A stretch of DNA of 32,726 nt, taken from Oscillospiraceae bacterium. Lineage in GTDB: Bacteria > Bacillota > Clostridia > Oscillospirales > Acutalibacteraceae. The notes beneath the pieces were generated by a model that did no database searches, was not told the origin of the DNA, and was given only the letters and a program-made list of their open reading frames with translations. The stretch spans positions 1-32,726 of the forward strand of contig SVQE01000003.1 in NCBI GenBank assembly GCA_015065505.1, read 5' to 3'. A program made the position numbers and the translations under genes. Shown in pieces: positions 1 to 32,726 of the stretch. Numbering within the stretch: the first letter of the stretch is position 1; every line of letters begins with the position of its first letter.

Positions 1-110
1 CTCACACCTTCCCCTTGAGGCACTCCCTGTTAGGGAGATGTCAGCGTAGCTGACAGAGGGTCTGGCGCCCGCTCCAAGGGAAGGGGGACCGCTTGCGGTG
101 GATGAGGTGT
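1..110. repeat. Composite palindromic intergenic repeat
   Basis: The two outer parts of this stretch recur at 20802-20853 (CTCACACCTTCCCCTTGAGG at the start, and AGGGGGACCGCTTGCGGT followed by GGATGAGGTGT at the end). In this copy about 60 bases sit between them, with their own hairpins: CTCCCTGTTAGGGAG and GTCAGCGTAGCTGAC. It therefore looks like one palindromic repeat inserted in another. The outer ends carry the short inverted pair ACACCT/AGGTGT. No coding potential is seen. It lies just upstream of trmK and may hold part of its leader. Confidence 0.7.
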
Positions 111-134
111 GTAAATGATTGAGAGTAGTGTACT

Positions 135-785
135 ATGAAACTTAGTAAGCGCTTAAGCGCAGCGGCAAATCTAATCAGGCAGGGCGCAAGGCTTGCCGAT
201 ATTGGCTGCGACCACGGCTATGTTCCCGTTTATCTTATTGAAAACGGAAAAATAAGCAGCGCGGTTGCAAGCGATATCAATGAAGGTCCGCTTGCTTCCT
301 GCAAAAGGCTTGTTAAAGAGAATAAGCTTGAAGATAATATTACCTGTGTTTTATCAAACGGACTCGAGAAGGTTAATCTTGATGAGGTTGATGATATTTT
401 AATTGCAGGAATGGGCGGCGAGCTTATTTCCGAAATTCTTTCAAACTGCGATATATCAAAGCTTAAAGAAAAACATATTATTTTAAATCCTATGACTCAT
501 CCCGAAATTGCAAGGCAGTTTCTTTTTGATAACGGCTTTGGAATTCAGAGTGATATAATCGTTAAGGATAAAAAGCATTACTACAGTATTTTTGACTGCG
601 TTTATACGGGCAAAACAATCCAATATTCAAAAACGGATTTATTCCTCGGAAAAATCGAAATAAACCAAGAAAACGAAGGATATTTTCTTCATCTTTTAAA
701 TTATCTCAGAAATAAACAGAAAAGCGGCGGAGACTTTAGTGAGGTTATCAGCGCTGTTGAGGAGAAAATCAATGACAACCGTTAA
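135..785 (+). CDS. trmK: tRNA (adenine(22)-N1)-methyltransferase TrmK
   Basis: This 216-aa protein belongs to the TrmK family (COG2384), which methylates N1 of adenine 22 in tRNA using S-adenosylmethionine. The SAM-binding motif I reads ADIGCDHGYVP at residues 21-31, with the acidic strand-2 end ASDIN near 46-50. The motif IV region is LIAGMGGELI near residues 89-98. A helical C-terminal part follows, and the length is near the usual 220-240. The ATG at 135 has only a weak purine stretch upstream (GAGAG). The end overlaps the next gene by 14 bases, so the two are probably translationally coupled, as trmK and the Nif3-like gene are in many Firmicutes. Family assignment is firm; activity is inferred. 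Confidence 0.93.
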   Translation: MKLSKRLSAAANLIRQGARLADIGCDHGYVPVYLIENGKISSAVASDINEGPLASCKRLVKENKLEDNITCVLSNGLEKVNLDEVDDILIAGMGGELISEILSNCDISKLKEKHIILNPMTHPEIARQFLFDNGFGIQSDIIVKDKKHYYSIFDCVYTGKTIQYSKTDLFLGKIEINQENEGYFLHLLNYLRNKQKSGGDFSEVISAVEEKINDNR

Positions 786-1521
786 AAACATTTATGACTA
801 TATAAATTCCATAGCGCCCTTTGAAACTCAGGAGGAGTGGGATAATTCGGGCCACCTTATCGGCGATTTCAGAAAAGAGGTTAAGAAATGCGTTATGGCG
901 CTTGATGCAACAAAGGAGGTTTGCCTTTTTGCAAAGGATGTAGGCGCGGATATGCTATTAACCCACCATCCGATTATCTTCGGCGGAATTGAAAGCGTTA
1001 AATCAGACAGCGCTGTTTATATCCTTGCAAACGCAGGTGTTGCAGGTGTGAGCGCGCACACAAATTATGATATGGCGCAGGGCGGCATTAACGATTCTCT
1101 TGCCGAAATACTCGAGCTGAAAAATATCAGAAATGTTGAGGGCTCGTTTATTACTGCAGGCGAGCTTGACTGCGAAATGAGCATTGATGATTTTGCCGAG
1201 TATGTTGCAGATAAGCTTGATTGCAAGGGAATAAGGTTTACCAAAACCGATAAGCTTATTAAAACCGTTGCTGTCGGCGGCGGTGCCTGCGAAGAGGAAA
1301 CACCCGTTGCAATGGCAAATGCAGATTGCTTCTTAACAGGGGATATGAAGTATCACAAAATGCTTGATGCAGCAGAAAAGGGCTTTGCAGTGATTTCGGC
1401 AGGTCACTACGAAACCGAAAACGCAGCATTCTTAATGCTTAAAGATAAGCTTGAAAGCATTTTCACCGATGTTGAATTCATCATCGCACCATATGAAAAC
1501 CCGATTAGCACAGTTGAATAA
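772..1521 (+). CDS. Nif3-like dinuclear metal-centre protein (YqfO/YbgI family)
   Basis: This 249-aa protein is a short-form Nif3 family member (COG0327), the size of E. coli YbgI and without the inserted PII-like domain of B. subtilis YqfO. The metal ligands are visible: LLTHHPIIFGG in the N-terminal half, SAHTNYD in the middle, and GHYETEN near the C terminus. The family forms hexameric rings with a two-metal centre; its reaction is still debated, and a GTP cyclohydrolase-like or hydrolase role has been proposed. I chose the ATG at 772 over the in-frame GTG at 739 because GAGGAGA lies 6-7 bases upstream of it and because homologues begin close to VKNIYDYINSIAPF. The gene overlaps the end of trmK. 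Confidence 0.9.
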   Translation: MTTVKNIYDYINSIAPFETQEEWDNSGHLIGDFRKEVKKCVMALDATKEVCLFAKDVGADMLLTHHPIIFGGIESVKSDSAVYILANAGVAGVSAHTNYDMAQGGINDSLAEILELKNIRNVEGSFITAGELDCEMSIDDFAEYVADKLDCKGIRFTKTDKLIKTVAVGGGACEEETPVAMANADCFLTGDMKYHKMLDAAEKGFAVISAGHYETENAAFLMLKDKLESIFTDVEFIIAPYENPISTVE

Positions 1522-1537
1522 CTGTTAAACATATTAA

Positions 1538-1573
1538 CAATCGAAAAAGCAGGCTTTGCCGGATTTTTGATTG
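1538..1573 (+). other. Intergenic hairpin between the Nif3-like gene and rqcH
   Basis: CAATCGAAAAAGCAGGC pairs with GCCGGATTTTTGATTG around a TTT loop, with two mismatches. A smaller palindrome, TGTTAA/TTAACA, lies just before it. The T run is inside the stem and not after it, so this is not a standard terminator. It may be an attenuator or a processing site. It is followed at once by a very strong Shine-Dalgarno sequence (AAGGAGGAG at 1576-1584). Confidence 0.5.
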
Positions 1574-1649
1574 AGAAGGAGGAGCATTTGCAGCGATTAT
1601 TAACATATTGCTTATAACAATATGTTTCAATCGCGGAATGTGTTTTGAC

Positions 1650-3332
1650 GTGGCTCTCGACGGAATATTTCTATATCATCTTAAAAATGAAATAAAAAAC
1701 GAGCTTCAAGGCTTCCGCGTTGACAAGATTTATCAGCCGTCGCGCGAGGAGCTCTTGTTCACGTTCAAAACCTATGAGGGAACAAAAAAGCTTCTTCTTT
1801 CCGCAAGGGCTGAAAGCGCAAGAGTTCAGCTCACAAAGCAGTATGTTGAAAACCCGAAAAAACCCCCGATGCTTACAATGCTTTTAAGAAAGCATTTAAC
1901 CTCTGCAAGGCTGAGGGATATCGAGCAGGACGGCTTTGAAAGGATACTAACCTTCATTTTTGATGCAACAAACGAGCTCGGCGACCCCGTCGTTTTTAAG
2001 CTTATTATCGAAATTATGGGGCGTCACAGCAATATTATTCTTGTTGATGAAAACGGAATTATTGTTGAATGCGTTAAAAAGATTGATGAATTTGTTTCAT
2101 CCTATCGAGAAGTTCTGCCTGGCTTAAAATATGTTTTGCCCCCTCAGCAAAACAAAATGAATATTTTAACCGATGAAAAATATAAAATTGAAAATGCAAT
2201 CAATTCGCTTAATATGAAAAAATCAAAAGCCGTAAGCGAGGTTTTGCAGGGAATATCCCCGATTGTTGCAAGGGAAGTTGAATTCGGAATGAGCATAGGC
2301 GAGCTCAGAGCACATATCAAAAATCCCGAGCCCACTGTTGTTATTCTTGATTCACCTAAGGATTTCACCTATTTTAAGCCGATGCAGTACGGTGATTTGT
2401 GCGAATATAAAAGCTTTGATAAGTTTTCCGAGCTTATTGATTATTTCTACTATGAGCAGGTGCATTTTGAAAGAATAAAGCAGAGAAGCAATGATTTATT
2501 CCGCCATTTAACAACCCTGCAGGAAAGAGCCGTAAGAAAAGCTGTTAATCGCGAGCACGAGCTTGAGGATTGCAAAAATAAGGAAGAACTCAAGGTATAC
2601 GGTGATTTGATTAATGCAAATCTTTACAGACTTGAAAAAGGCTCGCTGTTTTATGATTTAGAAAACTTTTATGACAACAATGAGGTTGTTCGCATTCCTG
2701 CCGACCCAACATTAACACCTGTGCAGAATGCGCAGAAATACTATAAGGAATACCGCAAAAAGCAGATTGCTGAAACTAAGCTTAACGCATTTATAAATCA
2801 GGCGAAGGCGGAGGCTGCATACCTTGAATCGGTTATTGATGCGCTTTCCCGTGCTCAGACGGACAGCGAAATAAGCGCAATCAGAGCCGAGCTCTACGAT
2901 GCAGGATTCATTCACAAGAGAATAGATAAAAAGAACAGACCGAAAAAGCTTGAGCCGAAAAAGTTTATTTCAACAGAGGGCTTTGAAATCAGAGTAGGCA
3001 GAAACAATGTTCAAAACGACGAGCTTACCTTAAGGCTTTCCAAAAACTATGATTTATGGTTCCATGTTAAGGATGCCCCGGGAAGCCATGTTGTTGTTAC
3101 TGCGATTAAGGAGAAGCCGTTCACCGATAAGCTGATTCGTGAAGCGGCGCTGCTTGCGGCAGCAAATTCAAAGGCGGCGTCCTCCTCAAATGTTGCGGTT
3201 GACTACACGATTATTAAAAATGTTCATAAGCCAAACGGTGCAAAATTCGGTATGGTTATCTATGATAATTATAACACCGAATATGTAACCCCGAATGAAG
3301 AAGAGCTAAGCGCTTTGAAAGAGGTGGAATGA
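1650..3332 (+). CDS. rqcH: NFACT-family ribosome quality control protein RqcH (Rqc2 homologue)
   Basis: RqcH binds stalled 50S subunits carrying peptidyl-tRNA and recruits Ala-tRNA to add C-terminal alanine tails. The 560-aa protein has the NFACT-N domain (about 1-210), helix-hairpin-helix and coiled-coil parts in the middle, and the NFACT-R (DUF814) domain at the C terminus with LWFHVKDAPGSHVV. B. subtilis RqcH is about 570 aa. The start is uncertain. With the GTG at 1650 the protein begins VALDGIF, as homologues do, and the Asp97-Arg98 pair known to be essential in B. subtilis falls at Glu97-Arg98 (GFERIL), a conservative change. An ATG at 1638 and a TTG at 1608 are in frame but poorly placed. 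The strong Shine-Dalgarno sequence at 1576-1584 serves none of these well. The end lies two bases before ispD. Confidence 0.9.
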   Translation: MALDGIFLYHLKNEIKNELQGFRVDKIYQPSREELLFTFKTYEGTKKLLLSARAESARVQLTKQYVENPKKPPMLTMLLRKHLTSARLRDIEQDGFERILTFIFDATNELGDPVVFKLIIEIMGRHSNIILVDENGIIVECVKKIDEFVSSYREVLPGLKYVLPPQQNKMNILTDEKYKIENAINSLNMKKSKAVSEVLQGISPIVAREVEFGMSIGELRAHIKNPEPTVVILDSPKDFTYFKPMQYGDLCEYKSFDKFSELIDYFYYEQVHFERIKQRSNDLFRHLTTLQERAVRKAVNREHELEDCKNKEELKVYGDLINANLYRLEKGSLFYDLENFYDNNEVVRIPADPTLTPVQNAQKYYKEYRKKQIAETKLNAFINQAKAEAAYLESVIDALSRAQTDSEISAIRAELYDAGFIHKRIDKKNRPKKLEPKKFISTEGFEIRVGRNNVQNDELTLRLSKNYDLWFHVKDAPGSHVVVTAIKEKPFTDKLIREAALLAAANSKAASSSNVAVDYTIIKNVHKPNGAKFGMVIYDNYNTEYVTPNEEELSALKEVE

Positions 3333-3333
3333 T

Positions 3334-3999
3334 TTGAATAATGTTGCAATCGTTCTCGGTGCAGGAAGCGGCAGCCGAATGAAGATTGAAAAAAGCAAGC
3401 TGCTTCTTGAAATCGGAGGTAAAACCGTTATTGAAAGAAGTGTTGAAGCCTTTCTTGATATTTCGGATATTGATGAAATAATTGTAACTGTCAGAGAGCA
3501 GGATATTGAAGAATTTTCTTCGCTGATAAAGGACGAGCGCGTAAGCTTTGTTATCGGCGGCGACACAAGGCAGAAAAGCGTTAAAAACGCCGTTGAAACG
3601 ATTGATGAATGTGATTTAATTATTATTCACGACGGCGCAAGACCGCTTATTAAAGCCGAGGATATAGAAAAGACCATAAGAGAAGCGAAGGACTACGGCG
3701 CTGCGGCAGTCGGTGTTAAGGTTAAGGACACAATAAAGGTTATCGACTGTGAAGGCTTTGTTATCGATACACCGGACAGAAGCACTCTCTTTTCAGTTCA
3801 GACACCGCAGGTATTCAATTTTGCACTTTATAAACAAGCCCTGTTAAAAGCCGAAAAGGAAAATATGGATTTCACCGATGACTGCCAACTCATAGAGTTC
3901 ATAGGTCAGAAGGTGAAAATGGTTGAGGGCTCGTATTCAAATATCAAAATAACAACCCAGGAGGATATTCCTCTTGCAGAAAATATTTTAAAGAGTTGA
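3334..3999 (+). CDS. ispD: 2-C-methyl-D-erythritol 4-phosphate cytidylyltransferase IspD
   Basis: IspD transfers CMP from CTP to methylerythritol phosphate, the third step of the MEP isoprenoid pathway. The 221-aa sequence opens with the nucleotide-binding loop GAGSGSRM followed by K residues. It contains IIHDGARPLI (CTP/Mg site), VKDTIK and TPQVF, all typical. Length fits the family (about 230 aa). The start is a TTG at 3334, placed after GAGGTGG; no better start is present, and the sequence from this codon aligns with family N termini. It is followed by a repeat-like spacer and then ispF, the usual partner two steps on in the pathway. Confidence 0.95.
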   Translation: MNNVAIVLGAGSGSRMKIEKSKLLLEIGGKTVIERSVEAFLDISDIDEIIVTVREQDIEEFSSLIKDERVSFVIGGDTRQKSVKNAVETIDECDLIIIHDGARPLIKAEDIEKTIREAKDYGAAAVGVKVKDTIKVIDCEGFVIDTPDRSTLFSVQTPQVFNFALYKQALLKAEKENMDFTDDCQLIEFIGQKVKMVEGSYSNIKITTQEDIPLAENILKS

Positions 4000-4236
4000 G
4001 TTTAAAAGTTGAGTTTAAAGAGTTGAGAGTTTCGTTAATTGTGTTTCGTGATATATAATCGGAGCGAAGCGGTTCGTTTGCGACCGCTGCCTGTGGCAGA
4101 TGAAGGAAGCAATAAGAACTGCCGAACGGTCAAAATTTGTCGGCGCTCCAAGCCGAAACAAATTTTGGGAACCGTTGGTCGTGACCCGAAATTCCACTCT
4201 CCACCCTCAACCCTCCAAACTCAAAAGGAGAAAACT
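4000..4236. repeat. Repeat-like spacer between ispD and ispF
   Basis: The left edge holds repeated GAGTTTAAA/AGTTGAG units ending GTTGAGAGTTTCG. The right edge has CGAAATTCCACTCTC and CCCTCAAC, roughly its inverted copy. Inside, CGGTCAAAATTTGT pairs with ACAAATTTTGGGAACCG. This is the architecture of a small non-autonomous element. An open frame crosses it in phase with ispF, but it lacks family similarity and the ispF ribosome binding site lies downstream, so I read it as non-coding. Confidence 0.5.
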
Positions 4237-4722
4237 ATGAGAATAGGTCATGGATATGATGTTCATAAGCTCGTTTCAGGCAGAAAGCTGATAATCGGCG
4301 GAGTTGATATTCCGTATGAACTCGGCTTGCTCGGTCACAGCGATGCGGATGTTTTGCTTCACGCGATTTCCGATGCGTTGCTCGGCGCAGCCGCAATGGG
4401 CGATATCGGCGGTATGTTTCCCGACACCGATGAAAAATGGAAGGGCGCAAACTCGCTGAAGCTTCTTCGTGCCGTTGCCGAAAGACTTTATGCAGCGGAA
4501 TACTATATTGAAAACATTGATTCAACTCTAATTGCCCAGGCACCCAAAATGAAGCCTTACATCGAACTTATGAGGCAGAATATTGCAAATGCCTGCTTGA
4601 TTGATGTATCCCAGGTCAGCGTCAAGGCAACAACCGAGGAAAAGCTCGGATTCACGGGAAGGGGCGAAGGCATTTCAGCTCATGCCGTAGCTCTGATAGA
4701 AAAGAGGACTTATATTGATTAG
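4237..4722 (+). CDS. ispF: 2-C-methyl-D-erythritol 2,4-cyclodiphosphate synthase IspF
   Basis: IspF cyclises CDP-methylerythritol 2-phosphate to methylerythritol cyclodiphosphate, releasing CMP. The 161-aa protein starts [11 protein letters not shown] (metal ligands Asp8 and His10) and continues with [20 protein letters not shown] (the third ligand, a His, near 42). FPDTD and [17 protein letters not shown] follow. The ATG at 4237 has AAAGGAG at 4225-4231; the frame is open further upstream only by chance. The last codons overlap the start of the sulfoquinovosidase gene by 8 bases, so the SQ cluster is physically and perhaps translationally attached to this housekeeping gene. Confidence 0.96.
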
Positions 4723-6700
4723 ATTTGAAAAAGAATACTGCACTCTGAATATCTTCCTCGGCGAAAAAAAGATTTTCACTGTTGACGATTCAGCGCTTGC
4801 AGTCGGCATAGGTGAAAACAGTTTTAATATGAGCCACGGCTCTTTTAAAATTCACGATACAATTCTCCTTAAAACCGCCATTAGCATCAAGGATGTTAAG
4901 CTTGAAGAAAACAGAGCTGTTTTATTAACCCGTTTCGGCGAGGTTTTCATTGAAAATGAAGGAAACAGAATTAAGGTTAGTTTTGATGGCTTTAACGATT
5001 ATAACCGCCTTTTTATAATACTTCCTGCTTTTGAGGATGAAAAGGTTTACGGAAGCGGCGAGATTTTCTCGGAATTTAATATTATAGGTGAAAGAGCAAA
5101 TGTGTGGGTTGCAGAGCATATAAATGCAATTCAGATTGCAAAGAAGCTTATTAAGCAGGTTGGGGGAATCAAAAACACCAAAAGAAAGCAGGCTTTCAGA
5201 AAGTATGAAACCTACTATGCACAGCCAACCTTTATAAGCTCAAAACGCTATTTCTTCCATTCACTTAACACCGCAAGGGCTTCCTTTGATTTCACCAATA
5301 ACGAAATTCACAGAATAAAGCTCGATGAAATTGCTCCGTTTTATATCGGCTTCGGCGAAAGCTATGAAGAGCTTATGCAGGGCATAACCGATATTGTTGG
5401 GCGTCAGCCCGAGCTTCCCGACTGGGTTTATGACGGACAGATTATTGCAACCCAGGGCGGCAGCGAAAGGCTTCTTGAAGCAAAGGAAATTACCGATAAT
5501 AACGGCATAGACACAACGGGCTTCTGGATTCAGGACTGGGAAGGCAGAAGAATAACCGCAGCAGGCAAGCAGCTTTACTGGAACTGGGAATGGGATGAAG
5601 AGCTTTATCCGAAGCTTGATGAAATCATTAAGGATTTCAATTCTCAGGGCAAAAAGGTTCTGGGTTATATAAATCCATTCCTCGCAGTTGAAAAGCCGCT
5701 CTATCAGGAAGCAAATAAAAAAGGCTACTGCGTTAAGGATAAAGACGGCAAGGATTATCTTGTTACAATAACAACATTTCCTGCCGCAATGGTTGATTTC
5801 ACAAATCCAAAAGCGTATGAATGGATTAAAAATATAATCAAAAAGAATATGATTGAGTTCGGTCTTTCGGGCTGGATGGCTGATTTCGGCGAATACCTGC
5901 CGACCGACTGCGTTTTATACAGCGGTGAGGACCCCGAGCTTGTTCATAACACCTGGCCTGCAATATGGGCTAAGATAAATAGGGAAGCGCTTGAAGAAAC
6001 GGGCAAGCTCGGTGAGATTATGTTCTTCACAAGAGCAGGGTATTCTGATACACCTCGCTATTCAACAATGATGTGGTGCGGCGATAACCACACCGATTTT
6101 TCAATAGATTTCGGTTTGCCGAGCGTTATTCCTGCAATGCTTTCACTTTCGGTTTGCGGCTTCGGTCTTTCACACAGCGATATCGGAGGTTATACCTCGT
6201 TCTTCAATCTTAAACGAAGCGAGGAGCTATATATGCGCTGGTGCGAAATGAATGCGTTTACACCTGTTATGCGCGGTCATGAAGGGCTTAACCCAGATTT
6301 AAACGCGCAGTTTGATGCAAGTGAAAGAGTTTTGGCGCACGGCGCTAAAATGACAAGAATACATAAGAATTTAAAGCCGTATCTCAAAGAAGCGGTTAAA
6401 TATAATTCAAAAACGGGCGTCGGTGTTATAAGACCGTTGTTCTTCTACTATGAAGAGGAGCAGGCGTATAACGAATGCTATGAATACCTGCTCGGACGCG
6501 ATATCCTCGTTGCCCCCGTAATAACTCAGGGTGCAGTTGAAAGAGAGGTTTATCTTCCAGAGGATGAATGGATTCACCTTTGGAGCAAAAAGGAATACAG
6601 CGGCGGAAATATAACCGTTGATGCGCCGATAGGCGAGATACCCGTTTTTGTAAGAAAATCAGCTAAAAATTTAATTGACATAATGTTGGAGGAAAAATAA
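4715..6700 (+). CDS. yihQ: GH31 sulfoquinovosidase-type alpha-glycosidase (YihQ family)
   Basis: This 661-aa enzyme belongs to the YihQ branch of GH31, which releases sulfoquinovose from glycosides such as sulfoquinovosylglycerol. The beta-rich N-terminal domain is followed by the catalytic barrel. The nucleophile is Asp390 in [13 protein letters not shown] and the acid/base Asp457 in [22 protein letters not shown] and [12 protein letters not shown] also match YihQ closely. WIQDWEGRR (270-279) and GKQLYWNW (284-291) form the sulfonate-binding region. As I recall the E. coli enzyme, Gln288, Arg301 and Trp304 contact the sulfonate; here they correspond to Gln273, Gln286 and Trp289, so the Arg appears to be Gln. 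The TTG start at 4715 follows AGAGGA and overlaps ispF. No signal peptide is seen, so it is cytoplasmic. The next gene starts immediately after the stop codon. Confidence 0.88.
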
Positions 6701-7387
6701 ATGAAATTCTTTTTAGACAGCGCAAAGATTGATGAAATCCGCGAGGCATACGATACCTTCGGAATCGACGGCATAACAACAAACCCGAATCATATTATGA
6801 ATTCGGGCAAGCCGTTTTACACCGTTATTGCAGAGCTTGCAGGCTTTGTTAAGGAAAAGGGAATTGAAGGTTGGGAAAAGTTTCCGATTTCTGTTGAAAT
6901 CAATCCCCATCTTGATGATGTTGATGAAATGGTTGAAATGGGAACAAAAATTGCAGCAATGAGCAGCAGCTTTGTTATTAAAATTCCCTGCACACCTTCA
7001 GGCATCACAGCAGCAAGAAAGCTTGAAGGAAAGGGAATCAGAACTAATTTAACACTTGTTTTTTCACCCTCACAGGCACTTATTGCTGCTAAGAATAATT
7101 CGCTCTTTGTTTCACCCTTCATCGGCTGGAAGGAAAACAGCGGCGAGGACTGCAAGGAATATATTGATAATATCGTTAAGATTTATAAAAACTACGGCTA
7201 CTACGGTAAAACCGAAATTATCTGCGCTGCAGTAAGAAACGGCAAGCAGATTGTTGACTGTGCAGTTTCCGGCGCAGATATCGTAACCGCAGGTCTTGAT
7301 GTCTATAAAGAAGCCTTCTATCATGCATTCACCGATTACGGACTTACAAAGTTCCGGAATGCGTGGGACAATACAATCACGGATTAA
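6701..7387 (+). CDS. sftT: Transaldolase, probable sulfofructose transaldolase
   Basis: This 228-aa protein is a small FSA/TalC-type transaldolase. In the transaldolase type of sulfoglycolysis such an enzyme splits 6-deoxy-6-sulfofructose, releasing sulfolactaldehyde and passing dihydroxyacetone to glyceraldehyde 3-phosphate to form fructose 6-phosphate. The start MKFFLDSA, the TTNPN motif, the Schiff-base lysine Lys94 in FVIKIPCT, NLTLVFSPSQ and SPFIGW are as expected for the fold. The sequence cannot separate sulfofructose from fructose 6-phosphate specificity; position between a sulfoquinovosidase and a sulfolactaldehyde-reductase-like gene makes the sulfosugar role likely. The ATG follows the preceding stop codon with no gap, and GGAGG lies within the end of that gene. 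Confidence 0.85.
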   Translation: MKFFLDSAKIDEIREAYDTFGIDGITTNPNHIMNSGKPFYTVIAELAGFVKEKGIEGWEKFPISVEINPHLDDVDEMVEMGTKIAAMSSSFVIKIPCTPSGITAARKLEGKGIRTNLTLVFSPSQALIAAKNNSLFVSPFIGWKENSGEDCKEYIDNIVKIYKNYGYYGKTEIICAAVRNGKQIVDCAVSGADIVTAGLDVYKEAFYHAFTDYGLTKFRNAWDNTITD

Positions 7388-7440
7388 TTACGAATTACGA
7401 ATGACGAATGACGAATTGAGGGCGGGGCACCCGCACCCGA
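7388..7440. repeat. Short tandem ACGAAT(T/G) repeat
   Basis: Four near-identical 7-base units (ACGAATT or ACGAATG) follow the transaldolase stop codon, then GC-rich CGGGGCACCCGCACCCG. Repeats of this type are common between genes in gut Clostridia. No coding or clear regulatory function is visible. Confidence 0.6.
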
Positions 7441-7456
7441 TTTATAGGAGCTTATT

Positions 7457-8320
7457 ATGAAAATTGGATTTATCGGGCTCGGAATTATGGGCGAGTCCAT
7501 GTGTGAAAACATTGTAAAAAAGCACGATGATAAGGTTTATTGCTCGGATTTAAACAGGGCGCAGGTTGATAAGCTTGCTGCTATCGGCGCAATAGGCTGT
7601 GAGAACAATATTGAAGTTGCAAAAAATGCAGATGTAATTATCTCAATGGTTCCAAAATCAGAGCATGTTAAGGCGCTCTATGAGGAGCTTCTGCCCTATA
7701 TTGATGATACAAAAATCTGCATTGATATGAGCACAATAGACCCATCTGTTTCAGTTGAGGTTTCAAAAATGATTAAAGCAAAGGGCGCTCAGTTTGCCGA
7801 TGCACCCGTTGTTAAATCAAAGCCTGCGGCTATAAACGGAACTCTCGGCGTGCTGGTCGGCTGCGATGAGTGCTTATATGAAACAATAAAACCCATATTG
7901 CAGTATATGGGATGCAATGTTATTCGTATGGGCGAAAACGGCGAAGGTCTTGCAATGAAAATCTGCCACAACACTCTTTGTGCGGAAATTCAGAACGGCG
8001 TTAATGAAACACTTCTTCTTGCACGCAGTATGGGCATAAGCCCCGAGGATTTCCACACGGCTGTTTCATACGGAGGTGCACAGAATTTCTATCTTGACGC
8101 TCAGTGGGAAAACATTGCAAACGAAAACTACACAACTGCTTTCTCGCTTGAGAACGAGCACAAGGATTTAGGCATTGCTCAGCGCCTTGCAGAGCAGCAG
8201 GGAATTGATATGCCGGGAATGGAGCTTGCTAAATCTGTTTATGATAAAGGAATGGAAGCCGGCATCGGTAAAGAGGACTGGCGCGCAACATATAAGCTTG
8301 TCAGAGGAGATTACAAATGA
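7457..8320 (+). CDS. 3-hydroxyisobutyrate dehydrogenase family; probable 3-sulfolactaldehyde reductase (YihU-like)
   Basis: This 287-aa beta-hydroxyacid dehydrogenase would reduce sulfolactaldehyde to 2,3-dihydroxypropane-1-sulfonate with NADH, regenerating NAD for fermentation. The Rossmann motif is GFIGLGIMG (4-12). The catalytic lysine is Lys168 with Asn172 in GLAMKICHNTL. The substrate loop normally reads DAPVSGG in 3-hydroxyisobutyrate dehydrogenases; here it reads DAPVVKSKPAAINGTL (116-130), replacing the Gly-Gly. E. coli YihU has a similarly altered loop (GRTSANA, from memory). GGAG lies 6-7 bases before the ATG, and the stop overlaps the next start as ATGA. Another 2-hydroxyacid semialdehyde substrate cannot be excluded from sequence alone. 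Confidence 0.83.
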   Translation: MKIGFIGLGIMGESMCENIVKKHDDKVYCSDLNRAQVDKLAAIGAIGCENNIEVAKNADVIISMVPKSEHVKALYEELLPYIDDTKICIDMSTIDPSVSVEVSKMIKAKGAQFADAPVVKSKPAAINGTLGVLVGCDECLYETIKPILQYMGCNVIRMGENGEGLAMKICHNTLCAEIQNGVNETLLLARSMGISPEDFHTAVSYGGAQNFYLDAQWENIANENYTTAFSLENEHKDLGIAQRLAEQQGIDMPGMELAKSVYDKGMEAGIGKEDWRATYKLVRGDYK

Positions 8321-9651
8321 GTTTTAATGCAGTATATATCCCGATAGGTGTACCGACCTTTCACCTTGAAAGCGCTCAGGCAGAATTTGAAAAATCAATA
8401 AAGCTGTTAAAGAGCATTGATGAAAACACGGCAGTTCCCGATGAAATGCTTCTTTCAATAGATAAGCTGAATGCATTTCTTGAGGGCAAAAACCCCGATT
8501 TGCTCATTGTTCAGAATATAACATTTGCAAACGCTGCATATATCAGCGAGGTTTTAAGAAGGTTTGACGCGCCCGTTCTTCTCTGGACTCTTCGCGAGCC
8601 CGTTATTGACGGCGGCAGACTTCGCCTTAATTCCTTAACGGGCGCATATTCGGCAGCAAATGCCCTCAAAGCCTTCGGCAGAGCCTTTGAATACATATTC
8701 GGCTCACCTGAGGAAGAAAGAGTTAAAGCAAAAATCAGTGCGGTTATTAATGCTGCCAGGATTAAAAAGGAACTCAAAAGCCTTAATATTCTTCAGGTTG
8801 GCCACACACCCCAGGGCTTCGGCTTCGGCAGAGCGCTTGATGCTGAAATGATGACAACCTTCGGTGCAAATCTTCTTTCAATAGAAGCAAGGGAGCTTAT
8901 TGATAACGCAAAAGCCTTCACGGATGATGAAATAAAGGAATACCTTGAAGATGCCAAAGAGAGAATAAACGGACTATGCAATATTGATGAAAAGAATGTT
9001 CTTGATTTTGCAAGGCTCTATAAGGCGTACAGCGATTATGTCAAGGCAAATAACATCGGAGCGCTTTCCTCGCGCTGCTGGCCCGATTTCTTTGTTTCCT
9101 TCGGAACGCCCGTTTGTTCCGTTTTGGGAATTCTCAATGATTTGGGTGTTTCATCAGCTTGCGAAGCAGATACCTACGGCGCACTTTCAATGTTCATAGC
9201 TCAGAAGTTAACTAATAAATCAGTTTTCTTCGGCGACCCCGTTTCAATGGATGAAAATGAAAACACCTTATCCTTCTGGCACTGCGGAATGGCTCCTTGC
9301 TCACTTGCAAGGGAGGATACGGGCGCTTGTGCAGGGCTTCACTGCAACAGAAAGATTGGCCCCACACTTGAATTTGGATGCAAAGCTGAAGAGAAGGTAA
9401 CCATTTTCAGAATCGGCAAGAAGGCGGACGGCGCTTTCAGAATGTTTATTTCAACGGGCGAGGCGCTTGATAAGCCGAGGCAGTTCCTCGGCACCTCAAT
9501 TGTTGTTAAAACAAAGAATAACGCATTTGATATTCTCAATTCGTCGGTAACGGACGGCTGGGAGCCCCATTTCGTTGTTGCAATGGGCGATATTGAGGAA
9601 GAGCTCAAAGAGCTCGGCAATATGCTTAATATTGAAACGGAGATTTACTAA
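8317..9651 (+). CDS. sftI: Fucose/arabinose isomerase-like protein; probable sulfoquinovose isomerase
   Basis: This 444-aa protein resembles the L-fucose/L-arabinose isomerase fold, with a Rossmann-like N-terminal part (LLIVQNITFANAAYI) and a metal-binding C-terminal part. Likely metal ligands are Glu283 (ACEADTYGAL), Asp307 (FFGDPVS) and His322 (FWHCGMAPCS). In the transaldolase sulfoglycolysis clusters of Firmicutes an isomerase of this class converts SQ to sulfofructose, instead of the epimerase-type YihS of E. coli. The gene overlaps the preceding reductase by 4 bases. Its function rests on fold plus neighbourhood; another aldose/ketose pair is possible. Confidence 0.78.
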   Translation: MSFNAVYIPIGVPTFHLESAQAEFEKSIKLLKSIDENTAVPDEMLLSIDKLNAFLEGKNPDLLIVQNITFANAAYISEVLRRFDAPVLLWTLREPVIDGGRLRLNSLTGAYSAANALKAFGRAFEYIFGSPEEERVKAKISAVINAARIKKELKSLNILQVGHTPQGFGFGRALDAEMMTTFGANLLSIEARELIDNAKAFTDDEIKEYLEDAKERINGLCNIDEKNVLDFARLYKAYSDYVKANNIGALSSRCWPDFFVSFGTPVCSVLGILNDLGVSSACEADTYGALSMFIAQKLTNKSVFFGDPVSMDENENTLSFWHCGMAPCSLAREDTGACAGLHCNRKIGPTLEFGCKAEEKVTIFRIGKKADGAFRMFISTGEALDKPRQFLGTSIVVKTKNNAFDILNSSVTDGWEPHFVVAMGDIEEELKELGNMLNIETEIY

Positions 9652-9662
9652 AAGCTTGAATT

Positions 9663-10415
9663 ATGGATTTTAAGGATATATTATTTCTGCTTGTTGTTTT
9701 TGTTTCAAATGTTATTCAAAGCATAACGGGCTTTGCAGGAACGGTTCTTGCAATGCCGTTTTCGATAATGCTTGAGGGCTATTCGGTTGCAAAGCCGATA
9801 CTGAATGTTCTCGGAATTGTTGTTTCCGTTGGCGTTGTTTCAATAAACAGAAAGGCGCTGAATAAAAAACAGTTCTTCAAAATGATAGGCGTTATGCTAA
9901 TTGGAATGACAGGCGGAATTCTTTTCACAAATCTGTTTACAATAAGCGCAAATCTGCTTTACAAGGTGCTTGGAATTATAGTAATCGGCTTTATGATTCT
10001 TGGCTGCTATCATTCGTTTTCCAAAGGCTATAAGGAAAAGCAGAAGAATAAAAAGCAGAAAACAAGCATTTGGTCATATATAGTTCTGATATGTGCAGGA
10101 ATAGTTCACGGAATGTTTGTTTGCGGAGGTCCGCTGCTTGTTGTATATGCAAGTGAAAACATAAAAAAGAGAGATGAATTCAGAGTAACGATTTCGGCAG
10201 TATGGGCGGTTTTGAACACAATTATTCTGTTTACGGATATTCGTGCAGGTTATTTCACGCCAAAGCTGTTTTTACTGCTTGGAATATCGGTTGCAGTGCT
10301 GTTTATGGCGCTCTTCCTCGGCAGCGTTATTCTGAAGCATATAAATAAAAAATGGTTTATGATAATAACCTATGTTTTAATGGGAATCAGCGGACTGTCG
10401 CTGATATTAAAATAA
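9663..10415 (+). CDS. TauE/SafE family sulfonate exporter
   Basis: This 250-aa membrane protein has about eight hydrophobic segments and the TauE/SafE pattern: the N-terminal QSITGFAGTVLAMPF repeat and the second repeat IVHGMFVCGGPLLVVYA. The family exports sulfonates and sulfite. In this cluster the likely cargo is dihydroxypropanesulfonate, the end product. It starts 11 bases after the isomerase with a poor ribosome binding site, so translation probably depends on coupling. Two strong hairpins follow the gene before the symporter. Confidence 0.87.
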   Translation: MDFKDILFLLVVFVSNVIQSITGFAGTVLAMPFSIMLEGYSVAKPILNVLGIVVSVGVVSINRKALNKKQFFKMIGVMLIGMTGGILFTNLFTISANLLYKVLGIIVIGFMILGCYHSFSKGYKEKQKNKKQKTSIWSYIVLICAGIVHGMFVCGGPLLVVYASENIKKRDEFRVTISAVWAVLNTIILFTDIRAGYFTPKLFLLLGISVAVLFMALFLGSVILKHINKKWFMIITYVLMGISGLSLILK

Positions 10416-10425
10416 ACCTATCCTT

Positions 10426-10530
10426 GCCTCCCTTTTATAAAGGGAGGCCGAGCTTGCGAGGCGAAGGGATAAAATTCTATTCAATCCCTCAGTCAACCGA
10501 TGTTTGACAGCTCCCTTTGGTAAAGGGAGC
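10426..10530. repeat. Paired palindromic repeats inside the SQ cluster
   Basis: Two perfect hairpins lie in this gap. The first is GCCTCCCTTT/AAAGGGAGGC with a three-base loop (10426-10448). The second is GCTCCCTTT/AAAGGGAGC (10510-10530). Between them runs an AT-rich stretch ending TCAATCCCTCAGTCAACCG. The two stems share the core CTCCCTTT/AAAGGGAG, so they belong to one repeat family, which also resembles the CTCCCTGTTAGGGAG hairpin near the left edge of the window. They may reduce read-through or stabilise mRNA ends between the exporter and symporter genes. Confidence 0.7.
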
Positions 10531-10563
10531 CGAGAATGGGATGCGTTTTATGGAGGTAAATTT

Positions 10564-11997
10564 ATGGCAGAAAAATCATTAACCCATGGCATTAAACTAA
10601 AAGACAAAATAGGATATGCGCTTGGTGATATGGGAGGTCTTTTAACCTTTGCCCTTATCGGCGCATTTCAGAATAAGTTTTATACTGATACCCTTGGTAT
10701 AGACGAGGGAAAAATTATTGTGCTTATTCTTATTGCAAGAATATGGGATGCAATAAACGACCCGCTTTGGGGTATGTTTATTCAGTCAAGAAAGCCGAGA
10801 AAAAGCGGTCAATTCCGTCCTTGGATTTTAGGCTTTTCAATTCCGCTTGCTGTTTCGGCAATCTTTATGTTCTTAAAGATTCCGGGACTCAGCTCTGCTC
10901 AGTACCTTGTTTATGCTTATATTACATATATCTGCTACGGAATGATGTATACAGCCGTTAATATTCCTTACGGTTCGCTTGCTTCCGTTGTTACTGATGA
11001 TGAGCTTGAGCGTTCATCACTTTCAATGTGGCGTTCAATCGGTGCAGGCGTTGGCGGACTTCCGGGAACAATTATTCTTCCCATGATTGTTTTCACAACA
11101 ACAAAGGTATTTGATAACGGAAGAAAGGTTCAGAATCTTGATGAAAACAAGCTCTTCTGGTGCGTTGTTGTTCTTTCACTGGTTTCAATCGGTGTCTACT
11201 TCCTTCATTACAAATTAACTAAAGAGCGTATTGCACCGCAGAAGAAGGCAAAGGATGAAAACTATAATCCGATGGCAACTCTTAAAGCACTTGTTACAAA
11301 CAGAGCGTTTATGATGCTTTGCTTTGCATCAATGCTTCTTATTGCGTTCCAGTTCTATTATCAGTCAACCTTCCTCTATCTTTTTGCCGATTTCTACGGT
11401 AAGGCAGGTCTTTATTCACTTGTTTCAATATGCACCTATCTGCCCATGGCAATATTCATTCCTATTATGAATAAGCTTATTACAAAATTCGGAAAAAAAG
11501 AGCTTTGTTCATGGGGAATGGTTCTTGCATCACTTGCATTCTTTGTTCTTTATTTCCTAAAAGATACATCTCTTGCACACAGCCCCTATGTTTTCCTTGC
11601 GTTTACCTTCATTTCTGGTCTCGGTCAGACATTCCTTGTTCTTGAAGTATGGGCGCTTGTTATGGATGTTATCGATTACCACGAGGTAAGAACGGGCAAA
11701 AGGGAAGAGGGAATGGCATATGCATTCTTCTCATTCACAAGAAAGCTCGGTCAGGCGCTTGCAGGCGTTGGACTCAACCTGCTTCTTAAAGTTATAAATT
11801 ATAACGGAAAGCTTTCCGAGCAGGGAATAATTCAGGATGCCCCCGTTCTTGCAAAGCTTTATAGTATTTCAACACTTGTTCCTGCAATAATGCTTGCAGT
11901 TATGGCAGTAACTCTGTTCTTCGGCTACAATCTTTCAAAGAAAAAGCTTGCCGAGGTACATAAGGAATTAGAAATTCAGCGTCAGGAGGAAGAATAA
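10564..11997 (+). CDS. GPH-family (MFS) sugar:cation symporter, probable SQ/SQ-glycoside importer
   Basis: This 477-aa protein has 12 predicted hydrophobic segments and the signature of glycoside-pentoside-hexuronide symporters: KDKIGYALGDMGG at the start, LIARIWDAINDPLWGMF and the basic loop SGQFRPWIL between early segments. E. coli uses two members of this family, YihO and YihP, for SQ and its glycosides, so a role as importer fits the cluster. The ATG at 10564 is supported by GGAGG seven bases upstream; the open frame continues upstream only into the repeat. The stop codon overlaps the next start (TAATG). Confidence 0.87.
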   Translation: MAEKSLTHGIKLKDKIGYALGDMGGLLTFALIGAFQNKFYTDTLGIDEGKIIVLILIARIWDAINDPLWGMFIQSRKPRKSGQFRPWILGFSIPLAVSAIFMFLKIPGLSSAQYLVYAYITYICYGMMYTAVNIPYGSLASVVTDDELERSSLSMWRSIGAGVGGLPGTIILPMIVFTTTKVFDNGRKVQNLDENKLFWCVVVLSLVSIGVYFLHYKLTKERIAPQKKAKDENYNPMATLKALVTNRAFMMLCFASMLLIAFQFYYQSTFLYLFADFYGKAGLYSLVSICTYLPMAIFIPIMNKLITKFGKKELCSWGMVLASLAFFVLYFLKDTSLAHSPYVFLAFTFISGLGQTFLVLEVWALVMDVIDYHEVRTGKREEGMAYAFFSFTRKLGQALAGVGLNLLLKVINYNGKLSEQGIIQDAPVLAKLYSISTLVPAIMLAVMAVTLFFGYNLSKKKLAEVHKELEIQRQEEE

Positions 11998-14495
11998 TGA
12001 AAGAGAATAAAATTCATGTTGCTTTCGGTTTCCATGTTAACTGCTATCACTCATACAGGGGTGATACAAACGATAATTTCGGCTTTGGTTCGGATATAAG
12101 AATCATCCGTCAGATTATCGATGTTCTCAATAAGTGCAATGAGGACGGAATTCCCGTTAAAGGCACCTGGGACAGTGAAAACTTCTTCTCGCTTGAACAG
12201 ATTCTTCCCGAATACGCGCCCGACATCATCGAGGGAATGAAGGAAAGAGTTAAGAAATACGGCGACGAGAATATCATTATGGGTTATTCAAACGGCGCTC
12301 TCGGCGCAATGAATGACGAGGAGTTTGAAGCTTCAATCGAGCTTGCCGTAACAAATGAGCAGGGAAGCGGACTTCAGGATATTTTCGGCGAATATGAAAA
12401 AATTGTTCGTCCCCAGGAGGTTATGTTCACGCCCTCGCAGGTAAGCCTCTATAACAAAACAGGTGTTAAGGCGCTCTGCCTCTATTATTCCTGCGTTCCG
12501 TTTGACGCGTTCAGAACAATAGTTCCGAAGCTTCCCGATGAAATTGCTTTCAACCCCGTTAAGTATACTTATAAGGGCGAAAGCATGACCATAATTCCAA
12601 CCTATTCAAACTCGGATGTCTGCGATGCAGGCTGTCTCAGAGGTTGGGTTAAGGAGCTTCGCGCAAAGCAGGAAAGCGACGAAATAAACAACGATATGTT
12701 TATTTTCATCAATATGGATGCCGACAGCGTTTTCTGGGAGCCGATGAGCATTCCGCTTCTTAAGGGCAAAATCGCGAATACCGACGGCATCAACGGTCTT
12801 GTTCGCGAAATCGCAGACCTTGACTACATTGTTTTTGATACCCCGGGCGGATACATTAAAAATCACGCGCCCATAGGTGAAATCAATTTCACGCAGGATA
12901 CTGCGGACGGTAACTTTGCAGGCTATGCTTCATGGGCTGAAAAGCCGTATAACAGAAAAATCTGGACTCAGATTGAAAGAGCAAGAGCAATGAGCAAGGT
13001 TAACGCGGAAAGTGATTTCGATTCACCCTCGTTCAAAGACAGAGTTCTCCTGCTTTCAACTACCCACTTCGGTCTTGCAACTCCCGTTTTGAATATTCAG
13101 CGTGAGAAGAAGGCTGATGAGCTTGCAGCTAAGATTATTGAAGAGGAAAGCTCGGCAATTGAAAAAACAGCAAAGCTCACTCTTAACAATATAACAAAAT
13201 CGGATTTTCAGTGCATTCAGCTTAAGGTTAATGCAGATATAACCGACGCTTCGCAAATTAAGCTCACATCAAAGGACTTGAAGGATTTTGCAATTATCCC
13301 GATGGATGACGAGCTCGGCAGCGTTTTCGCTATGATGAAGTTTAAATCCGTTAAGGATAAATATGAAATCGGCGTTTCACTTGTTGAGCCAAAGCTTACA
13401 CCCGATGCAGATTATGCTATTAAAACAGATAATCTTGAAATGAGATTTTCCGTTCATGGCAATCTTTATGCTGTTTATGCAAACGGCAAAAAAATTGGCG
13501 ACGAAACCTTCCTTAAAGGCTTCATCACCTATGATAAAACAGAGTATGGTTTTGAGAATGTTACCGCATCGCCGCTGACTCTCGGCGGCTCTGGCAAGGG
13601 AATAAGGGTTAGCGGAATAATCAACCTTCCCAATCAGACAGAGCAGGGCAATTTCACTTTTGATTTCTTCACAATGGATTCAAGCGATGCAATCTTTGTT
13701 AAATCAACAGTTAATTATCCCTATACGCCTGAAACGACATCAATTTCAACAGAAAATTCATCACTCGGAAGATTTTCGGATATGAACTGGAAGGAAGCAG
13801 TTCCGTTCCAGATTACACCTAAATTTGAAGGCGATATTTCGGTTATTAAACGAAATTATATGGGCGATATTTCATCGTTCAGAACTCAGTGCTTCCCCGA
13901 ATGTGATGAAAAGAACAAGAAGGTTTATTCCTTCAACCATCAGTTAACCGCAGGCTTGGTGGGCTTAACGGACGGCGAAACGGGAATTGCAATAGCAAAT
14001 GCGCGCCAGGTGCTTAATTCAATGGCGCATTGCCCGATGAGACTTGATGAGGATAAAACAGTTCATATGAGCCCCTTCGGAACCTTCTACGGTCCTCAGC
14101 GCCACCACTGGGGCAGGGCAAATGATGAAATCCTTGCAACCTATACCCTTGTAACACCCCAGGGCAAATCGCTCGCACCTGCGTATAACGGCAACAGCGA
14201 AACTGCGCTTATGGGCATATATGCTTTCAGCGGTGCACAGCCCGTGGGCGAACAGCTTGAAGAAATTCTTGCCTTTGCAGACGGCTGCGTTGCAACTGAT
14301 AACGATGAGGGAATTCTCACTCCGTTTTATGATGATAATGTTAAATTCAAGGAAGCTAAAGCAGATTCAATCGACGAAAGCAAGCTTAAAAACCCGATTA
14401 TGACAGGCTTTGCAGGCAACTTCAAAAACTATGTCACAAAGGGCTCAAAAGCTATCCGCCACATTATCAAGGCTCAGAGAAAAGCAAGAAAATAA
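11997..14495 (+). CDS. Large uncharacterised GH38/GH57-like protein of the SQ cluster
   Basis: I do not recognise a named family for this 832-aa protein. The N-terminal half looks like a GH38/GH57-type (beta/alpha)7 barrel: a first strand IHVAFGFHVNCYHSYRGD with His7 and His13, GTWDSENFF with Asp59, IIMGYSNGALGAMNDEEF, MFTPSQVSLYNKTGVKAL, then FIFINMDADSVFWEP near 245, each where these folds carry active-site residues. The C-terminal half (from about 400) is beta-rich, like the sandwich domains of GH38. There is no signal peptide or membrane segment, so it is likely cytoplasmic. It is coupled to the symporter through a TAATG overlap. A glycoside hydrolase acting on an imported SQ-containing substrate is a fair inference, not shown. 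The barrel assignment is by eye. Confidence 0.6.
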   Translation: MKENKIHVAFGFHVNCYHSYRGDTNDNFGFGSDIRIIRQIIDVLNKCNEDGIPVKGTWDSENFFSLEQILPEYAPDIIEGMKERVKKYGDENIIMGYSNGALGAMNDEEFEASIELAVTNEQGSGLQDIFGEYEKIVRPQEVMFTPSQVSLYNKTGVKALCLYYSCVPFDAFRTIVPKLPDEIAFNPVKYTYKGESMTIIPTYSNSDVCDAGCLRGWVKELRAKQESDEINNDMFIFINMDADSVFWEPMSIPLLKGKIANTDGINGLVREIADLDYIVFDTPGGYIKNHAPIGEINFTQDTADGNFAGYASWAEKPYNRKIWTQIERARAMSKVNAESDFDSPSFKDRVLLLSTTHFGLATPVLNIQREKKADELAAKIIEEESSAIEKTAKLTLNNITKSDFQCIQLKVNADITDASQIKLTSKDLKDFAIIPMDDELGSVFAMMKFKSVKDKYEIGVSLVEPKLTPDADYAIKTDNLEMRFSVHGNLYAVYANGKKIGDETFLKGFITYDKTEYGFENVTASPLTLGGSGKGIRVSGIINLPNQTEQGNFTFDFFTMDSSDAIFVKSTVNYPYTPETTSISTENSSLGRFSDMNWKEAVPFQITPKFEGDISVIKRNYMGDISSFRTQCFPECDEKNKKVYSFNHQLTAGLVGLTDGETGIAIANARQVLNSMAHCPMRLDEDKTVHMSPFGTFYGPQRHHWGRANDEILATYTLVTPQGKSLAPAYNGNSETALMGIYAFSGAQPVGEQLEEILAFADGCVATDNDEGILTPFYDDNVKFKEAKADSIDESKLKNPIMTGFAGNFKNYVTKGSKAIRHIIKAQRKARK

Positions 14496-14518
14496 TTGCT
14501 AAGTAAGGAGAATTTTTT

Positions 14519-14734
14519 ATGAAAGTAGGCTTATTATCTGTAATAATCGCGATTGCGCTCTTTGTAATTACAACAATTATCTGCATAGTAATGCTAATTA
14601 TCGTATTGATAAGAAACGGCAAAAAGAATAAACAGCTTGCAGAAATGCATACACCTCCGGTTATGCCTGCTCAGTCGCCGGTTCAGCAGCCACAGCAGAA
14701 TATGGCAGATAATCAAAGCGAAATAATTGAATAA
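14519..14734 (+). CDS. Small single-span membrane protein
   Basis: This 71-aa protein has one hydrophobic segment at about 5-31, a basic stretch RNGKKNKQ that predicts a cytoplasmic C terminus, and a low-complexity Pro/Gln-rich tail. AAGGAG lies 8-9 bases upstream of the ATG. It sits 23 bases after the 832-aa gene and before the terminator at 14734-14768, so it is the last gene of the SQ transcription unit. I know no function; it could be an accessory subunit for the transporters or unrelated. Confidence 0.7.
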   Translation: MKVGLLSVIIAIALFVITTIICIVMLIIVLIRNGKKNKQLAEMHTPPVMPAQSPVQQPQQNMADNQSEIIE

Positions 14735-14768
14735 AATAAAGAGGACAGAAAATTTGTCCTCTTTATTT
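14734..14768. terminator. Bidirectional terminator closing the SQ cluster
   Basis: A 14-base perfect inverted repeat (AAATAAAGAGGACA / TGTCCTCTTTATTT) with a seven-base loop. A-rich and T-rich arms on both sides allow use in both directions. The stop codon of the convergent minus-strand gene (14763-14765) lies within the right arm. Confidence 0.85.
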
Positions 14769-15494
14769 GTATAGTTTTATTTCAATAACCGCTCTGTCTT
14801 TTTTTGTTTTTCTAAGTTCACCTGCGAATATAAACCGTCCTTTATGGCGAACAGAAACAATATCGTTTTCTTTCAGAAATACCGACGGCTTCTTTACTGC
14901 TTTTGAGTTTATGAAAACAAGCTCTTTGCTGAAAAGCTCGGTGGTTTCGTTTCGTGAAAGCTTATACACCGACGATATAACCGCATCCGCCCTTAGGGAA
15001 GAAACATTGATTTCTTTTTCCTCGGGCTCTTTTATTTTCAGCTCGTTTTCATTCTTGATAACCTCGCATTTAACGCTTGTGTGCTTAACTCTTGTAAGAT
15101 TTTCAATAATGTATTCGCTTATGCTTTCAAGGCAGAAAAGATAACCGCAGTTATCGTTAATAATTATATCGCCGAGCGTGCTTCTGTTAATGCCGAGATT
15201 CATCAGCGAGCCTAAAAAATCCCTGTGTGAAAGCTTATCGGCAAATTTCTGCTGCAGCGGCTCAATTTTTATGCAGCAAATCGGGAAGTCGCTGCTTTCA
15301 ATTTCATCACCAAAGCCGATAACAACCCTTTCAGCGCTTTCGTAACCGCCGAAAGATACGCACTGAAGATTAAGATTTGCCGCCGTGCTCTGCTCATCCA
15401 TATTAAGAAAATCCGAAAAGGTGTTAAACCCTTTGTTGAATGCCCTGAGATATAATTCATTAAGCCGTTTTTCAAGTAATTCTTTATCGTCCAT
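14763..15494 (-). CDS. ylmH: S4-domain RNA-binding protein YlmH
   Basis: This 243-aa protein is YlmH (COG2302). The central block SHRDFLGSLMNLGINRSTLGD is the family signature, and a C-terminal S4 RNA-binding domain runs from about 170 (LRADAVISSVYKLSRNE to VSVRHKGRF). YlmH usually lies near division genes. In B. subtilis it binds 50S subunits with peptidyl-tRNA and has been linked to ribosome quality control, which is notable given rqcH in the same window. It shares one base with trmO (TAATG), so the two are cotranscribed. Confidence 0.92.
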   Translation of the reverse strand: MDDKELLEKRLNELYLRAFNKGFNTFSDFLNMDEQSTAANLNLQCVSFGGYESAERVVIGFGDEIESSDFPICCIKIEPLQQKFADKLSHRDFLGSLMNLGINRSTLGDIIINDNCGYLFCLESISEYIIENLTRVKHTSVKCEVIKNENELKIKEPEEKEINVSSLRADAVISSVYKLSRNETTELFSKELVFINSKAVKKPSVFLKENDIVSVRHKGRFIFAGELRKTKKDRAVIEIKLYK

Positions 15495-16159
15495 TATTCT
15501 ATTTCAATAACCTTTAATTTATTTCCTTCAACCATAAACTTAACTTCAAAATCTGCAAACTTAAATCCGTAAACCCTGCTTTCATCTTCGTGGTATGCAG
15601 GGCGCGGGTCATTTTTCAGGATTTGTTTAAGCGTTTCGGCTTGCTTTTCGCTGAGCTTTTCAGAAAGCTTTGGTTCGATTTCAACCTCAAGTGTATTAAA
15701 CTCTCTGCTTTCCGTAAAACCGCCTTTTGCATCAGACTTGCAGTCGCTGTAAGGAATATATGGCTTTATATCGTAAATAGGCGTTCCGTTAATCAAATCA
15801 GCGCCCTTAACAATCAGAACGCCGTTTTCGATTCTTTCAAGCTTAACGCACGAAAGCCCGAGGTTATTCGGGCGAAACGGTGAACGGCTTGCAAAAACGC
15901 CGACTCTTTCATTGCCGCCGAGAAGGGGAGGGCGAACTGTAAGGGAATGGCTTTCCCTTATATTTTCCGAAAATCCCCATATAAGCCATAAGTGGCTGAA
16001 GCCCTCAATTCCCTTGAGGGCATTTTTATCGCTGTATTCCTTTTCAAAAACGATTTTTGATTCAATGTCGCTCAGTCCGCTCTGACGAGGAACTGCGAAT
16101 TTATCGCTGAAATCGTTTTCAATTCTTGCAACGGGTTTTATTTCCATACTTCTGCTCAT
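15494..16159 (-). CDS. trmO: tRNA m6t6A37 methyltransferase TrmO (TsaA/YaeB family)
   Basis: TrmO adds a methyl group to the N6 of threonylcarbamoyl-adenosine 37 in tRNA-Thr, using SAM bound in a beta-barrel fold. Family motifs are clear in the 221 aa: GIEGFSHLWLIW, VGVFASRSPFRPNNLGLS, DLINGTPIYDIKPYIPYSD and the C-terminal DPRPAYHED. The ATG at 16159 is taken as start; a second ATG four codons on (16147) is equally possible, as the GGA upstream is closer to ideal spacing for that one. TATAAT on the minus strand at 16189-16194 is a likely -10 element. Confidence 0.92.
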   Translation of the reverse strand: MSRSMEIKPVARIENDFSDKFAVPRQSGLSDIESKIVFEKEYSDKNALKGIEGFSHLWLIWGFSENIRESHSLTVRPPLLGGNERVGVFASRSPFRPNNLGLSCVKLERIENGVLIVKGADLINGTPIYDIKPYIPYSDCKSDAKGGFTESREFNTLEVEIEPKLSEKLSEKQAETLKQILKNDPRPAYHEDESRVYGFKFADFEVKFMVEGNKLKVIEIE

Positions 16160-16236
16160 TCCAACATAAATAGTTTAAATCTTAATAGATTATAACACAT
16201 TTAAGCATATATTTTAATAAATTCATAAAAAATTAA

Positions 16237-16265
16237 TTGAATTTGAAAATGTTTTATAGTATTAT
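16237..16265 (+). promoter_or_regulatory. Sigma-A-type promoter of the 344-aa membrane protein gene
   Basis: TTGAAT at 16237-16242 and TATTAT at 16260-16265 are separated by 17 bases in an AT-rich divergent intergenic region. AAGGAG precedes the ATG at 16298. Confidence 0.6.
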
Positions 16266-16297
16266 TAGTTAGTAGAATAATTTTAAGGAGTAAAATT

Positions 16298-17332
16298 ATG
16301 GCTAAGGGTAAGGGAAAAGAAAAGGAAAAGAAGGAAAAAGTAAAGCTTACTAAAGCTGAAAAAAAGCAGGCTAAAAAAGAGAAAAAGCAAAGAGATAAAT
16401 ACTCTGTTAAGTCTAAGCTCAGCAAAACAAACAAGGCTTTATTTATAGTTTTCATTATTCTTTTGGTAGCTACTATTGTAATAGTTGCTCTTTCATCAGC
16501 AAAGGTTCCGGTTAAACCGACCGATCCTAATTCATATGTTGATGAACCGAGTATTGAAGAATTCACACCCGGAACATACGGCGGTGTTGCGTTCAACAGC
16601 GTTGATGATGTTGTTAACTATTATGTTGAATGCTTTGCATATAATAAAACCTTAACAGCTGATTATACCGAAAACGGCGAAGCTAAGAAGTATTATAAGC
16701 TTCTCGGCGATGAAAACCTTGAGATTGAGAATCTTCTTGTTGAAGGTCAGAAAAATGCAATGATTGATAAGCTTGTTCCAAGCATTCTTCCTTCAGTATT
16801 CAAGGGCTCGCCTAAGGGACTTCCTCCGGCAGATAACAGAGATCCTCAGTACGATACCCGTGACGACGGTCCGAACGGAACTCAGATTTCTCAGCTTGAA
16901 TCACACTTAACTGCTGATGATGTTCTTGCTTGCAATGTTGTTGATAATAAAGACGGCACAATCAGCATAACAATTCAGCCCAAGATGAGCATTCTTTCCA
17001 TGCCCGACCAGGATCCTCAGGGTCGTTTCTTCAACGTTCTCGGCGATATTTCGGGCACTGTTGAAAAAATCAGCGTGCTTTCATTCTCACAGGGAACCAT
17101 TGATGAAAACTTTGTTGTTAGATATGCAGGCGGTTCGGGAACAATAACCGTTAACACCAAAACAAAGGAAATAACAACAGCTGATTTCGAAATGGACGTT
17201 CATATTGATGTTCAGCATGCAAATGTATCCGTTATCAAGGATAAGAGCGCATCACTCGACATTATCTATACAAACCATTTCCCGGCATCTGATGAATTCC
17301 TTAAGAATTCAAGAAATATTGAAAGAAAATAA
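16298..17332 (+). CDS. Membrane-anchored extracellular protein of unknown function
   Basis: I do not recognise the 344-aa product. Residues 1-45 are extremely Lys/Glu-rich (charged, probably helical). One membrane span follows at about 47-68 (ALFIVFIILLVATIVIVAL), and then about 275 residues that should face outside. The outer part is beta-rich with several short repeats of acidic and aromatic residues but no catalytic motif I can name. A lipobox Cys is absent, so it is a type II anchored protein. It has its own promoter and terminator and so is monocistronic. Function unknown. Confidence 0.85.
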   Translation: MAKGKGKEKEKKEKVKLTKAEKKQAKKEKKQRDKYSVKSKLSKTNKALFIVFIILLVATIVIVALSSAKVPVKPTDPNSYVDEPSIEEFTPGTYGGVAFNSVDDVVNYYVECFAYNKTLTADYTENGEAKKYYKLLGDENLEIENLLVEGQKNAMIDKLVPSILPSVFKGSPKGLPPADNRDPQYDTRDDGPNGTQISQLESHLTADDVLACNVVDNKDGTISITIQPKMSILSMPDQDPQGRFFNVLGDISGTVEKISVLSFSQGTIDENFVVRYAGGSGTITVNTKTKEITTADFEMDVHIDVQHANVSVIKDKSASLDIIYTNHFPASDEFLKNSRNIERK

Positions 17333-17338
17333 ACTAAC

Positions 17339-17365
17339 GGGCTGAAATTTTCAGCCCTTTTGATT
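17339..17365 (+). terminator. Rho-independent terminator after the 344-aa gene
   Basis: GGGCTGA/TCAGCCC with an AATTT loop (17339-17357), followed by TTTTGATTTT. Confidence 0.8.
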
Positions 17366-17398
17366 TTCTGTATGTAATAGTCAAAATAAAAAAATATC

Positions 17399-17427
17399 TT
17401 GATTTTATAATTATAGTATAGTATAAT
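17399..17427 (+). promoter_or_regulatory. Promoter of the SRP RNA gene
   Basis: TTGATT at 17399-17404 and a consensus TATAAT at 17422-17427, spaced by 17 bases. Transcription should begin near 17434, just before the SRP RNA. Confidence 0.75.
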
Positions 17428-17440
17428 AATTTTTCGAAAA

Positions 17441-17592
17441 GAGTGCTTTTGCGTCTTTTATGTAGCGTATGGGCCCTGTGCGACGGGATGCTACGAACCT
17501 TGTCAGGCGGGGAACCGAGCAGCAATAAGTGGATTATTCTGTGTGCCTCAGACAAGTCTGTACGTTACATAAAGGGCGTAAAAGCATTTTTT
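17441..17592 (+). ncRNA. ffs: Signal recognition particle RNA
   Basis: The conserved SRP54-binding helix is visible as GAACCTTGTCAGGCGGGGAA followed by CCGAGCAGCA, matching the bacterial GUCAGG...GGAA...AGCAGC core. The outer ends pair strongly: TGCTTTTGCG with CGTAAAAGCA, then TTTATGTAGCGTA with TACGTTACATAAA. A T run follows the last stem (17587-17592) and would end transcription. At about 150 nt this is longer than E. coli 4.5S RNA and shorter than the B. subtilis RNA. Location just before dnaX is common in Firmicutes. Ends are estimates from pairing. Confidence 0.88.
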
Positions 17593-17613
17593 AAAACAAA
17601 GAGGAGGAATAAT

Positions 17614-19311
17614 ATGTATCAGGTTTTATACAGAAAATACAGACCGCAGGTGTTCAGCGACGTTTACGGTCAGGATCATGTTACCTCAACTCTTCAAAAC
17701 GAAATAAACCAGGGCAGAATTTCCCATGCATATCTTTTTACAGGCTCAAGAGGAACGGGAAAAACAACCTGCGCTAAAATACTTGCAAAGGCTGTTAACT
17801 GCGAAAACCCGATAAACGGCGAGCCTTGTAATGAATGCGAGGTTTGCAGAGGGCTTGATTCGGGCTCTATTTATGATGTTGTTGAAATCGATGCCGCTTC
17901 AAACAACGGTGTTGATAATATAAGGGATTTGCGTGAAGAGGCTAATTATACCCCTTCAAGAGGCAAATACAGAGTTTATATAATCGACGAGGTTCATATG
18001 CTTTCAACAGGCGCTTTCAATGCTCTGCTGAAAACACTTGAAGAACCGCCTGCACATGTTATTTTCATTCTTGCAACAACCGAGGTTCACAAGCTTCCTG
18101 CAACAATTCTCTCACGCTGTCAGCGCTTTGATTTCAAGCGTATTCAACCTGAAACAATGGCAAAGAGGCTGGGTCAGGTTGCAAGCCTTGAAAATATTGA
18201 GCTTGATAATGACGCAGCAATCCTTATTGCACGAATTGCAGACGGAGCTCTGCGTGACGGTCTTTCAATTCTCGACCAGTGTGCATCAAGAAGCAAAAGG
18301 GTTACAAGCGAGCTTGTAAGCGAGGTTGCAGGTCTTGCAGGAAAAGAGGCAATGTTTAAGCTTTCCTCCTGCATTTCAAACAAGCAGACAAACGATGCAG
18401 TTAATATCATTTCCGATTTATATCAAAACAGCTTTGATATGGAAAGGCTCTGCGTTGAAATGATTAATCATTTCAGAAACTATCTTATTGTTAAAACCGT
18501 TAATAAGAGCAGGGAACTGATTATCTGCACGGATAATGAATATAACAATATTCTTGAAGGCGCTAAGAGCTTTACTCTTGAAAGCATAATCTACGCAATA
18601 GATTTGCTTCAGAAAACTCTTATTGAAATCAAGCGCGGTGCAAGTGCAAGAATTGAAGTAGAGCTTGCATTCGTTCGCCTTTGCAATCCGAAGCTTGAAG
18701 AAACAAACGAAGCGCTTCTTCAAAGAATATCCGAGCTTGAAAGAGCTGTTAAAACAGGAACTATCGTAAGCGCTCAGCCAACACCGGTTCAGGTTAAGGA
18801 AGAGCCTGAAATGGCACCTGAAGAGTTTACAGAAGAAGAAAAAGCCGAGGAAGCACCCATTGAACCCCAGAGCGCTGCTCCGATTGAAGAGCAGCCAAAA
18901 GAGGAGATACCTGCTCAGAATGAAGCAGCACCGATGCCCGAGCCTCCGAAGGAAGAGCCCGCGCCGACGCCTGCTCAGAGCGAAACACCCTCGCAGTTTG
19001 AATTTATGCAGTGGGGCGAGTTTATGGAGGTGCTTCATAAAGAGGATGTTGCACTTTTCGGAATACTCAGCGGCTCGAAGGGCTTCATAAGAGGCGAGTA
19101 TTTCTTAATAGACAGTGCAAATGTAACAGTTCGTGATTTTATCAGGATTCCTACTCACGCAAAAGCTGTTAAAAAGGCGCTGTTTGAGGTAACGGGTCAG
19201 CAGTATAAGCTCGGTCTTTTCAAGCGCAAGGATAATGAAACCGAAAAAAGAGACCCGCTCGAGGATTTAATATCCAAAGCGCAGGGAAATATAAATCTTG
19301 AAGTTAAATAA
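17614..19311 (+). CDS. dnaX: DNA polymerase III subunit gamma/tau DnaX
   Basis: DnaX is the ATPase core of the clamp loader. The 565-aa protein begins MYQVLYRKYRPQVF, with Walker A GSRGTGKTT, a four-Cys zinc module between about 64 and 80 (CENPINGEPCNECEVC), Walker B VYIIDEVHML and the SRC motif ILSRCQRF. A Pro/Glu-rich linker runs at about 390-465, followed by a C-terminal domain that would bind the polymerase. GAGGAGG sits 6-7 bases before the ATG at 17614; the frame stays open upstream only across the SRP RNA gene. No clear A-AAA-AAG slippery site is seen, so a frameshifted gamma product is not predicted. It leads the conserved dnaX-ybaB-recR run. Confidence 0.95.
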   Translation: MYQVLYRKYRPQVFSDVYGQDHVTSTLQNEINQGRISHAYLFTGSRGTGKTTCAKILAKAVNCENPINGEPCNECEVCRGLDSGSIYDVVEIDAASNNGVDNIRDLREEANYTPSRGKYRVYIIDEVHMLSTGAFNALLKTLEEPPAHVIFILATTEVHKLPATILSRCQRFDFKRIQPETMAKRLGQVASLENIELDNDAAILIARIADGALRDGLSILDQCASRSKRVTSELVSEVAGLAGKEAMFKLSSCISNKQTNDAVNIISDLYQNSFDMERLCVEMINHFRNYLIVKTVNKSRELIICTDNEYNNILEGAKSFTLESIIYAIDLLQKTLIEIKRGASARIEVELAFVRLCNPKLEETNEALLQRISELERAVKTGTIVSAQPTPVQVKEEPEMAPEEFTEEEKAEEAPIEPQSAAPIEEQPKEEIPAQNEAAPMPEPPKEEPAPTPAQSETPSQFEFMQWGEFMEVLHKEDVALFGILSGSKGFIRGEYFLIDSANVTVRDFIRIPTHAKAVKKALFEVTGQQYKLGLFKRKDNETEKRDPLEDLISKAQGNINLEVK

Positions 19312-19329
19312 TCTAAAAGGAGATATAAT

Positions 19330-19677
19330 ATGAAAGCAAGACTTCCTAAAGGAATGGGCGGCGGAGGACCGCAGAATATGCAGGCAATGCTTAAGCAGGC
19401 TCAGAAAATGCAGGAGCAGATTGAAGCTAAAAAAGCAGAGCTTGAGCAGAAGGAATATGTTGTTTCTTCGGGCGGCGGAATGGTTGAAGTAACCATGACC
19501 GGTAACCACGAGGTTAAAGCAATCGGAATCAATCCCGAGGTTGTTGACCCCGAGGATGTTGAAATGCTTGAGGATATGCTTGTTGCAGCTCTTAACGAGG
19601 CAAACCGCCAGATTGACGAGGAATCCGAAAGAGAAATGGATGCAGCAACGGGCGGACTCAATATCCCCGGACTTTAA
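19330..19677 (+). CDS. ybaB: YbaB/EbfC family nucleoid-associated protein
   Basis: This 115-aa DNA-binding protein has the family pattern: a Gly-rich start, the helix MLKQAQKMQEQIEAKKAELE, the strand pair VSSGGGMVEVTMTGNHEVKAI, INPEVVDPEDVEMLEDMLVA and a final helix rich in charged residues. The family binds DNA as a dimer and is nearly always found between dnaX and recR, as here. AAAGGAG precedes the ATG. Confidence 0.95.
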   Translation: MKARLPKGMGGGGPQNMQAMLKQAQKMQEQIEAKKAELEQKEYVVSSGGGMVEVTMTGNHEVKAIGINPEVVDPEDVEMLEDMLVAALNEANRQIDEESEREMDAATGGLNIPGL

Positions 19678-19710
19678 TATATAACTTACGCCTGAACAGG
19701 AGTATTAACT

Positions 19711-20310
19711 ATGTCTTATAATCTTGCACCGCTTCAGAATTTAATAGACCAGTTTGAACGCATGCAGGGAATCGGAAACAAAACCGCACAGAGAATGGCT
19801 TTTTATATTCTTTCGCTTTCAGACGATGAAGCAAACGCCTTTGCGCAGGCAATAACGGATGCACACACTAAGATTAAGCAGTGCAAAATCTGTTGCGACC
19901 TTGCCGATGACGAGCTTTGCCCCGTCTGCAAGGATGGCAGCAGAGACAGAAGCGTTATCTGCGTTGTTGAGGACCCGAGAGATGTTGCCGCCATTGAAAG
20001 AACTCATGAATATAACGGAATGTATCATGTTCTTCACGGCGCAATTTCACCAATGGATAATATCGGTCCCGACCAGATAAGAATCAAAGAGCTTATTGCA
20101 AGGCTGAGCGACGGTGAGGTTGAAGAAATTATTATGGCAACAAACCCGACGGTTGAAGGCGAAGCGACTGCAATGTATATTTCAAGGCTTCTCAAGCCCA
20201 TGGGAATAACAATCAGCCGTCTTGCATACGGCGTTCCCGTTGGCGCAGATCTTGAATATGCCGATGAAATAACTCTTTCAAGAGCTATTAAGGGCAGGTC
20301 ATTAATATAG
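19711..20310 (+). CDS. recR: Recombination mediator RecR
   Basis: RecR acts with RecO (and RecF) to load RecA at gapped DNA. The 199-aa protein has the helix-hairpin-helix region (QGIGNKTAQRMAFYIL), a Cys4 zinc finger (CKICCDLADDELCPVC at about 57-72), a Toprim domain with VVEDPRDVAAIERT and ATNPTVEGEATAMYI, and the C-terminal LAYGVPVGADLEYADEITL. All are diagnostic. Spacing to ybaB is 33 bases, with CAGGAG upstream. Confidence 0.97.
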   Translation: MSYNLAPLQNLIDQFERMQGIGNKTAQRMAFYILSLSDDEANAFAQAITDAHTKIKQCKICCDLADDELCPVCKDGSRDRSVICVVEDPRDVAAIERTHEYNGMYHVLHGAISPMDNIGPDQIRIKELIARLSDGEVEEIIMATNPTVEGEATAMYISRLLKPMGITISRLAYGVPVGADLEYADEITLSRAIKGRSLI

Positions 20311-20341
20311 CAGTAGCTGAATTAAGAAAGGAGTGATGGGC

Positions 20342-20797
20342 TTGGCTGATAGCATTCAAACAATAGCAAGAAATAAAAAAGCCTATCACGACTATTTTAT
20401 TCTTGAAAAATATGAAGCAGGAATAGAGCTTTTCGGAACGGAAATAAAATCAATCAGAGCAGGCAGAGTTAATTTGAAGGATTCATATTGTTCGGTTGAC
20501 GGCGGCGAAATGTTTGCGCTCGGAATGCATATTTCACCCTATGAAATGGGCAACCGTTTCAACCGCGATCCGCTCAGAAAGAAAAGGCTTTTGCTTCACA
20601 AAAAAGAAATAATGAAGCTCTTCGGTCAGTCCCAGCAGCAGGGGCTGTCAATTATTCCGCTTGAGGTTTATATCAAAAACGGAAGAGCAAAGCTTGAAAT
20701 AGGACTTTGTAAAGGTAAAAAGCTTTACGATAAACGCGCAACCGAAGCAAAGAAGAGCGCAGACAGAGAAATGGAAAGAAATCTCAAAATGAGATAA
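20342..20797 (+). CDS. smpB: SsrA-binding protein SmpB
   Basis: SmpB binds tmRNA and places it on stalled ribosomes for trans-translation. The 151-aa protein has the OB-fold region ([35 protein letters not shown]), the [16 protein letters not shown] segment, and the basic tail with [21 protein letters not shown] take the TTG at 20342 as start, because AAGGAG at 20328-20333 has ideal spacing to it ([13 protein letters not shown]); an ATG at 20336 and a GTG at 20333 are in frame but touch that site. The tmRNA gene lies 230 bases downstream, the classic smpB-ssrA arrangement. Confidence 0.95.
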
Positions 20798-20801
20798 AAC
20801 C

Positions 20802-20853
20802 TCACACCTTCCCCTTGAGGGGGAAGGGGGACCGCTTGCGGTGGATGAGGTGT
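20802..20853. repeat. Palindromic intergenic repeat, simple copy
   Basis: CCTTCCCC/GGGGAAGG around TTGA, then ACCGC/GCGGT around TT, ending GATGAGGTGT. The two outer portions match the stretch at 1-110, which carries an additional insert. It starts five bases after the smpB stop codon. Confidence 0.75.
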
Positions 20854-20877
20854 TTTTGGTTGATAATGCTGTTAGTA

Positions 20878-21028
20878 GTGGCGGATATCATCCACCTGAT
20901 TAGTGATATGCTGCTTTGCAGCGTGATATTGATTTGCTCAGCAAATCAGTGATATTAATTCGCTTTGCGAATTAGTGATATTTGCGATGCGTTGCATCGC
21001 AAGTTAAATTTTTGTTTCACAAAAATTT
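20878..21028. repeat. Array of five different hairpins joined by a GTGATAT spacer
   Basis: After a leader (GTGGCGGATATCATCCACC, then TGATTAGTGATAT) come five perfect hairpins with unrelated stems and three-base loops: GCTGC-TTT-GCAGC (20910-20922), GATTTGC-TCA-GCAAATC (20931-20947), AATTCGC-TTT-GCGAATT (20957-20973), TTGCGATGC-GTT-GCATCGCAA (20982-21002) and AAATTTTTGT-TTC-ACAAAAATTT (21006-21028). The first four are separated by (A)GTGATAT(T). The stems differ in sequence while both arms match perfectly. The last stem ends four bases before the tmRNA 5' end. Confidence 0.85.
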
Positions 21029-21031
21029 TAC

Positions 21032-21378
21032 GGGGATGAAAGGATATCGACAGGTTCGGTGAGGCTTGGTCAGCGAGCAGCGGAGTTGCACCGCTTTAAA
21101 AGTAACACATTAAAAATAACTGACAATAATAAAACAGTTCTTCGCGCTGCCTAAGCAGCGTGCGTCCTGATTAAGAGTGCCGCGGCTTAATTAAGGGCGT
21201 CGATTAGCGGCGAACATGAACGGGGGATTGGCTCGGCTCCCGTCAGGTATAAGAGTCTACCGTAACTGAAAGGCTGTTTGCCGCCGTTCAGTGAGGGGAA
21301 TCCTAACGACAAACTACGCCCGTAGAGCCCTTGTTGAGCTGAGTTTGGACGCGAGTTCAATTCTCGCCATCTCCACCA
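21032..21378 (+). ncRNA. ssrA: Transfer-messenger RNA
   Basis: The 5' end GGGGATG pairs with CATCTCC at 21369-21374, followed by ACCA, with one G-U pair. The 5' region has GGATATCGACAGG, close to the canonical GGAUUCGACGGG, and the 3' end has a T-arm with GTTCAATTC. Several pseudoknot stems lie between. The tag frame ends in a TAA placed in the loop of the hairpin CGCGCTGC-CTAA-GCAGCGTGCG, the usual place. With GAC at 21122 as resume codon (TAACT just before it resembles the E. coli TAGTC), the encoded tag is (A)DNNKTVLRAA, stop at 21152-21154. The resume codon is inferred. Any promoter would fall inside the hairpin array, so processing from a smpB transcript is possible. Confidence 0.93.
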
Positions 21379-21385
21379 AAAACAG

Positions 21386-21418
21386 AACGCACGCACTCGT
21401 TGCGTGCGTTTTGTTTTT
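21386..21418 (+). terminator. tmRNA terminator
   Basis: AACGCACGCA/TGCGTGCGTT, a 10-bp perfect stem with loop CTCGT, followed by TTGTTTTT, eight bases after the tmRNA CCA end. Confidence 0.9.
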
Positions 21419-21423
21419 CAGTA

Positions 21424-21527
21424 TAATGCGAGAATTGAAACAAAACTCCAAATTTTTCGTGCAGCTCGCTGCTGGGAAAATTTGGGAGAACAGTCCGGTG
21501 GACTGTTCGATAGTTGAGAGGAGAGTC
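21424..21527. repeat. Repeat region with two hairpins downstream of tmRNA
   Basis: CTCCAAATTTTTC pairs imperfectly with GGAAAATTTGGGAG, enclosing CAGC/GCTG. Then GAACAGTCC-GGT-GGACTGTTC is a perfect 9-bp hairpin (21488-21508). The AAATTT-bearing stem followed by GGGA resembles part of the spacer at 4000-4236. No gene is seen. Confidence 0.55.
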
Positions 21528-21591
21528 TAGCCATCTCCGCCACGAAAAAAGCACCCCATTCGGGGTGCTTTTTTCGTGGCGGAGATGGCTA
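21528..21591. repeat. 64-nt perfect palindrome including a terminator-like core
   Basis: Two 30-base arms match perfectly around the loop ATTC. The left arm starts TAGCCATCTCCGCCACG and ends AAAAAAGCACCCC; the right arm is its exact complement. The inner part works as a bidirectional terminator (GCACCCC/GGGGTGC with A6/T6). The outer part TAGCCATCTCCGCCA resembles the tmRNA 3' end CGCCATCTCCACCA at 21365-21378. Confidence 0.85.
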
Positions 21592-21617
21592 AGAGCCGAT
21601 AAACAAAACTCATATTA

Positions 21618-21646
21618 TTGAATTTGTTATCTCTTTATGGTATTGT
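21618..21646 (+). promoter_or_regulatory. Promoter of the zinc-ribbon/sigma cluster
   Basis: TTGAAT at 21618-21623 and TATTGT at 21641-21646, spaced by 17 bases, about 145 bases upstream of the first zinc-ribbon gene. The stretch between is very AT-rich, with runs of A and T but no gene. Confidence 0.55.
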
Positions 21647-21790
21647 TTTAATATATTATTATTAAACTATGATTGTTTTTCTGTTTGCTTTTCACTGCGA
21701 AAAAATTTTTCAAAATTTTTTCAAAAAAATTAAACCTGAATTAATTTTTCTGCGTCTATGTTATGAAAAGCAAAAAAAGGAGGTAAAAAT

Positions 21791-22234
21791 ATGCTTTGTT
21801 CATCATGCGGAAAAGCATTGGATTTTGATGCAAAATTCTGCGATAAATGCGGGATGCCTGTAGCCGAGGCTTTTGCAGTCCCGTCAGAATCAAAAATTGC
21901 TGATAATTCAGCAACAGCGGCTTCGGTTCAGACGAAGCAGCCCGTTATTAAAACGAATTATCAAAGAAATGCGGCGGTTCATATGCCTGCTTCCGTTCAG
22001 CGTAAACCTGCTGTTAATAACAGCGGTGTTCGCTGTTCAAAATGCGGTGCAATCCTGCCGACAGGCTCTAATTTCTGTGATTTATGCGGTGCTCCTGCGC
22101 GTCAGATTAACTCGGCAAATAATGCAGTAAGAAGCAATTTTATATGTAAGAATTGCGGCGCTGCATTAATTCAGGGTTCACGCTTTTGCGGAAAATGCGG
22201 TGCAACCACCTTGAATCAACAGTACAGGAGGTAG
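21791..22234 (+). CDS. Triple zinc-ribbon protein
   Basis: This 147-aa protein contains three separate CxxC...CxxC zinc ribbons: CSSCGKALDFDAKFCDKCG at the start, CSKCGAILPTGSNFCDLCG in the middle and CKNCGAALIQGSRFCGKCG at the end, joined by low-complexity linkers. No enzymatic domain or membrane span is seen. AAAGGAGG precedes the ATG. Zinc ribbons of this type usually mediate protein or nucleic-acid contacts. Two more zinc-ribbon genes and a sigma factor follow, so it may belong to an envelope-related regulatory unit. Exact role unknown. Confidence 0.85.
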   Translation: MLCSSCGKALDFDAKFCDKCGMPVAEAFAVPSESKIADNSATAASVQTKQPVIKTNYQRNAAVHMPASVQRKPAVNNSGVRCSKCGAILPTGSNFCDLCGAPARQINSANNAVRSNFICKNCGAALIQGSRFCGKCGATTLNQQYRR

Positions 22235-22239
22235 CTAAA

Positions 22240-23004
22240 ATGCTTTGTGAAAGATGCAAAAAACAAATTAATGATAGCTCGCAGTTTTGCAAATACTGTG
22301 GCTCTAAGGTCCTCAGACCGTATAATAATTCAGTAAACTATCAGCCTGCTCATATGTATGCTTCGCAGGGAAATGCTTTAGCAGATAGTAATAAATGGTC
22401 GTTTTCAATTTTGATAACAGCACTTGTTTACTTTGTTTTAAATTCTGTTATCGGTGTTGTTAAAATGTATTCCAACTACTTGGCAATACCTCAGAAGGCT
22501 GATTATACCTTCGGCAAATATTTTGGCGATAGTATTTTGTCTTATCTGTTCGGTTATCTGATTTTTCCGATATTAGTTGTAGCTATATTTTCGATTCATA
22601 CCAAAAAGCTTGCCTGGATTACAAGCATACCTTTGTTTATAGGCACTGCATTTACATTCCTTTCGTATTTCATTCAGCTTTTCGGTGTGAAAATAAATGT
22701 TCTCTCTAATCTGATAACAGCTTTAATACTTATTGTATTTACGGCTGTATATTTGCTGGCAACAATAAAGAAGAAAATCGTATTTCCCATTGTGCTGATT
22801 CTGATATCAGTATTCAGATTAGCAGTAAACACACTTTTCAATTTATTAAGAATAGACCAAAGAATTAATGCAGGAAGAACAAATTTTGTTATATATCCGA
22901 TTTATGTCAGAATTTTAAGTTTTATCGCACTGGTTGCGTTTTGCTTAGTCTTTATTCTTGCTGCATTTCAGCTTGCAAAAGAAAACACGAAAAAAGCAAA
23001 ATAA
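22240..23004 (+). CDS. Zinc-ribbon membrane protein with multiple spans
   Basis: The 254-aa product starts with one zinc ribbon (CERCKKQINDSSQFCKYCG, residues 3-21). A linker follows, then about six hydrophobic segments from residue 53 to the C terminus, ending in a basic tail. The ATG at 22240 has AGGAGG eight bases upstream; the frame upstream overlaps the preceding gene only by chance. Five bases separate it from that gene. I see no transporter or enzyme signature. A cytoplasmic zinc ribbon on an integral membrane protein suggests a sensor or scaffold, but this is inference. Confidence 0.82.
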   Translation: MLCERCKKQINDSSQFCKYCGSKVLRPYNNSVNYQPAHMYASQGNALADSNKWSFSILITALVYFVLNSVIGVVKMYSNYLAIPQKADYTFGKYFGDSILSYLFGYLIFPILVVAIFSIHTKKLAWITSIPLFIGTAFTFLSYFIQLFGVKINVLSNLITALILIVFTAVYLLATIKKKIVFPIVLILISVFRLAVNTLFNLLRIDQRINAGRTNFVIYPIYVRILSFIALVAFCLVFILAAFQLAKENTKKAK

Positions 23005-23026
23005 TGAATTTTTTGAGGAGATAAAA

Positions 23027-23620
23027 ATGTATTGTAATAATTGCGGAAAATCAATCAGAGAGGGCGCAACCTCCTGCGATAATTGCGGAGCTAAGGCAAA
23101 TATCCGTTCAACAAATAATAATAGTGTAATTTCAAGAGTAAACGGCGCCGCTGCGGGCATTCGCAAGCCTATGGCTAATAAAAACATTAAACTTTTAATA
23201 CCTGTAATAGCATGTGTATTTATTGTTTTTGCATTTATAATGATTATAACAATAGCAGTTGTTTCACACAACTCTCATAACCTTGAAGGAACATACAGAT
23301 GCAATTCGGATATGATGTTCACAAGCTTTACCTTTACTAAAGACGGTAAGGTTACTGCAACATACGATTATTGCACAAGCGATGATATGTACGGAGCAGT
23401 ATATACGGGTAAATACAAGAAATCCGGAGGCAAATATATTATTCATTTAACTGATAATAATATTTCCGGCGGAAGCTCGCTGACACAGTTTTATAACGAT
23501 AATGTTGACGACCTATATGATATTTATGCAAAGAAAAACGGTGATAATTCGCTTGAAATAGCAATCAGCGGAAAGCTTGCATATCTTGAAAACTATGATA
23601 CTTACTATAAAACCTATTAA
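23027..23620 (+). CDS. Zinc-ribbon protein with one membrane span and extracellular lipocalin-like domain
   Basis: In 197 aa there are three parts: a zinc ribbon at 3-21 (CNNCGKSIREGATSCDNCG), a membrane span at about 55-79 (IKLLIPVIACVFIVFAFIMIITIAV), and an outer domain beginning LEGTYRCNSD with FTFTKDGKVTATYDY and GKYKKSGGKYIIHLTD. The outer domain has the rhythm of the small beta-barrel (DUF5640-like) domains that measure up-down strands starting GTY. The ATG at 23027 follows GAGGAG. It sits between a zinc-ribbon membrane protein and the fused sigma factor, so the three probably share a transcript. No function is assigned. Confidence 0.8.
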   Translation: MYCNNCGKSIREGATSCDNCGAKANIRSTNNNSVISRVNGAAAGIRKPMANKNIKLLIPVIACVFIVFAFIMIITIAVVSHNSHNLEGTYRCNSDMMFTSFTFTKDGKVTATYDYCTSDDMYGAVYTGKYKKSGGKYIIHLTDNNISGGSSLTQFYNDNVDDLYDIYAKKNGDNSLEIAISGKLAYLENYDTYYKTY

Positions 23621-23666
23621 TTAAAACGCTTAGTATTTAATTATTTCAGAATTAACAGGAGAATAA

Positions 23667-25862
23667 ATGGTGGAAAATAAAGTGTATCAACAGGCTCTCG
23701 TTTTTGCCGCAAAAAACGGCAACGATAAAAGCTTTGAAGAGCTTTACAGAATGTATTATCAGAAAATATATGCTCTGTGTCTTACAACGCTGAAAAATGC
23801 AGATGATGCCCAGGACGCCCTTCAGATGACTTTTATTGATGCCTGGCAGAACATAAATAAGCTCGAGGATGACAGCGCATTTAATACCTGGGTACAAAGG
23901 ATTGCAATAAACAGGTGTTACAGCTTTTTAAGAAAAAAGAAAATCAACATTTCTCTTGACGACGAGGATGAGCCCGAGGGCTTTGAAGAAACGGATGAAG
24001 AGGTTTTACTGCCTCAGTTATATGCCGAAAGAAGCGATTTGAGTGTTCGCCTGAAAAAAATAATTGATAACCTCAGTGAGGTTCAGCGTCAGACGGTTAT
24101 GCTCTATTATTTCAGCGAGCTTTCCGTTGAAGAGATTGCCGTTGTTATGGATTGCAGTGAGGGAACAGTTAAATCAAGACTGTTTCTTGCAAGAAAAGCA
24201 ATTAAAACCGAAATTGAGGAGCAGGAGCGCAAAAGCGGCGAGAAGTTTTACGGCGTTGCAGGTATACCCGTTATGCCACTTGCAAAGATTTTTGTTGCTC
24301 AGGTTAAAGCGTCTGTAATTTCCGAAAGTGTTGCTGCGGCAATTATTAAGGGTGTTGTCAGCGAGGCGGCAGCTTCTGCCGTTAATGTGGCGACATCGGT
24401 CAACGCAGTAACAGCTGCATCAAAAGGCGTGCAGTCGGCAACGAAAATAGTTGGCAAAGGAGCTGCAAATGTTGCAGGAAAAACCGCTAAAACTGCTGCA
24501 AAAGCAGCTTTGCCGCTGAGCAAAAGAGTTATTGCCGTTGTGTCGGCAGCAGTTATCTCTGCGGGAAGCTCTGTGGGTACAGTTGCGTATTTTGAACATA
24601 AAAGCAAAAATCAGCTACCCTCATCTTCAGTTGTATCAGATACAGGTAAAGAACTTCACGACACCGAGCTCAGTGCTTCTCAGGAAGAGGCTCTAACTTA
24701 TTTCTATGAAGGCTATTACTGGGGATTTCATGATGAATATGACAGCTCAGACCCCGAGGCTTACGGCGAAATAACAGAAAATATTACAGGATATAAAACA
24801 AGTGTAATTAACGGTATTATCGGTCATCCTCACGGCGTAAATTACGATGTTTATCCTGTTACTGCGCCGAGAGATATGTATGACGGTGAAACCTTTGACT
24901 ACAGTGAAAGCTATACAAAAGCAGATGAACTCGGAATAGATATTGAAGGCGGCTGGCTTATTGAATTTGATAAGGAAAGCGTCTATTGGGTAGCTGAGAA
25001 TATATTTAATCTTGACGAGAAAACCGTAACCTCACAGATTGAAGAAAGAATCAATGATGGTGACGATAATACCTTGAATGATTTTTATGAGGGCAAAGGT
25101 TCCGACGGCAAGGATAAATATTATATCGTTGCAGGAGGCGTAGGCGGTCCGGGCTTCACGGCTGATATTACCTGGGTTAAGACGGACGGTGAAAAATATT
25201 ATATTCTTTATGACCTCTATGGTTACGGTGATTTAAATCTTAAAAACTATAACGGAGAATACAGTAACAACGAATTAGGCGATTCTTATTATTCCGTTAT
25301 GGAGCTGAAAAATATAGACGGCAGGGAATATTGGTCAATTTACAAAAATACAAAAGAAATACCAAGTGATATTTTCACCGAGGACGCACCTGATTTGTTC
25401 TCGCAAATCAGCGATGAATATATATATTACGCTCCAATGGGCAGATTAAAATTTAAGTTAAGCAAAGACGGAAGCGTTTCCGGGATGAGCTATCGCAGCG
25501 TATATGAAGAAGATGAATATATAACCGAGTATTTTGAGTTCACAGGTAAATTTATCAATCCGAAAAAAGTTGATAAATACACCTACAGCGTGGAAGTGTC
25601 CGATATTAAAAACACTAAAACTAATAAGTATTCAAGTGAACTTGATTTTGCAGAAAAATCAAGGTATGACAGCGATGCAGAGCTCGAAGAAATGAAGAGC
25701 GGCGATACAATTTATATTTATATTGAGGGCAGTCCTGTCAGCAGAATGCCCGAAGAGTGCAGAACAAGTATTGTTGCCGACTCAATAGAAACAGAAACGG
25801 GCTTGCCGTTCAACTGCTTATATGATGCCAATACCGGTTTTGGATTTAAAACAATCGAATAA
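23667..25862 (+). CDS. ECF sigma factor fused to a transmembrane and extracytoplasmic domain
   Basis: The N-terminal 185 residues are an ECF sigma factor. Sigma region 2 lies at about 22-90 (FEELYRMYYQKIYALCL, NADDAQDALQMTFIDAW, FNTWVQRIAINRC) and region 4 at about 130-180 (VQRQTVMLYYFSELSVEEIA, CSEGTVKSRLFLARKAI). An Ala-rich linker follows (about 210-285), then one membrane span (about 287-309) and about 420 residues predicted to be outside. The outer part has repeated Tyr- and Asp-rich segments and no named domain. Sigma activity would therefore be tied to the membrane and might depend on proteolysis, with the outer domain as sensor. No separate anti-sigma gene is seen. The ATG at 23667 follows AGGAG. 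Total 731 aa, against about 180 for ordinary ECF factors. Confidence 0.85.
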   Translation: MVENKVYQQALVFAAKNGNDKSFEELYRMYYQKIYALCLTTLKNADDAQDALQMTFIDAWQNINKLEDDSAFNTWVQRIAINRCYSFLRKKKINISLDDEDEPEGFEETDEEVLLPQLYAERSDLSVRLKKIIDNLSEVQRQTVMLYYFSELSVEEIAVVMDCSEGTVKSRLFLARKAIKTEIEEQERKSGEKFYGVAGIPVMPLAKIFVAQVKASVISESVAAAIIKGVVSEAAASAVNVATSVNAVTAASKGVQSATKIVGKGAANVAGKTAKTAAKAALPLSKRVIAVVSAAVISAGSSVGTVAYFEHKSKNQLPSSSVVSDTGKELHDTELSASQEEALTYFYEGYYWGFHDEYDSSDPEAYGEITENITGYKTSVINGIIGHPHGVNYDVYPVTAPRDMYDGETFDYSESYTKADELGIDIEGGWLIEFDKESVYWVAENIFNLDEKTVTSQIEERINDGDDNTLNDFYEGKGSDGKDKYYIVAGGVGGPGFTADITWVKTDGEKYYILYDLYGYGDLNLKNYNGEYSNNELGDSYYSVMELKNIDGREYWSIYKNTKEIPSDIFTEDAPDLFSQISDEYIYYAPMGRLKFKLSKDGSVSGMSYRSVYEEDEYITEYFEFTGKFINPKKVDKYTYSVEVSDIKNTKTNKYSSELDFAEKSRYDSDAELEEMKSGDTIYIYIEGSPVSRMPEECRTSIVADSIETETGLPFNCLYDANTGFGFKTIE

Positions 25863-25874
25863 TAAACTGAAATT

Positions 25875-25915
25875 AAAAAACACAACACAGGCAGAAAACC
25901 TGTGTTGTGTTTTTT
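25875..25915. terminator. Bidirectional terminator
   Basis: AAAAAACACAACACAGG and CCTGTGTTGTGTTTTTT, a 17-bp perfect stem with a seven-base loop, between the convergent sigma-fusion and DUF2752 genes. Confidence 0.9.
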
Positions 25916-25927
25916 GTATCTTATATA

Positions 25928-26317
25928 TCAAATTCCTAAAATATTCCTCACTACCCACCAAATAATAACAAGTATTAAAAGAATATAATCAATTATCGGC
26001 TTTTTGGGATAATAAGAAAACTTGCCGTTTTTAATATAATTTATTGCCGCACTGAATAAAACATAAAGTATGTAGATAAACTCAATCGGATATGCATAGT
26101 TATATTTGATGCTCTCGGCAAAATGAAAGTGAATCAGCGCAGTGAATGCTCGGGTGTTTCCGCATCCGGGGCAGGATAACCCTGTTATTGCCCTGAACGG
26201 ACAAAGCACTAAACCCTTAAAAAAGCTGAGAACAAAAAGCGCTGTTGCTATTGCTGCGGCAACAATAACAGCGTAGATTAATAAGCGAATTAATCTTTTC
26301 TTTTCAGTAACAGACAT
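25928..26317 (-). CDS. DUF2752 family membrane protein
   Basis: This 129-aa protein carries the DUF2752 signature LCPFRAITGLSCPGCGNTRA at about 37-56 and three to four hydrophobic segments. The conserved Cys-containing motif is thought to bind metal or take part in redox chemistry, but the family has no established function. AAGGGG precedes the ATG on the minus strand. It is alone on its strand, divergent from the next gene. Confidence 0.88.
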   Translation of the reverse strand: MSVTEKKRLIRLLIYAVIVAAAIATALFVLSFFKGLVLCPFRAITGLSCPGCGNTRAFTALIHFHFAESIKYNYAYPIEFIYILYVLFSAAINYIKNGKFSYYPKKPIIDYILLILVIIWWVVRNILGI

Positions 26318-26408
26318 ATAGTTAACCCCTTTTGAATATATTCTATTAGTTTTTTGTTATAAATGCAACAAAAATAACCATTTTTGCTGATAATATGATG
26401 TTTTTTTA

Positions 26409-26438
26409 TTGACATTATAAAATAATATATGCTATATT
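26409..26438 (+). promoter_or_regulatory. Sigma-A-type promoter of the DUF4234-like gene
   Basis: Consensus -35 TTGACA at 26409-26414 and TATATT at 26433-26438, spaced by 18 bases, with GAGGG shortly before the ATG at 26485. Confidence 0.7.
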
Positions 26439-26484
26439 ATACGGGTAGAGTAATCTATAAAATATTAAGAATTGAGGGAAAACT

Positions 26485-26985
26485 ATGAAAATCGAAAAAA
26501 GAAACATTGGTGTAGCTATCCTGCTGTCATTCGTAACTTGCGGAATCTACGGAATTATCTGGGCTATCAAAATGCTTAAAGAAGCAGTTCAGGTTAGAGA
26601 TGAGTATGATTCCGGAACAACTGAAATCATTCTCGGTATCTTACTTCCCGGTGTTGGTTTCTACATGGCAGAGAAGAAGTTTAACGAAGGTTGCCAGATG
26701 AGAGGAATTCCTCACGAAGATCATTCAACTCTTTACATCATTCTTGGTTTCCTTGGCTTGGGCATTGTTGACTACGCTATGATGCAGAGCGATTTAAACA
26801 GTGTTGCAGATATTTTATTCCCTGAAGGACCTGCTCCTGCATATGCACCTCAGCCTCAGTATCAGCAGCCTCAGTATCAGCCTCCGCAGCAGCCTCAGTA
26901 CCAGGAGCCTCAGTATCAGGAGCCCCAGTATCAGGCACCTCAGGAAGCACCTTACACTGACGTTAATAACACACCTAACGAATAA
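26485..26985 (+). CDS. DUF4234-like membrane protein with Pro/Gln/Tyr-rich tail
   Basis: The first 110 of 166 residues match the DUF4234 pattern: a short basic start, a span with CGIYGIIWAIKML, a cytoplasmic or loop segment VRDEYDSGTTEIIL, and further hydrophobic segments to YIILGFLGLGIVDYAMMQ. The C-terminal third is low complexity, with repeated QPQYQ and EPQYQ units (about 118-153). The repeat arrays at DNA level (CCTCAGTATCAG) may expand or contract. It stands alone with its own promoter and terminator. Function unknown. Confidence 0.82.
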   Translation: MKIEKRNIGVAILLSFVTCGIYGIIWAIKMLKEAVQVRDEYDSGTTEIILGILLPGVGFYMAEKKFNEGCQMRGIPHEDHSTLYIILGFLGLGIVDYAMMQSDLNSVADILFPEGPAPAYAPQPQYQQPQYQPPQQPQYQEPQYQEPQYQAPQEAPYTDVNNTPNE

Positions 26986-27000
26986 TCTTATAAAAAATAA

Positions 27001-27027
27001 CCCTGACATTGTCAGGGTATTTTTTGT
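27001..27027 (+). terminator. Rho-independent terminator after the DUF4234-like gene
   Basis: CCCTGAC/GTCAGGG with a three-base loop (27001-27017), followed by TATTTTTTG. Confidence 0.85.
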
Positions 27028-27041
27028 TTTATCAGGGAATT

Positions 27042-27641
27042 TTATTTATCAAATGCAGGGTTGGTCATATAGTAGTTCTTTGAATCAAGCTTATCGGTTA
27101 TAACCCTGAGTCCCTCACCGAAGCGCTGATAATGAACTATTTCGCGCTCTCTGAGGAACTTAATCGGCTCTATAATATCGGGGTCGTCAACGAGACGAAG
27201 AATATTATCATAGGTTACTCGCGCTTTTTGTTCGGCGGCTAAATCCTCGTTGATGTCTGCAATGGGGTCTCCCTTAACCTGCATTCCTGCGGCATTCCAG
27301 GGGCTTCCGCTTGCGGAGGTAGGATAAACACCAACAGTGTGGTCAACAAAGTATCCTGCAAAAGCCGGATTTTCTTCAATTTGTTTTTCGGTTAAATTCC
27401 TTGTCAGCTGATGCACCATTGTGCCTATCATTTCAAGGTGACCAAGCTCTTCAACGCCGATATCCGTTAAAAGTCCTTTAAGCTCGGGATAGGGCATTGA
27501 ATATCTTTGCGAAAGATATCTGAGGCTTGCGCCAAGCTCGCCGTCGGGTCCGCCGTACTGGCTAATAATTATTGCAGCAGCCTTCGGGTTGGGATTTTTT
27601 ATATTAATAGGGTATTGCAGCTTTTTTATATAACTAAACAT
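27042..27641 (-). CDS. cotJC: Manganese catalase / spore coat protein CotJC family
   Basis: This 199-aa protein belongs to the CotJC branch of manganese-containing catalases. The ferritin-like helices with metal ligands show in YGGPDGELGASLRYLSQR, GVEELGHLEMIGTMV and EDLAAEQKARVTYDNIL with REIVHYQRFGE near the end. In Bacilli and Clostridia CotJC is a spore coat protein with catalase-like features, so it hints at a spore-forming lineage, though non-sporulating relatives also keep it. The ribosome binding site AAGGAG (minus strand) is held within a long hairpin (27643-27682). It lies 47 bases downstream of tex on the same strand. Confidence 0.9.
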   Translation of the reverse strand: MFSYIKKLQYPINIKNPNPKAAAIIISQYGGPDGELGASLRYLSQRYSMPYPELKGLLTDIGVEELGHLEMIGTMVHQLTRNLTEKQIEENPAFAGYFVDHTVGVYPTSASGSPWNAAGMQVKGDPIADINEDLAAEQKARVTYDNILRLVDDPDIIEPIKFLREREIVHYQRFGEGLRVITDKLDSKNYYMTNPAFDK

Positions 27642-27642
27642 T

Positions 27643-27682
27643 AAATCACTCCTTACTTCAAGATATGAAGAAGGAGTGATTT
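27643..27682 (-). promoter_or_regulatory. Hairpin enclosing the cotJC ribosome binding site
   Basis: A 12-bp perfect inverted repeat (on the plus strand AAATCACTCCTT and AAGGAGTGATTT) plus an inner CTTC/GAAG stem. On the minus strand the 3' arm is AAGGAGTGATTT and the ATG follows two bases later, so the Shine-Dalgarno sequence is fully paired. There is no T run after it, so it does not look like a terminator. Confidence 0.75.
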
Positions 27683-27688
27683 TGTGAT

Positions 27689-29827
27689 TTACGGTTGTTT
27701 CATCGTAAGTGATATTCTGTTTTTCTTTGTGTCAACGCCTATAACCCAGACATCAACAATGTCGCCGACTTTTAAAACCTCGCTCGGATGCTTGATATAT
27801 CTGTTAGTTATCTGGCTTATATGAACAAGTCCGTCCTGATGAACACCGATATCAACGAAAGCGCCGAAATCAATAACATTTCTGACAGTGCCTTTTAACT
27901 GCATACCTTCTTTAAGGTCATCAATGCCCATAATATCGTGTCTGAGCATCGGCTTCGGAAGTTCATCACGGGGGTCGCGTCCGGGTTTTGAAAGCTCGTT
28001 AATAATATCAACAAGAGTTGGCTCGCCGATATCGAGCTGCTGAGCAAGTGCGCTTGTTCCGATTGTTTGAACCTGTGTTTTAAGCGGCGCAATATTGCCC
28101 TGTCTTATATCATTTTCGCTCACGCTGCAGATTTTAAGAAGCGCTTTTGCTGCCTTGTAGCTTTCGGGGTGAACAGCGGTGTTATCAAAAACATTCTTGC
28201 TCTCTGCAACTCTTAAGAAGCCTGCACACTGTTCAAATGCTTTTGGTCCGAGCTTGCTTACATCAAGCAGCTGATTTCTTGAAGTGAAGCATCCGTTTGC
28301 CTCTCTGAAATCAACAATGTTTTTTGCAACGGCTGATGAAACGCCTGCAACTCTTGAAAGCAGCTGTGCCGAGGCTGTGTTCAAATCAACGCCTACAGAG
28401 TTAACGCAGTCCTCAACAACGCCGTCGAGCGCTGAGTTAAGCTCCTTTTGCGGCATATCGTGCTGATACTGACCAACGCCGATAGCCTTCGGGTCTATCT
28501 TAACAAGCTCTGCAAGCGGATCCTGAAGCCTTCTTGCGATTGATACAGCACTTCTCAGCGAAACATCAAACTGCGGAAATTCCTGCGCTGCAAGCTTTGA
28601 AGCGCTGTAAACAGATGCGCCTGCCTCGCTGACAACCATATATTCAATTCCCATATTCAGTTCTTTAATAAGCTCTGCTGCAAATTCCTCTGTTTCGTGG
28701 GAAGCAGTTCCGTTGCCGATAGCAAACAGAGTAACATTGTATTTCTTAACAAATGCGGTGATGATTTTCTTTGCTTCATCAATCTTCTTATGGGGCGGAG
28801 CAGGGTAGATAACACCCGTATCAAGCACCTTGCCCGTTTCGTCAACAACTGCAACCTTGCATCCTGTTCTGTAGCCCGGGTCAAGACCGATGGTAACTCT
28901 GCCTTTAACAGGGGGCTGCATAAGAAGCTGCCTTGTGTTTTCGCCGAAAACCTTAATTGAGCTTTCGGCAGCAGCGTCGGTGAGCTCGTTTCTTATTTCT
29001 CTTTCTATTGAAGGAAAAATCAGCCTTGTATATGCATCGTCAATAGCCTCGGTTATTTGTTGTGTGGACGGTGAATTGCCCTTTGTGTGAAGGTTATAGA
29101 GCATTTCGCAGGCAACATCTTTATCGTAATCAATATTAACTTTAAGAATGCCTTCCTTTTCGCCGCGGTTTATTGCAAGAACTCTGTGACGCGCAATTTT
29201 TGAAACGGGTTCGCTGTATTCCTTATACATCTCATAAACGCCGAGGTCCTCCTCTGCACCTTTAACGCTGACAATTCCGTTTCTCTTAATTGCAAATCTC
29301 AGAAGTTTTCTGCCCTTCGGGTCGTCAGAAACACTTTCTGCGATAATATCCCTTGCACCCTGCAAAGCGTCTTCAACATTTTCAACCTCATCGTTAAGGT
29401 ATTCCTTTGCAAGCTCCTCAGGAATTGCTGAAGGATTCTGTTCAAGAAGAGCGTTTGCAAGTCCTTCAAGACCCTTTTCCTTAGCAACGGAAGCTCTTGT
29501 TTTTCTCTTAGGTCTGAACGGACGGTAAATATCTTCAAGCTCGGTCATTGTTTTTGCGTTTTCGATTGCAAGCTGAATTTCATCGGTCATTTGTTCCTGC
29601 TCTGTGATAGCAGCAATAATTTTTTCTTTTTGTTCTTCAAAATTGCGAAGATAGGTAAGTCTGTCCGAAAGCTCTCTTAAAAGCTGGTCGTCAAGCGAGC
29701 CTGTTGCTTCCTTTCTGTATCTTGCAATAAACGGTATTGTGTTGCCGTCGTCAATGAGTGAAACAGTGTTTTCAACCTGCCATGGTTTAAGTGAAAATTC
29801 GATTTCAAGCTGTTTTGAAATATCCAT
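27689..29827 (-). CDS. tex: RNA-binding transcription accessory protein Tex
   Basis: Tex is a nucleic-acid-binding factor linked to RNA turnover and transcription. The 712-aa protein has the Tex N-terminal helical region with PFIARYRKEATGSLD, the RNase H-like YqgF domain (TIGLDPGYRTGCKVAVVD), a helix-hairpin-helix module (LNTASAQLLSRVAGVSSAVAK), and a C-terminal S1 domain (GMQLKGTVRNVIDFGAFVDIG, VHISQITNRYI). The ATG at 29827 (MDISKQLEIEF) has GAGG upstream; fifteen extra codons in the open frame lack a binding site. TTGAAA (29883-29888, complement) and TAATAT (29860-29865, complement) with 17-base spacing form a likely promoter. Confidence 0.96.
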   Translation of the reverse strand: MDISKQLEIEFSLKPWQVENTVSLIDDGNTIPFIARYRKEATGSLDDQLLRELSDRLTYLRNFEEQKEKIIAAITEQEQMTDEIQLAIENAKTMTELEDIYRPFRPKRKTRASVAKEKGLEGLANALLEQNPSAIPEELAKEYLNDEVENVEDALQGARDIIAESVSDDPKGRKLLRFAIKRNGIVSVKGAEEDLGVYEMYKEYSEPVSKIARHRVLAINRGEKEGILKVNIDYDKDVACEMLYNLHTKGNSPSTQQITEAIDDAYTRLIFPSIEREIRNELTDAAAESSIKVFGENTRQLLMQPPVKGRVTIGLDPGYRTGCKVAVVDETGKVLDTGVIYPAPPHKKIDEAKKIITAFVKKYNVTLFAIGNGTASHETEEFAAELIKELNMGIEYMVVSEAGASVYSASKLAAQEFPQFDVSLRSAVSIARRLQDPLAELVKIDPKAIGVGQYQHDMPQKELNSALDGVVEDCVNSVGVDLNTASAQLLSRVAGVSSAVAKNIVDFREANGCFTSRNQLLDVSKLGPKAFEQCAGFLRVAESKNVFDNTAVHPESYKAAKALLKICSVSENDIRQGNIAPLKTQVQTIGTSALAQQLDIGEPTLVDIINELSKPGRDPRDELPKPMLRHDIMGIDDLKEGMQLKGTVRNVIDFGAFVDIGVHQDGLVHISQITNRYIKHPSEVLKVGDIVDVWVIGVDTKKNRISLTMKQP

Positions 29828-29859
29828 AGTTTTTTTATCCTCTTTATTATAATGGTAAT

Positions 29860-29888
29860 ATATTATCAAATATCAGTAATGATTTCAA
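29860..29888 (-). promoter_or_regulatory. Promoter of tex
   Basis: On the minus strand TTGAAA (29888-29883) and TAATAT (29865-29860) are spaced by 17 bases, about 35 bases upstream of the ATG. Confidence 0.6.
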
Positions 29889-29913
29889 TATATATAACAA
29901 AATTAATTAATTA

Positions 29914-29942
29914 TTGACTTTAAGCACAATATATGCTTTAAT
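29914..29942 (+). promoter_or_regulatory. Promoter of the glmS ribozyme-glmS unit
   Basis: TTGACT at 29914-29919 and TTTAAT at 29937-29942, spaced by 17 bases; transcription would start about 45 bases before the ribozyme cleavage site. Confidence 0.6.
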
Positions 29943-29992
29943 TTTAAAAGAGATATTATCAATCAGATTTTCGGAAAGGAGTATAATATTCA

Positions 29993-30164
29993 AGCGCCGG
30001 AGCCTGCTCAGAGACGGCGAATATGCTTTTTAGCGTTCGTGTCTTTGGCTTGGGCTGACGAGGCAAAGAGTTATCGAAGATTTCGGCGGATGCTCTTTCG
30101 TATTACCTTTGATGCGTTATGAAAAGGCAAAACTAATCGGAAACGGTTTCGACAAATTCTTTTC
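29993..30164 (+). ncRNA. glmS: glmS self-cleaving ribozyme (glucosamine 6-phosphate riboswitch)
   Basis: The core AAGCGCCGGAGC starts the ribozyme; cleavage is expected between A29993 and G29994. Downstream the highly conserved GACGAGG...GAGTTATCGA and TTTCGGCGGATGC segments are present, with matching flanks CAAAGAG/CTCTTTC. The 3' part closes with GAAAAG (30121-30126) pairing to CTTTTC (30159-30164). Binding of glucosamine 6-phosphate promotes cleavage and mRNA decay, giving feedback on the gene that follows. The 3' edge is estimated from pairing. Confidence 0.93.
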
Positions 30165-30213
30165 AGCAAAGGTGTGATAATATCTTTAATATTTTTTATT
30201 AAGGAGATTTTTT

Positions 30214-32022
30214 ATGTGTGGAATAATTGGCTACACAGGATATAGTGAAGCAAGGGGAATCCTGCTTAAAGGACTTAAAACTCTTGAATACAGGGGATAC
30301 GATAGCGCAGGCATTGCAGTTTACCATCCCGAATTCAAGGAAGTTCTTGTTTCAAAATGTGAAGGAAGAGTTGAAAAGCTTGATGAAAGGTCAAAGGATG
30401 TTAAGGGAATTGCCGGCATAGGTCATACCCGCTGGGCAACTCACGGCGGAGTCAGTGATGAAAACTCGCATCCCCATAAGTTCGGCAGCGTAACTCTTGT
30501 TCATAACGGAATTATTGAAAACTATGCCGCAATAAAAAATCAGCTTGGCGTAGCAAATAAGCTGAGAAGCCAAACCGACTCGGAAGTTGTTGCCGCGCTT
30601 ATTGATAACTACTATGAGGGAAATCCGAATGAAGCAATTATCAGCGCAGTAAAGGAAATCAGCGGAACATTTGCTCTTGCAATTATGTTTGATGATATTC
30701 CCAACAAGCTTTTTGCTGTCAGAAATGTAAGCCCGATAGTTTGCTGTCAGAATGAAAACGGAGCATATATCGCTTCGGATATTATGGCAATCGGCGAATA
30801 CAGCGAGAATTATTTTGTTCTTCCCGAATTTTCAATAGCAGAAATCAGCGAAGAGGGCTTTAAGATTCAGGATTTCAACGGCAACGAGGTTGAGCCGAAA
30901 ATTTTAACTCTTGACTGGGATATCAAAAACAGCGGTAAGATGGGCTATCCCTTCTATATGGAAAAAGAAATTATGGAACAGCCCGATGTAATCGAAAAGA
31001 CTATTTCATCAAGAATTACCGATGATTTGCCCGATTTCAGCGCTGAAAAAGTGGACGACAGCATTTTTACCGAATGCGATAATATAACCGTTATTGCCTG
31101 CGGAACAGCAATGCACGCAGGTCTTATCGGAAAGCATATAATCGAAAAAACCTGCGGTGTTCCCGTAACAGTTAATATGGCGAGCGAATATATGTATAAT
31201 CAGCCGATTATAAATGAAAAAACGCTTGTTATCTGCGTATCTCAGAGCGGTGAAACTATCGACACTCTCGAAGCGCTTAAATATGCAAGAAAGAGGGGAG
31301 CGCGCTCGCTTTCAATAGTTAATGTCAAGGGCTCAACTATTGCAAGAGAAAGCGAAAATGTTATCTATACAAACGCAGGTCCCGAAATCGCAGTTGCCTC
31401 AACAAAGGCATACACAACCCAGGTTGCAGTTTTCTATCTTATAACTGCTAAAATGGCACTTCTCAGAGGCAACCTCAATGAATACGGCGTTAAGGAATTT
31501 ATCGGCAATCTTAAAAAGATTCCAGAGGCAGTTTCTTCCGTGCTTAACAGAAGGGATGAAATCCACCATCTTTCAAACGGAATGCTAACTGCAGAGCATA
31601 CCTTTATGATTGGCAGGGGGCTTGATTATCCAACGCTCCTTGAAGCGTCATTAAAGCTTAAAGAAATTTCGTATATCCATTCCGAAGCCTTCGCATCGGG
31701 CGAACTGAAACACGGAACAATCGCGTTGATAACCGATAAAACTCCGGTTATCGCCCTGATGACTCAAAGCAATCTTATGAGTAAGCAGGTTTCAAATATC
31801 CGCGAGGTTCAATCAAGGGGCGCAGAGGTTTTAACATTTGTTAAGAAATCGCTTATTACAAAGGATGTTGACTGCTCGTTCGACCTTCCCGACCTCGACG
31901 ACGACTTTATGGCTGTGCCTGCAATCATCGCAATGCAGCTTCTTGCATACTATGTTTCATCGGATAAAGGACTTGATGTTGATAAACCGAGAAACCTCGC
32001 TAAGGTTGTAACGGTAGAATAA
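30214..32022 (+). CDS. glmS: Glutamine--fructose-6-phosphate aminotransferase GlmS
   Basis: GlmS makes glucosamine 6-phosphate from fructose 6-phosphate and glutamine, the entry to peptidoglycan sugar synthesis. In 602 aa it has the N-terminal glutaminase with the nucleophile Cys2 (MCGIIGYTG), HTRWATHGG and VHNGIIENY, and two SIS sugar-isomerase domains (ACGTAMHAGLIGKH, SQSGETIDTLEAL; GRGLDYPTLLEASLKLKEI). It ends PRNLAKVVTVE, the expected C terminus. AAGGAG lies upstream of the ATG, after the ribozyme. Confidence 0.97.
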   Translation: MCGIIGYTGYSEARGILLKGLKTLEYRGYDSAGIAVYHPEFKEVLVSKCEGRVEKLDERSKDVKGIAGIGHTRWATHGGVSDENSHPHKFGSVTLVHNGIIENYAAIKNQLGVANKLRSQTDSEVVAALIDNYYEGNPNEAIISAVKEISGTFALAIMFDDIPNKLFAVRNVSPIVCCQNENGAYIASDIMAIGEYSENYFVLPEFSIAEISEEGFKIQDFNGNEVEPKILTLDWDIKNSGKMGYPFYMEKEIMEQPDVIEKTISSRITDDLPDFSAEKVDDSIFTECDNITVIACGTAMHAGLIGKHIIEKTCGVPVTVNMASEYMYNQPIINEKTLVICVSQSGETIDTLEALKYARKRGARSLSIVNVKGSTIARESENVIYTNAGPEIAVASTKAYTTQVAVFYLITAKMALLRGNLNEYGVKEFIGNLKKIPEAVSSVLNRRDEIHHLSNGMLTAEHTFMIGRGLDYPTLLEASLKLKEISYIHSEAFASGELKHGTIALITDKTPVIALMTQSNLMSKQVSNIREVQSRGAEVLTFVKKSLITKDVDCSFDLPDLDDDFMAVPAIIAMQLLAYYVSSDKGLDVDKPRNLAKVVTVE

Positions 32023-32095
32023 AGCCCCGAGTTGCAAGCTCCGAGTCGCAAGCCCCGAGTTCCGAGTTTTCGGTTACTCGCTGCGCTCGGACAAT
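32023..32095. repeat. Repeated CCGAGTT-type spacer before the four-helix-bundle gene
   Basis: CCCGAGTTGCAAG, TCCGAGTCGCAAG and CCCGAGTTCCGAG are near-tandem copies, followed by the 29-base left arm (32061-32089) of the inverted repeat that flanks the next gene. Confidence 0.75.
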
Positions 32096-32520
32096 ATGTT
32101 TATTAGTTTATTTAGAGGTGAGAAAATGTCTGTAGGATATAAAGAATTAGTTGTTTGGCAGAAATCTATGGATATGGTAATAGTTGTTTATAAGCTAACG
32201 GAACAACTTCCAAATTCAGAAACTTATGCTTTGTCTGACCAAATGAGACGAGCAGCGGTTTCAGTTCCGTCAAATATAGCAGAAGGACAGCAAAGAAGAT
32301 CACCTAAGGAATTTTTAAACTTTTTGTCTGTTGCAAGAGGTTCTCTTGCGGAACTTGAAACTCAACTATTAATATGTCTTAGATTAGAATATTTTAAAAA
32401 CGAACAATCCGAAAGCGTTATAGCATTATGTCATGAAATCGGGTTAATGCTGATATCATTAATGAAGTCGCTTGAAGCATAATTTAATGTTCGAGCGCAG
32501 CGAGTAACCGAAAACTCGGA
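32061..32520. repeat. 29-bp inverted repeats flanking the four-helix-bundle gene
   Basis: The left arm at 32061-32089 begins TCCGAGTTTTCGG and ends CTGCGCTCG. The right arm at 32492-32520 is its exact reverse complement. The gene lies between them with 36 and 9 bases to spare. A further copy of the right arm is at 32674-32702, within the tandem repeat. Such a layout suggests a cassette that may have moved as a unit. Confidence 0.8.
32126..32482 (+). CDS. Four-helix-bundle protein of the S23/23S rRNA intervening-sequence (IVP) family
   Basis: This 118-aa protein has the family pattern: YKELVVWQKSMDMVIVVYKL at the start, then LSDQMRRAAVSVPSNIAEG, SPKEFLNFLSVARGSLAELE and a last helix that completes a bundle. 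Members occur in intervening sequences of 23S rRNA, in many genomes as free-standing genes, and as Avd in diversity-generating retroelements. The ATG at 32126 follows GAGGTGAG; the frame also has an upstream ATG at 32096 without a binding site. No reverse transcriptase is in the window. The flanking inverted repeats and the duplicated 3' end point to mobility or recombination. Biochemical role unknown. Confidence 0.88.
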   Translation: MSVGYKELVVWQKSMDMVIVVYKLTEQLPNSETYALSDQMRRAAVSVPSNIAEGQQRRSPKEFLNFLSVARGSLAELETQLLICLRLEYFKNEQSESVIALCHEIGLMLISLMKSLEA

Positions 32521-32726
32521 GCTCGGCACGCGCAACTTGAAACTCAACTATTAATATGTCTTAGATTAGAATATTTTAAAAACGAACAATCCGAAAGTGT
32601 TATAGCATTATGTCATGAAATCGGGTTAATGCTGATATCATTAATGAAGTCGCTTGAAGCATAATTTAATGTTCGAGCGCAGCGAGTAACCGAAAACTCG
32701 GAGCTCGGCACGCGCAACTTGAAACT
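32352..32726. repeat. Tandem repeat, period 182 bases, running off the window
   Basis: The stretch 32352-32533 recurs at 32534-32715 and a third copy starts at 32716 and is cut by the window end. Each unit contains the last 43 codons of the four-helix-bundle gene, its stop codon and the right inverted-repeat arm. The only difference seen is C at 32416 versus T at 32598, a synonymous change (AGC to AGT). Confidence 0.9.
32534..32664 (+). pseudogene. Duplicated 3' fragment of the four-helix-bundle gene
   Basis: A copy of the last 43 codons of the preceding gene, from the LETQLL segment to the stop codon at 32662-32664, without a start codon or binding site of its own. It is part of the 182-base tandem repeat. 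Confidence 0.8.

Follow-up and report, generated by a model that had tools for sequence, protein, structure and literature searches.

A conserved protein with a predicted GH57/GH38-like fold is encoded next to a sugar symporter in an sft-like gene cluster of an Oscillospiraceae bacterium

What does a glycosidase-like protein, here designated X, contribute to a gene cluster that already encodes a glycosidase for sulfoquinovose (SQ)? The cluster lies in the window, the whole stretch of 32,726 nucleotides of DNA from an uncultured gut Oscillospiraceae bacterium that was analysed (contig SVQE01000003.1), and, judged by its sequence, looks like a sulfo-transaldolase (sft) operon; all features below are on the + strand. 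It includes a GH31 gene of the YihQ/SftG sulfoquinovosidase type (4715..6700), which scored 756.8 bits against an NF007746 cut-off of 553 and matched 5aed with an E-value of 7.1e-187, bearing out the statement of the first-pass annotation that the standard SQ glycosidase is present. Also encoded are an SftT-like transaldolase (6701..7387; PF00923 142.6 bits, TIGR00875 under its cut-off), a 3-sulfolactaldehyde-reductase-like dehydrogenase (7457..8320; 152.4 bits, below the NCBIfam cut-off of 348), an SftI-like SQ isomerase (8317..9651; NF048012 428.8 bits, below the cut-off of 700), a TauE-family exporter that is SftE-like by position (9663..10415; PF01925 66.7 bits, cut-off 32.6) and a GPH-family sugar:cation symporter, a recurrent neighbour of X (10504..11997; TIGR00792 299.6 bits, cut-off 231.35). 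The same kinds of pathway genes make up the E. rectale sft operon (SftG, SftI, SftT, SftR, SftE and SftX) in the available part of PMC11968277, and an X-like gene was not found in that part of the description. Unlike several of its relatives, the window has neither SftX nor a ROK regulator. A GH31 enzyme without SQ specificity might have given a reason for the presence of X, but this idea was rejected, as Gln occupies the position of YihQ Arg301 in each of the 28 sft GH31s that carry the motif among the fetched loci, whether or not X is present. A narrow literature search, in which the word sulfoquinovose was absent from the best 10 of 52 matches, does not show that X has escaped publication.

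X is an 832-aa protein (11997..14495) whose ATG start codon (11997-11999) shares one base with the TAA stop codon of the symporter (11995-11997), confirming the overlap described in the first-pass annotation, and AGGAGG, which resembles a ribosome-binding site, lies within the symporter gene (11984..11989). The motifs HVAFGFH, GTWDSENFF and NMDADSVFWEP, on which the earlier assignment to a glycosidase barrel had drawn, are all found in the translation. Homologues are 45-94% identical and most have full-length open frames, the others being mainly truncated by contig ends, which identifies X as a genuine gene rather than a chance open reading frame. Inspection by eye revealed no hydrophobic signal at the N-terminus and X is therefore probably cytoplasmic.

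Scanning X against Pfam (at E 0.01) and NCBIfam returned no family, GH31 included, and phmmer and hmmsearch comparisons with the PDB failed to show homology. X does not reach the cut-off of the GH57 model PF03065, which 4 of 62 members of the X family match weakly (best E 0.026), and the one of these four examined closely scored 14.3 bits against the Pfam GH57 cut-off of 21.2. The GH38 model PF01074 gave no match at the X locus, though it matched three other places of the same genome. Profile-profile alignment with hhalign yielded probabilities of 0.2-0.7% for GH57 and 5.8-10.2% for GH38, which do not show homology, while a control comparison of GH38 with GH57 reached 74.8% and aligned the Asp of GH38 to the Glu of GH57. 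Greedy alignments of X with GH38 were better than reversed controls (E 0.0031 versus 0.15; C-terminal part 0.0075 versus 0.13) and those with GH57 were not (0.12 versus 0.064), and therefore these alignments prove nothing.

AF2 models predict that the catalytic half of X (residues 1-390; 11997..13166) consists of a beta/alpha barrel and a helical segment and that residues 392-772 (13170..14312) form a beta-rich region like the C-terminal domains of GH38 enzymes, as expected from the earlier description of this half as rich in beta-strands. The predicted barrel has the arrangement known from GH57, Foldseek/VIA comparisons of this half were best to GH57, and its top Foldseek match, at 14-16% identity, was 1k1x, a GH57 4-alpha-glucanotransferase from Thermococcus litoralis, which also aligns over both X domains. 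Over its full length, the predicted order of barrel, helical and beta-sandwich domains is that of GH38, and GH38 alpha-mannosidases (3lvt, 5kbp, 2wyi and 6lz1) were matched with a Foldseek E-value of 6.8e-20 at 9-11% identity. Together with conserved acidic residues in fitting order, the models and the structure search support the GH38/GH57-like fold put forward before, and X would be the founder of an unnamed family with this predicted fold. Model confidence was lowest in the active-site loops.

Conservation was counted over 81 X-family sequences. E141 (12417..12419; RPQEVMFTP) is present in 81/81 and has a spacing like GH57 WLPECAYTP, which makes it the candidate nucleophile; in ungapped comparisons with the GH57 Glu it ranked 165 of 190694 windows at length 22 and 2602 of 196040 at length 16. 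The candidate acid/base lies in codons 241-243 (D-A-D; 12717..12725), placed by eye against GH57 YDAELFGHWW, with D241 found in 80/81 and D243 in 81/81 sequences and a weak rank for D241 (8643 of 197838 ungapped windows). The top-scoring GH57 windows lay elsewhere, on diagonals unfit for this mapping (X 127 to GH57 222). By the same placement by eye, X differs from GH57 in a second conserved Asp, and His357 aligns where four bacterial GH57 sequences have Asp. GH38 enzymes use an H-x-D metal site, an Asp nucleophile and a His, and these residues were invariant in the 15 GH38 sequences compared. Codons 13-15 of X (H-V-N; 12033..12041) may correspond to the H-x-D motif, with H13 and N15 in 81/81 sequences, and H357 (13065..13067; 81/81) is proposed to stand at the histidine of GH38 QFHDI, with a modest rank of 1231 of 240526 ungapped windows. 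N15 would then stand for Asp and E141 for the Asp nucleophile. Ungapped windows supported neither an equivalence of H13 with the GH57 His nor one of E141 with the GH38 Asp.

The distribution of X bears on whether the protein could be an additional sulfoquinovosidase that serves only SQ glycosides of larger size or different linkage. X ends the sft operon and is coupled to its symporter, and in a survey of 80 genomes of the window's genus, 31 with and 49 without X, the association with SftI was strong (27/31 carriers versus 11/49 non-carriers; odds ratio 23, p 1.1e-8, uncorrected for kinship). Even where X lies away from SftI, in a group of 57-61% identity, 6 of 8 carriers have SftI on a different contig; sft-linked X sequences depart from the others at five C-terminal positions; and rumen SQ degraders without YihQ and SqgA exist according to the available part of PMC13219744. 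The earlier view that X is fixed in the SQ cluster is borne out only in part, with X absent from 11 of the 38 SftI-positive genomes of the genus. Across the loci of X relatives, 48/68 have no sft gene, as do 22/34 of those of at least 15 kb. Outside the genus, 17 of 19 carriers (genomes 86-99% complete) are without a close SftI, two have one and one more has a match of 27% identity, so homologues are not confined to genomes with sft genes. Most lie away from sulfosugar genes, largely the outcome that the first-pass annotation had named as refuting its proposal, and a dedication of X to sulfosugars is not supported, although X may still act on an SQ glycoside in this operon. Moreover, sft-linked and other homologues cannot be told apart at any position of the barrel, and the window already has its GH31 sulfoquinovosidase. 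We therefore consider a second sulfoquinovosidase unlikely.

The pairing with the symporter was recurrent but not exclusive, since symporters of the same subfamily occur in ten genomes of the genus that have neither X nor SftI. These are 55-71% identical, which led us to reject the idea of a clade in the symporter tree that is restricted to partners of X and sft genes, and 7/10 adjoin an esterase and/or a GH31. In other genera, 11/19 X loci have no symporter of this subfamily next to them. That X and the esterase-GH31 pair exclude each other as symporter partners was likewise rejected: the esterase is found in 17/31 X genomes (odds ratio 1.9, p 0.17), and the two therefore do not simply replace each other.

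Our preferred reading, to which we assign a probability of roughly 0.55, is that X is a retaining glycosidase or transglycosidase of the GH57/GH38 superfamily, not specific to SQ, whose substrate is a small glycoside that the symporter imports. X would found a new cytoplasmic enzyme family in this structural superfamily, with E141 as putative nucleophile and D241, or perhaps D243, in the role of acid/base; H13, N15 and H357 might surround a metal site of the GH38 kind. It would be co-translated with the GPH symporter directly upstream. The substrate would not be specific to SQ because the same conserved barrel adjoins many other sugar genes, and, as most of the relatives found are away from the sulfosugar pathway, a plant sugar compound of a more general kind is probable. 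The symporter-X pair would have become attached to the SQ operon in this genus, where it probably allows a wider set of plant glycosides, such as acidic ones or those of lipid headgroups, to be taken up along with SQ glycerol. With X, gut Clostridia would have a further enzyme family, undescribed and strongly conserved, that is physically linked to a sugar symporter and, within one genus, to SQ breakdown as well. The case also illustrates that a gene seemingly fixed in one genus's operon can serve as a partner of broader use in other genomes. Should X prove active, it would qualify as a candidate for a new CAZy family placed between GH57 and GH38, and a plant glycoside that is used in the rumen but overlooked by current annotation could be identified through it.

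A bolder proposal, which we regard as quite unlikely, is that X founds a new glycoside hydrolase family bridging GH57 and GH38, combining a catalytic Glu/Asp pair with GH38-like metal-site histidines and forming with the symporter a module that imports and cleaves an acidic plant glycoside; its substrates would include an SQ glycoside resistant to both GH31 and GH188. GH31 YihQ/SftG and the NAD-dependent GH188 (SqgA), the latter set beside X by its description in the available part of PMC11465081, could share with X the release of sugars from plant glycosides. That X is no glycosidase at all, being instead a metal-dependent deacylase or deacetylase or a catalytically altered scaffold, appears improbable: its barrel also resembles CE4 deacetylases, yet these matches span the barrel only (approximately residues 2-300), whereas GH38/GH57 matches extend into the helical and beta domains, the acidic residues show little or no variation, and X and the esterase occur together. 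About equally improbable is a transglycosidase or glucan remodeller of general metabolism, like a 4-alpha-glucanotransferase and with no functional tie to sft, which would agree with the 1k1x match and with the non-YihQ GH31 neighbours of several unlinked X loci (0 of 7 tested above the YihQ cut-off), but not with a distribution narrower than that of core glucan enzymes (20/398 genomes of the family sample and 1/398 of the phylum sample, both including the window's own) or with the coupling to the symporter, which indicates an imported small substrate.

The open reading frame of X, an 832-residue protein with a predicted GH57/GH38-like fold, lies at 11997-14495 on the forward strand and matched no Pfam or NCBIfam family. 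As the first-pass annotation had stated, its start overlaps the symporter stop codon: the ATG and the last codon of this GPH-family gene have one base in common, and AGGAGG is found 7 bases 5' of the ATG. The same-strand genes 5' of X encode a YihQ-type GH31, an SftT-like transaldolase, a sulfolactaldehyde-reductase-like enzyme, an SftI-like isomerase, a TauE-family exporter and the symporter. Because the two annotated genes directly 3' of X, YlmH-like and TrmO, run on the opposite strand, X looks like the final gene of the operon. The sulfo-transaldolase (sft) operon of E. rectale has been described as comprising SftG, SftI, SftT, SftR, SftE and SftX (PMC11968277), while for rumen Caproiciproducens without YihQ and SqgA it has been proposed that they either depend on others or possess an as yet unknown sulfoquinovosidase (PMC13219744). 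In the accessible parts of these two papers and of PMC11659671 and PMC11465081 we found no description of an X-like gene.

To consider which residues of X may be catalytic, we used an alignment of 81 sequences with identities to X down to 45%. Strict invariance was found at 147 positions, 117 of them within residues 1-390, which span the predicted barrel. E141, D243, H13, N15 and H357 are conserved in all 81 sequences and D241 in 80. The X motif RPQEVMFTP...G and the GH57 motif WLPECAYTP...G have equal spacing, and a control comparison of GH38 with GH57 aligned the GH38 Asp to the GH57 Glu. Ranking of sequence windows gave modest results throughout: against GH57, the E141 window ranked 165 of 190694 at length 22 and 2602 of 196040 at length 16, the D241 window 8643 of 197838 and the H357 window 1228 of 196040 (1231 of 240526 against GH38). 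The H13 window ranked 4995 of 244602 against GH38 but 127605 of 199644 against GH57, and E141 paired with the GH38 Asp ranked 102396 of 240526. The top GH57 windows at length 16 (X 127 / GH57 222 and neighbours) are at odds with the proposed residue mapping. Against GH38, the top window among 240526 was X 72 / GH38 71, on a near-collinear diagonal; hhalign settled on that stretch too (E 0.0037, probability 8.9%), and apart from it profile-profile comparison of X failed. Matches to Pfam GH57 below threshold occurred in 4/62 members of the family, in one of them (L228) over residues 68-162. We regard the proposed residue mapping as a likely inference. Three ordinary GH38 genes are present in addition to X in the same genome (places C3, C50 and C52 of G000).

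Relatives of X were retrieved from 68 loci in GTDB genomes at 53-94% identity, and the animals named in their titles, where any, are deer, goat, sheep, cattle, horse and rabbit ('Lapin'). Counting the window's own genome throughout, X was carried by 31/80 genomes of the genus, 20/398 genomes and 12/135 genera of the family sample, 2/295 of the order sample, 2/391 of the class sample (the second being an 18.8-bit partial match) and 1/398 of the phylum sample; a plasmid search gave no match.

The first-pass annotation had read X as a candidate sulfoglycan-processing enzyme fixed in a sulfoquinovose (SQ) cluster. Within the genus the tie to SQ genes holds: taking E below 1e-100 as a strong SftI match, 27 of the 80 genomes carried both genes and 38 had neither, with X alone in 4 and SftI alone in 11 (odds ratio 23, p 1.1e-8, not corrected for relatedness). 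Beyond the genus, however, it does not, a close SftI being found in 2/19 carriers and a 27% identical match in one more. Manual reading placed both genes on a common contig in 16 of the 27 genomes; on separate contigs were five with X of the near group (at least 66% identical) and six of the 57-61% group, in which SftI accompanied X in 6/8 carriers versus 11/49 genomes without X (p 0.006). At a cut-off of 45% identity for transaldolase, SLA reductase, SftI and TauE, and with many loci being short contigs, at least one sft gene besides the symporter was present in 20 of the 68 loci, 15 of which have SftI, and in 12/34 loci of at least 15 kb. In the X tree, the sft-linked rows are spread over three or more groups, among them two labelled as such and L005/L006, which carry a symporter-only label and were later seen from L151 and L153 to be sft-linked. 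In one clade, of 28 rows, X has no sft gene beside it, although six genomes of this kind carry SftI in another place. When 18 sft-linked X sequences were set against 56 others (seven ambiguous rows left out), five positions separated the two sets (a residue in at least 90% of the former and at most 20% of the latter); all lie past residue 588, and the barrel is therefore alike near and far from sft genes. Three loci (L028, L033 and L061) have a reduced operon of a sulfolactaldehyde-reductase-like gene, the symporter and X only, with SftI, transaldolase and YihQ-type GH31 absent from the fetched stretches; in L028 and L033 it is flanked by a chaperonin-like gene and argininosuccinate synthase.

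The symporter subfamily (at least 38% identical) is present in 26/68 X loci and adjoins X in 8/19 loci of other genera. In a tree of 66 symporters, drawn from biased sampling, one clade (98) holds all 37 X-adjacent members and 10/11 from sft loci without adjacent X; its deep branches lie beside X and not sft, their order being unsure since long branches meet and the nosft label taking in loci cut short, such as the window's own L001. Ten genomes without X and SftI carry symporters 55-71% identical, 7/10 of which adjoin a carboxylesterase and/or another GH31, making the symporter a hub whose partners vary between the sft pathway, esterase plus GH31, and X. The carboxylesterase-GH31 pair recurs next to the subfamily in L234, L236, L238, L239, L241 and L243, and also in L141-L143, where it adjoins sft operons without X. 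In L132, an sft operon without adjacent X, the symporter is followed by an annotated ZnuA-type metal ABC transporter, as is perhaps the case in L133, L136 and L139, judged by gene sizes. Other genes a few genes away from X encode GH127, GH30, non-YihQ GH31, GH32, GH130, GH3 and glucuronate isomerase.

Collectively, X most likely belongs to a new family of cytoplasmic glycosidases or transglycosidases, with a small glycoside imported by the symporter as its substrate. That X is joined to the SQ operon in the genus suggests that this substrate is encountered alongside SQ glycerol; candidates would be further thylakoid-lipid headgroups or an acidic glycoside.

Missing from the window's operon (6701-11997) are SftX (DUF4867) and a regulator of the ROK family, both of which many relatives have between these genes. 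Its GH31 (4715-6700) has Gln at the position of an Arg in 5aed (E. coli YihQ), 6pnr (E. rectale SftG), 8r56 and 5ohy, which we take to be the sulfonate-binding Arg301 of YihQ. Gln occupies this position in 28/28 motif-bearing sft GH31s of the fetched loci, and the adjacent Arg (GRR versus GIR) may make up for it. A tmRNA gene with the tag DNNKTVLRAA lies at 21032-21378.
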